A DNA stretch of 64,000 nucleotides from Pectobacterium aroidearum (GTDB lineage: Bacteria > Pseudomonadota > Gammaproteobacteria > Enterobacterales > Enterobacteriaceae): contig NZ_CP166097.1 of assembly GCF_041228105.1 (NCBI RefSeq), positions 4,650,001 through 4,714,000 of the forward strand. Direction: 5' to 3'. The position numbers and the translations under genes were made by a program. Positions 1 to 64,000 of this stretch are shown in pieces; position 1 is the first letter of the stretch; each line of letters starts with the position of its first letter. Under the pieces are notes generated by a model, which was given only the letters and a program-made list of their open reading frames with translations, did no database searches and had not been told where the DNA came from.

Positions 1-1
1 C

Positions 2-730
2 AGTCAGCTACCGTTTGGCAGACTGCATTCGCGTAATCCCGACATCATTCGCTACGCCAAGTTGATCAGCCGTACGCCTTCCGCACTGGCGATGAAGCTG
101 GTCAATCTCGCCAGCCTCGATCCGTTTATTATTGATTCTGGTCGCACTGGTTTGCGCGGCGCGTCCAACGCCGACCGGGCGCTGTGGCAAGAGATGGACA
201 GCAATCCTGAGTTATTTGAACAGCAGTGCCAACAGGCGATGGTATCGCTCGAGGCCGGAGCAGCGGAAGCGACCGCAGCCCCCTCACCGTTCCAAATCAA
301 CGATAGCGAAATCCCTGATTATCACGGCGGTGAGCGCCTTGCTCAGGTGAAAACACGTATTGGGCAACAGCTATTCCGCAAACGCGTACTCAGCAACTAC
401 GGCGAACGCTGCTGCGTGACTGGATTGGAAGAGCCCGCGCTACTGGTCGCCAGCCATATTCAACCGTGGAAAACAGCGGCAGAATATCGCCTCGATCCCA
501 GCAACGGTCTCTGCCTGTCCAACCTGCACGACAAAGCCTTTGATATGGGACTCATCAGCTTCAATGATTCGCTGGAAATGCTGCTTTCTCCACGCATCAA
601 AAAGCTGAAAAGCGCTATCAGCGACGTCAATTTCGCCCAGTACGAAGGCAAACAAATCCACGTGCCAGACACCTACCCGCCCGATCTGGCGCAGATGGCA
701 TACCATCGCGAGCACATTTTTCTGGGGTAG
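2..730 (+). CDS. HNH endonuclease family protein, 5' end outside window
   Basis: The reading frame is open from base 2, so the true start lies upstream of the window; the TTG at 62 is internal. The C-terminal half holds an HNH-type nuclease domain: a CCVTG zinc/fold segment, then ASHIQPW with the first histidine, then NGLCLSNLHDKAFD with the asparagine and final histidine. The N-terminal part (LPFGRLHSRNPDI..., RTPSALAMKL) is the usual lead-in of this family of putative HNH restriction-type endonucleases, and probably only a few dozen residues are missing. It is convergent with the HEAT-repeat gene. A DNA-cleaving role is inferred from the motif; substrate and biological role are unknown, and no methylase partner is next to it. 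Confidence 0.85.
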   Translation, partial: SQLPFGRLHSRNPDIIRYAKLISRTPSALAMKLVNLASLDPFIIDSGRTGLRGASNADRALWQEMDSNPELFEQQCQQAMVSLEAGAAEATAAPSPFQINDSEIPDYHGGERLAQVKTRIGQQLFRKRVLSNYGERCCVTGLEEPALLVASHIQPWKTAAEYRLDPSNGLCLSNLHDKAFDMGLISFNDSLEMLLSPRIKKLKSAISDVNFAQYEGKQIHVPDTYPPDLAQMAYHREHIFLG

Positions 731-764
731 GGGTAACGAGGTTATCGGTAAGACGCCGATAAAA

Positions 765-2108
765 TCAACGATACAAAAACAGGGCGATATAGGGGCTGTC
801 GCGCGAGATGACGTGCGGATTTTCATCAAGCAGCGTCCGCAAACGCGCCTGCTGTTGTGTATTTGGTAACATACCCGAACGGTTGAACCGCTGTACCCAG
901 TACGCCACGCCAGCCTGCGTTAGTGCAGTATTCTCTGACTTAGCATTATCCAGCAGGAACACCAGCCAATCCCATTTATTCAGCTTGTGCGCGAGAAAGT
1001 AGTACACCTCGACGTGTTCTCTGGAAGACGCGCTGTCCAGACAACATTGAAGCTCAGACAGCGACAGATAAATTTTCTGCTGGTAAAACAGCTTCCGCGC
1101 AACCTTCGCAATAGCCAGCGAGGGGTGACGCAGAGAAGCCAACAGCTGCTCACGCGCATCGTCACCCGTACGCAGAATAAGAATGCGCAAGGTGCTGTAA
1201 TAAAGGCTGGGATAGCGCTCATCCAGATTGCGCGCCGCCAGCGCCACAATGCCGTCATAGCGATGCTCATCCAGCCCCCAGAGCGTGATTTTGCGCACGG
1301 TAACGGTACTCGCCCAATCCAGTGCCGCAAGATAATGCGCAACCGGATCGTCGTTTCGTTCGCACAGTAGCGTTGAGGCTCGCTGACGCACCAATGCATT
1401 CTTATCAAACAGTAAGGCAATCAACAGAGGCGTCGACACGGAGAACCCGCTATCCATCACATACTGCAACGCTACCTGCTTGATGGGTGCGAACGTATCT
1501 TTCAATAGAATGGTCATCACTTCATGGTCGACGTCCTTGTCCGCACTCAGCAAATACCGCGCCGCGTTCGCTCTCACTAACGGATCGCGATGCCACATCG
1601 CCTGACTAAAGATCTGCTTCAACGGAAACAGCCCACGCTCAACCACAATATCCAGCGACAGTCTGGCAACGGTTTTGTCTTCCGAAGACAACCCCACCAG
1701 TAGCGACGGCGCGTGCGCCTCCTCGGCCAGAAAGCGCACGATTTCATCCACCAGCGGCTGATGATCTTCTCGTTGGCACTGCAACAGCCAGAAAATGGCA
1801 GGAAAATTGGCGACGAAATGCGCGGTGTTATCCGGCGTTAACAGTAGCCTCACGCTCTGTTTAGCCGCCCGACGCACCGGTTCCGCCCAGTCGTTCACTC
1901 GTTCAATCAGCGCTGGTAATGCCGAGACCTCGCCCATAAAACCCAGACACAGCACCGCACGCTGCCGAATATGTCCGTTATAGTGACGTGTGAGCGCTAT
2001 CAGGTGTGACGCTGAACCCAGAGCATCAGCCTGCGCGGGCCGATAATAGTTGTCTGGTGAAGCAACGAGTTTTTCCAACTGTTGCAGTAGTAAATCGTAC
2101 GATGCCAT
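765..2108 (-). CDS. HEAT-repeat protein, downstream partner of rtcB
   Basis: A 447-residue protein made almost wholly of short alpha-helical pairs of HEAT/PBS-lyase type (for example IRQRAVLCLGFMGE, DPLVRANAARYLLS, NALVRQRASTLLCE), with no signal peptide or membrane segment. HEAT arrays are scaffolds for protein or nucleic-acid binding; no catalytic motif is visible. Its ATG lies only 16 bases after the rtcB stop on the same strand, so it should be co-transcribed from the sigma-54 promoter upstream of rtcB. In E. coli rtcB is followed by rtcA; here that place is taken by this gene, and no rtcA is seen in the window. A role in RNA repair is inferred from context only. Confidence 0.8.
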   Translation of the reverse strand: MASYDLLLQQLEKLVASPDNYYRPAQADALGSASHLIALTRHYNGHIRQRAVLCLGFMGEVSALPALIERVNDWAEPVRRAAKQSVRLLLTPDNTAHFVANFPAIFWLLQCQREDHQPLVDEIVRFLAEEAHAPSLLVGLSSEDKTVARLSLDIVVERGLFPLKQIFSQAMWHRDPLVRANAARYLLSADKDVDHEVMTILLKDTFAPIKQVALQYVMDSGFSVSTPLLIALLFDKNALVRQRASTLLCERNDDPVAHYLAALDWASTVTVRKITLWGLDEHRYDGIVALAARNLDERYPSLYYSTLRILILRTGDDAREQLLASLRHPSLAIAKVARKLFYQQKIYLSLSELQCCLDSASSREHVEVYYFLAHKLNKWDWLVFLLDNAKSENTALTQAGVAYWVQRFNRSGMLPNTQQQARLRTLLDENPHVISRDSPYIALFLYR

Positions 2109-2124
2109 ATTCCCTGTCCTCTTC

Positions 2125-3366
2125 TTATCCTTTCACACACACCACCTGACGCAGCGTGTGCACAATTTCCACCAGCGATGACTGTGCCGCCATCACCTTA
2201 TCGATATCTTTGTACGCCATCGGGATTTCATCGATAACGTCGCTGTCTTTTCTGCACTCGACGTGTGCGGTCGCACGAATCTGGTCTTCCACGGTGAAGC
2301 GTTTTTTCGCGGCAGTACGGCTCATGGTTCTCCCCGCGCCGTGACTACAGGAACAGAAGCTCTCTTCGTTCCCCAATCCACGTACGATAAAGCTCTTCGC
2401 CCCCATTGACCCCGGAATGATCCCCATCTGACCTTTCTGCGCCGACACCGCACCTTTACGGGTGATCAGCACCGATTCACCAAAGTGCGTTTCGCGCTGC
2501 ACGTAGTTATGGTGGCAATTCACGCCTTCCTGCTGGGTGGTAAACGGCTTCGTCACAATGCGAGACAGCGCCGCCAGCGTATGCGACATCATCACTTCAC
2601 GGTTATGACGAGCAAAATCCTGTGCCCACTCCACCGCTTCGATATAATCGTCAAAGTGCAGGCTACCTTCCTCGAAATACGCCAGATTACGATCCGGCAG
2701 ATTCGCAATGTGCTGCTGCATATCTTCCTGCGCCAGCTTGATGAACAGCGACCCAATCGCATTCCCCACACCACGCGACCCGCTGTGCAGCATCACCCAC
2801 ACGCGATCGACCTCATCCAGACAGATTTCAATAAAGTGGTTACCCGTTCCTAGCGTTCCCAAATGCTGGTAGTTGTTGGTTTTCAGCAACTGCGGGTATT
2901 TATCCGTCAAACGTTTAAAACGCGGCTCCAGCAGCGACCAGTGCGCATCCACCGTCTGCGGCGGGTTCTGCCAGGAACCAACATCACGTTTGGAGCGCGT
3001 TACGCTACGTCCGTGCGGCACCGCCTGTTCAATCGCGCTACGCAGCCCCATCAGATTATCCGGCAGGTCGCTGGCAACCAGTGACGTACGCACCGCAATC
3101 ATCCCGCAGCCGATATCCACGCCGACTGCTGCCGGGATAATCGCGCCACGCGTGGGAATCACGCTACCGATCGTCGATCCTTTTCCCAGATGTACATCCG
3201 GCATCACCGCCAGATGTTTAAAAATGAACGGCATTTTGGCTGTGTTCAGCAGTTGGTCGCGAGCTTCTGGTTCCACAGGCACGCCCTGCGTCCACATTTT
3301 TACCGGTGCGCTATTCACGGGTGACATCATGTCGTAATCCTGCGTTTTCATCTCTTCCATTTTCAT
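2125..3366 (-). CDS. rtcB: RNA-splicing ligase RtcB
   Basis: RtcB is a GTP- and Mn-dependent RNA ligase that joins 2',3'-cyclic phosphate (3'-phosphate) ends to 5'-OH ends in RNA repair. The 413-residue protein follows E. coli RtcB throughout. The metal-binding VGVDIGCGM motif (Asp84, Cys87), LGTGNHFIE, the histidine pair in NCHHNY, and the SHGAGR segment that carries the guanylylated histidine are all present. The C terminus TLRQVVCVKG is the family's. The annotated ATG gives a slightly longer N terminus than E. coli; ATGs at 3360 and 3351 are alternatives. It leads a two-gene operon with the HEAT gene and is divergent from its activator gene rtcR. Confidence 0.97.
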   Translation of the reverse strand: MKMEEMKTQDYDMMSPVNSAPVKMWTQGVPVEPEARDQLLNTAKMPFIFKHLAVMPDVHLGKGSTIGSVIPTRGAIIPAAVGVDIGCGMIAVRTSLVASDLPDNLMGLRSAIEQAVPHGRSVTRSKRDVGSWQNPPQTVDAHWSLLEPRFKRLTDKYPQLLKTNNYQHLGTLGTGNHFIEICLDEVDRVWVMLHSGSRGVGNAIGSLFIKLAQEDMQQHIANLPDRNLAYFEEGSLHFDDYIEAVEWAQDFARHNREVMMSHTLAALSRIVTKPFTTQQEGVNCHHNYVQRETHFGESVLITRKGAVSAQKGQMGIIPGSMGAKSFIVRGLGNEESFCSCSHGAGRTMSRTAAKKRFTVEDQIRATAHVECRKDSDVIDEIPMAYKDIDKVMAAQSSLVEIVHTLRQVVCVKG

Positions 3367-3398
3367 TCTCTTTGTTTGTCATTATTCGCTATAGGTAT

Positions 3399-3415
3399 TG
3401 CCAAAGGCGTGCCAA
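3399..3415 (-). promoter_or_regulatory. sigma-54 promoter of rtcB
   Basis: Read on the minus strand this is TTGGCACG-CCTT-TGGCA, with the GG and GC dinucleotides exactly 10 bases apart, which is the -24/-12 signature of RNA polymerase with sigma-54. The -12 element lies about 35 bases before the rtcB ATG. RtcR is a sigma-54 activator encoded just upstream on the other strand, which fits the known regulation of rtc operons. Confidence 0.88.
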
Positions 3416-3550
3416 TTTTCTGAAATAGACAAAATAAAAATATAACCAATTGATAGTTAATAGATAAAAAACAAAACACGCAAACTAGCAACGAAACAAA
3501 AGAACAGGTAAATTTATCCTATAGGATAATAATTTATAACAAGGTATAGC

Positions 3551-5134
3551 ATGAAGCGTCGCGTCGTCATTGGTGTGCTGGGCACCACGTTGGACAAACG
3601 AGGTAAACGGGAGAATCGCTGGACAAAATGGCGGCCTACCGTCGGCCTCTGCCAGCAGCCGGATTTTCCGGTCGATCGACTGGAGCTGCTGCATCAGTCA
3701 CGCAACGAGGGGATGGCACAGCAGGTGGCAGAGGATATCGCCGTGGTGTCACCCGCTACGCAGGTCACGCTTCAGACCGTTGAGTTACGCGATCCGTGGA
3801 ATCTGGAAGAGGTCTACAGCGCCTTTCTGGACTTTGCGAGCCGCTACCCGTTCGATACTGAGAACGAAGAGTATTTCGTTCACATCACCACGGGTACTCA
3901 CGTCGTGCAGATTTGCTGGTTCCTGCTGACCGAAGCCCGCTACCTACCCGCCAAGCTGCTGCAAACCGCACCGGGAGAGAAAGCGGATCGCCCCGCACCG
4001 CAGGGCATCTATGCCGTTATCGATCTGGATCTCAGCCGCTACGCAACCCTCACCAGCCGCTTTCAGCACGAGCAAGAGCGCTCCGTCTCGTTCCTGAAAT
4101 CGGGTATAGAAACGCGCAACAGCACGTTCAACGCGCTGATCGACCAGATTGAACGTGTCGCGCTGCGTTCTACCGCGCCGATGCTCCTGACCGGCCCGAC
4201 CGGTGCGGGGAAATCCTTTCTGGCCCAACGCATCTATCAGTTACGTCAATCTCGCCATCTGGTCAGTGGTCGGTTTGTTGCGGTTAACTGTGCCACGCTG
4301 CGCGGCGACAACGCGATGTCGACATTATTCGGTCATGTGAAAGGCGCATTTACCGGCGCATTACAAGCAAGAACGGGGCTCTTACGTGAAGCGGACGGCG
4401 GGATGCTGTTTTTAGATGAAATCGCAGAACTGGGGCTGGATGAACAGGCGATGCTACTCAAGGCTATTGAAGAAAAACGCTTTTTACCGTTTGGCTCGGA
4501 TAAAGAAGTCAGCAGTGATTTTCAGTTAATTGCGGGTACGCACCGCAACCTGCACGAGTGGATTGCACAGGGTAAATTTCGTGAAGATCTCTACGTCCGT
4601 ATCAATATGTGGACCTTTCCCCTGCCGGGCTTGGCGGAACGGCGGGAAGACATCGAACCGAATATTGACTACGAACTCCAGCGCTTCACACGCGATCACC
4701 AAACGCAGATTCGCTTCGATAAAGACGCACGGCAACGCTACCTCACCTTTGCCTGCTCATCGCAGGCCGCATGGCGTGGTAACTTCCGCGAACTCGGCTC
4801 CTCCATCGCCCGCATGGCAACGCTGGCGGAACAAGGCCGCATCACCGTTGCACTGGTAGAGGAAGAAGTTGCCCGCCTGCGAGCAAGCTGGCGAAGTGAT
4901 GCGCCAGCAACCGCGCTACCGCCAGAACTCTCCAACATCGATCTGTTTGAACAGCGCCAGCTTGAAACCGTGCTCGACGTCTGTCGTACCGCCAATTCGC
5001 TCTCAGAAGCTGGTCGCCAGCTATTTGCCGTTTCACGCCAGCAAAAACAGAAGCCCAACGACGCTGACCGACTGCGTAAGTATCTGGCACGTTTTGGGCT
5101 GAGCTGGGAGGGGTTGAAGCGGGGGGAAGGATAA
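3551..5134 (+). CDS. rtcR: sigma-54-dependent activator RtcR
   Basis: A 527-residue bacterial enhancer-binding protein. Residues about 1-180 form the RtcR sensory domain of CARF type (VVIGVLGTTLD at the start, HITTGTHVVQIC near 111), thought to sense an RNA end or nucleotide ligand. The AAA+ domain has Walker A GPTGAGKS (215-222), the sigma-54 contact loop GAFTGA (265-270) and Walker B MLFLDE (285-290). A C-terminal helix-turn-helix-like region (NSLSEAGRQLFAVSRQQ) follows. It is divergent from rtcB over a 184-base spacer that must hold its binding sites. The ATG at 3551 has an AAGG motif upstream. Confidence 0.96.
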   Translation: MKRRVVIGVLGTTLDKRGKRENRWTKWRPTVGLCQQPDFPVDRLELLHQSRNEGMAQQVAEDIAVVSPATQVTLQTVELRDPWNLEEVYSAFLDFASRYPFDTENEEYFVHITTGTHVVQICWFLLTEARYLPAKLLQTAPGEKADRPAPQGIYAVIDLDLSRYATLTSRFQHEQERSVSFLKSGIETRNSTFNALIDQIERVALRSTAPMLLTGPTGAGKSFLAQRIYQLRQSRHLVSGRFVAVNCATLRGDNAMSTLFGHVKGAFTGALQARTGLLREADGGMLFLDEIAELGLDEQAMLLKAIEEKRFLPFGSDKEVSSDFQLIAGTHRNLHEWIAQGKFREDLYVRINMWTFPLPGLAERREDIEPNIDYELQRFTRDHQTQIRFDKDARQRYLTFACSSQAAWRGNFRELGSSIARMATLAEQGRITVALVEEEVARLRASWRSDAPATALPPELSNIDLFEQRQLETVLDVCRTANSLSEAGRQLFAVSRQQKQKPNDADRLRKYLARFGLSWEGLKRGEG

Positions 5135-5141
5135 AAACACG

Positions 5142-5561
5142 TTATGGCAACTCAAATACCATGCCTTGGTAGGGATTTTTCCGACACGCAGCTAGCCGCT
5201 GTTGGAGATCTCCAACGTGAACTTCCAGCTTGTGGCCATCAGGATCCAGAAAATAAAACGAATCGCCTTCGCTGCGGTTCGTCTTCCATACGGGAATATT
5301 TTCCGCCATAAGCCGAGTGCAGAACGGTAAGAAATCAGCCTGTGCGATGCTAAACGCATAGTGCGTATAGTCACTGTCTTCTTTCGACAAACACTGGCGA
5401 ACTGGATCCAATGAAAGGCACAACCACAGATCGCCACACGTCAGATAAGCTCCACTTTCCCAGCGTGCGTGTAGCGTCATCTGCAAAAGATTTTGATAAA
5501 AATCCAGACTTGCCGCCAGATCGGTTACCGCGAACGTCAGATGATTAAGACCTTTAAGCAT
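5142..5561 (-). CDS. fosA: FosA-type glutathione transferase
   Basis: A 139-residue vicinal-oxygen-chelate enzyme that adds glutathione to the epoxide of fosfomycin using Mn. It matches chromosomal FosA of Enterobacterales along its length: [11 protein letters not shown] at the start with metal ligand His7, SDYTHYAF with His67, and the [17 protein letters not shown] block with ligand Glu113. The start at 5561 is chosen because the family begins at MLxxLNHLT; the frame is open further upstream, but that part has no family similarity. It converges on rtcR with 7 bases between the stops. Whether it confers resistance depends on expression. Confidence 0.93.
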
Positions 5562-5779
5562 AAGAGACCTTATGGAATGCGAGAAATTTTGTAAGATTAC
5601 CAACACCTTTACACTGAATGCGGTTATTACGCTATCAACACGATGACTCCAGCGTACCACGATCCACCAGTTGCGGGCTTTCAGCCATTTCTGCGAACTC
5701 CATTCCAAAACGCACTGTAATTCCACTGTAAATCCATCCACCCTATTTCACGTTTTCCGCCGTTGGAATAGAGTCTCTG

Positions 5780-5825
5780 TGCTGCGGCAAAATCCGTAGC
5801 CGGGCGTGGAACCCCGACTATCTAG
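5780..5825 (+). ncRNA. P4 CI / P1 C4-like antisense immunity RNA, solitary copy
   Basis: The stretch holds GCGGCAAAATCCGTAGCC followed by a hairpin (CGGG at 5801-5804 with CCCG at 5813-5816, extended by TAG/CTA). The same sequence core and hairpin recur in the island at 23538-23575, where the stem differs by a G:C to A:T pair change. CGTAGCC (5795-5801) is complementary to GGCTACG at 5852-5858, as P4 seqB is to seqC. In P4 this RNA pairs with its own leader transcript and causes early termination. No integrase or primase is nearby. I infer RNA identity from layout and recalled P4/P1 biology. Confidence 0.5.
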
Positions 5826-5873
5826 AACTGAAAACGCTTTGTTTTTTCAGGGGCTACGTGCACACTCTAATCC

Positions 5874-5942
5874 GTGGCTCAGGCAGGGCAACCGCAAGGT
5901 TGGCCGGTCGCTAGATCCGGTGTTCCAACCCTGTCTGGGTCA
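5874..5942 (+). pseudogene. ash (Icd-like) remnant
   Basis: Starting at a GTG, this short frame reads VAQAGQPQGWPVARSG, the hallmark segment of P4-family Ash proteins (the island copy at 23485 has MVAQAGAPQGAP in the same place). The frame is closed by a stop just upstream and ends after 22 codons, so the gene is broken. It lies between the CI-like RNA and the next small gene, the usual order in P4-type elements. Confidence 0.5.
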
Positions 5943-6004
5943 CACCTTTAGTTTGGAACCTGAAGGCGTGATGAAATAATTATCTAGCAATGGAAGATTC
6001 AAAC

Positions 6005-6340
6005 ATGACGGACACTCACGCCACATCCGCTGACAGCACCATTACCATTTTCCGCGACCTGATCGCCAGCCTGCCTTTCGCGCAGTTAGATGACGTTCAG
6101 CTCTGCGACCTCGGCGCGATTGCCGCAGAATCGGTCGAAGGCTTATGCCACGGCCTGCATTACCTCGGCGACACGCTACAAAACGACGTGGAACTACCGC
6201 AAGAAAGCCTCAGCCAGCTAGGCGCCTGCCTCAACGCCACCGCGCACTTGATTCCGGCACTGCTGGAAATGTGTGAACAGGCGGAACGCCACGTTCGTAC
6301 AGCAACACTAGTGGGTGATTCGCGTCTCACTACGCAGTAA
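6005..6340 (+). CDS. small protein behind a P4-like immunity leader, function unknown
   Basis: A 111-residue acidic, helical protein with no recognised domain (LDDVQLCDLGAIAAESVEGL, LSQLGACLNATAHLIPALLEM). The ATG at 6005 is preferred over 5990 because GGAAG lies about eight bases before it. It occupies the position of the genes that P4-type elements place after ash and the CI RNA, so its transcription may depend on antitermination of that leader. In those elements small genes here are often derepressors or host inhibitors, but nothing in the sequence decides between these. No partner gene is adjacent. Confidence 0.6.
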   Translation: MTDTHATSADSTITIFRDLIASLPFAQLDDVQLCDLGAIAAESVEGLCHGLHYLGDTLQNDVELPQESLSQLGACLNATAHLIPALLEMCEQAERHVRTATLVGDSRLTTQ

Positions 6341-6442
6341 AAACAATACGTTATATCCCTGTATATTGTTTCTTATACACAGATACAGGGATTCATCACG
6401 AGTTTTGCCGTTATCCGGCGTAAAAAATTATGCAGCGGTGGG

Positions 6443-6610
6443 CATGAGCACCGAGTGAGCGGCATGGATGCCGCGAAAGCCAGTGCCGCGTAGGGAACGC
6501 GTCACTGGCGGCTCGACTAGTGCTCATGAACACCGATGGCACCGCAAAGCGGCATAATTTCCGCCAAAAGCCTGGGGTCTCGGGGCGAGCGGCGTTTGAG
6601 CCGTCCCGAG
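6443..6610. repeat. structured non-coding element in the 6341-6956 gap
   Basis: An outer pair CATGAGCA (6443-6450) / TGCTCATG (6521-6528) encloses two hairpins. One is a perfect GCGGCAT-GG-ATGCCGC (6459-6474). The other is CAGTGCCGCG/CGCGTCACTG (6481-6507). A further long hairpin with CTCGGG/CCCGAG ends follows at 6579-6610. Together they form a multi-branched palindrome typical of dispersed enterobacterial intergenic repeats. I recall similar sequence in Pectobacterium, but copy number cannot be seen here. The rest of the gap up to the LysR gene shows nothing else I can name. Confidence 0.5.
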
Positions 6611-6956
6611 TCGGGCGCGTGCTACGAGATAGCATAAAATATCGATGTTATGGCGCACGAAACCATCTCTCAGTTTGCATAAAAAATATGACTAAGAAGC
6701 TGTCACCTAAGGGAAGAGCCAAAAATCCGCCAAGGGAATAAAATCGGTGCTCTAGCAGCCACACCGTGTCATTCATTTTATCTTCAGATCCGCTAAAGCT
6801 AGAAATAAGAAAAAATTAATCAGTGATGCAACCTGTATTTTTTCTGAAGTTAGCCGACTATTCTGACAACAGTTAGCGAGGTCGTAGTCAGCGAGATGAG
6901 ATAGACTAACGCTTCATATTTCGACGACATTCACCTTGCAGCGTAGGCAAACTCAC

Positions 6957-7952
6957 ATGGTTAAACGCACAGTGTCCGCCAATAAATCGATCGATATGTA
7001 CGCCGTCTATGTTTTCGTGACGATGGCGGAAGCAGGAAGCATGACGGCAGCCGCCGCGCGGCTAGGCCTAACGCCCTCTGCCATTTCGCAGACGATCCGC
7101 TTATTGGAAGAAGATTTCGGCGTCAAATTGGTTAACCGGGCTCGTCGCCCCTTTGTCCTGACGCCCTACGGCATTGCGTTGAAAAACCGGGGAGAAATCC
7201 TGACGGAGGAGATTGCGAACCTGAAGGCGCAGGTGCTGGAAGCGGGAAAAGGGATTAAACCTGACTTGCGTATCGGCCTAGTGGATTCGTTTGCCATCAC
7301 CTGCGGTTCGGTGTTTACCAAGAGTTTGATGAAGAGCTCATCGCAGTTGCTGATTCGTACCGGGCTCAGCCCGCAGCAGGGTGAAGCGTTAATGCGACGC
7401 GAGCTGGATTTGATCGTCACCAGCGACCCGCTGATCGACAGCGATAGCGTGGTGCGTCATCAGCTGTTTTCCGAAGGCTATTTCATTATCACGCCACCGG
7501 ATTACCGCAAACGCATCAAAACGGTTGAGGATATCCGCGAGCTTTCCGCCGCACTGCCGCTGGTGCGCTTTAACCGGAACTCGCAGATTGGGATGCAGAT
7601 CGAGCGCTACCTACGCCGCATTGATGTCCGCGTACCGAACATGCTCGAATTTGATAATGCGGATACCTTAACGTCGATGGTGGCGGCAGGTATCGGTTGG
7701 GCGGTAACGACCCCGCTCAGTTTCCTGCAATCCGTCGCGCACTCCAGAGAAGTGCTGACGCATATGCCGGAACAGCTGAATATCAAACGCTCGCTGTATA
7801 TTGTCGGGCACCGTGATGAATACAGCGCGTTCTTTGAAGAAGCATGTGATGTCACACACGATATTATTAAAACCGTCTTTATTCCGAAATTGAAAACGCT
7901 GAACCGCGGAATAGAAAAGCTGGTTGAGATCAACCCGGATAATACGGAATAA
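6957..7952 (+). CDS. LysR-family transcriptional regulator
   Basis: A 331-residue LysR-type regulator. The winged helix-turn-helix is at about residues 15-70 (MTAAAARLGLTPSAISQTIRLLEEDFGVKLVNR) and is followed by the periplasmic-binding-protein-like effector domain. The ATG at 6957 (MVKRTVSANKS) is chosen; a TTG 21 bases upstream would extend it. It reads toward aspA, whose start is 237 bases downstream, so aspartase expression is a plausible target, although LysR genes more often regulate divergent neighbours. The effector is unknown. Confidence 0.9.
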   Translation: MVKRTVSANKSIDMYAVYVFVTMAEAGSMTAAAARLGLTPSAISQTIRLLEEDFGVKLVNRARRPFVLTPYGIALKNRGEILTEEIANLKAQVLEAGKGIKPDLRIGLVDSFAITCGSVFTKSLMKSSSQLLIRTGLSPQQGEALMRRELDLIVTSDPLIDSDSVVRHQLFSEGYFIITPPDYRKRIKTVEDIRELSAALPLVRFNRNSQIGMQIERYLRRIDVRVPNMLEFDNADTLTSMVAAGIGWAVTTPLSFLQSVAHSREVLTHMPEQLNIKRSLYIVGHRDEYSAFFEEACDVTHDIIKTVFIPKLKTLNRGIEKLVEINPDNTE

Positions 7953-8189
7953 CCTATTCATGATGGGAGACAGAAGAATGGAGGAACATATCCACCACTA
8001 GCCATTTAACGATGCTAATTCAATGTTCGTCTCCCCGAGAACGCTTTTTAGTCATGATTTTATACAAATCGTGATGGGTTCGTGTTACCTGAAAACCAAA
8101 AATCAGGAAAAACAAACCCTAAAAAAATCAGACTCTTAATATTGAAAACGATGCTATGTACATCGAACAAGAAAAAAGGAAGAAGATCC

Positions 8190-9629
8190 ATGTCAACGAA
8201 TATCCGTATTGAAGAAGACCTGTTAGGTACCCGTGAAGTCCCTGCTGATGCCTATTATGGTATCCATACGCTGCGTGCGATTGAGAACTTTTATATCAGC
8301 AATAGTACCATCAGCGATATTCCAGAATTTGTCCGCGCCATGGTGATGGTAAAAAAAGCCGCCGCACTGGCGAATAAAGAACTGCAAACCATCCCACGTA
8401 AAATTGCCGACACCATTCTGCAAGCCTGTGATGAAGTGCTGAATAACGGTAAATGCCTGGACCAATTCCCTGTCGATGTCTATCAGGGCGGCGCCGGTAC
8501 ATCTGTTAACATGAACACCAACGAAGTGCTGGCGAATATCGGTTTGGAATTGATGGGTCACCAGAAAGGTGAATACCAATACCTGAACCCGAACGACCAT
8601 TTGAACAAATGCCAGTCCACCAACGATGCTTACCCAACCGGCTTCCGCATCGCGGTATACACCTCTATCCTGAAACTGGTTGAAGCGATTACCCAACTGA
8701 GCGATGGCTTTGAGCGCAAAGCGAAAGAGTTCGAAAACATCCTGAAAATGGGCCGCACCCAGCTGCAGGACGCCGTACCGATGACTCTCGGTCAGGAATT
8801 CCACGCGTTCAACGTGCTGCTGAAAGAAGAAAACCGCAACCTGCTGCGCACCGCTGAGCTGCTGCTGGAAGTGAACCTGGGCGCAACCGCCATCGGTACA
8901 CGACTGAACACGCCGGATGAGTACCAGAAGCTGGCCGTTCAACATCTGGCAAAAGTCAGCGGCCTGCCTTGCGTACCCGCTGAAGACCTGATCGAGGCGA
9001 CATCCGACTGCGGCGCTTACGTGATGATGCACAGCGCCCTGAAACGCGTCGCGGTAAAACTGTCGAAAATCTGTAACGACCTGCGCCTGCTGTCTTCTGG
9101 CCCGCGCACTGGCCTGAACGAAATCAACCTGCCAGAATTGCAGGCCGGCTCGTCCATCATGCCAGCCAAAGTTAACCCTGTTGTACCAGAAGTCGTCAAT
9201 CAGGTGTGCTTCAAAGTCATCGGCAACGATACCTGCGTCACCATGGCGGCAGAGGCGGGTCAGTTGCAGTTGAACGTGATGGAGCCGGTTATCGGACAAG
9301 CGATGTTCGAATCCATCCAGATCCTGTCCAGCGCCTGCTACAACCTGCTGGAAAAATGCGTTGACGGCATCACTGCTAACAAAGACGTGTGTGAAGCTTA
9401 CGTCTTCAACTCTATCGGTATCGTGACCTACCTGAACCCCTTCATCGGCCACCACAACGGTGATATCGTTGGGAAAATCTGTGCCGAAACCGGTAAGAGC
9501 GTACGCGAGGTGGTGCTGGAGCGTGGTCTGCTGACCGAAGAACAGCTGGACGACATTTTCTCCATCCAGAACCTGATGCACCCGGCCTACAAAGCCAAAC
9601 GCTACACCGACGAAAACGAAGCCGTTTAA
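8190..9629 (+). CDS. aspA: aspartate ammonia-lyase
   Basis: Aspartase deaminates L-aspartate to fumarate and ammonia, feeding anaerobic fumarate respiration and nitrogen use. The 479-residue protein matches E. coli AspA closely (478 residues). The superfamily signature [11 protein letters not shown] (320-330) carries the catalytic serine loop, and STNDAYPT and TLGQEF are present. The start at 8190 ([24 protein letters not shown]) is fixed by similarity and the purine-rich AGGAAGAAG before it. Residue 238 is Arg in [12 protein letters not shown] where E. coli has Gly. Its neighbours differ from the fxsA-aspA-dcuA locus of E. coli, so this may be a second copy or a moved gene. Confidence 0.95.
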
Positions 9630-9649
9630 TTTTCGTTTTCTGTCACGCG

Positions 9650-9675
9650 GGCCCGGAAGACATTCCGGGCCTTTT
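9650..9675 (+). terminator. intrinsic terminator of aspA
   Basis: A perfect 9 bp stem GGCCCGGAA/TTCCGGGCC with a GACA loop is followed directly by TTTT, 20 bases after the aspA stop. Confidence 0.9.
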
Positions 9676-9993
9676 CTGGCTAATTATTTACCAACAAATA
9701 ATCATTGTTATCTGTGTAATAAATGTGGTTCCACAGGTTTTATTTCCACCTCAATAAATTCTCCAATTTAACCCCTTCTATTATTTGAATAATTGGGAAT
9801 TTAGACCAACACTAAATCATCCCCGAAAAATAATACGGAACACATCAGACGCCATACGCGGTTTGTTTACCTGCCGCCAGGCGCGTTTTTACAGCCATAT
9901 CACCATCTGCACACGGACAAGCCTTGTGCTTTTTCAGCGGGCTTATTTTTATCAATTTGGCGCTATTTGGGTAAAAGGATGATTTCACCAGCC
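9676..9993. other. AT-rich gap between aspA and the exporter operon
   Basis: After the aspA terminator there is AT-rich DNA with no open frame I believe. It presumably holds the promoter of the exporter operon, but no clear -35/-10 pair or operator stands out. Confidence 0.5.
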
Positions 9994-11415
9994 ATGCCTC
10001 GAATAACACAAAAAAAAATCCGGCTTCTGACTTATTTCCCTGTCGCGCTGCTGCTGTTACAGTGCTGGTCGCCCACGGCGTTTGGGCAAACCCTGTCGTT
10101 TAATCAGGCCTGGGTTCGCCTGCTGCAAAGCGATGACAGCATTGCCGCCGAACACGCAGGGGTCGATCGTGCACAGTCCCTGAAAGAATCCGCCAAAGGC
10201 CTCTATTGGCCGCAGGTCAATGTGGGCGCAAGCTATACGCGCCTTGATAAGCCTGTCGAACTGGATGCGCGCGACTTAAACCCGTTGTCGAATCATCGGG
10301 ACATCTTTGCCGCGCTCAATCAGCTGATTAATATCAGCGGCAATCCCTTCGTCACCCGCTTCACAGAACAAAATGTGGTCACCAGCTCCGTTCAGGTCGT
10401 CTGGCCGTTATTCACCGGAGGCCGGATTGATGCGGCACAGTCGATCCGTGCCGCGCAGGTCAATGAGGCAGAGCAGATGCTGATCGTGCGCACGCTGGCG
10501 CAGTTTGAGGCACTGGCACAGACTTACTATGGCGTGGTGATGGCGCATCAGGTGATGAAAACGCGTCAGGATATCGAGAAAGGCATGGCGCAACACTATG
10601 ACCACGCCCGCAAGCTGGAAACACAGGGGCAGATCGCCAGAGTCGAGGTGCTGTCCGCGCAATCCGCTTATGACATGGCGCGTATCGAAACACAAAAGGC
10701 GCAGCGAAATATGGAGACCACCGAAATGGTCTTCGCCAAGCTCATCAAGACAGAAGGTGCAACCCCCTCCTCTTCACTGTTCGTCAATAAAACGCTCCCC
10801 GAACTGCCTGCGCTAGTGAAACAAACGCTCAACACGCATCCCGGCTTAAAGGTACTCTCTGCCAAGCGCGATCAGGCCAAGGATCTTATCCGTATTGAAC
10901 GCGCCAAATACGCCCCCGACGTGTTCCTGTTTGGCAATTACCAGCTCTATGAGCAGGACACGCTGGCCGCCAGAACCACACCAGACTGGATGGTGGGCGT
11001 CGGCGTTTCCGTCCCACTCATCAGTCGCGAAGGCCGTTCCGATAATATCGCCGCCGCGAAAAGTGCAGAAATGCAGGTTAACCATCTGGAAGCCGATATG
11101 CGGCAAAATCTTGAAATAGTGGTCGAAAGCACGTGGCGAGAAGCCCGACAGGCGCTGGAAGAGTTCAACTCTCTGTCTTCGACAGAAAAACTGGCCGAAG
11201 AGAACGTCCGGTTACGCAACAAGGCGTTTACGCAGGGCATGTCGACCTCACTGGACGTCGTGGATGCGCTAAACCAGCTGGCCGGAGCCAAAACACAGCG
11301 TGCCTCCGCAGCCTATCGTTACGTGGTTTCCATCGCCAGATTAATGGCCATTTCCGGCCAGATAAACCGCTTCTCTGACTACCAGACCCAATACGCCATA
11401 CAGGTGACGCCATGA
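9994..11415 (+). CDS. TolC-family outer-membrane efflux protein
   Basis: First gene of a four-gene exporter operon. The protein has a signal peptide (basic start, then VALLLLQCWSPTAFG, cleavage expected near FGQ-TLS), followed by two outer-membrane-efflux repeats rich in long coiled-coil helices (IDAAQSIRAAQVNEAEQM, ...ALEEFNSLSSTEKLAEENVRLRNKAFTQG). It should form the trimeric outer-membrane channel of a tripartite exporter. The ATG at 9994 is preferred because it gives a clean signal peptide with GGATGA upstream; ATG 9979 is the alternative. The stop overlaps the next start by 4 bases. Confidence 0.88.
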   Translation: MPRITQKKIRLLTYFPVALLLLQCWSPTAFGQTLSFNQAWVRLLQSDDSIAAEHAGVDRAQSLKESAKGLYWPQVNVGASYTRLDKPVELDARDLNPLSNHRDIFAALNQLINISGNPFVTRFTEQNVVTSSVQVVWPLFTGGRIDAAQSIRAAQVNEAEQMLIVRTLAQFEALAQTYYGVVMAHQVMKTRQDIEKGMAQHYDHARKLETQGQIARVEVLSAQSAYDMARIETQKAQRNMETTEMVFAKLIKTEGATPSSSLFVNKTLPELPALVKQTLNTHPGLKVLSAKRDQAKDLIRIERAKYAPDVFLFGNYQLYEQDTLAARTTPDWMVGVGVSVPLISREGRSDNIAAAKSAEMQVNHLEADMRQNLEIVVESTWREARQALEEFNSLSSTEKLAEENVRLRNKAFTQGMSTSLDVVDALNQLAGAKTQRASAAYRYVVSIARLMAISGQINRFSDYQTQYAIQVTP

Positions 11416-12413
11416 CCCAACCCCACCAGCCCTCTTCACGTTCAACACGCAAATGGCTTCTTCAGGCCGTCCTGCTGATTGTGGTTGTCTGGATAGCGTA
11501 TCGCTTCTGGCTCGCCTATCAGCCCGAACCGATTCGCTTACAGGGGCAAATCGAAGCACAGCAGTATTCGGTGTCGTCAAAAGTGGCTGGCCGAATTGCA
11601 GAAGTGCCGGTACAAAAAGGCCAGCAGCTTGACGTGGGCGATCTCGTCTTTACGCTCCTGACGCCGGAGTTGGATGCGAAGCTGGAGCAGGCAAAAGCCG
11701 GTGAAGCCGCAGCAGGCGCGGTGGCGCTGGAAGCCAAAAAAGGCGCACGTGAGCAGCAGATCGCCGCCGCTAAAGATCAGTGGCAAAAAGCCAAAGCCGG
11801 TTCCGAGCTAAGCCATAAGACCTATCTGCGCGTGCAGAATCTCTATCAGGAAGGCGTGCTGCCGCTGCAAAAGCGAGATGAAGCCAAAGCCTCCTGGGAT
11901 GCCGCACGCTATACCGAGGGGATGGCGTGGCAGGAATATCAAATGGCACTGGAAGGCACGCGGAAAGAAACTCAGGTCGCCGCAGAAGAAAAAGCCCGTA
12001 TGGCCGCTGGCTCCGTCGCCGAGGTGGAAGCCTATCTGGCAGAGGCGCGCGTCGTTAGCCCACACACCGGCGAAGTCAGCAATGTGCTGCTGCGCAGCGG
12101 TGAAATTGCGCCACAGGGCTTCCCTGTGGTCACGCTGCTAGACATGAGCGACATCTGGATCCAACTGGCGGTACGTGAGGATCTCCTTGAGCGCTTTGCG
12201 ATGGGCACCGAGTTTGAAGCGCGTATCCCGGCGCTGAACAACCAGACATTCCGGTTTAAGGTGTCTTACGTTTCCGTCATGGGGGATTTCGCCACGTGGC
12301 GGGCAACGGATACCCGACAGGGATTTGATATGCGCACGTTCGAAGTGGAGGCGCGCCCGATTCAACCGATTAACGGGCTGCGCGTCGGCATGAGCGCACT
12401 GGTAGAAATGTGA
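11412..12413 (+). CDS. HlyD-family membrane fusion protein
   Basis: A 333-residue periplasmic adaptor anchored by one N-terminal membrane helix (WLLQAVLLIVVVWIAYRFWL). The lipoyl/barrel-sandwich halves (YSVSSKVAGRIAEVPVQKGQ, ARVVSPHTGEVSNVLLRSGEI) flank a long alpha-helical hairpin rich in Ala, Lys and Glu, and a beta-barrel domain follows. It bridges the inner-membrane permeases to the TolC-like channel. It resembles E. coli YhiI in position and type. It begins inside the end of the upstream gene (ATGA) and its TGA overlaps the next ATG. Confidence 0.9.
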   Translation: MTQPHQPSSRSTRKWLLQAVLLIVVVWIAYRFWLAYQPEPIRLQGQIEAQQYSVSSKVAGRIAEVPVQKGQQLDVGDLVFTLLTPELDAKLEQAKAGEAAAGAVALEAKKGAREQQIAAAKDQWQKAKAGSELSHKTYLRVQNLYQEGVLPLQKRDEAKASWDAARYTEGMAWQEYQMALEGTRKETQVAAEEKARMAAGSVAEVEAYLAEARVVSPHTGEVSNVLLRSGEIAPQGFPVVTLLDMSDIWIQLAVREDLLERFAMGTEFEARIPALNNQTFRFKVSYVSVMGDFATWRATDTRQGFDMRTFEVEARPIQPINGLRVGMSALVEM

Positions 12414-13528
12414 TGATGCGCGAATGGAGAGCGCTGTGGCATGACCGATGGGGGATGGCTTTAGCGCTCTGGTTGCCGCTCGTCACGATGCTAATTACCT
12501 GGTGGACGCTATCCGGCGCCATTGTCCGCGAACTCCCCATCGGCCTGGTTGATCTGGATAACAGCACGATGTCGCGCCAGTTTGCCAGAGAGCTGCATGC
12601 TTCCCCCTCTTTCAACCTGAACCACCAGTTCCCGGCAGTAGCGGAAGGCTCGGCCTCATTGCGCGGTGGCGAGATCTATGCGCTGGTGGTCATCCCACGC
12701 CACTTTGAGCGTGATATCCGGCAGGGAACATCACCGACCATCACCGCCTGGAATAACGGGCAATTCGTTTTGGTTGCGAAAGTCATCAACAGCTCGCTGG
12801 CGCTGGTAGCGGGAACATTCAACGGGCAGATCGCCGTGGTACAGGCGCTGGCTCAGGGAGCAGCCGTTCCTGAAGCCAAAGGGCTGGCAGTACCGATTGG
12901 CGGACAAATTACCGCGCTGTTTAACCAAAACTCCAACTACGCCCAGTTTTTGTTGAACGCGATTATTCCCTCAATCTGGTCGATTCTGCTCGCGCTATAC
13001 GGCCTGAATACGCTGGCACGGGAGGATCGGCACGGAGCACACTGGATGCCGGAGAACCGCGCAGTCATCGGTACTAAATTCCTGACGCACTGGCTGATAG
13101 GCTGGGCATGGGGTGGCTTATGGAGCTATGGGTTGTATAGCCTGCTCGATTACCCACTCAACGGCTCAGCGCTGCTGCTCGTTGTCTCGATCGGCGTGAC
13201 CGCCGGCGCCTGCGTCGCACTGGGTATGGCTTTCTATGCGCTGATTCGCGATCCAGCACGCGCCGTTTCGATTGTCGGGGCGTTAATGGCTCCCGGACTG
13301 GCGTTTATGGGCATCACCTTTCCGGCAGCAGCGATGGAGACGTTCGCCACATTCTGGCGGCAGTTGTTGCCCGTCGCTCACTATGGCGATATCGCGATTG
13401 CCATCACCAGCTACGGCGCAGGACTCACTCAGATCGCACCCGCATTGGCAGCGCTCGCCCTATTCTGGCTGCTGCTACCGCTCACTTTCTGGCGCTACCG
13501 ACCCCGTGGCAAGGAGGTAACATGCTGA
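12413..13528 (+). CDS. ABC-2 type transporter permease (first)
   Basis: A 371-residue inner-membrane protein of the ABC-2 membrane type. There is one N-terminal membrane helix (WGMALALWLPLVTMLITWW), a large periplasmic domain (residues about 45-180; IGLVDLDNSTMSRQFARELHAS is typical), then five hydrophobic segments in the C-terminal half. It is of the YhhJ/YhgE kind. The start at ATG 12413 overlaps the HlyD stop as TGATG, implying translational coupling; a GTG three bases earlier is possible. No nucleotide-binding domain is present in this or any operon gene. Confidence 0.88.
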   Translation: MMREWRALWHDRWGMALALWLPLVTMLITWWTLSGAIVRELPIGLVDLDNSTMSRQFARELHASPSFNLNHQFPAVAEGSASLRGGEIYALVVIPRHFERDIRQGTSPTITAWNNGQFVLVAKVINSSLALVAGTFNGQIAVVQALAQGAAVPEAKGLAVPIGGQITALFNQNSNYAQFLLNAIIPSIWSILLALYGLNTLAREDRHGAHWMPENRAVIGTKFLTHWLIGWAWGGLWSYGLYSLLDYPLNGSALLLVVSIGVTAGACVALGMAFYALIRDPARAVSIVGALMAPGLAFMGITFPAAAMETFATFWRQLLPVAHYGDIAIAITSYGAGLTQIAPALAALALFWLLLPLTFWRYRPRGKEVTC

Positions 13529-14715
13529 CCCTCGCCACCCTCATCCGATTTGAGCTACGCAGCTTACTGCGCGATCCGACAATCTTGCTCACTCTGTTCG
13601 GCGGGATTCTGCTCTATTCCTTTCTCTATCCGCGGCCTTACCTCGCCCAGACGCCACGCGAATTGCCGGTGGTGCTGGTTGATGAAGATGGCACTCAGCT
13701 CTCACGCCGCCTGGCATTTATGGCCGATTCCACGCCGGAGGTACGGCTGGTGGCGCAGCGCAACACGCTGGATGAAGCCAAAACGCTGCTGCTGCACGGC
13801 GAAGCGAAAGGAATTCTCTACATTCCGCGCCACTTCTACCGCGATATCATGCAGGGAAAAAGCGTCACGGTAAGCTATTCAGCCGATGCCAGCTACTTCC
13901 TGATCTACGGCGCGATCGCACAGTCTCTGGCGACGGTCGGTGGTACCGTAGGCGCGCAGGTTAAAGTCGCACGGCTGCTGGCTCAGGGGGAAGGCATACC
14001 TGCAGCAAGCTCACAGTGGCAGGCAACCTCGCTGAATGCCGTGCCGGTATTTAACCCCACCATGGGCTATGTCGATTACGTGGTTCCCGGCGTTTTCATG
14101 TTAATACTGCACCAGATTTTGCTGATGGGATGCGGCCTGCTCGGTGCCGGACAAAATCAGCGCACACGATCTGGCGAGGTGCGCTACTGGCAATATGCCA
14201 CACCGTGGCGTTTGCTGCTGGCACGGACACTGGTTGTGGGCGGTGCCTATTTGCTCTCGCTGCTCTACATGCTCGGCTTTTGTCTTGACGCCTATGGCAT
14301 CGCACGTGAAGCCAGCATGAGCCAACTACTGCTGTTTGCGCTGCCCTTTTTGCTCTCAACGCTATGGCTCGGTGTGGTGCTGGGGGCGGCCTTTACGCGC
14401 AAAGATCTCCCCAGTCAGGCGGTGCTGCTCTCTTCCATTCCGATTGTCTTTCTTTCTGGCTTCATCTGGCCCGTGGAAATGATCCCCGCGCCTCTGAACT
14501 GGCTGGCACAGTGGGTACCTGCCGTCTTCACGATTCAGGGAATATTGCGCCTTAACCAGATGGGTGCCGATTTTTCTCAGATCGGCGCATTCTGGTGGCA
14601 TCTCTGGATGCTGGCCGCGCTGTACGGCCTGCTGGCGTGGGGCATGTTAGGATATCGGCAACGGCAATACCGCCGGGAGAATCAGGCCGCACGTCGATGG
14701 CTGGCACGTTATTGA
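13522..14715 (+). CDS. ABC-2 type transporter permease (second)
   Basis: A 397-residue paralogue of the preceding permease with the same layout: membrane helix at about 18-36, periplasmic domain starting ELPVVLVDEDGTQLSRRLA, then five or six C-terminal membrane helices. Two such permeases would form a heterodimer. Its start overlaps the previous gene by 7 bases with GGAGG just upstream. The operon ends here, so the exporter either borrows an ATPase encoded elsewhere or works with an unrecognised one. The substrate is not evident. Confidence 0.88.
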   Translation: MLTLATLIRFELRSLLRDPTILLTLFGGILLYSFLYPRPYLAQTPRELPVVLVDEDGTQLSRRLAFMADSTPEVRLVAQRNTLDEAKTLLLHGEAKGILYIPRHFYRDIMQGKSVTVSYSADASYFLIYGAIAQSLATVGGTVGAQVKVARLLAQGEGIPAASSQWQATSLNAVPVFNPTMGYVDYVVPGVFMLILHQILLMGCGLLGAGQNQRTRSGEVRYWQYATPWRLLLARTLVVGGAYLLSLLYMLGFCLDAYGIAREASMSQLLLFALPFLLSTLWLGVVLGAAFTRKDLPSQAVLLSSIPIVFLSGFIWPVEMIPAPLNWLAQWVPAVFTIQGILRLNQMGADFSQIGAFWWHLWMLAALYGLLAWGMLGYRQRQYRRENQAARRWLARY

Positions 14716-14749
14716 GAAACAGAAAAAATAACTGATAACGGGAAGCATG

Positions 14750-14775
14750 ACGTCCCGGCAGGCTCACCGGGACGT
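14750..14775. terminator. shared hairpin between convergent genes
   Basis: A perfect 9 bp stem ACGTCCCGG/CCGGGACGT with an 8-base loop lies between the exporter operon and the convergent lipase-like gene. No T-run follows on either strand, so termination efficiency is uncertain. Confidence 0.5.
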
Positions 14776-14792
14776 TGATGTAAAAGTGTCGC

Positions 14793-15953
14793 TTAGTGTT
14801 TTTTCGCGTCAGCGTGCAGATTTTTCAGTACAAAAGGAACCGAGTCACGCAGTGAAACGTTAACGGTTTCATCATGATTCATCCCCTTATATTCATGCAC
14901 ATCAACGGACGTTCCGGCTTTAGCGACATCACGCGCGAATGCGCGCTGCATGATGGCCGGTACGTCAATATCCTGCGTCCCAGTGCCAATAAATACCGGA
15001 TGGGCGATTTTCAGGGTGTTATAGCGCAGACTTGCCGTCTGGCTTTCCAGTAATCCCTGTGTTGCAGGCTTCAGGCTATTGCCTGCATTCAGGCCATCAT
15101 CCATCACTTTTTTCGTTAACGCATCGATACACATTTCACGCGCGGCGGACACATCAGCAGCGGCTTTCGGCGTGAAATAATCATCAACATTCAGCCCTTT
15201 TTCTGTATCAGCGGCTGACAGATAGATGTACATCGCATAGGGTATTTTGGGATCGCCGCCCTCTTTCACCCCGCCACCGCCGGCGAAAAGTGCCGCCGCA
15301 GAGGTCTTATCATCAAAATAAGGGACGCCGGTCAACACGGTTGAGACAATATGCAGATCCGGCGCATAGTCAGGCTGATACCCCACGCTTGCAAAGGCCG
15401 CATGAGCCCCCTGCGACTGCCCCACAATGGTCAACTGATTGCGTAGTGGGAATGCGCCAAGTGCGGCTTTCACACCGTCCAGCACGCTCCACGCTTCCCC
15501 TCGCGCATTGAGATAGTGATGCAACCCTGGGGATCCGAGCCCCGCATAGTCCGGGGCCACGACGGCAAACCCCAGCGACAGCCACGTATTCAGATACTGT
15601 GCATCACGCGCGGAACGTGGATTAAGAGAAGGCGCACAGCTTGTCTGCACACCGACCGTCCCATGTGCCCACACGACGACGGGCCAACCCCCTTTTGGCG
15701 CTTCGCCTTTCGGGATAAACACAGCACCGGTGTCTTCCCGTGGGCTTTTACCATCCACGCCGCTCAACGAACGGTATCGAATCAGATACTGTTCTGCCGC
15801 TTCCTGTAGGCCATTTTTCGCATCCAGCGTCGTTTTTTCAATCAAAGAACCGGGCGTGTCCGCCTCTGCAGAAGAACGCAGAGGCAACATACCGACCGAT
15901 ATCACAAAAAATAACGTCAATACGCTTCGCTGTATCTGAGGTGAATGGAACAT
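14793..15953 (-). CDS. secreted alpha/beta hydrolase, secretory lipase-like
   Basis: A 386-residue protein with a signal peptide (VLTLFFVISVGMLPLRSSAEA). The hydrolase core has an HG oxyanion motif (VVVWAHGTVG), PDYAGLG, the nucleophile elbow GQSQGA, and a late Asp (GTQDIDVPA) and His (YKGMNHDET) that complete a catalytic triad. The arrangement fits the secretory lipase (LIP) family of periplasmic or secreted esterases and lipases. The start at 15953 is supported by the signal peptide and an upstream purine-rich tract. It is transcribed alone. The natural substrate cannot be read from the sequence. Confidence 0.85.
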   Translation of the reverse strand: MFHSPQIQRSVLTLFFVISVGMLPLRSSAEADTPGSLIEKTTLDAKNGLQEAAEQYLIRYRSLSGVDGKSPREDTGAVFIPKGEAPKGGWPVVVWAHGTVGVQTSCAPSLNPRSARDAQYLNTWLSLGFAVVAPDYAGLGSPGLHHYLNARGEAWSVLDGVKAALGAFPLRNQLTIVGQSQGAHAAFASVGYQPDYAPDLHIVSTVLTGVPYFDDKTSAAALFAGGGGVKEGGDPKIPYAMYIYLSAADTEKGLNVDDYFTPKAAADVSAAREMCIDALTKKVMDDGLNAGNSLKPATQGLLESQTASLRYNTLKIAHPVFIGTGTQDIDVPAIMQRAFARDVAKAGTSVDVHEYKGMNHDETVNVSLRDSVPFVLKNLHADAKKH

Positions 15954-16129
15954 GACATCTCTCCAGGGTGGGTTGATTTCACATCACCCTAAAAGATAGC
16001 CCACTTACTCATTGCCAATTAATTCAATCAATAACTAATTGCTAGCAATAGCAAACCATTCATAAGCTAAGACACGGCTCCAAGCCAACCCTGCAACGAT
16101 GCACTCAGAAGCCGCCAGTGGGAAGAATA

Positions 16130-17251
16130 TTATTCGTCGAAGAACCAGTATCCCTGATTAACCAGCCCGGTTAACTCAGCCACAAACGCCGGATTTTCCA
16201 GCGCGTCACCCAGCTCTTTTTTACCGAGAACGGTATAGCGACATAACGCATCAGCCGCTTTCGGTTCGACCGTATCCAGCCGTTCACTGTTAATGAAGTA
16301 GCTACCACCCACTTCCAGCACCCGCAGCCCGCTCAGACGCGTCAACACGTCACCGTCCATCAGCGCCCCCACAATCTCCTCCTGCTCGTAAGGTGGCTCC
16401 GCTGGAGCGATATCCAGCTCATGGCGCGGCGTCGTCACAAAGCGACCGAACCACTGTTTCAGCGCTTCCGGCTGATTGATCACCTCGATCATCATCTCGC
16501 GCAGGCGGTCAAACTCATAGTCTTCAACCCGCCCCGGATGCTCCCGACAGGTCAAATCCGGGTCGCTATAATGCTCACCACCGAGATCGTTCTCCAGCAC
16601 GTAGTCAGCGAAGCTGCTGATTAAGTCTCTGCCGTTTGGCCCACGGAACCCCACGGAGTAGTTGAGTGCGGTTTCGTGAGTAAAGCCGTCGTGCGGGAAA
16701 CCTGGCGGAATATAGAGAATGTCACCCGGTTCAAGATCTTCATCAATAATCGGCGGGAAAGGATCGACATGCAGCAACGCAGGGTGCGGGCAGAACTGGC
16801 GCATCGGCAACTTGTCACCCACGCGCCAGCGGCGGCTACCCATTCCCTGAATGATAAAGACATCGTACTGATCGATATGCGGGCCAACGCCGCCGCCCGG
16901 AACGGAAAAGGAGATCATCAGATCGTCCAAACGCCAGTCCGGCAACACACGGAACGGACGCACGAGTTCAGCAGACGGCGCATGCCAGTGATTCACCGCC
17001 TGAGCCAGCAGCGACCAACCGGTTTCACCCAGATTATCAAAATGCTCAAACGGCCCATTGCTAGCTTGCCACTGGCCATTTTTATGGCTGACCAGACGGC
17101 TGTCGACTTCCGCCTCCATCGCCAGACCCGCCAGCTCATCCGGCGTAATTGGGTCAACAAAATTCGGGAAAGCGTTCTTCAATACAACAGGTTGTTTTTG
17201 CCAGTATTTTTCTAAGAATTCGGGCCAGTTAAGGTTAAGTTGATAAGCCAT
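16130..17251 (-). CDS. roxA: ribosomal protein uL16 arginine 3-hydroxylase
   Basis: RoxA (YcfD) is an Fe(II)/2-oxoglutarate JmjC-type oxygenase that hydroxylates an arginine of ribosomal protein L16. The 373-residue protein equals the E. coli length and aligns throughout. The iron ligands are His125 and Asp127 (GPHIDQYD) and His187 (PPGFPHDGF). The C-terminal winged-helix region ends NQGYWFFDE. The start at 17251 (MAYQLNLNWPEFLEKYW) follows the family; the frame is open 23 codons upstream without similarity. Confidence 0.95.
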   Translation of the reverse strand: MAYQLNLNWPEFLEKYWQKQPVVLKNAFPNFVDPITPDELAGLAMEAEVDSRLVSHKNGQWQASNGPFEHFDNLGETGWSLLAQAVNHWHAPSAELVRPFRVLPDWRLDDLMISFSVPGGGVGPHIDQYDVFIIQGMGSRRWRVGDKLPMRQFCPHPALLHVDPFPPIIDEDLEPGDILYIPPGFPHDGFTHETALNYSVGFRGPNGRDLISSFADYVLENDLGGEHYSDPDLTCREHPGRVEDYEFDRLREMMIEVINQPEALKQWFGRFVTTPRHELDIAPAEPPYEQEEIVGALMDGDVLTRLSGLRVLEVGGSYFINSERLDTVEPKAADALCRYTVLGKKELGDALENPAFVAELTGLVNQGYWFFDE

Positions 17252-17341
17252 GCGTTGACACCAGTGAGAAGAGAAACGGGCCTGATTATAAAGAAGGTGA
17301 TGCCAGCGCAACTTTGTCATTGGTCAATGGGCGGATAACTA

Positions 17342-17770
17342 TCATGCAGACTGTATATTTTGCTTTATGAGATAGTGCCTAAACATGCCTTCTTCAGGAA
17401 AATCGGGTAAAGACATGTGCAGTTGATAACCTTGCTTTTCATAGAAAGGAAGTGCCTGAAAAATAAAGGTATCCACAAGCGCATGACGACACCCAAGACG
17501 CATCGCCTCCTGTTCCGCTTCCTTCACCAACGCGCTGCCGAGTTTCAGACCTCTGGATTCTTCACTCACCCACAAATAATCAATACACAACCATAAGCCT
17601 TTACGTGTAGCGATCAGCCCGCCCGTCATCACTCCGACGCTATTGCGGTGAAAAATACCCAATTGCCCAAAAGAGGCTGGATTAATAAACCGATGATTGT
17701 AACTTCGCAGGCCCGCAAAAAGTGCTTCCCGATCGTTATCGGTAATGTCGTGCGTCACGATTAATTCCAC
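17342..17770 (-). CDS. GNAT-family N-acetyltransferase
   Basis: A 142-residue single-domain acetyltransferase. The acetyl-CoA pyrophosphate loop is visible as [16 protein letters not shown], preceded by the beta strand [11 protein letters not shown], and [11 protein letters not shown] is the typical C-terminal helix/strand. The acceptor substrate is unknown. It stands alone between roxA and the tRNA-distal end of the leuX island, on the chromosomal side of the attachment repeat. About 200 bases upstream of it hold nothing recognisable before the att repeat. Confidence 0.88.
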
Positions 17771-17980
17771 TAGATCCTCCTCGGTTTCTGTTTATTAAAA
17801 ATGCATGACTTGTATGAATAACGCGTAGACGAAATCTGGTTTCAGCATAAATACAATCCGCCTTTCGGTACACGCTCTTTACATGGTGATTGTGCTTCTT
17901 TGTGGTTAAGAAAGGCTGGATAGTTTAGGGGGGTTAAGGGAAAAGAGGCTAAGGAAGAAGGTATAGCTGTCTGAATTTTT

Positions 17981-18042
17981 GACATAAAAAAAGCCACCCT
18001 GAGGTGACTTGATTTTCATACGATGGTCGAAGGCCGGACTCG
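17981..18042. repeat. tRNA-distal attachment repeat of the leuX island
   Basis: The stretch repeats 28607-28670 with two substitutions and a 2-base deletion. It contains the rho-independent hairpin that follows the tRNA (AAGCCACC...GGTGACTT) and the 3' 20 bases or so of the tRNA-Leu gene (CGAAGGCCGGACTCG). The tRNA similarity stops where the full gene would continue, as expected for the far att site of a tRNA-integrated element. Confidence 0.88.
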
Positions 18043-18264
18043 CAACTAAATTTAATACATTGATTAATAGCCACTTAAAATAAACAAATGGATTTAATGA
18101 CCACCATATTGACCCCTTTTATACAATAAGGGTTTTAAAACCATACTAATGATAGAAATAATAAATGAGCTATTTTTCCACATAAAATACTTGAATAACA
18201 CTGCCATTTAATTATTTAATATTGTCTATAAAATAAAAACCATTTAGCTATAATTAAAAAATCA
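18043..18264. other. AT-rich non-coding end of the island
   Basis: About 220 bases of very AT-rich DNA between the att repeat and the stop of the methyltransferase gene. No open frame, promoter or hairpin with a T-run stands out. Confidence 0.5.
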
Positions 18265-19134
18265 CTAAGATAACTTGATAATTTTATCACCTATGAGGTT
18301 CTCAGGGATATTGATATCATTGCAAACAATTAACAACTCAGTACCGATACGCTTCTTTGCGGCACTATAATTCAAATAGAATTCATACATATTATTTATT
18401 TTATAAATTTCTTTTATTTTTAATGCATTATCATAAGTTAATATCCAAGGAACTCTAATAGATGAGATAACTTTAGATAAAGCGGCATGATCATTTTCAT
18501 TGTAAAAATTCGTATATAAACTAGCCCCCTTCTCAAAATATGGAGGATCTATATACATGAAAAAATCATTTCCGCTGCGATCATCTATTTTTTTTATAAA
18601 ATCTACTGCATCCTCATTATAAATTTTTATAGAATCTTTATGTTTTTTTATTTTTACTATTTTTTTTATTAAATCATCTTTATTAAATCTACAGTTCAGC
18701 TTGTAATCACCTTCTTGTTTTAGCCCGCCAATTACACCAGCTTTTAAAATAATTCCAGATCTATTCGTCCTATTGAGGAAAAATGATGAGAATCCTAAAT
18801 CTAGTACATTAGCGCTATTCTTATTATTTTGAATATTTCTTTGTTTATACCATTCATCAATAGTTATCTCGGTATTTTCTATTCTATCTATAAACGCTTC
18901 TGTATCATTAAGAATAGAATGCCAGATAGCCCAAATTGAACGATCTAGATCATTCAAATGAATCTCTTCAGCAAACCCACCAAAAAGAAGAGCTAGCGCA
19001 AGCCCACCACCGCCAGCATATGGCTCGGCATATTTACATTTATTTAGTGAATTATTCTGGATTATATTTGAAACCATCGGATAGATGGCTGTTTTACCTC
19101 CAGGGTAGCGAAGAGGGGAATAAGTTACTGGCAT
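18265..19134 (-). CDS. D12-class DNA adenine (N6) methyltransferase, island cargo
   Basis: A 289-residue Dam-family enzyme that transfers methyl from SAM to adenine N6. Visible motifs are LRYPGGK (8-14, motif X), AEPYAGGGGLALALL (36-50, motif I, SAM binding), the FFLNRTNRSG segment (118-127) and the catalytic DPPY (196-199, motif IV). AT content and Lys/Ile/Asn richness set it apart from its neighbours. It is second in an operon, 65 bases after the ParB-like gene, with AGGTGAG before the ATG. Its target sequence is unknown. It could protect host DNA from the ParB-like partner, or act as an epigenetic or orphan methylase. Confidence 0.9.
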   Translation of the reverse strand: MPVTYSPLRYPGGKTAIYPMVSNIIQNNSLNKCKYAEPYAGGGGLALALLFGGFAEEIHLNDLDRSIWAIWHSILNDTEAFIDRIENTEITIDEWYKQRNIQNNKNSANVLDLGFSSFFLNRTNRSGIILKAGVIGGLKQEGDYKLNCRFNKDDLIKKIVKIKKHKDSIKIYNEDAVDFIKKIDDRSGNDFFMYIDPPYFEKGASLYTNFYNENDHAALSKVISSIRVPWILTYDNALKIKEIYKINNMYEFYLNYSAAKKRIGTELLIVCNDINIPENLIGDKIIKLS

Positions 19135-19199
19135 AGCTCACCTAAAAATAACATGTACTTTTTGTATTATACAATATTATTCGTAATAAAAACCACTAT

Positions 19200-20621
19200 T
19201 TATATATTCTTTGGCTTAGATTGATGTTCAACACAAATTGTAACTAATGGTTTTGCAATTAACCAAACTGATTTTAGCATATCCCTATCTGGTAGGGTAT
19301 ATTCACCATGCGCATAACGATTCAATGAGTCTAAAGAATTCCAGTTAGCACTATCTTTAGATATAAATCTTGTTAAGTCGGCCAGATAAGCCTTATTAGT
19401 AAACCATACATCTCTCTTCACGAGAGCATTAATGTTATCAGAAAGATTTTTAACTCTTCCATTACCGTTCAGACACTGATCTTTTTTCCCATGAATTTCA
19501 AAAATTCTTACTACTGATATTTCAACAATTGAACGTAACAATAAAGCAGCCGAATTTTTATACGTATCAATAAGCATGCCTTGTGCTTCTTGAATCAATA
19601 TATCTAACTTATCGCTTCCAGTAATATAATTCACTCCCTTGGGAATTAAGGTTTCCTTAGGTTTTCTTCGAGGTTTACTAATCTCAACATCATCCGATGA
19701 GACCTTCGTATTACTATTATCTGGAGTAAAATCCACACTTCCATCATGTATTCCTACAGGTATCTTCTCCATCTCGCTTTCAATATAAGAATCTATTTGC
19801 TTACTTGTATTTAACTTACGAGAATCAATTTTCTTTGTAACAATATCAATTACAAACTGTCTCAGCAATGCGTTGAAATACGATTTAGAAGTATCTGTTC
19901 TTAATCTATTTTCTTCGATTCTAAAACCTGTTTTTTCTTTAAATATTTTTGAATTAACCAACCTAGATATAGTACTAATATTAAATTTTGACATTAACGC
20001 TTTATCTTCAATATCAGTAGGTAACTCTAGCTCTGTAAAATATCTCTCTAAAAGGTACTCTTGGACCGAATCTTGTATTTCTATAACTTTAACATTAAAT
20101 CTTTCTGCAATATCCTGAATTGACTCACCACTGTCAATACCAATACTAGCAATAAATTTATTTTTTTGCTGTCTACTCCACTGAAGCTTTCCTTCTGCAT
20201 GTAATTCAAAAAGAACATTTTCAACGGCTCTTCTTGATGGAGCAACAAATACATCTATTTTTTCTATCAAATCGGAGCCTAGACGATTTTTATATAATTC
20301 GATTTTTCGTCGTTTAGCTGGTGAAGGAACTAATTCTGGATCAATCAAACATTTCAGCGCAGATACTCGGCGGTTTCCTTCTACCACTACGTAGTTTTCA
20401 CCCTCTTTAACTACATATATAGGATCGTGTGATATAAACCCCTTTTCTACAATTTTATGTGCAAGCCTTTCAATTCGTTCATTTTGGAATAAATAATTTA
20501 GTATATCTTTTGTTGTTCTAATTGTAATGTAACTTGGAATTCTTGGATTTTCTTTGTCAAGTCGTAAATTTGATACAGATAACGACAATCGTGGCCAAGA
20601 ACTATAATCTATTCTACTCAT
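19200..20621 (-). CDS. ParB/Srx-like protein with unknown C-terminal domain, island cargo
   Basis: A 473-residue protein. Residues about 15-120 are a ParB/sulfiredoxin-like domain: SVSNLRLDKENPRIP, then YVVVEGNRRVSALKCL with the EGNRR nucleotide-binding motif (81-85). A helical region (QWSRQQKNKFIASIGIDSGESIQDIAERF) resembles the ParB helix-turn-helix. After a polar linker (about 320-345, KPRRKPKE) comes a helical C-terminal domain ending in SLNRYAHGEYTLP (Arg435, His438), which loosely recalls HEPN/DUF4145-type domains. The start at 20621 has GGGAG upstream. It is upstream of and co-oriented with the methyltransferase. ParB/Srx domains act as CTPases or nucleases; which applies here is not known. 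Confidence 0.75.
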   Translation of the reverse strand: MSRIDYSSWPRLSLSVSNLRLDKENPRIPSYITIRTTKDILNYLFQNERIERLAHKIVEKGFISHDPIYVVKEGENYVVVEGNRRVSALKCLIDPELVPSPAKRRKIELYKNRLGSDLIEKIDVFVAPSRRAVENVLFELHAEGKLQWSRQQKNKFIASIGIDSGESIQDIAERFNVKVIEIQDSVQEYLLERYFTELELPTDIEDKALMSKFNISTISRLVNSKIFKEKTGFRIEENRLRTDTSKSYFNALLRQFVIDIVTKKIDSRKLNTSKQIDSYIESEMEKIPVGIHDGSVDFTPDNSNTKVSSDDVEISKPRRKPKETLIPKGVNYITGSDKLDILIQEAQGMLIDTYKNSAALLLRSIVEISVVRIFEIHGKKDQCLNGNGRVKNLSDNINALVKRDVWFTNKAYLADLTRFISKDSANWNSLDSLNRYAHGEYTLPDRDMLKSVWLIAKPLVTICVEHQSKPKNI

Positions 20622-20740
20622 AAAACTCCCTATTTTGTTTATAATTAGCAAGATCAGTATAATTCATTTTTGACACCAATATGATACTACCAAAGCTGTA
20701 TATAGCTTAAAAGCCAGCATGGCAGGATAATTAAAAAACA

Positions 20741-21064
20741 TCAAACCAATACCTTCAACCCATGTTTCTGCACCACGGTAAGCAATTTCAGCGACAACCC
20801 ACTAGGGCGTTTTACGCCGCTTTCCCATTTCTGCACCGTTGAAACACTAGTGTTCAGGTAGCTTGCGAAAACAGGCTGGCTAACTTTCAGCTTTTCACGC
20901 AACGCTTTGATCTCAATAGGCTGAAGATCGTCCACGCTGTTGAGGCACGCTTTGTCAAAGTTACGCATGGTTTCCTGTGGAATAGCGTCGACGCTGAATA
21001 ATCCAGAAGCCGCGCTATGGATAGCCTCAAATGCAGGACTCTTAAATTTACTTTTTGCGGTCAT
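20741..21064 (-). CDS. HigA/NadS-type antitoxin with HTH
   Basis: A 107-residue XRE-family DNA-binding antitoxin. The helix-turn-helix spans about residues 55-90 (ALREKLKVSQPVFASYLNTSVSTVQKWESGVKRPSG). The family-typical lead-in NFDKACL is present. It starts 17 bases inside the end of the toxin gene, so the pair is toxin-first as in higBA. It should neutralise the toxin by binding and repress their common promoter upstream of 21407. Confidence 0.88.
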   Translation of the reverse strand: MTAKSKFKSPAFEAIHSAASGLFSVDAIPQETMRNFDKACLNSVDDLQPIEIKALREKLKVSQPVFASYLNTSVSTVQKWESGVKRPSGLSLKLLTVVQKHGLKVLV

Positions 21065-21407
21065 GACTAATCTCCACCAGTTCTTTACTCTTAATCAGTG
21101 CCGTAATCTTTTCATCGGCAAGGGTTGCGTAGTGCTTCGCCAACTCGCGGAATCCGGCCAGTTCACGATTATCGATATTCGCCATATCCTGCTTGGCATA
21201 CAGGAACGTGTAAAACCAGTGCTGTCCACCTTTCGCCAGTATGATGGCGCGATCGCGATTCTGGTTCAGCCGCTTCTTATAAACGCCGCCGCCGAGATCG
21301 TCGGCTTTCCCTTGCATCACTGCCTCAATAGCCTCACATAACTCACTATCCTTGATGGCGTGGGATTTAGCCGCTTTAGTGAACCATTTGGTTTTGAATA
21401 CACGCAT
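21048..21407 (-). CDS. RelE/HigB-like toxin
   Basis: A 119-residue member of the RelE-like family often annotated as type II toxin (YKKRLNQNRDRAIILAKGGQHWFYTFLYAKQD). Basic residues and the Tyr/Phe-rich strand fit the ribosome-dependent mRNA endonuclease fold. It is followed with overlap by the antitoxin gene. The pair lies between the AT-rich cargo and the non-coding hairpin region and may stabilise the island. Confidence 0.87.
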   Translation of the reverse strand: MRVFKTKWFTKAAKSHAIKDSELCEAIEAVMQGKADDLGGGVYKKRLNQNRDRAIILAKGGQHWFYTFLYAKQDMANIDNRELAGFRELAKHYATLADEKITALIKSKELVEISHDRKK

Positions 21408-22406
21408 CAGGTCGACATCCTGTAACCTTAACTATAGCACTTGGTGCTAGATTACTCGCTTTTCAGGCAGAGTCAAAGCGCTTGAAGTCTGCAAACCTTT
21501 GTCGTATTTTTGACCGTGAAACCCTGCTGTCGATGACAGCCACCAATGTTTCCAGTATCGGGATGATATGAGTGACCTGTGAGAAGCGCCTTCGGGTGGT
21601 CACACTGCCAAAGTCATAAGGAATGGAGCGTGGTCTGAGACTGACGCCTTCGGGCGACCACACGATACCCTTCTGTAACCTGAAAAGAAGGGAGCGCGAT
21701 TAAAAGCGTGGTAAATCTGCTTAACTTCTGAAAGCAGATGTCGTCAGAGCCGCTATGAGCATGACGATGAAGCTCACTTTTACTTCAAGCCCAACATTGC
21801 TTTGGGCTTCACTATACCCAGCCAGAGAGCGGCTTCCATACCTTAGGAGACTGGCCGTAGCTGCAACGTTTATCGTTGTGGTGATTTCACTTCATAGGCG
21901 GCTTAAACAGCGCTTATCCTCGTAAGTTCGCGTTATCACGCGACTTCGATTTTACTCGTCTCAATGATTTGCGTCTGCGCGTGTGAACGTGCTGGCTGCG
22001 CGTTGCTATGCCGTCAGGCATCTGCTACGCGACTGCCGGCAACGTCTGCACCGGCGTCACTTTTTCCGTGTCAACGGATGAAAGTGACGCCGCAGCCGAA
22101 GCCCCCATCAGCCCCTGAGACATGCACCTCACCCACAGCGTCATGAATCTGACACACCCGTTTGTGCCGGACTGATCGCTTTTTTTACAGGAGATTGAAC
22201 CGATACCGAGGCAGGCCTAACCGCCTGAGAGGAAATCCTGCAACCGCAGGCGGTCGCACCGAGTGCGTCACCGACACCTCCCAAGACCTCAACTGCTGTC
22301 CGCTCTGGCGCACAGGTATCGTTCAAGGCAGGTCAATTGCGATTGTTTCTGCCCTTTCCCATGCGCCAGAGAAAAGCATCCAGTTGAATTATGAGAGGTA
22401 AGTTGC
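21408..22406. other. 1 kb hairpin-rich non-coding region of the island
   Basis: No convincing gene. It is full of structure. The strongest hairpin is at 22053-22091, with GGCGTCACTTT pairing to AAAGTGACGCC plus CCGT/ACGG around a GTCA loop. Another at 21999-22031 also has a GTCA loop (CGCG, ATGCC/GGCAT, CGCG). Others pair CCCTTC/GAAGGG (21668-21693), ATCTGCTT with AAAGCAGAT (near 21715), and AAGCCCAA/TTTGGGCTT (near 21790). A 19-base motif beginning CGCCTTCGGG occurs twice (21587 and 21645). This suggests a long structured RNA or a recombination or transfer site; I do not recognise a named family. Confidence 0.5.
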
Positions 22407-23285
22407 ATGAGTAAATTAAGTCGTGAAATGACCACGCTGGCGAAACAGGCTGGCGGGAGCTACAAGACGGTTCATGATCGTATCCGCATCATGGACAGGC
22501 TGTGTCGTCACCTGCTGGCGCTGAATATTCAGGTGCGTGACGTTAAGTATCTCAAAGCCAGACATATCGAAAGTTATGTCGCCGAACGCCTGTCACAGCA
22601 GATTACCCTTCGTACCCTGCACAACGAAATGGCAGCGCTGCGCACGGTGTTTAAGCAGGGAGGACGGGAAAAGCTCGCCGCGTCCGACCGCCTGACCAAT
22701 AACGCGCTGGGGCTGAGTGGGGCAAGCCGTGCCGGGACAAAGTTCGCCATTCCGGACGAACGTTATCAGGCCGTTCTGCTTGCAGCGCAACAGCGTGATA
22801 AAGGGTTGGCCTGCGCACTTCAGCTTGCCCGATTGCTGGGGCTGCGTTCTCAGGAAGCGGTGCAATGCGCCAGTTCATTGAAGACATGGGAAAAGCAGCT
22901 TGAGCGCCATCAACAGACGCTGACCGTGGTATTTGGCACGAAAGGCGGCAGGCCACGCGAAACCCGGATTATCGATCGCGAAGCGATTCAACGGGCAGTA
23001 AAAGAAGCGCTAAAGGTGGCCGAAGCGCGTAATGGCAGATTGATCGATAAACCCGACCTGAAAACCGCCATGAACTTCTGGCGCACGCAGACCACCCGCT
23101 TAGGGCTGACCGGCCACTATTCCCCACACAGCCTGCGCTACGCATGGGCGCAGGATGCCATGCGTTATTACCTGTCACAGGGCTTTTCCCGCAGTGAAGC
23201 CAGAGCATTAACCTCTATGGATCTCGGCCACGGTGATGGTCGGGGGCGCTATGTCGAGCGGGTTTACACCCGGAAGGAGGATTGA
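22407..23285 (+). CDS. second tyrosine recombinase / integrase-domain protein
   Basis: A 292-residue tyrosine recombinase. The N-terminal SAM-like core-binding domain covers residues about 1-95. The catalytic domain has the first arginine in LLGLRSQEA, a Lys/Arg loop in GTKGGRPRETR, the HSLRYAWA box, LGHGDGRGRYVERVY with His and the nucleophilic Tyr. This class is common inside P4-like islands besides the real integrase. It is followed 2 bases later by alpA, so it is part of the replication/regulation operon. Its substrate may be a site within the island rather than the tRNA. The ATG is preceded by GAGAGG. Confidence 0.85.
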   Translation: MSKLSREMTTLAKQAGGSYKTVHDRIRIMDRLCRHLLALNIQVRDVKYLKARHIESYVAERLSQQITLRTLHNEMAALRTVFKQGGREKLAASDRLTNNALGLSGASRAGTKFAIPDERYQAVLLAAQQRDKGLACALQLARLLGLRSQEAVQCASSLKTWEKQLERHQQTLTVVFGTKGGRPRETRIIDREAIQRAVKEALKVAEARNGRLIDKPDLKTAMNFWRTQTTRLGLTGHYSPHSLRYAWAQDAMRYYLSQGFSRSEARALTSMDLGHGDGRGRYVERVYTRKED

Positions 23286-23287
23286 TC

Positions 23288-23488
23288 ATGACGGATATCA
23301 CGTTGATTCGCTTATCGGGTGTGATGAAAAAAACCGGTCTCAGGAAATCATGGATTTACCTGCTGATGAAGCAGGGGGAATTCCCTCAGACGGTCAAAAT
23401 CGGCGCTCGCTCGGTAGCGTGGGTGGAAAGTGAGGTGAATGACTGGATCGCGGCACGTATCAGCCAGCGCGGGGAGGTTAAACCATGA
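23288..23488 (+). CDS. alpA: AlpA-family excisionase-like regulator
   Basis: A 66-residue winged-helix protein of the AlpA/phage-excisionase family (LIRLSGVMKKTGLRKSWIYLLMKQGEFPQTVKIGARSVAWVESEVNDWI). In P4-like elements such proteins activate the integrase gene and assist excision. The ATG at 23288 has GGAAGGAGG upstream. Its TGA overlaps the next ATG (ATGATG), indicating coupling. Confidence 0.92.
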   Translation: MTDITLIRLSGVMKKTGLRKSWIYLLMKQGEFPQTVKIGARSVAWVESEVNDWIAARISQRGEVKP

Positions 23489-24021
23489 TGCATTGTTATT
23501 TTTTTCTGGCGGGCAATTTACGATATACTGCTGATGCTGCGGCAAAATCCGTAGCCGGAATTGGCGTTCCGACATTTACCACGTTGCCTAAAAGACACGG
23601 ATTTATTACGTGTCTTTTATTAGGCGATGCCTGCGCATACCTGTCAATGGTGGCTCAGGCGGGGGCTCCGCAAGGAGCGCCGGGCTACGTGGTAACCGGT
23701 TACGCCAACCCCGTCTGGGCTACCACCATCGAGGTTGGCGTCTCAGGTGGTAGTGATACCCTGCTTACCACGGAGGCTGCCTTATGGCTACGATCCTTCC
23801 CTTTCTCTACCCGCAATCTTTCTTTTTTTCTGCGGGGGTACATCATGTATGACCCCACTCCCCTGACGTTAGAAGAACTCGTCGATCACTGTCGGGCGCT
23901 GGCCTACGCCATCATTGAACTCGACAACGCACTCGCGAAAGAGCTGCTGATCTTTATCCTGTGGGAACGTCTGAACCAGTTGAATGACGCACTGCAAGCG
24001 GAGGTGGCTGACGATGAGTAA
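23485..24021 (+). CDS. ash: Ash-family protein, in frame with a downstream small gene
   Basis: A 178-residue frame. Residues about 18-85 carry the Ash signature: AAAKSVAGIGVP, then MVAQAGAPQGAP and YANPVWATT, as in P4-family Ash/Icd-like proteins, which sit over the antisense immunity RNA. From residue 121 (MYDPTPLTLEELVDHC) the sequence changes to a compact acidic helical protein that probably has its own start at 23845. The frame may therefore be two cistrons without a stop between them, or a natural fusion. It overlaps the primase start by 8 bases. The exact role of Ash is unclear. Confidence 0.65.
   Translation: MMHCYFFLAGNLRYTADAAAKSVAGIGVPTFTTLPKRHGFITCLLLGDACAYLSMVAQAGAPQGAPGYVVTGYANPVWATTIEVGVSGGSDTLLTTEAALWLRSFPFSTRNLSFFLRGYIMYDPTPLTLEELVDHCRALAYAIIELDNALAKELLIFILWERLNQLNDALQAEVADDE
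23538..23575 (+). ncRNA. P4 CI / P1 C4-like antisense immunity RNA, island copy
   Basis: GCGGCAAAATCCGTAGCC is followed by a hairpin CGGAA-TTGGCG-TTCCG, within the start of ash. CGTAGCC (23550-23556) is complementary to GGCTACG at 23693-23699 and again at 23786-23792, the arrangement by which P4 CI RNA silences its own operon through premature termination. A TATACT element ends about 7 bases upstream. RNA identity is inferred from comparison with the copy at 5780 and from P4/P1 biology. Confidence 0.55.
23845..24021 (+). CDS. possible separate 58-residue gene inside the ash frame
   Basis: An ATG at 23845 is preceded by GCGGGGG at suitable spacing and begins MYDPTPLTLEELVDHCRALA, a self-contained acidic helical polypeptide. 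It ends at the same stop as the ash frame and overlaps the primase ATG (ATGAGTAA). P4-like islands usually carry such a small gene just before the primase gene. The function is unknown. Confidence 0.4.
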   Translation: MYDPTPLTLEELVDHCRALAYAIIELDNALAKELLIFILWERLNQLNDALQAEVADDE

Positions 24022-26050
24022 GTTCGTTTCAGACATTACCGCACAGTCGCGCCACCGCTGGCGTGCCATTCTGTCCGCACTGGCTATTCCGGTGCCTTCT
24101 GGCGGTAAACATGGCGCTTGTCCTGCCTGCGGTGGCAAAGATCGCTTCCGCTTTGACGACAAAGAAGGACGGGGAACGTGGTTTTGCAATCAGTGCGGTC
24201 ATGGCGATGGCCTTGATCTGGTCGCACGGGTGAAAAACTGCGACCTGTCAGACGCCGCAAAACAGGTGGCCGCGCTGACGATCCCCGCCTCAACCGCGCC
24301 AGCCAGGGAAAAAGCTGCTGAGCGCCCGCCGCTGGCCGATAAAATCAAGCAGATGCTGACCCATTCAAGGAACGGCGAGAGCGCCTACCTGAAAGCAAAA
24401 GGATTCTCTATCGTCCATGCCCGCCTGACTGCACAGCAAAAAATGCGCATCGGCGGCGTGCTGTTTGATGAGGGAAGCCTGCTGCTGAAATTGCATCGCG
24501 TTTCCGGTGAACTGATCGGCGCACAGTTGATCAACAACGACGGAGAAAAACGCCTGCTGCCGGGCTCACAGTTGAAAGGCGCTTTCATCGCCGTGCATTA
24601 CCCGAAAGAGCCGGACACCATCGTGATCACTGAAGGATACGCCACCGGCCTGACCATCAGCCAGATCACCACGGCGGCAGTGGTTGCGGCAGTGTCGGCC
24701 AATAACCTAATGAATGTTGCACAAGCCCTGCGTGGCTGGTATCCCAATGCCACTATCATTCTGGCAGGCGATCATGACCTGCATGCCGATGGCTCAACCA
24801 ATATCGGTAAAGAGCAGGCGGAAAAAGCCGCGCTCGCGGTGGACGGATGGGTGTCGTTACCGCCCACCACAACGCTCTGTGACTGGGATGATTACCGCCA
24901 GCAATATGGGCTTGAGGCCACTAAATCTGCCTTCAATAAACAACGCTATCAGCCTGACACGATGTATACGCCTTTAGTGCGCACCGATTCTGCTACACCG
25001 GCCTTCAACACCGCATTACCCCTGCGCAAAGGCTCTGACGGTTTTGATACGCGGCAGGACTACCTGATTAAAGGCTATCTGCCGAGTTCCTCCGTTGCCA
25101 GCGCTTACGGTGCCAGCGGCTCGTATAAATCTTTTCTGGCGGTATCGTGGGGATGCCACATCGCCACTGGCAAGCCGTGGGCAGGCAAGCCGGTGACACA
25201 AGGGGCGGTGATTTATGTCGTCGGCGAAGGCGGGATCGGCGTTCCCCGCCGTATCCGGGCATGGGAGCAGACGCTTAACGGCGGTAGCCCGATTGATGCG
25301 CTGTATCGTGTCGATTGCCCGATTTTTCCGGCCAGCCCGGAGAGCGTGCAGCAGGTGATACGTGCCGCCCGCGATGTGAAAGTCGCCTCCGGTATGCCGG
25401 TTCGCCTGATTATTCTGGATACGCTCGCCCGCTGTTTTGGCGGTTCGGATGAGAATGCGGCTAAAGACATGGGCGCATTCATTCAGGGATGTGACGCGAT
25501 TAAGGCGGCGACACAGGCCACGGTGCTGATTATCCATCATTCAGGTAAAGATCAGGACAAAGGAGCACGCGGCTCCAGCGCCTTCCGTGCCGCGCTGGAC
25601 GTAGAATTTAACGTCAGGCGTGAAGGTGAAGGTGGCGCGTTGATCCTCAGTTGCACCAAGATGAAGGATGCGGAAGAACCGCCGCGTCGCGCCTATGACC
25701 TGAATGCCGTGGATCTGTACGTGGATGATGATGGCGATCAGATCACCTCACTGGTGCTGAACGATGAAGGCCGTGAAGTCAGGGAGGATGAGGCTGCCAG
25801 CGATCCCGATTTAGCCGGTATCCCACGGCTGACGGAAAATCATTTTGCTCTGTGGCAGGCTATTCGCTCTCGCACGGCCAACGGCGAAGGCTGCACCCGT
25901 TCATTGGTGCGTGACGACATGCGGGCAATGGGCTTTGATGTGAACAAGAAGTTCACCCGCTGGCTGGACAAGCTGGAAAAAGATGGCCTGATCGCCTTTG
26001 AGGGGGAACGGATTACGCCGTTATCGCAACGGAATAAGGTGGGGGATTAA
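24014..26050 (+). CDS. primase-helicase of the island (zinc, TOPRIM, RepA-like ATPase)
   Basis: A 678-residue replication protein. An N-terminal zinc finger (Cys36, Cys39, Cys58, Cys61 in ACPACGGKDRFRF and WFCNQCGHGDG) and a TOPRIM domain (VITEGYATGLT, GDHDLHADGS) make the primase. The second half is a RecA/RepA-type hexameric helicase with Walker A GASGSYKS (about 366-373), Walker B LIILDTLARC and LIIHHSGK. It differs from phage P4 alpha, whose helicase is SF3. A helix-turn-helix tail may read the iterons that start in its last codons. The start at 24014 overlaps the preceding gene. Confidence 0.92.
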   Translation: MSKFVSDITAQSRHRWRAILSALAIPVPSGGKHGACPACGGKDRFRFDDKEGRGTWFCNQCGHGDGLDLVARVKNCDLSDAAKQVAALTIPASTAPAREKAAERPPLADKIKQMLTHSRNGESAYLKAKGFSIVHARLTAQQKMRIGGVLFDEGSLLLKLHRVSGELIGAQLINNDGEKRLLPGSQLKGAFIAVHYPKEPDTIVITEGYATGLTISQITTAAVVAAVSANNLMNVAQALRGWYPNATIILAGDHDLHADGSTNIGKEQAEKAALAVDGWVSLPPTTTLCDWDDYRQQYGLEATKSAFNKQRYQPDTMYTPLVRTDSATPAFNTALPLRKGSDGFDTRQDYLIKGYLPSSSVASAYGASGSYKSFLAVSWGCHIATGKPWAGKPVTQGAVIYVVGEGGIGVPRRIRAWEQTLNGGSPIDALYRVDCPIFPASPESVQQVIRAARDVKVASGMPVRLIILDTLARCFGGSDENAAKDMGAFIQGCDAIKAATQATVLIIHHSGKDQDKGARGSSAFRAALDVEFNVRREGEGGALILSCTKMKDAEEPPRRAYDLNAVDLYVDDDGDQITSLVLNDEGREVREDEAASDPDLAGIPRLTENHFALWQAIRSRTANGEGCTRSLVRDDMRAMGFDVNKKFTRWLDKLEKDGLIAFEGERITPLSQRNKVGD

Positions 26051-26240
26051 ACGGGGGAAAGTGGGGGCGAACGGATAGTGAGCCTCTCTATCCGGCATTT
26101 TCCCCCACTTCCCACGCATATATAGGCGCGAAGTGGGGGAATAACTTAACTTGATAATAAATAAACATTTTTAACAGAGTGATAAAAATCAGGTGGGGGA
26201 AGCCGTGATCCCTGAGTAAGTGGGGGAAAGGTGGGGGATG
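26038..26240. repeat. iteron array, probable island replication origin
   Basis: Eight copies of a (A/G)GTGGGGGA(A) or close GGGGG motif occur: at 26038, 26051 and 26061, one inverted at 26098-26110 (TTCCCCCACTT), then 26131, 26191, 26218 and 26230. An AT-rich stretch (26141-26190, TTGATAATAAATAAACATTT) separates the two clusters and would suit as an unwinding element. The array directly follows the primase-helicase gene, as in P4-type replicons. The first copy lies inside the coding end. Confidence 0.7.
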
Positions 26241-26252
26241 CCTGCTAATCGC

Positions 26253-26519
26253 TTACTCTGCCTTACCCCTTTTTCTTCTTGCCTTTCGATCTCGCAATAC
26301 CCCTGACTCATCAAAATAACGGCTTGGCCAAATTTCCGCAGGATGCACATTCAACGCCGTAGCCACAAGCCATTCTCCTTTCGGCCACGGGCGGGAAAAC
26401 ACATTGGCGAGCGTTGAGGAACTTAGCCCTGCCGAACGTGATAGTGCCGACAATGTAGTCCCTTTTTTTCGTAATGCCGCAATAACATCTGCCTGATGCC
26501 AGTCGTTATGTGGTGTCAT
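26253..26519 (-). CDS. Ner/Nlp-family transcriptional regulator
   Basis: An 88-residue DNA-binding protein of the Mu Ner / enterobacterial Nlp (SfsB) family: NDWHQADVIAALRKKGTTLSALSRSAGLSSSTLANVFSRPWPKGEWLVATALNVHPAEIWPSRY, then a basic tail. The ATG at 26519 has GGGAAGG at good spacing; ATG 26531 is an alternative. It is divergent from the XRE gene across a perfect palindrome. Ner proteins repress early phage promoters, so it probably governs the island's early genes or its partner. Confidence 0.88.
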   Translation of the reverse strand: MTPHNDWHQADVIAALRKKGTTLSALSRSAGLSSSTLANVFSRPWPKGEWLVATALNVHPAEIWPSRYFDESGVLRDRKARRKRGKAE

Positions 26520-26559
26520 CACCTTCCCCATTGATATTTCAAGTAAACAGACAAACTAA

Positions 26560-26580
26560 ATACTAAGTATTACTTAGTAT
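26560..26580. promoter_or_regulatory. palindromic operator between the divergent Ner and XRE genes
   Basis: A perfect inverted repeat with arms ATACTAAGT and ACTTAGTAT around ATT lies between the two divergent regulator genes. It is the obvious binding site for one or both regulators and overlaps the region where both promoters must sit. Confidence 0.7.
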
Positions 26581-26636
26581 ATTTTCAAGACGCACAGATG
26601 AGAATCGCGGCAAGTCAGTCAGAGATCGGGATTCTC

Positions 26637-26900
26637 ATGCTACCTCATCGTTTAAAAGCCGCACGCTTAAAGGCTGGCCTGTCACAGGAACGCTTAGGTA
26701 TTCTTGCAGGAATTGATGAAGCGACGGCCAGCGCTCGCATGAATCAATATGAGCGCGGTATTCACACGCCGGATTTTGAGCTGGCCTGCCGCTTAGCATC
26801 GGTGCTGCACGTCCCGGCTTGCTATTTCTATACGGTAGAAGACGATCTGGCAGAAATGATACTTGGGTATTATGAACAGCAGGAAAAATCATCTACATAA
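26637..26900 (+). CDS. XRE-family repressor-like regulator
   Basis: An 87-residue protein that is almost entirely a helix-turn-helix domain of the XRE type (RLKAARLKAGLSQERLGILAGIDEATASARMNQYERGIHTPDFELACRLASVLHVPACYFYTVEDDLAEMI). The ATG at 26637 is chosen as the domain start; the frame is open 13 codons further up. With Ner on the other side it forms a bidirectional switch reminiscent of phage lysogeny control. Confidence 0.88.
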   Translation: MLPHRLKAARLKAGLSQERLGILAGIDEATASARMNQYERGIHTPDFELACRLASVLHVPACYFYTVEDDLAEMILGYYEQQEKSST

Positions 26901-26909
26901 GAAAAATGA

Positions 26910-26941
26910 GCGCCAGCCCCTCCCAAAAAAGGGGCTGGCGC
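26910..26941. terminator. terminator hairpin after the XRE gene
   Basis: A perfect 11 bp stem GCGCCAGCCCC/GGGGCTGGCGC with a 10-base A-rich loop. On the minus strand it is followed by TCATTTTT, so it may act on both strands and separate the XRE gene from the integrase-linked small gene. Confidence 0.6.
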
Positions 26942-26993
26942 GGAGCTTAATGCATGGGCTTTAGATACAGGATACGCCCCGTATTTCTATCGA

Positions 26994-27155
26994 TTATGCT
27001 TGCTTCAGTCTGGCGATAAACATCTGCATATCAAAGTGATTAACAACACGCCCTGCATCAACATCGGCAAGTCCTTGTAAGACCCTCTGATGACGCTGTT
27101 CTGCCTCTTCAATCAGAGAAGTGAGCGCTACCGCTGGTTTTTTCGTTTTTTTCAT
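26994..27155 (-). CDS. 53-residue gene behind the integrase, antitoxin-like
   Basis: Reads MKKTKKPAVALTSLIEEAEQ and ends VVNHFDMQMFIARLKQA. The segment GLADVDAGRVVNHFDMQMFI resembles the C-terminal tail of small antitoxins of the CopG/Phd-like type (GLADxxAGRVVxHxxM), but it is too short for a full DNA-binding fold and no toxin is beside it. It starts 17 bases after the integrase stop on the same strand, so it is co-transcribed. The lysine-rich start and standard codon use support it as a real gene. Confidence 0.6.
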   Translation of the reverse strand: MKKTKKPAVALTSLIEEAEQRHQRVLQGLADVDAGRVVNHFDMQMFIARLKQA

Positions 27156-27172
27156 CGCTAACCCCTAATGAA

Positions 27173-28429
27173 TCAAGTATTTTTAAACTCATACGGCACC
27201 ACATACTCTTTCCGGTTCGCATCCAGATAATCTGCCCACCATTGCAGCATTAGCCTGCGCTCATCCAGATGCTCCGCTTTGTGGATGTAGGCAGCACGAA
27301 CGCCGTTGCGTTCCTGATGACTCATCTGGCGTTCTACCGCATCCCGCGACCATTGGCCGGATTCGACCAGTGCGCTACAGGCCATGGTGCGAAAGCCGTG
27401 TCCGCAAATCTCTGTAGTAGTGTCATAGCCCATGGTTCGTAATGCGTTGTTAACGGTGTTTTCACTCATCGGTTTGGTTGGTCGATGATCGCCGGGGAAA
27501 ATCAGTTCATGAGCGCCGCTGATGGCCTTAATCTCTTCCAGCAGCGCTAAAGCTTGTCGGGATAACGGCACCAGATGTTCAGAGCGCATCTTTGCGCCGC
27601 GCTGCGAATGCTTCACGCCGGGAATGGCTTCACGTTCAGCCGGTATCGTCCACATGGCACGTTTAAAATCGATTTCCGGCCAGCGGGCGAAACGTAGCTC
27701 ACTGGAGCGGATAAAAACGCACAGCGTGAGTTTTAACGCCAGCCTGGTTAACGCCCGCCCTTTGTGGCGTTCTATCCTTGCCAGAAAATCCGGCAGTTTA
27801 TTCAGCTTCAGGGCTGGCCGATGGGTAGCTTTTGGCGCGGCTATCGCGCCGGAGAGGTCTTGCGCGGGGTTGCGCTCTATCAGATCGTTCTGCACCGCAT
27901 AGCGCATGATATCGGTGACACGCTGGCGCAGCCGTGACGCCAAATCAAGATGACCGTTCTGTTCGACGACTTTCAGCGGCTCCAGCAGGTCTTTAGTTTT
28001 CAGGTCGGCAATATGGCGATGCCCGATAGCAGGCAGTAAATTTCGTTCCATATCGCGCCATACCCGTCCGGCGTGTGTTTCTGACCACCGGTTTTGGCTA
28101 ATGTTTCGGTGCCAGTCCTGCGCGACCTTCGCAAAAGTATTCAACGCCTCTTGCGCCTGCTCTTTTTCTTCTTCCCGCTTTTCCGTTGGGTGGATGCCCT
28201 CCAACAGCAGCAATCGCACCTCGTCACGCTTCTCTCTGGCCTTTGCCAGCGAGACTAGCGGATAGGCACCGAACGCAATCCGGCTCTCCTTACCTTCAAA
28301 GCGATATTTGAGATACCAGCGCTTAGAGCCGTTCGGACTCACTAAAAGATACAGGCCGTGCGCGTCCGCGAGCTTATAGGCTTTCTCGCGGGGCTTGGCG
28401 GTACGGGCAACAACGTCGGTCAGCGCCAT
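27173..28429 (-). CDS. int: P4-type tyrosine integrase of the leuX island
   Basis: A 418-residue site-specific recombinase. The N-terminal DUF4102 arm-binding domain (MALTDVVARTAKPREKAYKLADAHGLYLLVSP) is followed by the core-binding region and the catalytic domain with Arg in FIRSSELRFARW, HGFRTMACSALVE (His-x-x-Arg), SHQERNGVRAAYIH with the second His and the nucleophilic Tyr. Its gene lies 220 bases from the 3' end of tRNA-Leu, the standard P4 geometry. P4 itself uses the leuX site. Confidence 0.96.
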   Translation of the reverse strand: MALTDVVARTAKPREKAYKLADAHGLYLLVSPNGSKRWYLKYRFEGKESRIAFGAYPLVSLAKAREKRDEVRLLLLEGIHPTEKREEEKEQAQEALNTFAKVAQDWHRNISQNRWSETHAGRVWRDMERNLLPAIGHRHIADLKTKDLLEPLKVVEQNGHLDLASRLRQRVTDIMRYAVQNDLIERNPAQDLSGAIAAPKATHRPALKLNKLPDFLARIERHKGRALTRLALKLTLCVFIRSSELRFARWPEIDFKRAMWTIPAEREAIPGVKHSQRGAKMRSEHLVPLSRQALALLEEIKAISGAHELIFPGDHRPTKPMSENTVNNALRTMGYDTTTEICGHGFRTMACSALVESGQWSRDAVERQMSHQERNGVRAAYIHKAEHLDERRLMLQWWADYLDANRKEYVVPYEFKNT

Positions 28430-28606
28430 AATTTGGGGGTCAACTCATAATCGAAGTGAATTGACCCTTATCTTGACCCCCAAATCCTCTGGATGTCAAT
28501 GGACGAAAAAAGACCACTGTGGATAAAACAGACAAAATTGCAGAGAGAGAAATAAAACTAAAGTCGTTATTTTACATATAGATATGGACGTTATTGGACG
28601 ATTACG

Positions 28607-28670
28607 GACATAAAAAAAGCCACCCTGAGGTGACTTAATTTTCATACAATGGTGCCGAAGGCCGGACTCG
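28607..28670. repeat. tRNA-proximal attachment repeat
   Basis: 64 bases repeated at 17981-18042. It comprises the last 21 bases of the tRNA-Leu gene and 43 bases beyond, including the hairpin-plus-T-run that terminates the tRNA transcript on the minus strand. That the copy extends past the tRNA end means the island carries its own tRNA terminator. Confidence 0.88.
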
Positions 28671-28734
28671 AACCGGCACACCTTGCGGCGGTTGATTTTG
28701 AATCAACTGCGTCTACCGATTTCGCCACTTCGGC
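28650..28734 (-). tRNA. leuX: tRNA-Leu (anticodon CAA), leuX-type
   Basis: 85 nt including the encoded CCA. It is a class II tRNA with long variable arm: acceptor GCCGAAG/CTTCGGC, D-arm GGCGAAATCGGTAGACGC, anticodon stem GTTGA/TCAAC around TTCAAAA (anticodon CAA), variable arm CCGCCGCAAGGTG, and T-arm GCCGGTTCGAGTCCGGC. The closest match I know is E. coli leuX, the classic P4 integration target. The gene is intact, reconstituted by the island's end. Confidence 0.97.
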
Positions 28735-28910
28735 ACAGAAGTAGTATGCGGAAAACGGGTGCATTATACCGTTTGACGGCCCACGCGCAACGTTAATCCA
28801 CTCTGCGTTCGGTTAAGTGCTGAAAAAATCATCTTTGGCAACGTGTTATCCCCGCTTTGCCTTATAGGATGTGCTGATGTGCTCTGCTGGGAACATTTGC
28901 TACAGGCAAT

Positions 28911-28941
28911 AAAAAACGCCGAGGGAATCATCCACTCGGCG
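28911..28941 (-). terminator. intrinsic terminator of lptFG
   Basis: On the minus strand CGCCGAG pairs with CTCGGCG around an 11-base loop and is followed by TTTTTT, 22 bases after the lptG stop. Confidence 0.9.
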
Positions 28942-28962
28942 CTTTCTCTGGTGTAGCTGGTG

Positions 28963-30039
28963 CTATCGGCGTTTCAGCAGCAGCGCCACGCTGATGCACA
29001 GGAACACCGAACTCGGTAAGATGGCGCCCAGGATCGGCGGGATGCCATAAACCAGGCTGAGCGGGCGGAAAATCTCATTCAGCAGGTAGAAGAGGAAGCC
29101 GAAACTGATACCAATTACGATGCGTGACCCCGCCGAGACGCTGCGCAGCGGGCCGAAGATGAAAGAGACTGCCATGAGCATCATCACCGCCACGGAGACC
29201 GGCGCAAAGATCTTGCTCCACATGTTCAGTTGGTAACGGCTCGACTCTTGTCCGCTTTGTTTCAGATACTTAGCGTAATCATGCAGCCCGCGGATCGACA
29301 GCGCATCAGGCTCCAGCGCTACCACGCCCAGTTTGTCCGGCGTCAGGTTGGTTTTCCATTCACCACTAAGCGTCTGGCTACCGCCAATCTGTTTCCCATC
29401 GCTCAAATCCGATTCATCAACCTGCGACAGCCTCCAGACACTCCTGTCATCTTCAAACTCAGCGGAGGCCGCATAGCGTACAGAGAGCAGTTTGTTGTTA
29501 TCGTCGAAGTGGTAGATGTTAACGCCAGATAGCTCTTTATCGCCCGCAACCCGTTCGATATAGATAAAGTCATTGCCGTCTTTTGCCCACAGCCCGCCCT
29601 GCGTAGAGATCATCGACCCACCGGAGATCATCTGAGAACGGTAGTTACGCGCCATCTGTTCCCCCTGCGGAGAAACCCATTCGCCAATCGCCATCGTCAA
29701 CAGCACCAGCGGGATTGCGGTTTTCATCACGGCAGTCGCAATCTGCAAGCGGGTAAAGCCGGAAGCCTGCATCACCACCAGTTCACTGCGAGTGGCGAGC
29801 TGGCCCAGCCCGAGCAATGCGCCGAGCAGTGCCGCCATCGGGAAGAAGATCTCAATATCTTTGGGGACGCTGAGCAGCGTGTACAGCCCGGCGCCCAGCG
29901 CCGAATACTCGCCCTGCCCGACTTTACGCAGTTGGTCGACAAACTTGATGATGCCGGAGAGCGACACCAGCATGAACAGCGTCGTCATGATGGTGGTGAA
30001 AATCGTTTTGCCGATATAGCGGTCTAATACACCAAACAT
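28963..30039 (-). CDS. lptG: LPS export permease LptG
   Basis: LptG is one of the two membrane subunits of the LptB2FG ABC transporter that extracts LPS from the inner membrane for transport to the cell surface. The 358-residue protein has the family pattern: two N-terminal membrane helices (MFGVLDRYIGKTIFTTIMTTLFMLVSLSGII and the next), a third near 100, a periplasmic beta-jellyroll domain (about 130-260), and three C-terminal helices. The length equals that in E. coli. Its start overlaps the lptF stop by one base. Confidence 0.96.
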   Translation of the reverse strand: MFGVLDRYIGKTIFTTIMTTLFMLVSLSGIIKFVDQLRKVGQGEYSALGAGLYTLLSVPKDIEIFFPMAALLGALLGLGQLATRSELVVMQASGFTRLQIATAVMKTAIPLVLLTMAIGEWVSPQGEQMARNYRSQMISGGSMISTQGGLWAKDGNDFIYIERVAGDKELSGVNIYHFDDNNKLLSVRYAASAEFEDDRSVWRLSQVDESDLSDGKQIGGSQTLSGEWKTNLTPDKLGVVALEPDALSIRGLHDYAKYLKQSGQESSRYQLNMWSKIFAPVSVAVMMLMAVSFIFGPLRSVSAGSRIVIGISFGFLFYLLNEIFRPLSLVYGIPPILGAILPSSVFLCISVALLLKRR

Positions 30040-31154
30040 CAGGCCGCTCCTTGTGTTTTAAGAGTACGAGGCTTAAAGCGAGCGCGCACTTTGCGCATCG
30101 GTACGGTATCCCACAGGTTAAGCATCACCGCGATGCCGAAGTACATAAGATTGGTTAGCCAGACCCATACCATCGGATCGATTTTTCCTTTACTGGCGTT
30201 AGAACGCAGCGAGCTTTGCAGCAGGAAGAAGATCAGGTACAGCAGCATCGCAGGCAGCATGCTCAGCACCCTGCCCTGACGGGGATTCACCACACTCAGC
30301 GGCACCACCATCAGCGCCATAATCAGCACCGAAAGAATCAACGTCAGGCGCCAGTGGAACTCTGCGCGCGCATCGTGCGCGTCCGAATGCCACAGGGTTT
30401 GCATATCCATTTGCTGCACGTCGCTATTATTTAGCGTCACGCTCTGGTGGCCGATCACGGCCTGATAGTTGGTGAAATCCGTAATACGAAAATCACGCAA
30501 AAGCGCCGTGCCTTCGTAACGCGACCCGTTATCCAGCGTCACGACCTGCGCACCGTCTTCGTTTTGTTTGATATGACCGCGATCGGCAACCACGACAGAA
30601 GGCCGCGCGTTACCGCTGGGGCGCAGCTGCGCCAGAAAGACGTGCTGAAACTCCGAGCCTTTAACATTGCCAACAAACAGCACCGCGTTGCCACCCTGTG
30701 CGGACTGGAACTGCCCTTCGACCAGCGTCGCCATACCGGGGTTCGCTTTCGCTTCCGCCAGCACTTCTTCCTGATGCCGGGACGACCACGGGCTGAGCCA
30801 CATGACGTTAATGGTCGCGATGATAGCAGTGAACACCGCCAAGGCCAGAGCGGCTTTTAGCAACACGCGTTTGCCCAGCCCACAGGCGTGCATGACGGTG
30901 ATTTCGCTTTCCGCATAGAGGCGGCCAAACGTCATCAATACGCCAAGAAACAGACTTAATGGCAGGATGAGCTGCACCATCTCTGGCACGCCCAATCCCA
31001 ACAGGGAGATAACCAAATTTGTCGGGATTTCACCATCAACCGCAGCGCCCAGTATCCGCACTAATTTCTGACAAAAGAAAATCAGTAACAGAATGAAAAG
31101 GATGGCCAGTTGGCTCTTAAAGGTTTCCCGTACCAGATATCGAATGATGATCAC
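30039..31154 (-). CDS. lptF: LPS export permease LptF
   Basis: Partner of LptG in the LptB2FG extractor. The 371-residue protein starts MIIIRYLVRETFKSQLAILFILLLIFFCQKL and shows the same six-helix plus periplasmic jellyroll architecture. It is the first gene of the lptFG pair and is divergent from pepA over 283 bases, an arrangement conserved in Enterobacterales. That intergenic stretch must contain both promoters; I see no sites I would name with confidence. Confidence 0.96.
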   Translation of the reverse strand: MIIIRYLVRETFKSQLAILFILLLIFFCQKLVRILGAAVDGEIPTNLVISLLGLGVPEMVQLILPLSLFLGVLMTFGRLYAESEITVMHACGLGKRVLLKAALALAVFTAIIATINVMWLSPWSSRHQEEVLAEAKANPGMATLVEGQFQSAQGGNAVLFVGNVKGSEFQHVFLAQLRPSGNARPSVVVADRGHIKQNEDGAQVVTLDNGSRYEGTALLRDFRITDFTNYQAVIGHQSVTLNNSDVQQMDMQTLWHSDAHDARAEFHWRLTLILSVLIMALMVVPLSVVNPRQGRVLSMLPAMLLYLIFFLLQSSLRSNASKGKIDPMVWVWLTNLMYFGIAVMLNLWDTVPMRKVRARFKPRTLKTQGAA

Positions 31155-31422
31155 GCTTAATTACGCCTGTGAAAACTTGTCTTTTTGCAGGAAAATCGAT
31201 AGTTTCTTCGCTAACGCGCCATTTATACTCATTTTTGGCAGCCCTCTTAGCTAAGACTGTATTACAACATACTGCGTTTGAGCTGTTGTATCAGAACCTG
31301 CTTATTAGTCACTAAAACAGGTTCGCTACGTCGTTAAGATTAACACAGGTTATGTTAACGCAACGGCGGGAAAGTATTACGGAGTGTCACATTCTAGCCG
31401 TTGCCCCCGCCTTTGTCTTTAA

Positions 31423-32949
<1,527 letters not shown>

Positions 32950-32996
32950 GGCTTTCGCGTCAGGGCAATGGCCTTATCATGTCATTGTCGTCTTAT

Positions 32997-33014
32997 GGGC
33001 CGGACTTCCGGCCC
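32997..33014 (+). terminator. hairpin downstream of pepA
   Basis: A perfect GGGCCGG-ACTT-CCGGCCC stem-loop lies between pepA and holC. Only a weak TTATCA follows, so it may be a partial terminator or an mRNA 3' end element. Confidence 0.45.
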
Positions 33015-33053
33015 TTATCACTTTCTGGCTCTTAGCAATCAATAGTGTGAACA

Positions 33054-33503
33054 ATGAAAAACGCAACGTTCTATCTTCTCGAACACGACAGCAAAAGCGG
33101 TGAGCTCAGCGCCCATGAGGCTCTGGCATGCGATCTGGCGGCAGAACGTTGGCGAGCAGGAAAGCGCGTGCTGATTGCCTGCGAAGACGAGCAGCAGGCC
33201 ATCAGGCTCGACGAGGCGCTGTGGCAACGCGATCCTACTGCGTTCGTGCCGCATAATCTGGCAGGCGAAGGGCCGCGTCACGGTGCGCCGGTCGAACTAG
33301 CATGGCCGCAGCGGCGTGGCAATGCGCCACGGGATCTGCTGATTAGCCTGTTGCCGCAGTTCGCAGATTTTGCCACCGCTTTCCATGAAGTGATAGACTT
33401 TGTCCCTTACGAAGAATCCTTGAAACAGTTGGCGCGCGACCGCTATAAAACTTATCGCAGCGTCGGCTTCCAATTGACCACGGCTACGCCGCCAACTCAC
33501 TGA
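33054..33503 (+). CDS. holC: DNA polymerase III chi subunit
   Basis: HolC (chi) pairs with psi and links the clamp loader to single-strand-binding protein. The 149-residue protein starts MKNATFYLLEHDS and ends in a conserved RYKTYRSVGFQLTTA tail like E. coli HolC (147 residues). The conserved RWRAGKRVLIACEDEQQA is present. It is 12 bases ahead of valS, as in other Enterobacterales. Confidence 0.95.
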   Translation: MKNATFYLLEHDSKSGELSAHEALACDLAAERWRAGKRVLIACEDEQQAIRLDEALWQRDPTAFVPHNLAGEGPRHGAPVELAWPQRRGNAPRDLLISLLPQFADFATAFHEVIDFVPYEESLKQLARDRYKTYRSVGFQLTTATPPTH

Positions 33504-33515
33504 ATTTTGAGCATA

Positions 33516-36371
33516 ATGGAAACGAAATATAACCCGCAAGATATCGAGCAGCCGCTCTACGAACACTGGGAAAAACAAGGCTACTTCAAGCCGCACGGCG
33601 ACACGAGTAAAGAAAGCTTCAGCATCATGATCCCGCCGCCCAACGTCACCGGCAGCTTGCATATGGGTCATGCTTTCCAGCAAACCATTATGGATACGTT
33701 GATTCGCTATCAGCGTATGCAGGGTAAAAATACTCTGTGGCAGGCGGGGACCGACCACGCAGGTATCGCCACGCAGATGGTCGTTGAGCGCAAAATCGCC
33801 GCAGAAGAAGGCAAAACTCGCCACGATTACGGCCGCGAAGCGTTCATCGACAAAATCTGGCAGTGGAAAGGCGAATCCGGCGGCAACATTACCCGTCAGA
33901 TGCGCCGTCTGGGCAACTCCGTTGACTGGGAGCGCGAGCGCTTCACCATGGATGAAGGCCTGTCCAACGCGGTGAAGGAAGTTTTCGTCCGCCTGTATAA
34001 AGAAGATCTGATTTACCGCGGCAAACGTCTGGTGAACTGGGATCCGAAGCTGCGCACCGCGATTTCCGATCTGGAAGTCGAAAACCGCGAAGTGAAAGGA
34101 TCAATGTGGCACCTGCGCTATCCGCTGGCCGATGGCGTGAAAACCGCCGAAGGGAAAGACTATCTGGTCGTCGCCACCACCCGTCCGGAAACCATGCTGG
34201 GTGATACCGGTATCGCCGTTAACCCGGAAGATCCGCGCTATAAAGATCTGATCGGCAAAGAAGTGATCCTGCCATTGATTGGCCGCCGTATTCCGATTGT
34301 GGGCGACGAACATGCCGATATGGAAAAAGGCACCGGATGCGTGAAGATCACACCAGCACACGACTTCAACGACTACGAAGTCGGTAAACGTCATCAGTTG
34401 CCGATGGTAAATATCCTGACGTTCGACGGTGATATCCGTCAGAGCGCCGAAGTGTTTGATACCAATGGCGAAGCCAGCACCGTTTACAGCAGCGACATTC
34501 CAGAAGCCTTCCAGGGTCTGGAACGTTTTGCCGCACGTAAAGCGCTCGTCGCCGCATTCGATGAGCTTGGCCTGCTGGAAGAGATCAAGGCGCACGATTT
34601 GACCGTTCCTTACGGTGACCGTGGCGGTGTCGTCATTGAACCTATGCTGACCGATCAGTGGTACGTGCGCGCTGCCGTGCTGGCTAAGCCGGCGGTAGAA
34701 GCCGTTGAAGATGGTCGCATTCAGTTCGTACCAAAACAGTACGAAAACATGTACTTCAGCTGGATGCGTGACATTCAGGACTGGTGTATTTCCCGTCAGC
34801 TGTGGTGGGGTCACCGTATCCCGGCCTGGTACGACGCGAACGGCAACGTCTATGTGGGACGTACCGAAGCGGAAGTACGCAGTGAAAACAACCTCGCTGA
34901 TGATGTCGTTCTGAATCAGGACGAAGACGTACTGGATACCTGGTTCTCATCCGGCCTGTGGACGTTCTCTACGCTGGGTTGGCCGGAGCAGACGCCAGAC
35001 CTGAAAGCATTCCACCCAAGCAGCGTGATGGTGAGCGGCTTCGACATCATCTTCTTCTGGATTGCCCGCATGATCATGCTGACCATGCACTTCATCAAAG
35101 ACGAAGACGGCAAACCGCAGGTGCCATTCCACACCGTCTACATGACCGGCCTGATCCGTGATGAGGAAGGCCAGAAGATGTCCAAATCCAAAGGGAACGT
35201 CATCGACCCACTGGATATGGTGGACGGCATTTCGCTGGAAGCGCTGCTGGAAAAACGTACCGGCAACATGATGCAGCCGCAGCTGGCAGAAAAAATCCGC
35301 AAGCGTACCGAGAAACAGTTCCCGAACGGCATCGAGCCTCACGGTACAGACGCCCTGCGCTTTACGCTGGCGGCGCTGGCTTCAACCGGTCGCGACATCA
35401 ACTGGGATATGAAGCGTCTGGAAGGTTACCGCAACTTCTGTAACAAGCTGTGGAATGCCAGCCGTTTTGTGTTGATGAACACCGAAGATCAGGACTGTGG
35501 CTTTGGTGCAGGCGAGAAAGTGCTGTCGCTGGCTGACCGCTGGATTCTGGCAGAATTCAACCGTACGGTGAAAGCCTATCGCGAAGCGCTGGACGGCTAT
35601 CGCTTTGATATTGCTGCCGGTATTCTGTACGAATTCACCTGGAACCAGTTCTGCGACTGGTATCTGGAGTTGACGAAGCCTGTGATGAATGGCGGCTCAG
35701 AAGCAGAGTTGCGCGGTACACGCCATACGCTGGTTACCGTACTGGAAGCGCTGCTGCGTCTGGCGCACCCAATTATTCCGTTCATTACCGAAACCATCTG
35801 GCTACGCGTTAAAGCGCTGAAAGGCATTAGCGCCGACACGATCATGTTGCAGCCGTTCCCTGAGTTCGATGCCGCGCAGGAAGATACGCTGGCGCTGAAC
35901 GATCTGGAGTGGATCAAGCAGGCGATCATCGCCGTGCGTAACATTCGTGCGGAAATGAACATCGCGCCGGGCAAACCGCTGGAAGTGTTACTGCGTGACG
36001 CCACGGCTGAAGCACAGCGTCGCGTGGAAGAGAACCGCAGCTTCATCCAAACGCTGGCGCGTCTGGAAAACATCACTGTGCTGCCTGCAGGCGATAAAGG
36101 TCCGGTTTCCGTCACTAAACTCATCGACGGCGCCGAGCTGCTAATTCCTATGGCTGGCCTGATCGACAAAGCAGCAGAGTTGGATCGTCTGGCGAAAGAA
36201 GTGGCGAAAATCGAAGCTGAGATTGGCCGCATCGAAAGCAAGCTGTCCAACGAAGGCTTTGTGGCGCGCGCGCCGGAAGCGGTCGTCGCCAAAGAGCGTG
36301 AGAAGATGGACGGCTATGCCGTAGCGAAAGCCAAACTGCTGGAACAGCAAGCGGTCATCGCCGCACTGTAA
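33516..36371 (+). CDS. valS: valyl-tRNA synthetase
   Basis: A class Ia aminoacyl-tRNA synthetase that charges tRNA-Val and edits mischarged threonine. The 951-residue length equals E. coli ValS. The HIGH-type motif is in [17 protein letters not shown] in [14 protein letters not shown], and the editing-domain segment [11 protein letters not shown] is present. A C-terminal coiled coil ends the protein ([23 protein letters not shown]). The start at 33516 ([12 protein letters not shown]) follows the family; TTG 33507 is not used. Its last 71 bases are duplicated at 39140. Confidence 0.97.
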
Positions 36372-36629
36372 CGCTAACAGGTTTCCAGACGGTAGTCTGA
36401 TTGGTACGAAAGCCCCGTTGCAAAACGGGGCTTTTTATTTTTGCTCGAATAAAAAGGCTTTCAATTACAATCTATTCACTTCACACGATGCAGGAATGGA
36501 GTAACGCAATGAGCAACACGAAGCATGATGATGTCAGCAAATTTCTGAGCTACGTTTTACGGCACAAGCCCGAAGCCATTGGATTAACGTTGAACAGCGA
36601 AGGATGGGCAAACATAGCGGAACTGATTA
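36298..36629. repeat. left copy of the valS-end/kptA-start duplication
   Basis: About 332 bases from GTGAGAAGATGG in the last codons of valS to GAACTGATTA in kptA recur at 39140-39471 with scattered substitutions (roughly 95% identical by eye). The two copies flank a 2.5 kb insert. Similarity ends abruptly at 36629, which is also the stop codon of the insert's last gene. This is the footprint of an insertion by recombination with target duplication, or of an integrated circular intermediate. Confidence 0.88.
36411..36436 (+). terminator. intrinsic terminator of valS
   Basis: A perfect stem AGCCCCGTT/AACGGGGCT with a GCAA loop is followed by TTTT. An identical terminator recurs at 39253-39278 within the duplicated segment. 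Confidence 0.93.
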
Positions 36630-36649
36630 CTGACCACCAATCCAACTAG
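36509..36649 (+). pseudogene. kptA: truncated kptA (5' fragment)
   Basis: Encodes the first 40 residues of KptA ([20 protein letters not shown]...NIAELI), then switches into insert sequence and stops after TDHQSN. The ADP-ribosyl transfer domain is missing, so it cannot be active. Its promoter region and start are still present because they are part of the duplicated segment. Confidence 0.9.
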
Positions 36650-37526
36650 CCATCGGGTTAGCGATTACACCGATGATAATCGGCATTCCTTTAGTACTCA
36701 TGATTGATACATGCAAATCACCGTCTGTATTAATCTGAAATTTAGTCACTGCATTTTTATTGCTTAGGTAGTACGGCCACACCCCACCACCATTGTACTC
36801 TTTAATTTCATTCAAGTGCTGATCTGTAAAGTGGGCAGAAATCGTATATTCAACCTTTATATCGCTAACACAAATTAAACCTGTAACTATCTGATGTAAA
36901 CTACCTGTTATACCGAACATCGAGTCCCATGAGATCAAATCATCAGGTTGCCAAGGGGGGGTTTTATTAGGATTTTGGTAGGCCGTTTTCAATGCGATCC
37001 CCGTATACCAATCATCAGGCTGGGGAGTAAAGTGGAGCAAGTGTCCGAAACTCACTTTCACTGAAAGAGCAGATAAAGCAATAGCCGATGATAATCCAGC
37101 CATCGGATCAGAGTTATGCCATATGCCCCAGAAACTGCTAGAGGCGCTTACTGGTAATTCAAATTCAAAACTGATTTTTGGGGCACTACTTAATTGCTTT
37201 TCCATAGATCTATAGCCTTTTTCCCAAGCTGGTGGTTGCTCACCCCAGTTGGTAAGATTACGTTGAGCCGCGGCTATAGGATCAAGAATATTAGGGGATG
37301 CAACCAAAGCATTAACCAGAATGGAGTAATGTTCAAAGAAACTGCCTTGGTTATTGTATTGTATTACTCCAGAGGATGGTAATTGATCTAGCAATTCCCA
37401 AAGCGCATTATCATCAGGAGCAGGAGAAATTGCTCCCTGATATATCTTCACTGTATTGCTGGGTAAGCCAATAGCTTCTATCTGTCGCGCTATAAAATAC
37501 TGTTGAACATCGTCAAAATTACGCAT
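36627..37526 (-). CDS. insert protein B, unknown family, C-terminally cut by the junction
   Basis: A 299-residue protein of no family I recognise. It is a paralogue of the next upstream gene product: shared blocks include [12 protein letters not shown].....[14 protein letters not shown] and [12 protein letters not shown]. No signal peptide or membrane helix is seen. It ends ASWIGGQ with a stop codon supplied by kptA sequence at the duplication junction, whereas the paralogue runs about 16 residues further. The gene has therefore probably lost its natural end. It is 74 bases downstream of, and co-oriented with, the longer paralogue. Lower GC than flanking core genes suggests transfer. Confidence 0.72.
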
Positions 37527-37600
37527 AATTGATGATTATCCTCATATTTTAAATAGGGCACTTTGAACAAATAAGAGTACCCTATTCCTAAATACTGTAT

Positions 37601-38785
37601 TTAACCCCGCGGAATAAGGCGACGAAGCTCCAATTGAGATGCGTCTCTCAAATGACCAAGGTACTTATCAACTGGTTCGATAATTGCTCCAACGATAGTT
37701 GGCACATTTTTCTCGGTAGTAACCGTTACCATCAGACGCCCAGATGTATCGAAATTCACACTGGTTTCAGAGACATTTTCGGATGATTTATGATAAAACG
37801 GCCATAGACCAGAACGACTATTTTTAATAATTTCCTTCTGTTCGGTTGTAGAGAATGTCGCAGCAGTCGAATAAACTAACTTCATTTGGTTGGCAATTAA
37901 TAAAAGCGTAGTGAAACGCTGCATATCTCCGCTTGCCGAAAATGTATTTTTCCATGTTTTCAAGCCATTTGGGCTCCAAGGCGGAGTCCCTGCTTCACTG
38001 TATGCAATACCAAGAGTCGCAGAATTATACCAATCTCCTGGATTTGCAGAGAAAGGCAATAGATTTTTAAAACTTGCTTCAAGATGGACACTGCTGCTTG
38101 CGAATTTTTGGCTTATCTCAGTATTAGAGTAACTGTTTGACCATAATCCAAAAACCGCCGACTGTGCCCCACCGTTCCAGGTCTTTGTGTAGCTTGTATC
38201 TTTAATACTAAGATCAGTGGTAAATTCTCGACTCGGTGCCTTCTTCAGTTGTTTCATCATCGTGTTATAGTCAGGAAAAAAGTCTACTGACTTTCTGCCA
38301 ACAGGTTTATAGGGCAAAACATTATTTTGGCCTGCAAATATGGGATCAAGAAGCATGGCAGCATAAGCGGATGCTCCAGAGTTAGCATGACTGGAGCATT
38401 TATTAGTAAGGAATGCCCAATCACGGTATCCACGAGGCGTTGCTTCTGCATTACCATTCTCAACAGCATTGCTGAAAGCATCGAAACAGTACTCACCAAT
38501 TTCCTCCTTGAATTTATTAGGAGGACTCTGCAAGGAAGACATTATTGCAGAATAAGTGGAAAGAAACTGTGTACCTGATGCAAGCGTAGTGTTCCGTGTA
38601 AGAGAGCTTGTTGGTAATGTATTAAAATAACTCCAAAGAATTTTGTCATTATCATCTTCATCATCGCCGATGATCGGTGGTGATGGTTGCACAACTTGTG
38701 CAGGTTGATTCAGGTTATAGCCAAGACCTTGAATAAAAGCAGCAAAAAAAACTTTTTGCAGATCAGCAAACGTATCACTTGACAT
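37601..38785 (-). CDS. insert protein A, unknown family
   Basis: A 394-residue protein without recognised domains. The N terminus MSSDTFADLQKVFFAAFIQG is amphipathic, then a Pro/Asp-rich linker (QPSPPIIGDDEDDND) precedes a globular region. The last 150 residues match the neighbouring gene product (GDWYNSATLGIAYSEAGTPPWSP, SGLWPFYHK, NVPTIVGAIIEP). It is rich in Ser/Asn/Thr, with no signal peptide. The start is well supported by GGAG seven bases upstream. Pairing of two diverged paralogues suggests a two-component complex (for instance a binary effector or a structural pair), but this is conjecture. Confidence 0.75.
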   Translation of the reverse strand: MSSDTFADLQKVFFAAFIQGLGYNLNQPAQVVQPSPPIIGDDEDDNDKILWSYFNTLPTSSLTRNTTLASGTQFLSTYSAIMSSLQSPPNKFKEEIGEYCFDAFSNAVENGNAEATPRGYRDWAFLTNKCSSHANSGASAYAAMLLDPIFAGQNNVLPYKPVGRKSVDFFPDYNTMMKQLKKAPSREFTTDLSIKDTSYTKTWNGGAQSAVFGLWSNSYSNTEISQKFASSSVHLEASFKNLLPFSANPGDWYNSATLGIAYSEAGTPPWSPNGLKTWKNTFSASGDMQRFTTLLLIANQMKLVYSTAATFSTTEQKEIIKNSRSGLWPFYHKSSENVSETSVNFDTSGRLMVTVTTEKNVPTIVGAIIEPVDKYLGHLRDASQLELRRLIPRG

Positions 38786-39139
38786 GATTAATCTCCTAAT
38801 TGACAGTAATAGATACAGTTTTTTATGGCAGGTCTGATTTTATTAAAATAGCAATAAAACGATAGAATGCATTCTTGAATAATTCAATGTTGATATAGAG
38901 CAAAAAACGCATAATCATGATTTTTTTGATTTTATTTTAAAATAATAGAAAATAATTATATATTTAATTATTCTCAATCATATTAATGATCTTATTGCGG
39001 CATTCCCCTGTCTTTCTTTATAATTTAATTAGCAAGCATATAAACAATTCACTTTATTTATTTTATCAGTTATGAATTTCATTGATTTTATTATAATTAT
39101 CAGGGTGATATTTAACTGCTTATTTTCAGAAAAATGACT
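38786..39139. other. AT-rich upstream region of the insert genes
   Basis: About 350 bases, strongly AT-rich, with no coding frame. It must carry the promoter for the two insert genes on the minus strand. AT-rich foreign promoters of this kind are typical H-NS targets. No repeats or tRNA-like sequence are visible. Confidence 0.5.
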
Positions 39140-39471
39140 GTGAGAAGATGGACGGCTATGCCGTAGCGAAAGCCAAATTGCTGGAACAGCAAGCGGTCAT
39201 CGCCGTACTGTAACGCTAACTGGTTTCCAAACGGTAGTCTGATCGGTACGAAAGCCCCGTTGCAAAACGGGGCTTTTTATTTTTGCTCGAATAAAAAGGC
39301 TTTCAATTACAATCTATTCACTTCGCACGATGTAGGAATGGAGTAACACAATGAGCAACACGAAGCATGCTGATGTCAGCAAATTTCTGAGCTACGTTTT
39401 ACGGCACAAGCCCGAAGCCATTGGATTAACGTTGAACAGCGGAGGATGGGCAAATATTGCCGAGCTGATTA
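39140..39471. repeat. right copy of the valS-end/kptA-start duplication
   Basis: Repeats 36298-36629. It holds the last 24 codons or so of valS without the rest of the gene (with a Val for Ala change near the end), the valS terminator and the kptA promoter and start. Here kptA continues intact. Substitutions between the copies show the duplication is not recent, or that the two came from different strains. Confidence 0.88.
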
Positions 39472-39911
39472 GCTGTGCGGCAAAAGACGGGCGTCTTCTA
39501 ACCAGAGAAGTGATTCAATCCGTCGTCGATAACAGTGACAAAAAGCGTTTTTCTATTTCAGCGGATGGGTTATCAATCCGCGCAGCACAGGGACACTCGT
39601 CAGCGCAGGTCGATATGCGTTACGAGCCCAAAGTCCCACCCGAGTTTCTTTACCACGGCACCGCAACCCGATTTATCGATTCAATCAATCAGCAGGGTTT
39701 GCGTCCCGGTTCACGTCAGTATGTACATTTGTCTGCCGATGAGGCGACAGCGATAACCGTCGGCCAACGGCATGGCAAGCCTACGGTGCTGAAAATAAAG
39801 ACGCTGGAAATGCATCAGCAGGGGTTCATTTTTTATCAGGCGGATAACGGCGTCTGGCTAACGTTAACGGTTCCCGTGCCGTTTATCGATTCCACACCAT
39901 TTATAGATTGA
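39351..39911 (+). CDS. kptA: RNA 2'-phosphotransferase (Tpt1/KptA)
   Basis: KptA moves an internal 2'-phosphate from RNA to NAD, the last step of eukaryotic-type tRNA splicing; its bacterial role is obscure. The 186-residue protein has the full two-domain layout: winged helix ([32 protein letters not shown]) then ADP-ribosyltransferase-like domain ([41 protein letters not shown]). E. coli KptA has 184 residues. It is preceded by the duplicated promoter and GGAGTAA. RtcB is encoded 36 kb away in the same window, but it belongs to a different ligation chemistry. Confidence 0.94.
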
Positions 39912-39927
39912 TGAGTACGTACATGAA

Positions 39928-39971
39928 TCGCCTGTCTTCGCTGCCCAACCAGCATGAGCGAAAACAGGCGA
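39928..39971. terminator. hairpin between kptA and the chemoreceptor gene
   Basis: A long stem TCGCCTGT + TTCGCT pairs with AGCGAA + ACAGGCGA around a 14-base loop between two convergent genes. There is no T-run, but the position suggests a shared transcription end. Confidence 0.5.
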
Positions 39972-39988
39972 TGGCGATCGGTTAACGC

Positions 39989-41608
39989 TTAGCGGGCATC
40001 GGCCAGTGCAATGTTCTGGCGCAGGCCGGGCAGTACATTATCCATCTCCATGTTTTCTCTTGCGATCTGGAAGCGGGAAACGGACTGTTGCAAGTTAACT
40101 ACCTGTTCCTGAAGTGCATTTGCCGAGGTTGCCACTTCTGATACCAAGGACGCATTCTGCTGAGTCACCCCATCCATCTGATTGATGGCGATATTGATCT
40201 GCGAAATGCCACGGCTCTGCTCGCTGGAAGCCAGCGTGATCTCATCCATGATATCGACCACTTTTTTCACATCCATCAACACTTCGTCCATGGTGTTGCC
40301 AGCGACTTCAACCAGACCTGCGCCTTTTTCAATGCGGCTAAGAGAATCATCGATCATAGTGCCGATCTCTTTTGCTGCCGTCGCACTGCGTGCAGCCAGC
40401 ATCCGTACTTCGGAAGCCACCACCGCAAAGCCTTTACCATATTGACCCGCACGCGCCGATTCGACTGCGGCGTTCAGCGCCAGCAGGTTAGTCTGGAAGG
40501 CGATGCCGTCGATCACGCCAACAATGTCGGAGATCTTGGCAGAACTCTGCTTGATGGAACGCATGGTATCCACCACTTCGGAGACGACATTTCCACCGCG
40601 AGACGCGGAATTAGAGGCTTTCTGCGCCAGATCGTTGGCTTTACGCGTGTTGTCTTCGTTGTTTTTCACCGTCGACATGATCTGTTCCATGCTTGACGCC
40701 GTTTCATCCAACGAGGCCGCCTGCTGCTCGGTACGGCTGGAGAGATCGATGTTGCCGGAAGCGATTTCCTCAACCCCGACACTGATCGCATCGGTTCCGT
40801 TACGCACCACACGTACCATGTTTTCCAGCCCATCACGCATACGCTGCACTGCGGCAAACAGGTGTGCGATTTCATTTTTTCCGCTGCTATCAATCTGCGC
40901 ACGCAGGTCGCCTTCAGCAATGCGATCAAAAACGGAAATAGCCTGATTCAGCGGTTTCACAATCATATTTGTCATGACAGACCAGGCCAGCGCCGCCAGC
41001 AGTAGTGCACAGGCGATCGCCGTGTACAGAATGGTCTCCATCAGATTCACACGCCCATTCGAATCCGCATAGGCTTCATCAATGCTCTTCAGCTTAAAGG
41101 CCACCAGCGCTTTAGAGGATTTATCAAACGCGGCATACAGCACCGTCGATTTCCCAGCGCGCTGACGATATTCATCCAGATTTCCTGCGTTAAGCGCCGC
41201 AAATGCCGGATCGATAAAGTCCTGCATCAGCGTATTGCGCTTCTCGGCCATATCCGCGGAAATCACTTTCTCTTCGTCGGACTGCGGGTATTTCAGGTAT
41301 TCCTGCCATTTTTCGCTGGCGCCATCAACTTTAGTTCGGGCACGGCCCAGTGCGACTTTCGCCGCCTCGACATCCCCTTTCCCCATTAATGATTCGTACA
41401 GACGCAAATCCAACCGACCACGCAACAGCAGTTCAGAGCTGTCATTCAGCGCAACCAGCCCTGGCAGCACTTCCATATCCACACGGGCAAATGATTTATT
41501 TCCTGACTGAACCGCAACCAACCCTAGAACGCCGACAAAAAGCAGTAACGCCGCTAACGAAAACACCATCATGCTGAGTGCAGTACGGATCTTTATCTTA
41601 CGAAACAT
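39989..41608 (-). CDS. methyl-accepting chemotaxis protein
   Basis: A 539-residue transmembrane chemoreceptor. Membrane helices lie at about residues 11-33 and 188-212, enclosing a four-helix Tar-type periplasmic sensor domain (VDMEVLPGLVALNDSSELLLRGRLDLRLYESL). A HAMP domain follows (IVKPLNQAISVFDRIAEGDL). The signalling domain has the highly conserved hairpin tip IDGIAFQTNLLALNAAVESARAG..GKGFAVVASEVRMLAARSA and flanking methylation helices. No NWETF-like CheR/CheB docking pentapeptide is present at the C terminus. It stands alone. The ligand is unknown. Confidence 0.95.
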   Translation of the reverse strand: MFRKIKIRTALSMMVFSLAALLLFVGVLGLVAVQSGNKSFARVDMEVLPGLVALNDSSELLLRGRLDLRLYESLMGKGDVEAAKVALGRARTKVDGASEKWQEYLKYPQSDEEKVISADMAEKRNTLMQDFIDPAFAALNAGNLDEYRQRAGKSTVLYAAFDKSSKALVAFKLKSIDEAYADSNGRVNLMETILYTAIACALLLAALAWSVMTNMIVKPLNQAISVFDRIAEGDLRAQIDSSGKNEIAHLFAAVQRMRDGLENMVRVVRNGTDAISVGVEEIASGNIDLSSRTEQQAASLDETASSMEQIMSTVKNNEDNTRKANDLAQKASNSASRGGNVVSEVVDTMRSIKQSSAKISDIVGVIDGIAFQTNLLALNAAVESARAGQYGKGFAVVASEVRMLAARSATAAKEIGTMIDDSLSRIEKGAGLVEVAGNTMDEVLMDVKKVVDIMDEITLASSEQSRGISQINIAINQMDGVTQQNASLVSEVATSANALQEQVVNLQQSVSRFQIARENMEMDNVLPGLRQNIALADAR

Positions 41609-41827
41609 AAATTGTCCCTGTGGTCTGAAATAAGAGAGGGTGAGCGCCAGCTCTACAGCGGAGCCGTTCAGTTATTTACGTAATGGTCGTTATATTTCCA
41701 GACGTGTTAAACCCACGAACCGAAATAAATTCGTTATAAAACCGTAATAAAATAAAGAAGCGTATAAATAAACATATAAAGAAGACGATGACCGACAGAA
41801 AATAGACTTCCTGTCGGTCATTAGGAT

Positions 41828-42907
41828 TTATTTTTTATTATTTTTCTGAGACTGATTTTTTTCTAAGAAACGTTGCAGCTCATCTTTATAAAACTTCGCC
41901 GACATCATTGTGCCATGCCCGCTGGTGTCTTTACTGGCGGGAATAAGGAACAGCGTTGCCTGCTTAATTTTCTTAAGCTCATTATCCAGGATGCCTGTTT
42001 CAACAGGATTACGCTCATCATCCGCAGAGTTAATCACCAGAACGGGAGCCTTAATTTTATTCAGTTCCGGTGCCGCATTATAATTCGCGGACGAACCCCA
42101 GATATAAATAAAGTCATTGGCATCGCTGTTAGAAGGCGCAGCCAGACGATCTTCAACCAGCTTGTCCGCTTGTGCACGCGTTGGTGCTTTGCTCTGATAC
42201 GCCAGCGTGCCGCCAGTGGTGGCGATACTGAACATAATGCTGGCCGTTTTCAACGTTGGCGGTTGTTGCGTGTAATCACCATTATTCCAGACCGGATCGT
42301 TTTTGATGGATTCAATCAGGATGCGGCGCATCATCCAGTTACGCCCAGATAGTTCATTCGGCAGCGATGCCATTGGCACCAGCGCATCCATCATGTCCGG
42401 GTATTTTTCACCCCAGAGCCAGGTTTGCATGCCGCCCATGGAATATCCCATCACCAGGCGCAGGTGGTTAATCCCCATCCCTTCTTTGACTAAGCGATAT
42501 TGTGCCTGCACCATATCGTTATAATCGTACTGTGGGAATTTCATCCGTAAGCCGTCTGACGGTTTGGAAGATTTTCCAGAACCAATGCTCTCCGGCATGA
42601 TAATAAAATATTTGCTGCTATCCAGCGCCTGACCCGGCCCGAACAGTTCCCCGCCAAAGCCATTTGCGAGCAGCGCTTTAATCGGTTGGTTCGTTCCATG
42701 CAACAATAAGACGGCAGGCTTGGTTTTATCGCCGATCGTGTAGTAGTGAATACGCAGATCTTTTAATTTTTCGCCACTGTTGAAGGTAAACTCTGGCGCA
42801 ATCCAGTCGCCTTCTTTGGGCTCTGGGAAATTGGCCTGTGCATGCGTTAATGGTGACAGCATTAACAGAAATGCGCCCACCACCCCTGATAGTATTCGAT
42901 TAATCAT
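41828..42907 (-). CDS. periplasmic alpha/beta hydrolase, MetX-like
   Basis: A 359-residue hydrolase with a signal peptide (ILSGVVGAFLLMLSPLTHAQA). The core resembles homoserine acetyltransferase (MetX)-type hydrolases: VLLLHGTNQ, FIIMPESIGSGKS, the nucleophile elbow MGYSMGG, and late Asp (VINSADDERNP) and His (DTSGHGTM). A periplasmic location makes a biosynthetic acetyltransferase role unlikely, so an esterase or other hydrolase is more plausible. The start at 42907 gives the proper signal peptide; an ATG 7 codons earlier exists. It is monocistronic. Confidence 0.85.
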   Translation of the reverse strand: MINRILSGVVGAFLLMLSPLTHAQANFPEPKEGDWIAPEFTFNSGEKLKDLRIHYYTIGDKTKPAVLLLHGTNQPIKALLANGFGGELFGPGQALDSSKYFIIMPESIGSGKSSKPSDGLRMKFPQYDYNDMVQAQYRLVKEGMGINHLRLVMGYSMGGMQTWLWGEKYPDMMDALVPMASLPNELSGRNWMMRRILIESIKNDPVWNNGDYTQQPPTLKTASIMFSIATTGGTLAYQSKAPTRAQADKLVEDRLAAPSNSDANDFIYIWGSSANYNAAPELNKIKAPVLVINSADDERNPVETGILDNELKKIKQATLFLIPASKDTSGHGTMMSAKFYKDELQRFLEKNQSQKNNKK

Positions 42908-43272
42908 AAATAACTCTGCGGTAATCATGAAGTCGTGAAGCCGCGATTCTAATGTCTATTAGGAAAAATCCCAATAAACATGAGCGGACTAATAATAAAA
43001 AGAGATTATTCTCTGAATTTTTTATTTATCACGAAAGATTCTACAGACAGTTTTTAATAGGATGATATTTAACGAATTCCCTGCCTAAGTGCTTTACCAC
43101 ATTCCCCATACTCCCAGCGTGAAATAGGCGCGTATAAAAACAGCAAAAAATGGATTTTTACTCATATTTCTAGCGAGGAAAGGATCGTGTGTGATATCAC
43201 CACACACGATCGACATTAGACAGGGGTTAGGTCGGGGTTGAGAATCAAGAGTTGAGAATCGGACGCTGAGAA
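42908..43272. other. gap with a perfect palindrome and a triplicated octamer
   Basis: No gene. At 43183-43211 there is a perfect 11 bp stem GATCGTGTGTG/CACACACGATC with a 7-base loop, probably the end of the M48 gene's transcript, though without a T-run. TGAGAATC occurs three times between 43239 and 43275, the last inside the M48 gene end. The rest is AT-rich upstream DNA of the hydrolase gene. Confidence 0.55.
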
Positions 43273-44310
43273 TCAGTGCTTATTCATCTCTCTTTCAATC
43301 ACCTTCAGTCGTTCATCCATATCCGGGTGCGTGCTCAGCCAGTCGGGCAAATCCAACGATTCCACTTCATCATGACTGCGGTCGTTAGCGACGAGAGCCT
43401 GATACATCGCCTGCATCGATTGCAGCGAACGCCCTTGCTGCTGCATTTCTGCTATTGCCCACGCGTCGGCTTCCCGTTCCATGTCACGGGAAAACTGCAT
43501 CTCGTTGATGAAAGCGGCAGACTGCAACACGGTATCCCCCACGCCACTGACATCTCCCGTCATCCACATGAACGTCAGCGATACCAGCGATGAACGAACA
43601 ACCATGCGCATTGGGTGGCGGTAGGCGTGGTGCCCCATTTCATGCAGCATCACCGCAGCTAACTCGTTATCACTTTTCGCCAGCGTCACCAGATCATCGC
43701 TGATAATCAGCGTGCCATCTGCCAGCATAAAGGCATTCGGCCCGATAGGCGCAGACATGATCTCCAGACGCAGCGGCGTTTTATCTTCCCGCATGTCTGC
43801 AGGCATAACCTGTTGAAACAGCGTTTGCATCGCCTGCTGGCGTTCAATAGGCAGCTTGGAAGGCGTAAAATCACTGTGCCGCAACAGCGTCAGCGTATGT
43901 TGCCCCAACTGCTGCTCAATGGCGGTAGGTATACGTAGCGCCAGTGCGGAACTCGCCCACGGCAGCACGACATAAACGTAATTGATGACTATCAGGATCG
44001 TGGCGAACAGCGTGAGAATGACGCCACGCTTATGGCGCTCCAGACGATGGACAAGCCCCGGACGGCGGCGGGCGGAATACCATGCACGAAAGGTGGGATC
44101 GTCGGCAGGCACAAAGCGGCCACCGTCAGGAAACGTTAGCGTCAGAGGAATGGAACCCAACGCATCGGAAACCGTAACCTGCTCCAGCGAAAATGTCGTG
44201 TTTGATGACCCGGTGTTCAGCACCATCATCGAACCGTTGTCCGCTAAATGAAGAGAAGCGGCCACGCGGGCCGCCAATCCGGGGTATTGATAATGCCCCT
44301 CAATATTCAT
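43273..44310 (-). CDS. M48-family membrane metallopeptidase
   Basis: A 345-residue protein. One membrane helix at about residues 97-118 (RGVILTLFATILIVINYVYVVLPW) follows an N-terminal cytoplasmic domain. The catalytic domain has the zinc-binding HEMGH in VMLHEMGHHAYRHP and the third ligand Glu in MEREADAWAIAEM; the THPDMDERL at the C terminus is the typical M48 ending. It is thus like HtpX/Oma1-type envelope quality-control peptidases. It is adjacent to yjgN in the same orientation, separated by a MITE-like repeat. Confidence 0.9.
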   Translation of the reverse strand: MNIEGHYQYPGLAARVAASLHLADNGSMMVLNTGSSNTTFSLEQVTVSDALGSIPLTLTFPDGGRFVPADDPTFRAWYSARRRPGLVHRLERHKRGVILTLFATILIVINYVYVVLPWASSALALRIPTAIEQQLGQHTLTLLRHSDFTPSKLPIERQQAMQTLFQQVMPADMREDKTPLRLEIMSAPIGPNAFMLADGTLIISDDLVTLAKSDNELAAVMLHEMGHHAYRHPMRMVVRSSLVSLTFMWMTGDVSGVGDTVLQSAAFINEMQFSRDMEREADAWAIAEMQQQGRSLQSMQAMYQALVANDRSHDEVESLDLPDWLSTHPDMDERLKVIEREMNKH

Positions 44311-44321
44311 ATTCCTGCCTT

Positions 44322-44520
44322 ATACTCGTCATACTTCAAGTTGCATGTGCGTTGGCTACGCTCAAATACTCGGCCCGTCGTGGGCCTCGCCCTGAAGGGC
44401 CGCTGCACGCAGCGTTCAAATCTGCTCCCGGCAGATTTGTCACCCGAATCACTTACCTGAGTAAGCTCATCGGGATTCCTTCCCTTACCGCCTTCCTGAA
44501 ACTCGAATTATTTAGAGTAT
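44322..44520. repeat. MITE-like enterobacterial palindromic repeat
   Basis: A 199-base element with imperfect terminal inverted repeats (ATACTCGTCATACTTCAAGTTGCA at the left; right end reads ATACTCTAAATAATTCGAGT on the other strand) and bounded by TA. Inside are further inverted segments (CCCGGCAGATTTG, ACTTACCTGAGTAAGC). I recall near-identical elements in Yersinia, Serratia and Pectobacterium (YPAL-like). It lies between yjgN and the M48 gene and would form a long hairpin in their common transcript. Confidence 0.72.
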
Positions 44521-44525
44521 ATAAC

Positions 44526-45707
44526 TTACAGACCGACGCCTAAATCGAGCGCCTGCACAGCTTCTTCGGCCAGTGCGCTGTTTGCCGTGTCCTGATGTGC
44601 CTGAACGTGCAGCAGTGCCAGATCGCCTTCAACCGCTGTTGCATTCGCGATATAACGAGCGTGACGAATCTCTGCTACTGGCGCAGCCCAACCCAAAGAG
44701 AAAATAGTGATCAGACTATTGGTTATCAGCAGCCCCATGTAAGACAGCGTTTGCATGGAAGAGTGCAATTTCACATCACCATTCAGCGACGTCTGGTTAA
44801 ACAGATAATTACGCTGTGCGACTACCAGATAGCTGCTGGAAACCAGCACGCCCAGCAGCGCCACAATGAACATCATAATAAAATTAAAGGCATTGCTCAG
44901 TAGCATCATCAGTATGAGATCTTCATTGCCGCCGCCCATCATAATGGTTTGGAACAGCGTGAAAATGAAGGAGCTCATGAACGACAGCGCTGCGATCAGG
45001 AAAGGCACAAAAATCAGCAAGCTAACCAAGGCGAATTTAATAAATGCCGCTTTCGTCAATTCCGCTTTAAACGCGGTTTTCCCGAAGGACAGGTTATTCA
45101 CATAGAAATCAAGCTGCATCATTTTCATGATGCCGTTTACCGCAGCAAACCCTGGAATAGCAATCGCCAGTGCAATGAACCCAATCAGAATAGGGCTATT
45201 ACTCTGCATACCGATCATGACCACAACAACCAGAGCGATATAAAAAGCCAGCATCAGCAGAATAGGGCAAAACAGCAATACCCAATACGCGCGGCCAGTC
45301 TGGCAATCATAGTTAAAACGGACGCCACGGTAGCTGGACATAATGGCGTTATAACGCCAGTTACGGATCACAATAATTGGAATAAGTGCCGCAAATGCCA
45401 GTGCGATAATAGTACCGAGCGTGGGTGACATCGCCAATATGATATAAAACAGAATGATTCCAGCGATAACCAGCAAACGCCCTTTGAGAATCTGAATGGG
45501 ATCTGCATGGTAATCAAAACGGTCACCGTTAATTTCCGTGTTGCCGTAAAAATAACGACGGCGACGTACGGTAGCCCAGGCAGAATAAATTCCCAGAGTG
45601 ATGACCGTTAATAACGCATTCACCAACCAAATTGCAAAATATTCCCCGGCCTTACCATGAAACTTCACGCGATGCTGCGTGTTATTTTCTGAAGTATTGA
45701 TTGTCAT
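44526..45707 (-). CDS. yjgN: YjgN/DUF898 membrane protein
   Basis: A 393-residue polytopic inner-membrane protein with about eight hydrophobic segments and the DUF898 core (FHGKAGEYFAIWLVNALLTVITLGIYSAWATVRRRRYFYGNTEINGDRFDYHADP repeated in diverged form in the C-terminal half, RNYLFNQTSLNGDVKLHSSMQTLSYMGLLITNSLITIFSLGWAAPVAEIRHARY). E. coli YjgN is of the same size and in the same neighbourhood. The function is unknown. It likely shares transcription with the M48 gene downstream. Confidence 0.9.
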   Translation of the reverse strand: MTINTSENNTQHRVKFHGKAGEYFAIWLVNALLTVITLGIYSAWATVRRRRYFYGNTEINGDRFDYHADPIQILKGRLLVIAGIILFYIILAMSPTLGTIIALAFAALIPIIVIRNWRYNAIMSSYRGVRFNYDCQTGRAYWVLLFCPILLMLAFYIALVVVVMIGMQSNSPILIGFIALAIAIPGFAAVNGIMKMMQLDFYVNNLSFGKTAFKAELTKAAFIKFALVSLLIFVPFLIAALSFMSSFIFTLFQTIMMGGGNEDLILMMLLSNAFNFIMMFIVALLGVLVSSSYLVVAQRNYLFNQTSLNGDVKLHSSMQTLSYMGLLITNSLITIFSLGWAAPVAEIRHARYIANATAVEGDLALLHVQAHQDTANSALAEEAVQALDLGVGL

Positions 45708-46001
45708 AAACCTTTCATCCTAAAAGAAATAAGCCTCATAGACGCATCATTCGACACGTTATGGGCATACAAAAAGCGGCTTATTTAAGCATGTCCTGTT
45801 AATCACAACAATAAAAGTTAACAGCAATTAAACAAGTTTATATACTTGTAAATTACAAGGAATAGGGAAAGCCATAGAGAAACTCACATATCCGTAACGT
45901 CGGCCTGACAGGTATAGACGTTGCATCAATGTGGTCTGAAATGGTATTACAATCGGCCAGGATCATTCCCCTCGTAAACCGTAAGAACAAGAGTACGTAT
46001 T

Positions 46002-46505
46002 ATGACAACCGCGACCTCCGCCAAGCTTCAGGTACGCCCAATCACTGCGCAGGACGATGCCGCTATCGCTCGGGTCATCCGTCAGGTTTCTGCTGAATTT
46101 GGTTTGACGGCTGATAAAGGCTACACCGTGTCCGATCCGAATCTGGACGCGCTGTTTGCCCTCTATAGCCAGCCGCAAAGCGCTTACTGGGTAATTGAAT
46201 ACGAAGGCTGTGTCGTGGGCGGCGGCGGCATTGCACCACTGGTCGCGGGTGACGAAGATGTGTGTGAATTGCAGAAAATGTATTTCTTACCCATCGCGCG
46301 GGGCAAAGGGCTGGCGCGCCAATTAGCGATACAAGCGCTTGATTTTGCGCGTCAGCACGGCTTTCGCCGCTGTTATCTGGAAACGACGGGTCACCTGACC
46401 AGCGCGATCCGCCTGTATGAATCATTGGGCTTCGAGCCGATTCCCCACTCAATGGGCAACACAGGCCACACCGACTGTGAAGTAACGATGCTGAAGGTGC
46501 TGTAA
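46002..46505 (+). CDS. yjgM: GNAT-family acetyltransferase YjgM
   Basis: A 167-residue acetyltransferase equal in length to E. coli YjgM. It shares blocks such as [23 protein letters not shown], the acetyl-CoA loop [13 protein letters not shown], and [13 protein letters not shown] at the end. In E. coli the homologue lies in the same place between yjgN and rraB. The acceptor is probably an amino acid or amine, not determinable here. The 294-base gap upstream, shared with divergent yjgN, shows no site I would name. Confidence 0.92.
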
Positions 46506-46510
46506 AAGCA

Positions 46511-46540
46511 AATAAAAACGCCGCAGGGTATTCCTGCGGC
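46511..46540 (-). terminator. intrinsic terminator of rraB
   Basis: On the minus strand GCCGCAGG-AATAC-CCTGCGGC is followed by GTTTTTATT. It also lies just after yjgM on the plus strand and may serve both convergent genes. Confidence 0.85.
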
Positions 46541-46573
46541 ATTCAGTGAGGCGTGTACTTTGAGATGAATGAC

Positions 46574-46999
46574 TTAGTGGCGCTTGCCGTCATCGTCTTC
46601 GTCATAAAAATCTTCATCATCCCCGTCTTCTTCGCCTTCACCATCTGGATCTTCGAAGTAGGTACCCCAGCCGTCGTAATTCACACCGTGGCGTTCTGCC
46701 AACGCCAGCAGTTGTTCTACCTGTGCGTCGATCAGTTCCGCATTCAGCGCAACTTCACTGATGGCATCACAGCACATCAGCAACACGCCATCTTCCACTT
46801 CCAGTTCTTCCGCATCCGTCACTTCGTAGCCCAGTTTGAAGGCTTCTACAGCGACTTTTTCCAACACTTCAAACTTTTCAGCAGAGAAATGGTGTTCAAT
46901 GGTATAGAGCGCGTCAGGATCGCTGCCATCATCCAGCAGTTCTTCAATGATCAGGCGTGTCTCTTCCCGTTGCTCTTCCAGTAATTCGCGGTTTGCCAT
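46574..46999 (-). CDS. rraB: RNase E inhibitor RraB
   Basis: RraB binds RNase E and alters degradosome composition and mRNA decay. The 141-residue, very acidic protein begins [38 protein letters not shown] and ends in an Asp/Glu-rich tail, as in E. coli (138 residues). It is divergent from argI, as in other Enterobacterales. Confidence 0.96.
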
Positions 47000-47089
47000 G
47001 CCTCAGTCCTCATTAATCGACGTAATATTGCTTATTGTCCCACAGCCCTGCGGCTTGCTCCACCACAAAGTTTGATATCACCACTTGAA

Positions 47090-47128
47090 TTTGAATAATT
47101 ACACATATAAAGTGAATTTTAATTCAAC
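47090..47128 (+). promoter_or_regulatory. paired ARG boxes upstream of argI
   Basis: A perfect ArgR half-site palindrome TGAATTTTAATTCA (47113-47126) and a degenerate partner TGAATAATTACACA (47092-47105) are offset by exactly 21 bases, i.e. two 18 bp ARG boxes with a 3 bp spacer. This is the standard arginine-repressor operator and covers the argI promoter. Confidence 0.9.
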
Positions 47129-47160
47129 CAATGATGTTGAGCCACATGGAGATGTACATC

Positions 47161-48168
47161 ATGCAACCGTTCTACAAGCGTCATTTTTTAAGGTTAATGG
47201 ATTTTACACCCGCAGAAATTGCCAATCTTTTAGCCCTGTCAACGAAACTGAAAGCCGATAAAAAAAACGGGACAGAAGTCCGCCGCCTGCAAGGTAAAAA
47301 CATCGCACTCATCTTCGAAAAAGATTCGACTCGTACTCGCTGCTCTTTCGAAGTTGCTGCATACGATCAGGGCGCGCAAGTGACCTATCTCGGCCCAAGC
47401 GGTAGCCAAATCGGCCATAAAGAATCCATCAAAGATACCGCTCGCGTGCTGGGAAGAATGTACGACGGCATTCAATATCGCGGCTATGGCCAGCAGATTG
47501 TCGAAACGCTGGCGCAATACGCCGGTGTGCCAGTCTGGAACGGACTGACGAACGAATTCCACCCTACGCAGCTACTGGCGGATCTGCTGACGATGCAGGA
47601 ACATTTGCCGGGTAAACCGCTGTCAGAAATGACGCTCGTTTACGTGGGCGATGCGCGCAATAACATGGGCAACACCATGTTGGAAGCAGCAGCGCTGACC
47701 GGGCTGGATCTACGCCTCGTTGCGCCAAAAGCCTGCTGGCCAGATGCTGGTCTGGTGGCAGAGTGTCAGGCCGCGGCAGAGCAAACTGGCGGCAGCATCA
47801 CACTGACGGAAGATATCGCTACGGGCGTCGCAGGCGCAGATTTCATTTATACCGACGTCTGGGTTTCCATGGGGGAACCGAAAGAGACCTGGCAGGAGCG
47901 CATCGCGCTGCTGAAGCCGTATCAGGTGAACGCGGCGATGATTGCTGCGACGGGCAATCCGCAGGTGAAATTCCTGCACTGCCTGCCCGCTTTCCACGAC
48001 GATCAGACGACGATGGGCCAACAAATGGCAGAACAATACGGTCTGCACGGTGGAATGGAAGTCACGGACGAGGTCTTTGAATCCGCGCACAGCATCGTGT
48101 TCGATCAGGCGGAAAACCGTATGCACACCATCAAAGCGGTGATGGTCGCTACGCTAGCGCAAGATTAA
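47161..48168 (+). CDS. argI: ornithine carbamoyltransferase
   Basis: Makes citrulline from ornithine and carbamoyl phosphate in arginine synthesis. The 335-residue protein has the carbamoyl-phosphate motif [29 protein letters not shown], and the ornithine-binding HCLPAFHD. The start at 47161 ([19 protein letters not shown]) is supported by similarity and by GGAG nine bases upstream; earlier in-frame ATGs at 47131 and 47146 lie too close to the operator. Controlled by ArgR. Confidence 0.97.
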
Positions 48169-48544
48169 GATTTATCCTGCCTTTGATATGTTTTAAAAAC
48201 AGATCAGAGGTGGGAAGGCTCTTTTTCAGTGGGATTATCCCGTGTCGATGTTCTCTCGCCTGACTCCGGGCATTTAGCAGCCCCAGTGAGTGCGGGACAA
48301 TGCGCAATCAATTCAGGCTCAATCAATTCAGGCTCAAGAAAATCACCGAAAGAGGTCAGAGGATTACGGGTAGCGTCGTAGCAGGAAACAAGGTCGAGAG
48401 CCTAAGCAATGTACATAAAAAATCCGAAAGCAAGGCACGTTTGTGGATTCTTACACAGTAGTTGGATCGTTCAACTGCTCCTTAACTGCTCGGCTTAGAG
48501 TCCTTTCCCGTAATTTTGACATGAGAGGCTCGAACCACAGCCCC
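48169..48544. other. gap after argI with a 15-base tandem duplication
   Basis: CAATCAATTCAGGCT occurs twice head to tail at 48305-48334. No clear terminator for argI and no convincing gene are visible; a plus-strand frame from 48443 runs antisense into the next gene and is dismissed. Confidence 0.55.
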
Positions 48545-49210
48545 TCAGGTAATCGATACATGCCCTTTTATCAGAAAAAAAGGAGGTATGTAGTTATCCC
48601 ATCCTTTTTGGTTGCAGTGTTGGATCAGGGCGGTGCTGTTTGCCACTCCTGCTTTATCACAGCAACGCGTTATCCTGTTACGAAGCGTTGAGGAACTTAT
48701 ACCGAGTATGTCCGGAATACGGTTCTGCTTTACCCCGCTCTGCAGTAAAAGAACGGCCTCCCACTCTTTGTCTGTAAAAATATTTGCCGGTCGGGTGAAC
48801 ACAATGGGCTTCCTTTCGCATGGCATAAGAAAGGTTGAAAAGTAAACATTGGTGATTTCTATGTAGGTGCAAACAATCCCGTCATTGCCATCATTGAGCC
48901 GCCAAGGACGCTTCTCCACCAGAAAAGACCTGAGTCTATTTCGTCTTCCGTAATCAAATGTTTTGAGGACAATACTCATTTCATTTGTGGTCAATATTTT
49001 TTGGTCGTCATACAGTATATGACCGTAGTGCTCGCTGATATCGGGCGTTAAGTCAGTGTCGAGACAGCCTACAAGTTTATTTTCTGTTACGCCGAAATAC
49101 TGACATGCCATCTTATTGCCATAAACATACTGAGAGTTACAGTCCTTTATTGCCCAGCCAAACAAAGAGTTATCAAAGTAATACTCAACAGGAGTCAAAT
49201 CTGGGTCCAT
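48545..49210 (-). CDS. PAS-LuxR type regulator, second of a tandem pair
   Basis: A 221-residue protein. The N-terminal PAS-like domain is at about residues 8-120 (FDNSLFGWAIKDCNSQYVYGNKMACQYFGVTENKLVG). The C-terminal LuxR/GerE-type helix-turn-helix is IFTDKEWEAVLLLQSGVKQNRIPDILGISSSTLRNRITRCCDKAGVANSTALIQHC. It shares its layout and tail (WDNYIPPFFLIKGHVSIT) with the upstream gene product (FDNYIPLFFLKKGHIIIRG), so the two arose by duplication. It starts 4 bases after the first gene's stop. Signal and targets are unknown; no structural genes are adjacent. Confidence 0.86.
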   Translation of the reverse strand: MDPDLTPVEYYFDNSLFGWAIKDCNSQYVYGNKMACQYFGVTENKLVGCLDTDLTPDISEHYGHILYDDQKILTTNEMSIVLKTFDYGRRNRLRSFLVEKRPWRLNDGNDGIVCTYIEITNVYFSTFLMPCERKPIVFTRPANIFTDKEWEAVLLLQSGVKQNRIPDILGISSSTLRNRITRCCDKAGVANSTALIQHCNQKGWDNYIPPFFLIKGHVSIT

Positions 49211-49214
49211 CAGG

Positions 49215-49898
49215 TTAACCTCTGATAATGATATGTCCTTTTTTCAGAAAGAACAGCGGGATGTAGTTATCAAATCGGTTATCTCTACAGTATTCCTTTA
49301 GGCCTGATACTGAATTCAAACCTGTTTTTCTGTAGCAGCTTCTGAGTCTGCTGTTAACAGCATCGACGGTGATTGAGAGGATGCTGCTTATATCTTTAAG
49401 CATCATCCCACAGACAAGCAGGTAAATAACCTCCCATTCCTTCTCAGTAAATATTGTAGAAGGGGGCTCGAAGGTGGAGTGTTGAATTATGGTTCCATTT
49501 AGCAACGAGGTCGGTGTGATGATCCTAACATGCCTGACGCTGATAACTGTGCCTATACAGTTGCGATGTTCATCATAGATTGGCTCCTGAATATTGTAGG
49601 CAGGCTGCATTATTTTTTCCGTGCCTTGAATATGCGTTGTAATGGCTCTCACCGCCTTACCAGTACGCTCTATCTCTCGTTCCTGCTGATTAAAAATGTC
49701 TGAAAATTCGGCGACAGGAACAGGGATATCCCTAATGTTCAAGCCTTCATAATCATAACGAGTTGATATGGTTTGCCAGGTTTTAAAGGTGTTATTGACA
49801 TAAACAAAACGGGAATTTGTGTCTTTTATTGCCCAGCCGACAAGAGGATCGCTTTCAAACATTGCGATTAGTCTGTCAGGTAACGTAATTTGTGTCAT
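49215..49898 (-). CDS. PAS-LuxR type regulator, first of a tandem pair
   Basis: A 227-residue regulator with a PAS-like sensor (FESDPLVGWAIKDTNSRFVYVNNTFKTW) and a LuxR-type helix-turn-helix (IFTEKEWEVIYLLVCGMMLKDISSILSITVDAVNSRLRSCYRKTGLNSVSGLKEYC). It belongs to the group of orphan PAS-HTH regulators seen in enterobacterial genomes. The 5' leader consists of three 16-base repeats, each with ATGTAGGG, next to its own start codon. Together with the downstream copy it could form heterodimers. GC is lower than in the neighbouring core genes. Confidence 0.86.
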   Translation of the reverse strand: MTQITLPDRLIAMFESDPLVGWAIKDTNSRFVYVNNTFKTWQTISTRYDYEGLNIRDIPVPVAEFSDIFNQQEREIERTGKAVRAITTHIQGTEKIMQPAYNIQEPIYDEHRNCIGTVISVRHVRIITPTSLLNGTIIQHSTFEPPSTIFTEKEWEVIYLLVCGMMLKDISSILSITVDAVNSRLRSCYRKTGLNSVSGLKEYCRDNRFDNYIPLFFLKKGHIIIRG

Positions 49899-49906
49899 CA
49901 GTGTAT

Positions 49907-49952
49907 CCCTACATTAAAATTACCCTACATTAAAATTACCCTACATAAAATA
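49907..49952 (-). repeat. 16-base tandem repeat in the leader of the PAS-LuxR pair
   Basis: CCCTACATTAAAATTA occurs at 49907-49922 and 49923-49938, with a shortened third copy to 49952. Read in the sense of the downstream genes the unit is TAATTTTAATGTAGGG, so a Shine-Dalgarno-like AGGG is repeated; the last one lies about 8 bases before the ATG at 49898. The number of units could vary by slippage and affect translation. Confidence 0.75.
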
Positions 49953-50060
49953 TGCCGTACCTGATATGCACCTGTTTATAAAAACTGAAATAGAATAAAA
50001 AGTCTGTGACAGGCCAATGCCAGGGAAAACATCCTACATAAATTAAAGTAATAATATACC

Positions 50061-50148
50061 TATAATCGAAAGGTCATAAGGTTTTCTAGCAAGAAAATCA
50101 TTTTCTTAATAATGCCAGTCAGTTAAGCAACTGACTGGCTATTTTTTT
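50061..50148 (+). ncRNA. candidate small RNA with strong intrinsic terminator
   Basis: A perfect hairpin GCCAGTCAGTT/AACTGACTGGC followed by TATTTTTTT (50114-50147) terminates plus-strand transcription, yet no plus-strand gene lies upstream. A TATAAT at 50061-50066 could start a transcript near 50073, about 75 nt long, with a second hairpin AAGAAAA/TTTTCTT. No good -35 box is seen. It sits between the PAS-LuxR pair and tabA; the remainder of this 375-base gap is empty. Confidence 0.4.
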
Positions 50149-50273
50149 CTATGCCTTGCGGTATTTACGTAGTTTTTCCTTTACCACTCTGTAGAAGGGG
50201 AAAACCACCGAGAGGCATCTGAGGCATCATTTTCTTCCATTTTATGGCTGAACGTTCCTTGTTCACAAAAATC

Positions 50274-50840
<567 letters not shown>

Positions 50841-50937
50841 TCACTCTTCTCAGTCTCCCCTCTTCCACCCGCGAGCGTTATGCATACCGCACCCTATCCG
50901 CAACCGATTGCGATGCGTAAAAAACCACGTTTTCTGC

Positions 50938-50965
50938 TTGAAATAGCCTAGTCGGCGCGTATAAT
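50938..50965 (+). promoter_or_regulatory. pyrLBI promoter
   Basis: TTGAAA and TATAAT are separated by 16 bases, placing the transcription start near 50972, about 20 bases before the pyrL ATG. Confidence 0.75.
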
Positions 50966-50990
50966 TCCCGACAGTTTGCCGGGAGGGGTC

Positions 50991-51113
50991 ATGCACCGTT
51001 ACACCAAAAAATCCGCTGCTTATGTTGGTTCTCAACCACAACTGCCATCCGGCAGCCAGCCAGCGTTTTCCTTTCCGTTGCTCAATTATTTCATTAAGAA
51101 AGCCCCTCAATGA
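50991..51113 (+). CDS. pyrL: pyrBI leader peptide PyrL
   Basis: A 40-residue leader peptide (MHRYTKKSAAYVGSQPQLPS ... NYFIKKAPQ) preceded by GGGAGGGG. Its stop codon lies inside the attenuator hairpin, so a ribosome translating it closely behind RNA polymerase prevents the terminator from forming. In E. coli PyrL (44 residues) this couples transcription to UTP supply: low UTP makes polymerase pause in the U-rich leader and lets the ribosome catch up. The amino-acid sequence differs from E. coli PyrL, as is normal for leader peptides. Confidence 0.88.
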   Translation: MHRYTKKSAAYVGSQPQLPSGSQPAFSFPLLNYFIKKAPQ

Positions 51114-51127
51114 GGGGCTTTTTTTTG
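51099..51127 (+). terminator. pyrBI attenuator
   Basis: AAGCCCCTCA pairs with TGAGGGGCTT and eight T residues follow. It overlaps the end of pyrL, 135 bases before pyrB, and is preceded by a pyrimidine-rich stretch (51066-51095) suited to UTP-sensitive pausing. Confidence 0.92.
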
Positions 51128-51260
51128 TGCCCTATCGTCCACGACGGCAACCTTTACAGGTCGTCACGTTGTGGCATCAAAAAGCGAATCAGGCATTTTT
51201 GCCGACAGCTCGGGCAGTCAGATACGACATTTCCTGTTTACTCGTGAGGAGAAAGACACC

Positions 51261-52196
51261 ATGGTCAATCCGCTCTATCAAAAGCATATTATTTCGATTA
51301 ACGACCTCAGTCGGGAAGATTTGGAACTGACGCTGCGTGTTGCCGCCAGCCTGAAAGCCAAGCCTCAGCCTGAGCTGTTAAAACATAAAGTGATTGCCAG
51401 CTGTTTCTTCGAGGCCTCAACCCGGACGCGTTTATCCTTTGAAACCGCGATGCATCGTCTTGGTGCCTCCGTCGTCGGCTTCGCCGACAGCAACAACACC
51501 TCGCTGGGGAAAAAAGGCGAAACGCTGGCCGACACCATCTCCGTTATCAGCCAATATGTTGATGCCATCGTGATGCGTCACCCGCAGGAAGGCGCGTCCC
51601 GCCTTGCGACCGAGTTTTCCGGCGGCATTCCGGTACTGAACGCCGGTGACGGTGCGAACCAGCACCCGACGCAAACGCTGCTCGATTTGTTCACCATTCA
51701 GGAAACGCAGGGGCGCCTGAACAACATCAACATCGCGATGGTCGGTGATTTGAAATATGGCCGCACCGTGCATTCACTCACGCAGGCGCTGGCGAAGTTT
51801 GAAGGCAACCGCTTCTATTTCATCGCTCCAGACGCGCTGGCGATGCCGGACTACATTCTGAGCATGCTGAAAGAGAAGAATATTGCTTACAGCCTGCACA
51901 ACAGCATCGACGAAGTCGTCGGTGAGCTGGATATTCTGTACATGACGCGCGTGCAGAAAGAGCGTCTGGATCCGTCCGAGTACATCAACATCAAATCCCA
52001 GTTTGTCCTGCGGGCGGCTGACCTGCACAGCGCCCGCCCGAATTTGAAAGTGCTGCACCCGCTGCCGCGCGTCGATGAGATCACCATCGATGTGGATACC
52101 ACGCCTTACGCTTATTATTTCCAACAGGCGGGCAACGGTATTTACGCTCGTCAGGCGCTGTTGGCGCTGGTCCTGAATCGCGAACTGGTTCTGTAA
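51261..52196 (+). CDS. pyrB: aspartate carbamoyltransferase catalytic subunit
   Basis: Catalyses the committed step of pyrimidine synthesis, forming carbamoyl aspartate. The 311-residue length is identical to E. coli PyrB. The carbamoyl-phosphate motif [12 protein letters not shown], the HRLGA/80s-loop region ([16 protein letters not shown]) with Ser and Lys, HPTQTLLDL and the C-terminal LPRVDEI with the aspartate-binding loop are all present. GAGGAG precedes the ATG. It is co-transcribed with pyrI, 15 bases downstream; together they form the allosteric c6r6 enzyme. Confidence 0.98.
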
Positions 52197-52676
<480 letters not shown>

Positions 52677-52687
52677 TTTTCTGCTTT

Positions 52688-52723
52688 GCCCCGCGATGAA
52701 CATTGCCTGCGGCGGGGCTTTTT
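52688..52723 (+). terminator. intrinsic terminator of pyrBI
   Basis: GCCCCGC and GCGGGGC pair around a 17-base loop and are followed by TTTTTT, 12 bases after the pyrI stop. Confidence 0.85.
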
Positions 52724-52774
52724 TGAATAATGGCTGCGTCCGCGTTCCTTTTACGCCCCCATCAAGGAGATACC

Positions 52775-53161
52775 ATGTCACGTACTATCAGCACTGAGCA
52801 CGCCCCTGCCGCCATCGGCCCTTATGTTCAGGGCGTCGACCTCGGCAGCATGATCATCACGTCCGGTCAGATTCCAGTGAACCCGAAAAGCGGTCTGGTA
52901 GCAGATAACATTACTGCTCAAACGCGTCAGTCGCTGGAAAACGTACAGGCAATTGTGGAAGCCGCTGGCCTGAAAGTTTCCGATATCGTGAAAACGACGG
53001 TATTTGTGAAAGACCTGCACGACTTCACCCTGGTGAATACCGCGTATGAAGCCTTCTTCAACGAGCACGACGCTCCGTTCCCAGCTCGCTCTTGCGTTGA
53101 AGTTGCCCGCCTGCCAAAAGATGTGAAAATCGAAATCGAAGCGATCGCCGTCCGTCGCTAA
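52775..53161 (+). CDS. ridA: 2-iminobutanoate/2-iminopropanoate deaminase RidA
   Basis: RidA hydrolyses reactive enamine/imine intermediates released by PLP enzymes. The 128-residue trimeric Rid-family protein shows IGPYVQGVDLGSMIITSGQIPV, QSLENVQAIVEAAG and the active-site Arg/Glu segment FPARSCVEVARLPKDVKIEIEAIA. The start at 52775 follows similarity and AAGGAGA. In E. coli it also follows pyrI. A hairpin AAGACGCA/TGCGTCTT (53189-53214) lies downstream as its likely terminator. Confidence 0.97.
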   Translation: MSRTISTEHAPAAIGPYVQGVDLGSMIITSGQIPVNPKSGLVADNITAQTRQSLENVQAIVEAAGLKVSDIVKTTVFVKDLHDFTLVNTAYEAFFNEHDAPFPARSCVEVARLPKDVKIEIEAIAVRR

Positions 53162-53382
53162 GCACCATCATTGATCGTTCTCTTCTCAAGACGCACCATT
53201 ATGGCTGCGTCTTGCTGATTTTTAGCGTCTTTATTCTCCCCCCTCAGTGCAGACTTTCCTTGCTACGCACCAATTAGAGGAAAAAATCCTCTTCCCCTCT
53301 GGCTAGATCACGCTTTTCTCAAAATGGCGCATTTTATGCATTGTCCTATTATCGCTATTAAGCGTGCTGCCTGGGGATGACA

Positions 53383-54822
53383 ATGATAAAAATGCAACTT
53401 CCATCTGCGCCTTATTATGACGAGATGCTTTCGTCACAAGGCCAACAACGTCAACATTACAATTCCTATTGGCAATGGCTTCAGCAAACCGACCAACAGG
53501 CCATTAAACAGAAGAAAGAGCAGGCAGAACTGCTGTTTCACCGCGTGGGTATTACGTTTAACGTTTATGGCGAGGAAGGAGGCACCGAGCGCTTAATTCC
53601 CTTCGACAGCGTACCGCGCATTATTCCTGCCCACGAATGGCAGTTGCTCGATCGCGGCATCCGTCAGCGGGTACAGGCACTGAACGCCTTTCTCTACGAT
53701 ATTTATCATCATCAGCACATACTCAAGGCCGGGATTATCCCCAGTGAACAGGTGCTGGCCAATGAGCAGTACCAGCCCTGTATGCAGGGTGTGAACCTAC
53801 ACAACAACATCTACGCCCACATCACCGGGATTGATATGGTGCGCAACAGCGACGGCCATTACTACGTGCTGGAAGACAACCTGCGTACCCCATCCGGCGT
53901 CTCCTATATGCTGGAAAATCGCAAAATGATGATGCGGCTCTACCCGGATTTGTTTGCCAGCCAACATATCGCGCCTGTTGAACGTTATCCCAGCTATCTG
54001 CTTCAGACGCTGCGTGAAAGCACGCTCGTTGACGATCCCACCGTGGTCGTGATGACGCCGGGGCGCTTCAACAGTGCCTACTTCGAGCACAGCTTTCTGG
54101 CGCAGCAAATGGGTGTCGAGCTGGTGGAAAGCGCGGATTTATTCGTGAAAGAGGGGGCCGTGTATATGCGCACCACGGAAGGCCCCTGCCAGGTGGATGT
54201 GATTTATCGCCGCGTGGACGATGCCTTCCTCGACCCGCTGGCGTTTCGCGCGGATTCGATGCTCGGCGTACCCGGCCTGTTGTCCGTGTATCGTGCTGGC
54301 GGCGTCGTACTGGCGAATGCCATCGGTACCGGTGTCGCCGACGATAAATCCATCTATCCCTATGTCCCTGAGATGATCCGTTTCTACCTGTCTGAAGAAC
54401 CGATCCTCCACAATATTCCGACCTGGCAGTGCCGCAACCCCAGCGATCTGCGCTATGTACTCGATCATCTGGATAGCATGGTCGTGAAGGAAGTTCACGG
54501 CGCAGGCGGTTACGGCATGCTGGTCGGCCCACGGGCCACGCGTGGGGAAATCGAAACGTTCCGCCAGCGGTTGCTCGCAAACCCGAACAACTATATCGGT
54601 CAGGAAACCTTAGCGCTCTCCACCTGCCCAACGTTCATCGAGGACGGTCTGGCTCCCCGACATATCGATCTGCGGCCTTTCGCCCTGAGCGGTGAAGAAA
54701 TCCGATTGGTTCCCGGCGGTCTGACGCGTGTCGCCCTCACGGAAGGTTCTCTGGTCGTCAACTCCTCACAGGGTGGCGGCACCAAAGATACCTGGGTCAT
54801 GGAGGAGGATGAATCATGCTAA
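53383..54822 (+). CDS. circularly permuted ATP-grasp protein of the Anbu cluster
   Basis: A 479-residue member of the CP_ATPgrasp family (DUF404/DUF407). Visible blocks are GITFNVYGEEGGTERLIPFD, GIDMVRNSDGHYYVLEDNLRTPSGVSYMLENR (the ATP-grasp catalytic region), VDVIYRRVDD and SMVVKEVHGAGGYGML. Such enzymes are thought to ligate a peptide-like or amine bond using ATP. It is first in an operon with alpha-E, transglutaminase and a proteasome-like subunit. ATG 53383 is chosen for spacing to GGGG; 53377 and 53392 are alternatives. Confidence 0.88.
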   Translation: MIKMQLPSAPYYDEMLSSQGQQRQHYNSYWQWLQQTDQQAIKQKKEQAELLFHRVGITFNVYGEEGGTERLIPFDSVPRIIPAHEWQLLDRGIRQRVQALNAFLYDIYHHQHILKAGIIPSEQVLANEQYQPCMQGVNLHNNIYAHITGIDMVRNSDGHYYVLEDNLRTPSGVSYMLENRKMMMRLYPDLFASQHIAPVERYPSYLLQTLRESTLVDDPTVVVMTPGRFNSAYFEHSFLAQQMGVELVESADLFVKEGAVYMRTTEGPCQVDVIYRRVDDAFLDPLAFRADSMLGVPGLLSVYRAGGVVLANAIGTGVADDKSIYPYVPEMIRFYLSEEPILHNIPTWQCRNPSDLRYVLDHLDSMVVKEVHGAGGYGMLVGPRATRGEIETFRQRLLANPNNYIGQETLALSTCPTFIEDGLAPRHIDLRPFALSGEEIRLVPGGLTRVALTEGSLVVNSSQGGGTKDTWVMEEDESC

Positions 54823-55745
54823 GCCGTACTGCCAGTGAACTGTATTGGATGGCACGCTATCTGGAACGGGCAGAAAGCCTCGCCCGTGTACTGGATGTGA
54901 CCTACAAGCTTTCGATGATGCCGCGCCACAGCCAGCAGCAGCGCGATCTGGCTCTGCCCCTGAATCTGACCGCCACACACGAACTCTTTCAGCAGCGCTA
55001 CACCCGCTTTTCAATGAATAACCTGTTGAATTTCTTCGCGCTGGACAGCCAGAACCCCAGCAGCATCTACAACTGCATCGAAATGGCCTGGAACAACGCA
55101 CACGCCGTGCGCGGCAGCCTGTCCTCCGAGGTCTGGGAATGTATTAACGCAACCCGCATCGATATTCGTAATCTGCGGCATCAGGGGGTAGATAATGTCG
55201 GGATCGATGCGTTCTTTGACTGGGTGAAGGAGCGCTCCCACCTGTTTCGCGGCGCGATGTTCGGCACCCTGCTGCGTAATGACGCCCAGTGCTTCATTCG
55301 CGTTGGCACACTGATTGAGCGCGCCTATGCGACCGCACAACTGCTGAAGGTGAAACACCAACAGCTCAATAACGATCCCGACCCGGTACGCGAGTATTAT
55401 CGTCTGGATACCCTGCTGCGTGCAGTGAGCGCACGCGAGGCGTACCACAGCATCTATCGCCAGCCGATCAGCCCAGAAACTGTCACCGAACTGCTGGTCT
55501 TGCGCGAGGACGTCCCACGTTCGCTGCACGCCTGCATCGGCGATCTGGTGCTTCAGTTGGAAGCCATCGGCAGCCAACGCGCCAAAGTGCCACATCGGCT
55601 CGCTCATCTGCTACACGTCGAGCTACGTTTCAGCACGCTGGACGACATTCTGGCGCAGGATTTATCCACGTACCTCAACAATTTCATTATTAAAATCAAC
55701 GAACTGGCAGACAGCATTCGTCATACCTATCTGGAGGCGCTATGA
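54816..55745 (+). CDS. alpha-E domain protein (DUF403) of the Anbu cluster
   Basis: A 309-residue all-helical protein of the alpha-E family, named for conserved glutamates in helices such as SELYWMARYLERAESLARVLDV and FIRVGTLIERAYATAQLL. It always accompanies the circularly permuted ATP-grasp protein and is presumed to be its scaffold or substrate-presenting partner. It starts 7 bases inside the preceding gene and its stop overlaps the next start. Confidence 0.9.
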   Translation: MLSRTASELYWMARYLERAESLARVLDVTYKLSMMPRHSQQQRDLALPLNLTATHELFQQRYTRFSMNNLLNFFALDSQNPSSIYNCIEMAWNNAHAVRGSLSSEVWECINATRIDIRNLRHQGVDNVGIDAFFDWVKERSHLFRGAMFGTLLRNDAQCFIRVGTLIERAYATAQLLKVKHQQLNNDPDPVREYYRLDTLLRAVSAREAYHSIYRQPISPETVTELLVLREDVPRSLHACIGDLVLQLEAIGSQRAKVPHRLAHLLHVELRFSTLDDILAQDLSTYLNNFIIKINELADSIRHTYLEAL

Positions 55746-56563
55746 AACTCACCATCAACCATCTCACCCACTACCGCTACGATGAAGAAGTGAAGTTCAG
55801 CACCCAGTATTTGCGCCTGACGCCGCAAAACTCTGCCCATCAGAAAATACGGGAGTGGAAGCTGACACTACCCACCTCAGCGGTTCAAACCACCGACGCG
55901 TATGGTAATGTACTGCATGTGCTGACACTCGATCACCCTCATCAGGACATTACGATTCATGCGGAAGGTGTTGTCGATCTTCTCGACAGCGGCGCAGCAG
56001 AAAGTCCCGAAATACAGGATGGGCTGTCACCGTTAGTTTTTTTACGCTCGACGCCGCTGACCGAAGCTGACGGCGAGATTCGAGCGTTTGCACAACGCTA
56101 TTACCGTCCAGATGCTGCGGAGGAAAGCCTGAATACGCTGATGGCGGAATTACGGCTGAAAATGCCGTATACTCCCGGCGCAACGCAGGTGCAGGATACC
56201 GCGGCGGCGGCATTTGCCATGCAGAAAGGCGTTTGTCAGGATCACACCCATGTGTTTCTCGCCTGCTGCCGTAGCCTGAGTATTCCAGCACGCTATGTGA
56301 GCGGCTACGTGTACAGTCAGGATACCCACCATGTCGCCATGCACGCCTGGGCGGAAGTGTGGTTAAACGGATACTGGCAAGGATTTGATATTACCAACAG
56401 TACCCGACAGCTCCATCAGCATCTGTGGCTGGCCGTAGGAATGGATTATATGGATGCCTGCCCGGTTCGCGGTACGCGGCTGGGAGGGGGATGCGAAGAG
56501 ATGTTTTCAGAAGCTGAAGTCCGCTTGTTTGAACGGCAACAGCAGGTACAGCAGCAACAGTAG
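55742..56563 (+). CDS. transglutaminase-like cysteine peptidase of the Anbu cluster
   Basis: A 273-residue protein with an N-terminal bacterial transglutaminase-associated domain (LTINHLTHYRYDEEVKFSTQYLRLTPQ) and a catalytic domain carrying Cys in KGVCQDHTHVFLACCRSLSIPARYVSGY, His in HHVAMHAWAEVWL and Asp in GYWQGFDITNS, a complete triad. It may act as peptidase or amidase on the product of the ATP-grasp enzyme. The ATGA overlap with the previous gene shows coupling. Confidence 0.92.
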   Translation: MKLTINHLTHYRYDEEVKFSTQYLRLTPQNSAHQKIREWKLTLPTSAVQTTDAYGNVLHVLTLDHPHQDITIHAEGVVDLLDSGAAESPEIQDGLSPLVFLRSTPLTEADGEIRAFAQRYYRPDAAEESLNTLMAELRLKMPYTPGATQVQDTAAAAFAMQKGVCQDHTHVFLACCRSLSIPARYVSGYVYSQDTHHVAMHAWAEVWLNGYWQGFDITNSTRQLHQHLWLAVGMDYMDACPVRGTRLGGGCEEMFSEAEVRLFERQQQVQQQQ

Positions 56564-56586
56564 AATTTTTAACGAAAAGGTACCTT

Positions 56587-57324
56587 ATGACGTACTGTGT
56601 CGCCATGTGTCTGTCTGACGGCCTGGTTTTTGCCTCCGATTCCCGCACGAATGCGGGCGTCGATCACATTGCAACGTTCAAGAAACTCTATGTTTTCCAG
56701 CATGAGAATGAACGCGTGTTAGTGATCCAATGCGCGGGAAACCTGGCGACAACGCAAAGCATTATCAGCCTGCTCAACGCCCGTATTGACGCGCAGCATA
56801 CGCCAAATCTCATGCAGGTTAACTCCATGTATGACGCCGCGATGTTGCTCGGGGAAACCGTGCGAGAAGTGATTCACCGCGATAGCAGCGTTCAGCAGAA
56901 CGGCAGCAATACCAATTTCGGCTGCAACCTGCTGCTAGGCGGCCAGATTGGCGGTGAAACACATCGGCTGTTTCATATTTACCCTGAAGGTAACTTCATT
57001 GAGGCCACGCCGGATACCCCGTATTTCCAGATCGGCGAGAGTAAGTACGGAAAACCGATCATCGATCGCGTGTTGACGATGGATACCCCTCTGGAACAAG
57101 CCATGTGCTGTGCGCTGATTTCTATCGATTCCACCTTGCGCAGTAATCTGTCGGTCGGTCTGCCACTGGATGTCATGATTTACCGCACCGGCAGTTTTGC
57201 CAGCACTGAACAGCAACGCATTACGGAAAACAATGCCTACTTCACGACGATCCGTAAAGCCTGGTCGGAAGGGCTACTGAATACTTTCCGCCAGCTTCCT
57301 CCGTTCCCCGATATTCAACCGTAA
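56587..57324 (+). CDS. Anbu, bacterial proteasome-like beta subunit
   Basis: A 245-residue Ntn-hydrolase of the Anbu family (ancestral beta subunit). After removal of Met1 the Thr of MTYCVAMCLSDGLVFASDSRTNAGVD would be the nucleophile; SDSRTN and FKKLYVF match the conserved Asp17/Lys33 equivalents of proteasome beta subunits. Anbu forms open spiral or ring assemblies with no known ATPase. It closes the four-gene cluster, 23 bases after the transglutaminase gene. The physiological substrate is unknown. Confidence 0.93.
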   Translation: MTYCVAMCLSDGLVFASDSRTNAGVDHIATFKKLYVFQHENERVLVIQCAGNLATTQSIISLLNARIDAQHTPNLMQVNSMYDAAMLLGETVREVIHRDSSVQQNGSNTNFGCNLLLGGQIGGETHRLFHIYPEGNFIEATPDTPYFQIGESKYGKPIIDRVLTMDTPLEQAMCCALISIDSTLRSNLSVGLPLDVMIYRTGSFASTEQQRITENNAYFTTIRKAWSEGLLNTFRQLPPFPDIQP

Positions 57325-57545
57325 TATGCACCTCCTCGTCGGCATTCGATAGTCAGCGTCACGCATGACGACGAATGCCGAAAACGGTATCGGGTATTTC
57401 AGATATTTCTGTATCACCCCTCTCACTTACCATAAAAAAATGCCCGACAGACCGTCAGAGCACGCCGTGTAAGCCTTCGCGACCCCCGCACTCAATCTGG
57501 TCAAATGTTGTTCAAGTTCGATTTATCTACTAGGTGGGAATTTCT
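57325..57545. other. gap after the Anbu cluster
   Basis: No gene and no clear terminator; the sequence ATTTCAGATATTTCTGTAT has weak dyad symmetry only. The adjoining 57546-57727 holds the nrdD control region listed separately. Confidence 0.45.
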
Positions 57546-57559
57546 TTGCTCTACATCAA
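57546..57559 (+). promoter_or_regulatory. FNR-like site upstream of nrdD
   Basis: TTGCT-CTAC-ATCAA matches the FNR consensus TTGAT-N4-ATCAA except for one base in the left arm. Anaerobic activation of nrdDG by FNR is known in E. coli, so the site is plausible. Confidence 0.6.
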
Positions 57560-57596
57560 TTTTGCAGCGATAAAAGCGCAAACACCCCTACGCAAT

Positions 57597-57643
57597 TTCA
57601 ATATATAGTGCCTATCCTATAAACACGACCTACATATAGTGTT
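57597..57643 (+). promoter_or_regulatory. two NrdR boxes upstream of nrdD
   Basis: Two related AT-rich sites ending ATATAGTG (57597-57612 and 57628-57643) are offset by 31 bases, three helical turns, the arrangement bound by the ribonucleotide-reductase repressor NrdR. DnaA-box-like TTATCCACA sequences follow (57643-57651; TTATCCACA complement near 57700). Confidence 0.75.
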
Positions 57644-57727
57644 TATCCACAATGTCATCCACAGCCCTCTGTAACCCTTGTCGGGTAGGGCTTTTGCCTG
57701 TGGATAACCTTTCCAGAGGAAGAAAAC

Positions 57728-59866
57728 GTGAAACCAGTTGTGATTAAACGGGACGGTTGCCAGGTGCCTTTTGATGAAGTGCGTATCAAAGAGGCGGTCG
57801 AACGCGCGGCACATGCAGCCGGTGTCAATGATGCAGATTACTGCGCAACTGTGGCCTGTGCGGTCGCTCAACAAATGCAGGACAAATCGCGCGTAGATAT
57901 CCGCGAGATTCAGGACGCCGTCGAAAACCTGCTGATGTCCGGCAATTACAAAAAACTGGCGCGAACCTACATCGAATACCGCCACGACAGAGACATCGCA
58001 CGTGAACGCCACGGTCGGCTGAATCAGGAAATTCGCGGTCTGGTCGAGCAGAGCAACATGGCGCTGCTGAACGAGAACGCCAACAAAGACAGTAAAGTCA
58101 TTCCCACCCAGCGCGATCTGCTGGCGGGTATCGTCGCCAAGCATTACGCCAAGCAGTACATTCTGCCGCGTGATGTGGTCCTGGCGCACGAGCGCGGCGA
58201 GATTCACTATCACGACCTCGACTATTCGCCCTTTTTCCCGATGTTTAACTGCATGCTGATCGACCTGAACGGCATGCTGACCAACGGCTTCAAAATGGGT
58301 AACGCGGAAATTGAGCCACCGAAGTCGATCTCAACCGCGACCGCCGTCACCGCGCAGATTATCGCTCAGGTCGCCAGCCACATTTATGGCGGCACCACGA
58401 TTAACCGCATTGATGAAATTCTGGCGCCGTTCGTCACCGCCAGCCATGCAAAACATAAAGCCGTAGCAGAAGAGTGGCAGATTCCAGATGCAGACAACTA
58501 TGCCCTGACCCGCACGGAAAAAGAGTGCTACGACGCTTTTCAGTCTCTGGAATACGAAGTCAATACGCTGCACACCGCTAACGGCCAGACCCCGTTCGTC
58601 ACCTTTGGTTTCGGGCTCGGCGTCAGTTGGGAATCGCGTCTGATTCAGGAATCTATCCTGCGCAATCGCATTGCCGGGCTGGGTAAAAACCACAAAACGG
58701 CGGTCTTCCCGAAACTGGTCTTCGCCATTCGCGATGGCCTGAACCACAAAGCAGGCGATCCGAATTACGATATCAAACAGCTTGCGCTGGAGTGCGCCAG
58801 CAAGCGTATGTACCCGGATATCCTGAACTACGATCAGGTCGTCAACGTCACCGGCTCGTTCAAAACGCCAATGGGCTGCCGCAGTTTCCTCGGTGTTTAT
58901 GAGGAAAACGGCCAGCAGGTTCATGACGGTCGCAATAACTTAGGCGTGATAAGCCTGAACCTGCCACGTATTGCGCTGGAAGCCGAAGGCAATGAAGACC
59001 GCTTCTGGACACTGCTCGATCAGCGTCTGGCGCTGGCGAAGAAAGCGCTGATGACACGTATTGCACGGCTGGAAAGTGTGAAAGCCCGCGTTGCGCCCAT
59101 CCTGTATATGGAAGGTGCCTGCGGCGTGCGCTTAAAAGCAGACGACAGCATTGCAGACATCTTCAAGAACGGACGCGCCTCCATTTCGCTAGGCTACATC
59201 GGCCTGCATGAAACGATTAATGCCCTCTTCGGTAACCAAACGCACGTGTTTGATGACGAAACGCTGCGTGCCAAAGCCATCGCCATCATCGCCTGTCTGA
59301 AAGATGCTACCGAGCAGTGGAAAGACGAAACGGGCTACGGCTTCAGCCTGTACAGCACGCCGAGTGAAAACCTGTGTGACCGCTTCTGCCGTCTGGATAC
59401 CGCCGAGTTTGGCGTCGTGCAGGGCGTGACGGACAAAGGGTATTACACCAACAGCTTCCACCTCGATGTAGAGAAGAAGGTAAACCCTTACCAGAAAATC
59501 GACTTCGAGCTGCCCTATCCGCCACTGGCTAACGGCGGGTTCATTTGCTACGGCGAATACCCGAACCTGCAACACAACCTCAAAGCGCTGGAAGACGTGT
59601 GGGATTACAGCTACAGCCGCGTGCCTTACTACGGCACCAACACGCCGATCGACGAATGCTATGAGTGTGGTTTCACTGGTGAATTCGAGTGCACCAGCAA
59701 AGGCTTCACCTGCCCGAAATGCGGCAACCACGATTCGGCACGCGTTTCCGTCACGCGCCGCGTGTGCGGCTATCTCGGCAGCCCGGATGCTCGCCCGTTC
59801 AACGCCGGTAAACAGGAAGAAGTTAAGCGTAGAATCAAGCATTTAGGCAACGGTCAACTGGGGTAA
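57728..59866 (+). CDS. nrdD: anaerobic ribonucleoside-triphosphate reductase
   Basis: A glycyl-radical enzyme that makes dNTPs without oxygen. The 712-residue length is identical to E. coli NrdD and most blocks match. The N-terminal ATP-cone (VVIKRDGCQVPFDEVRIKEAVERAA) is present, as are zinc cysteines CYECGFTGEFECTSKGFTCPKCG. The glycyl-radical motif RRVCGYLGSPDARPFNAGKQEEVKRR lies at the C terminus. The start is GTG at 57728 with GAGGAAG upstream. The operon continues with the activase gene nrdG. Confidence 0.97.
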   Translation: MKPVVIKRDGCQVPFDEVRIKEAVERAAHAAGVNDADYCATVACAVAQQMQDKSRVDIREIQDAVENLLMSGNYKKLARTYIEYRHDRDIARERHGRLNQEIRGLVEQSNMALLNENANKDSKVIPTQRDLLAGIVAKHYAKQYILPRDVVLAHERGEIHYHDLDYSPFFPMFNCMLIDLNGMLTNGFKMGNAEIEPPKSISTATAVTAQIIAQVASHIYGGTTINRIDEILAPFVTASHAKHKAVAEEWQIPDADNYALTRTEKECYDAFQSLEYEVNTLHTANGQTPFVTFGFGLGVSWESRLIQESILRNRIAGLGKNHKTAVFPKLVFAIRDGLNHKAGDPNYDIKQLALECASKRMYPDILNYDQVVNVTGSFKTPMGCRSFLGVYEENGQQVHDGRNNLGVISLNLPRIALEAEGNEDRFWTLLDQRLALAKKALMTRIARLESVKARVAPILYMEGACGVRLKADDSIADIFKNGRASISLGYIGLHETINALFGNQTHVFDDETLRAKAIAIIACLKDATEQWKDETGYGFSLYSTPSENLCDRFCRLDTAEFGVVQGVTDKGYYTNSFHLDVEKKVNPYQKIDFELPYPPLANGGFICYGEYPNLQHNLKALEDVWDYSYSRVPYYGTNTPIDECYECGFTGEFECTSKGFTCPKCGNHDSARVSVTRRVCGYLGSPDARPFNAGKQEEVKRRIKHLGNGQLG

Positions 59867-59947
59867 TCCCTTTCGGGCCGCCGCAATGCGGCCCACCTTT
59901 CGCGGCACCGTTAGCACACGCCCGCTTCATAACATGGGCTCTACCGT

Positions 59948-60412
59948 ATGAATTACCACCAGTATTATCCCGTTGATGTCGTCAACGGCCCCGGCACCCG
60001 CTGCACGCTGTTTGTCGCTGGCTGCGTGCATGAGTGTGTCGGGTGCTACAACAAAAGCACCTGGCGACTGAATTCCGGTCAGCCGTTTACGCAGGAGCAG
60101 GAAGATAGGATCATCGCCGATCTTCAGGATACAGTGATTCCCCGGCAGGGAATTTCATTATCTGGCGGCGATCCGCTTCACCCACGGAATGTGCCTGATA
60201 TCCTGCGGCTGGTCGAACGCATACGCGCGGAATGCCCGGGCAAAGATATCTGGGTCTGGACGGGCTACGTGCTGGCGGAACTGACGCCGGAGCAGCAGCG
60301 GGTGGTCGATCTCATCAACGTCTTGGTCGATGGAAAATTTGTGCAAGATCTGAAAGATCCCGCACTGATTTGGCGCGGCAGCAGCAATCAGGTTGTCCAC
60401 CGCCTACGGTAA
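59948..60412 (+). CDS. nrdG: anaerobic RNR-activating protein NrdG
   Basis: A radical-SAM activase that generates the glycyl radical on NrdD. The 154-residue protein has the CxxxCxxC iron-sulfur motif within FVAGCVHECVGCYNKSTW, ISLSGGDPL for SAM binding, and LVDGKFVQDLKDP. It lies 81 bases after nrdD; between them is a GGGCCGC/GCGGCCC hairpin (59875-59893) without a T-run, which may adjust the ratio of the two products. Confidence 0.96.
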   Translation: MNYHQYYPVDVVNGPGTRCTLFVAGCVHECVGCYNKSTWRLNSGQPFTQEQEDRIIADLQDTVIPRQGISLSGGDPLHPRNVPDILRLVERIRAECPGKDIWVWTGYVLAELTPEQQRVVDLINVLVDGKFVQDLKDPALIWRGSSNQVVHRLR

Positions 60413-60423
60413 TTGATAAGAGT

Positions 60424-61077
60424 CTACTGAAGCGCCGGCAGCTTACCCAACGAACGTAATTGATCGGATTCCAGCACGGTGACCCGCGCTTTTGGTTCGG
60501 GCGAGAACGCCTGATTCAGCAATGCCTGCGCGACCGTTTTTCCCTCAATTGCCCGCCACTTTGCCGGGAACAGGCGGAACAGCGGAGCGGCCAGGCTTTC
60601 CAGCGGGCGGCTGTCTTCTCTTTCCCCCAGCAGCATCGACGGCTGCGCCAATGTCAGATGTTGCCAGCCCTGCTGCCGCAGCGATCTTTCCGTTTCTCCC
60701 TTCACCCGCGAGTAGAAGAAAGGCGATGTTGCATTCGCACTCAGCGAGCTAACCACTAAAAGGTGCGTCGCGCCCAGCGCCAGTGCCACTTTTGATCCTT
60801 CCACCACCAGCGTGTAATCCACGTAGCGGAACGCCTGCTTACTGCCCGCCGTCTTGAGCGTCGACCCCAGACAGCAAAATGCGATGTCGACAGGATCGGT
60901 CAATTGCGCCAGCGCGGCAGACAGATCGGGATCGTGCGGATTGACCACTTTCTCTGAAGACGCCAGCGGCTTACGGGTCGGTGCATAGATCGTTTCGACC
61001 CGATTATTGGCTTTCAACAGCTGTAACAACTCATGCCCCACTAACCCCGTTGCACCTAATAACAATACCCGGCTCAT
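60424..61077 (-). CDS. yraR: NAD(P)-binding protein YraR (atypical SDR)
   Basis: A 217-residue Rossmann protein with the dinucleotide motif GATGLVGHELLQLL at the N terminus, the conserved NPHDPDLSAALAQLTDPVDIAFCCLGSTLKTAGSKQAF, and SPFFYSRVKGETERSL containing a Tyr-x-x-x-Lys-like pair. It matches E. coli YraR and eukaryotic TIP30-like oxidoreductases. The function is unknown. It is downstream of yhbP with three 16-base repeats in between. Confidence 0.9.
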   Translation of the reverse strand: MSRVLLLGATGLVGHELLQLLKANNRVETIYAPTRKPLASSEKVVNPHDPDLSAALAQLTDPVDIAFCCLGSTLKTAGSKQAFRYVDYTLVVEGSKVALALGATHLLVVSSLSANATSPFFYSRVKGETERSLRQQGWQHLTLAQPSMLLGEREDSRPLESLAAPLFRLFPAKWRAIEGKTVAQALLNQAFSPEPKARVTVLESDQLRSLGKLPALQ

Positions 61078-61131
61078 CGGTTTCCCCCTTGTTCTACGTC
61101 TTGCGCTATCTCATCTTTTTCGATTTCTGCT

Positions 61132-61184
61132 GTTATTAATGACAAACGTTATTAATGACAAACGTTATTTATGACAAATGTTAT
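61132..61184. repeat. three 16-base tandem repeats between yhbP and yraR
   Basis: GTTATTAATGACAAAC occurs at 61132-61147 and 61148-61163 and, with two changes, at 61164-61179, followed by GTTAT. AACGTT-type half sites are repeated once per 1.5 helical turns. They lie 55-107 bases before the yraR start and could be regulator sites or a slippage tract. Confidence 0.7.
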
Positions 61185-61195
61185 CTCTACTGAAC

Positions 61196-61657
<462 letters not shown>

Positions 61658-62104
61658 TCAATCCACTTTCTGAACGAATGTATCCTGCCCGACCACTGGC
61701 TGGCCTTGCGCAGAATGCGGCAGCATAGCTTGCAGAGGCTGACCAGTGTGTCTGTCCAATAACAGCGAGTGAGGTTCCCCCTCCGCGAACAGTTGCTGTT
61801 CCCCCCACTGGCGTAACGCCACAACAAGCGGGAACAGTTGCTCGCCTTTTGGCGTCAGGACATATTCCTGATAAGCCGAACTGTCGGAAACAGGCTGAAC
61901 GGACAAAATACCTTCGTCAACCAACGTGCGCAGGCGGTCGGTCAGAATATTTTTGGCAACGCCCAAACTACGCTGAAAATCGCTAAAACGGCGACGATTG
62001 TCGAAGGCATCGCGGATAATCAGCAACGCCCAGCGATCGCCAACCACATCCAGCGCGCGGGCGACGGGACACGCATCCTCTTTCAGACTTTTGCGCTTCA
62101 CCAT
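61658..62104 (-). CDS. HxlR-family transcriptional regulator
   Basis: A 148-residue winged-helix regulator: CPVARALDVVGDRWALLIIRDAFDNRRRFSDFQRSLGVAKNILTDRLRTLVDEGIL is the HxlR signature, with Cys12 at the usual redox- or ligand-sensing place. It is divergent from an MFS transporter gene, which it probably controls; yhbP follows on the same strand. The C-terminal 40 residues (GEPHSLLLDRHTGQPL) are an extension common in this group. Confidence 0.92.
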   Translation of the reverse strand: MVKRKSLKEDACPVARALDVVGDRWALLIIRDAFDNRRRFSDFQRSLGVAKNILTDRLRTLVDEGILSVQPVSDSSAYQEYVLTPKGEQLFPLVVALRQWGEQQLFAEGEPHSLLLDRHTGQPLQAMLPHSAQGQPVVGQDTFVQKVD

Positions 62105-62193
62105 GACGATTTCTTCCCCTTTTTCCTGTTCAGCTTGCCTTACCTACAGGCTGAAAAGCTGACCGTGCGTTTCTGGTTGCAGAATAAAACCAG

Positions 62194-62232
62194 AGTGTTT
62201 ATGCTTCAACTGGTTTTATTTTGAAACCAACA
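62194..62232. promoter_or_regulatory. probable operator between the HxlR and MFS genes
   Basis: CCAG...CTGGTTTTATTTTGAAACCAAC contains GGTTT and AAACC arms 7 bases apart (62213-62229) and a further ACCAG/CTGGT pair (62190-62213). Dyads of this kind between divergent HxlR and target genes are typical binding sites; which one is used is uncertain. Confidence 0.5.
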
Positions 62233-62254
62233 ATGAGTAGTAAAAGCTAATATT

Positions 62255-63508
62255 ATGAAAACCAGCCCTATTCATACCACGTCATCCGTCACTGAGTGCG
62301 ATCTTTACAGCACGCAGACGACATTGCCGCGCGCGTTAGTTTTGCTGTTTGCCTGTGCCAGCGCCCTCAGCGTCGCCAATGTGTATTACGCACAGCCGCT
62401 GTTGGATGCATTATCGGTAGATTTTCACATCAGCATCGCTGCCGTTGGCGGCGTGATGAGCGCAACACAGCTTGGCTGTGCGCTGGCGTTAATTCTTCTA
62501 GTACCGCTGGGTGATATCCTCAATCGACGCTATTTGATGCTCGCCCAGTTGGGTGCGCTCATCGTGGCGCTGATCGCCGTTGGGCTATCCACCACGTCCC
62601 TGGCTCTATTGATCGGCATGCTGGCCGTGGGCATGCTCGGCACGGCAATGACTCAGGGGCTGATTGCTTATGCCGCGACGGCTGCCGCACCACAGGAGCG
62701 CGGGCGCGTGGTGGGTGCGGCACAGGGCGGCGTGGTGATTGGGCTATTGCTGGCGCGCGTGCTGTCCGGCTTTATCGCCGATGTCGCAGGCTGGCGCAGC
62801 GTGTACTTTTTCTCCGCGCTGCTGATGCTCCTGCTTGCCGTGCTTTTATGGCGCACACTGCCGCATCAGCTGCTTGCCCGGCAACGCCCGCACTATTCCG
62901 CGTTGCTGCTCTCTATGCTGACCCTGCTGCGTCAAGAACGGGTGTTGCAAATACGCGGCACCATCGCTTTACTGATGTTTGCTGCCCTGAGCATTTTCTG
63001 GAGCGCACTGGTTCTGCCGCTGAGTCGCGAACCGTATTTCTTTTCTCATACGGTTATCGGTGCGTTTGGTCTGGTGGGGATTCTCGGCGCATTGGCGGCG
63101 GTAAAAGCGGGCTCATTGGCCGATAAAGGCCGCGAACAGTGGGTCAGCGGCATCGCCCTGTTATTGCTGCTGACATCGTGGCTGCCGCTGTGGTTAGCCC
63201 CCTATTCTCTCCTCGCGCTGGTGGTCGGCATCATCGTTCTCGATCTGGGCGGACAGGCCATTCACGTCACCAACCAAAGCATGATTTTCAAGACGCATCC
63301 CGATGCGCACAGCCGTCTGGTTGGCTGTTATATGTTGTTTTATAGCATCGGCAGCGGGCTTGGCGCGATGGCAACGACAGCGGCGTATGACGCTGCGGGC
63401 TGGTCAGGCGTGTGCCTCCTTGGCGCAGCCGTCAGCCTGACGGCGCTGCTTTTCTGGAAAGTGACGCTGCACGCCTCAGCGCCGTCACCGGCCGCTTCCA
63501 CGCCATAG
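62255..63508 (+). CDS. major facilitator superfamily transporter
   Basis: A 417-residue inner-membrane protein with 12 hydrophobic segments, starting after a 25-residue cytoplasmic tail. SVANVYYAQPLLDALSVDFHIS and GVMSATQLGCALALILLVPLGDILNRR (motif A between helices 2 and 3) place it in the MFS group of drug/metabolite efflux permeases of the YnfM/NepI-like kind. It is divergent from the HxlR regulator, which points to inducible efflux of a small toxic compound. The substrate cannot be read. Confidence 0.92.
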   Translation: MKTSPIHTTSSVTECDLYSTQTTLPRALVLLFACASALSVANVYYAQPLLDALSVDFHISIAAVGGVMSATQLGCALALILLVPLGDILNRRYLMLAQLGALIVALIAVGLSTTSLALLIGMLAVGMLGTAMTQGLIAYAATAAAPQERGRVVGAAQGGVVIGLLLARVLSGFIADVAGWRSVYFFSALLMLLLAVLLWRTLPHQLLARQRPHYSALLLSMLTLLRQERVLQIRGTIALLMFAALSIFWSALVLPLSREPYFFSHTVIGAFGLVGILGALAAVKAGSLADKGREQWVSGIALLLLLTSWLPLWLAPYSLLALVVGIIVLDLGGQAIHVTNQSMIFKTHPDAHSRLVGCYMLFYSIGSGLGAMATTAAYDAAGWSGVCLLGAAVSLTALLFWKVTLHASAPSPAASTP

Positions 63509-63565
63509 TGATAGCGGAGCAACGCTTCTTGATAAACACACCATCCTATTGATAAGGGAAACAGC

Positions 63566-64000
63566 ATGAGCGAACTGACATTACTGGCTGATGCCGACGA
63601 GCGCGGCCGACGCTATCTGGCTGAGAATGCACAGCGTCGGGTTTTCCCCGATGCCGCTGCCCTCGCCGCGCTGGCACGTTTTGATGAAGCGCTGCCGCAA
63701 CAGGGCTTCTCGCCCGAAAGCACGCTGACGCTGCTGGATGAGGTCGGCTCACCAGCTACCACCGCCTCCAATGGCCCAAACTATTTTGGCTTTGTTATCG
63801 GTGCCTCATTGCCGGTCGCCGCCGCTTCCGAGCGATTAATGATCGCCTGGGATCAGTGCGCCTCCACCTTTGATAACTCACCAGTCTCCGCCACGCTGGA
63901 ACGTCTCGCCAGCCGCTGGGTACTCGATGCGCTGAACTTGCCCAAAGAAAGCGCCGTGGGTTTCGGCACCAGCGCTACCGCCTGCACGCTTTCCTGCCTG
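63566..64000 (+). CDS. PLP-dependent decarboxylase/aminotransferase, 3' end outside window
   Basis: The first 145 codons of a gene that runs off the window. The sequence (NGPNYFGFVIGASLPVAAASERLMIAWDQCASTFDNSPVSATLERLASRWVLDALNLP, then VGFGTSATACTLSCL) is typical of the N-terminal region of group II pyridoxal-dependent amino-acid decarboxylases. The TSATACTL segment would bind the PLP phosphate; the lysine lies beyond the window. GATAAGGG precedes the ATG. It is co-oriented with the MFS gene 57 bases upstream and may form an operon with it. Confidence 0.82.
   Translation, partial: MSELTLLADADERGRRYLAENAQRRVFPDAAALAALARFDEALPQQGFSPESTLTLLDEVGSPATTASNGPNYFGFVIGASLPVAAASERLMIAWDQCASTFDNSPVSATLERLASRWVLDALNLPKESAVGFGTSATACTLSCL

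Follow-up and report, generated by a model that had tools for sequence, protein, structure and literature searches.

The gene pair analysed here, which lies in a window of 64,000 nucleotides (the whole stretch of DNA under study), is almost certainly a PD-lambda-5 antiphage locus, carried as cargo by a P4-type satellite integrated at leuX. The two genes are the following:

19200..20621, minus strand: gene A (PD-Lambda-5_A), encoding a 473-residue ParB/Srx + HTH + HEPN-like protein (frame, PADLOC PDLC04017, models and folds)
18265..19134, minus strand: gene B (PD-Lambda-5_B), encoding a 289-residue D12 class N6-adenine DNA methylase (frame, MethyltransfD12, PDLC04018)

Comparison with the PADLOC profiles revealed that A matches PD-Lambda-5_A over residues 1-472 of 473 (E 1.4e-292) and that B matches PD-Lambda-5_B over nearly its full length (E 2.8e-122), with gene order and strand also being like those of the published system. 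The setting differs, as the locus belongs here to a P4-type satellite that sits at leuX in a Pectobacterium-like host, whereas the published system is from E. coli. A preliminary description, made from the sequence, had proposed a two-gene defence system as island cargo; its observation is correct, and so is its defence reading, yet the latter is not new, the pair being already in print as PD-lambda-5 (PADLOC, PMC9519451). According to the available sections of the founding report, a functional selection in E. coli uncovered PD-lambda-5, which protects this host from phages, all but one of ten tested phages being blocked and T-even phages most strongly, and its authors read the system as 'RM+Abi' (Vassallo 2022, PMC9519451). 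The same sections describe a host strain in which the region with mrr was deleted (PMC9519451), a precaution that, we infer, a foreign adenine mark would call for. The idea that the host of the present locus lacks Mrr proved wrong, as one Mrr_cat protein is present. The wording on PD-lambda-5 recurs in excerpts of a later article (PMC10799925), and the accessible parts of two surveys list the system in islands and prophages of Vibrio and Pseudomonas (PMC12824646, PMC12629846). In the sections available from the open-licence PMC literature naming the system, we found no mechanism for it, including for the discrimination of phage from self.

Both frames are as previously placed, and the account of two adjacent, co-oriented and AT-rich genes holds: A and B are arranged head to tail on the minus strand with a spacing of 65 nt, and the GC content is 0.28-0.37 over 18-21 kb vs about 0.55 on either side. 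Gene A starts with an ATG at 20621, an alternative TTG at 20651 adding 10 residues, and Shine-Dalgarno-like sequences were seen by eye for A (AGGGAG-TTTT-ATG) and ahead of B (AGGTGA). A promoter search yielded 12 sites vs 15.2 expected and hence no signal. A second AT-rich stretch of the window lies at 37000-39000 (GC 0.37-0.41). The RelE and HTH genes (20741-21407) flank the two genes on one side and the distal att repeat (17981-18042) flanks them on the other, and the pair occupies the distal att end of an island of about 10.6 kb at leuX, whose features are:

17981..18042, no strand assigned: distal att repeat (direct-repeat search)
20741-21064, minus strand: HTH gene, a cargo-slot border kept in relatives (frame and domain match)
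21048-21407, minus strand: RelE-family toxin-like gene, a cargo-slot border kept in relatives (frame and domain match)
23984..26050, plus strand: primase-helicase of the satellite (frame and domain match)
27173..28429, minus strand: tyrosine integrase of the island (frame and domain match)
28607..28670, no strand assigned: proximal att repeat, which extends into the tRNA gene at its 3' end (direct-repeat search)
28650..28734, minus strand: tRNA-Leu(CAA), leuX-type integration site (tRNA and Rfam scans)

The att direct repeats correspond to families D1 and D5 of the repeat search, and the distal one contains a terminator-like stem (17991-18010, minus strand). The domain scan further identified Ash and a second integrase-like gene, and C4, isrK, STAXI and EFASI RNAs scored above the Rfam gathering thresholds. 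Because the island combines the tRNA-site integrase, att repeats and primase-helicase of P4-like satellites with the second integrase-like gene, Ash and these four RNAs, C4 among them, the label 'P4-like' is fair, and the earlier view of a leuX-integrated P4-like island is borne out. The STAXI and EFASI matches (21525-21718 and 22195-22325) fall within a non-coding stretch of about 1 kb that extends from the RelE gene to the second integrase-like gene.

We compared the site with two genomes of the same genus. G126 has a single copy of the att sequence, at the tRNA, and its site is apparently empty; G198 has two copies, about 20.4 kb apart, which belong to another island. Window positions 17300-18060 matched these genomes in the att part only, and the flank beyond the distal att (17342-17770 and 16130-17320) is not found at their tRNA site. 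P. aroidearum L6 carries A at 100% identity, with island and chromosomal neighbours that look alike. In this strain, an extra 436-residue frame, which may be transposase-like, lies between B and the chromosomal side (L002 8713-10023) and is absent from the window. As for the cargo, we surveyed 12 loci with the second integrase-like gene and scanned 10 hand-picked cargo proteins from 6 of them. Past the RelE/HTH genes, the contents of the slot differ between relatives, in keeping with the 'variable end' of the preliminary description. Genes recognised by PADLOC were present in 5 of the 6 scanned loci, namely Nsn (L040), AbiU-like (L042), SIR2-HerA (L044) and HEC-01 (L047, L048), and the single cargo protein scanned from L043 had no PADLOC match at E <= 1e-10. 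The slot is therefore often a defence slot, as had been supposed for this island position.

The domain anatomy of protein A was delineated as follows:

20184..20594, minus strand: A residues 10-146, ParB/Srx nucleotide-binding domain (conservation, model, folds, NCBIfam)
20367-20381, minus strand: EGNRR (Box II), A residues 81-85 (56-row alignment)
19767..20183, minus strand: A residues 147-285, helical DNA-binding (HTH) part of the ParB/KorB fold
19215..19625, minus strand: A residues 333-469, HEPN-like domain (model, folds; R363, E367, N434 and H438 conserved)

Pfam recognised ParB_N only, and weakly (E 0.0082), and NCBIfam nucleoid_noc matched residues 45-92 (E 1.2e-4). A ParB fold with Box II arginines and an HTH domain is predicted by the structure model, whose N-terminal part matches KorB/Noc/ParB folds, CTP-bound forms among them (Foldseek E 1.9e-6). 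The Box II arginines, which the accessible text of PMC12704722 describes as required for nucleotide binding in the ParB fold, are kept in all 56 family rows, as is the entire E81 G82 N83 R84 R85 motif. A canonical Box III (ENxxR) is not apparent by eye; nearby, H141 (54/56) and W148 (56/56) are conserved. A sequence search of the PDB returned 5 rows at E up to 1, of which we took the ParB entry 4umk (E 0.0036) alone as meaningful; the top row, 8vd6 (E 5.9e-6, residues 156-203), was dropped, being unexplained and containing no stretch that passes by itself. With the CTP-gated clamps KorB, Noc and ParB, A thus shares the N-terminal fold, the Box II arginines and the HTH part, but it ends, in our reading, in a HEPN-like domain rather than a C-terminal dimerisation domain, and no adjacent ParA partner gene was seen by eye among the frames.

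The C-terminal part was matched by folds including the HEPN toxins 8yuf, 6m6u and 8xdj, and DUF4145 was recognised in 3 of 56 A relatives. The previously reported motif SLNRYAHG lies around H438, a residue conserved in 55 of 56 rows, and [NDH]x3H is likewise present in 55 of 56. In contrast to DUF4145-like HEPN domains (PMC3710099), the A family lacks the arginine of the Rx4-6H active-site motif, an R at -5 to -7 of H438 occurring in 2 of 55 rows, and has instead an invariant R363 in helix 2. A nuclease match was found in A by none of Pfam, NCBIfam, PHROGs and fold comparison, though these may have overlooked a fold. In known relatives, HEPN domains cut RNA. As no effector-like domain other than the HEPN-like one was seen in A, the system may act at its effector step by damaging RNA instead of restricting DNA.

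These features suggest how PD-lambda-5 could work. B would place its methyl mark on a target adenine of the host DNA, and A would act as a ParB-type DNA-binding protein gated by a nucleotide. A may act on unmethylated or replicating DNA, presumably settling where the mark of B is missing, as on phage DNA that has just entered the cell; once bound or clustered on it, A would switch on its HEPN-like C-terminal domain, which would cut RNA, so that the infected cell stops and phage spread is prevented. Taken jointly, the PD-lambda-5 identity and such mark-gated sensing with a HEPN-like effector form a proposal that we consider plausible, if somewhat short of an even prospect. Its main rivals are direct DNA restriction and a toxin-antitoxin logic, which are weighed below together with the distribution of the two genes.

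We searched an order sample of 394 genomes (profile A1, 15 matches at E <= 1e-10; profile A2, 11 at E <= 1e-40) and a phylum sample of 398 genomes (21 A matches at E <= 1e-8). All nine full-length A genes of the order sample have B adjacent or near: adjacent and on the same strand in seven genomes, convergent in G293, and separated by an AAA ATPase gene in G048. Over 33 distinct genomes, B accompanies 12 of 15 full-length A genes, the exceptions being G971, G811 and G862, and 3 of the remaining 18, which mostly encode ParB-module proteins of other build; 'full-length' refers to a cut at profile position 369 chosen after viewing the rows. The association has a Fisher p of 4e-4, which is post hoc, and a hypergeometric value of 9.6e-17, which treats genomes as independent. 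A scenario in which A occurs mostly without the methylase, raised in the preliminary description as a sign of chance neighbours, did not materialise. Among 38 close protein relatives (P0001-P0038), at least 14 apparently share a genome with a B relative, judged by equal length of the longest contig and against the best 120 B relatives listed. Several genomes carry only part of the locus. In G383, a tenth B adjoins a mere C-terminal remnant of A of about 100 residues; in an eleventh genome, G105, a more distant B lies in a retrieved stretch of 16 kb that lacks A; G038 contains two further B-like matches without A, on short contigs; and in G117 the N-terminal half of A bears another tail, the C-terminal part being lost, and B is absent.

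B has a wider range. It contains MethyltransfD12 (Pfam, E 1.2e-19) and also matches PADLOC MTase_II models, and its DPPY motif (18538-18549), already pointed out before, occurs unchanged in all 40 B rows. Among far relatives, identity falls to 19-29% for A and is still 36-49% for B. We found 22 phage records with B, of which 4 by accession also contain A, two of these being the same phage. The suggestion that the methylase homologues are mostly solitary phage genes is thus half true, given these counts and the ATPase partner of B in the five E. coli contexts described below. A DNA search with the window pair detected B-type methylases in 85 of 5,426 E. coli genomes; together with the L024, L027 and L054 pairs (102, 127 and 88 genomes matched), this query made up four distant DNA searches, which did not recover the E. 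coli founder of PD-lambda-5, the matches listed (20, 10, 8 and 8) all having the methylase only. Close DNA copies of the pair were absent from the E. coli and plasmid collections searched. In two E. coli contexts opened from the window-pair search, the partner of B is an AAA ATPase, the one scanned (577 residues) being AAA_15/AAA_21, and in three contexts from the related queries B stands beside an AAA ATPase or a protein annotated as ATP-dependent nuclease. Because a scanned E. coli B with an ATPase partner scores 410 bits against PD-Lambda-5_B and the window's B 406 bits, B alone cannot call PD-lambda-5. The E. coli combination, seen as B-type methylase plus AAA/OLD-like ATPase gene in prophage-type and ICE contexts (L051 2852-5564, L095 1991-4704, L097 1978-4627), is perhaps a separate defence pair.

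Given the 4 of 22 phage records with A and the ATPase partner in the five E. coli contexts opened, B appears as a promiscuous marker gene, whereas A is in most cases accompanied by B; B is the less faithful member of the pair. If the two genes were functionally separate and adjacent only here, B would be expected often without A, as it is in these phage and E. coli contexts, but its presence beside all nine full-length A genes of the order sample and 12 of 15 overall, and the fact that the published PD-lambda-5 comprises both genes, make chance adjacency highly improbable. The same promiscuity bears on the toxin-antitoxin logic, according to which a toxic HEPN-like A is restrained by B, through contact or methylated A sites, until a phage depletes or inhibits B and frees A. 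The HEPN toxins among the fold matches, the loss of the C-terminal part of A in G117, where B is absent, and the C-terminal remnant beside B in G383 are consistent with it. That B relatives stand beside unrelated genes, both in E. coli and in phages, argues against B as a dedicated antidote; A without B in G971, G811 and G862 also speaks against this logic, which we regard as unlikely, somewhat more so than the restriction alternative discussed next.

Direct restriction would mean that A cuts unmethylated DNA, by its ParB-fold or HEPN-like domain, as part of a compact restriction-modification system whose cells survive. Like type II systems, the locus has an adenine methylase and an adjacent partner gene, and the MTase_II matches of B fit this picture, but sequence profiles and fold comparison recognised no restriction endonuclease in A. 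DNA nicking has been reported for ParB/Srx proteins in the available text of PMC12839542. Sister proteins also point this way: ParB-module relatives without the HEPN-like part are partnered with an Mrr_cat nuclease in G137 (4.6e-5) and G260 (3e-10) or with a protein of about 330 residues having invariant D, G, D, QxA, W and K positions (6 aligned rows), which in our reading of the sequence may be nuclease-like and which, in the two rows scanned, had no Pfam and no PADLOC match. With the restriction-nuclease fold missing from the matches of A itself, we judge direct cutting to be possible but improbable.

The partners of the ParB module also bear on the proposed sensing of unmarked DNA. Apart from Mrr and the 330-residue protein, the module occurs with a fused ATPase in G330 (Pfam), G754 (ATPase-type NCBIfam matches) and G686, G712 and G707 (length and look-alike). 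The pair with the 330-residue protein adjoins DndC, DndD and DndE (542, 498 and 88 bits) in L028 and DptH (1205 bits) in L029, where DndC-E were assigned by look-alike, and it adjoins a convergent B methylase in G887 and G823. More broadly, a ParB-module protein of about 360-400 residues followed by one of about 330-366 is present in Dnd loci and in a P2-like phage, and also stands next to a B methylase (L028 7095-9150, L029 7316-9419, L056 204-2301, L082 4843-6965, L083 5908-8080, L080 6316-8497). These proteins share the N-terminal module with A, but other partners replace the HEPN-like domain, and another or no DNA mark lies alongside. Since a similar sensor-partner pair stands beside two chemically different DNA marks, the ParB module may answer to unmarked DNA, for which this is the best circumstantial evidence, and its presence in phosphorothioation loci suggests that such sensing is general.

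Mark-gated sensing by A builds on the identity of the locus, the pairing, the domain anatomy, the conserved residues and the exchangeable partners observed here; counted in its favour are the full-length PADLOC matches, the phage blocking published for the family, the use of an mrr-deleted host and the 'RM+Abi' reading of its authors, the 9/9 pairing, the KorB/Noc/ParB folds, the 56/56 conservation of Box II and the two DNA marks near the module. In a more specific version, which we advance as a rather doubtful possibility, A would be a KorB-like nucleotide-gated DNA sliding clamp, kept from loading by B methylation at the loading site; clamps would gather on unmarked phage DNA, the HEPN-like domains would meet, and RNA would be cut by an active site that has moved from Rx4-6H to R363/E367 with N434/H438. 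If true, PD-lambda-5 would be a restriction-modification system with a partition-type clamp as its restriction arm, killing through RNA, and a member of a wider ParB-sensor set with swappable marks (m6A, phosphorothioate) and effectors (HEPN, Mrr, ATPase). The anatomy leads to a short list of mutants: the Box II arginines for the nucleotide gate, H438/R363 for the effector and DPPY for the mark.

Strict co-evolution of A and B was considered and rejected: across 28 pairs, the tree distances are correlated (r 0.66, a value reached in 0 of 5000 permutations), yet the correlation is weak within subsets, with r 0.35 for 16 close pairs (87/5000) and 0.42 for 12 far pairs (50/5000). The A of G345 nests with the window's A in a clade that has full support, and its B groups with that of G092. 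A single clade for the 16 close B was rejected (p-AU 4.3e-5), the group having been suggested beforehand by tree distances; in the A tree, a position of G345 just outside the other 15 was not excluded (p 0.077). In this genome, an A close to the window's A is followed by a diverged B (L021 8726-11038), and the methylase partner thus seems to have been exchanged. Such an exchange would offer a natural test of whether A reads sequence or the mere absence of a mark. Lastly, in Vibrio phage ValB1MD-2 (L054 2443-4882), A occupies two overlapping frames of 252 and 265 residues, followed by B; the break, which may reflect a split gene or a frameshift, falls between the ParB/HTH part and the HEPN-like part.
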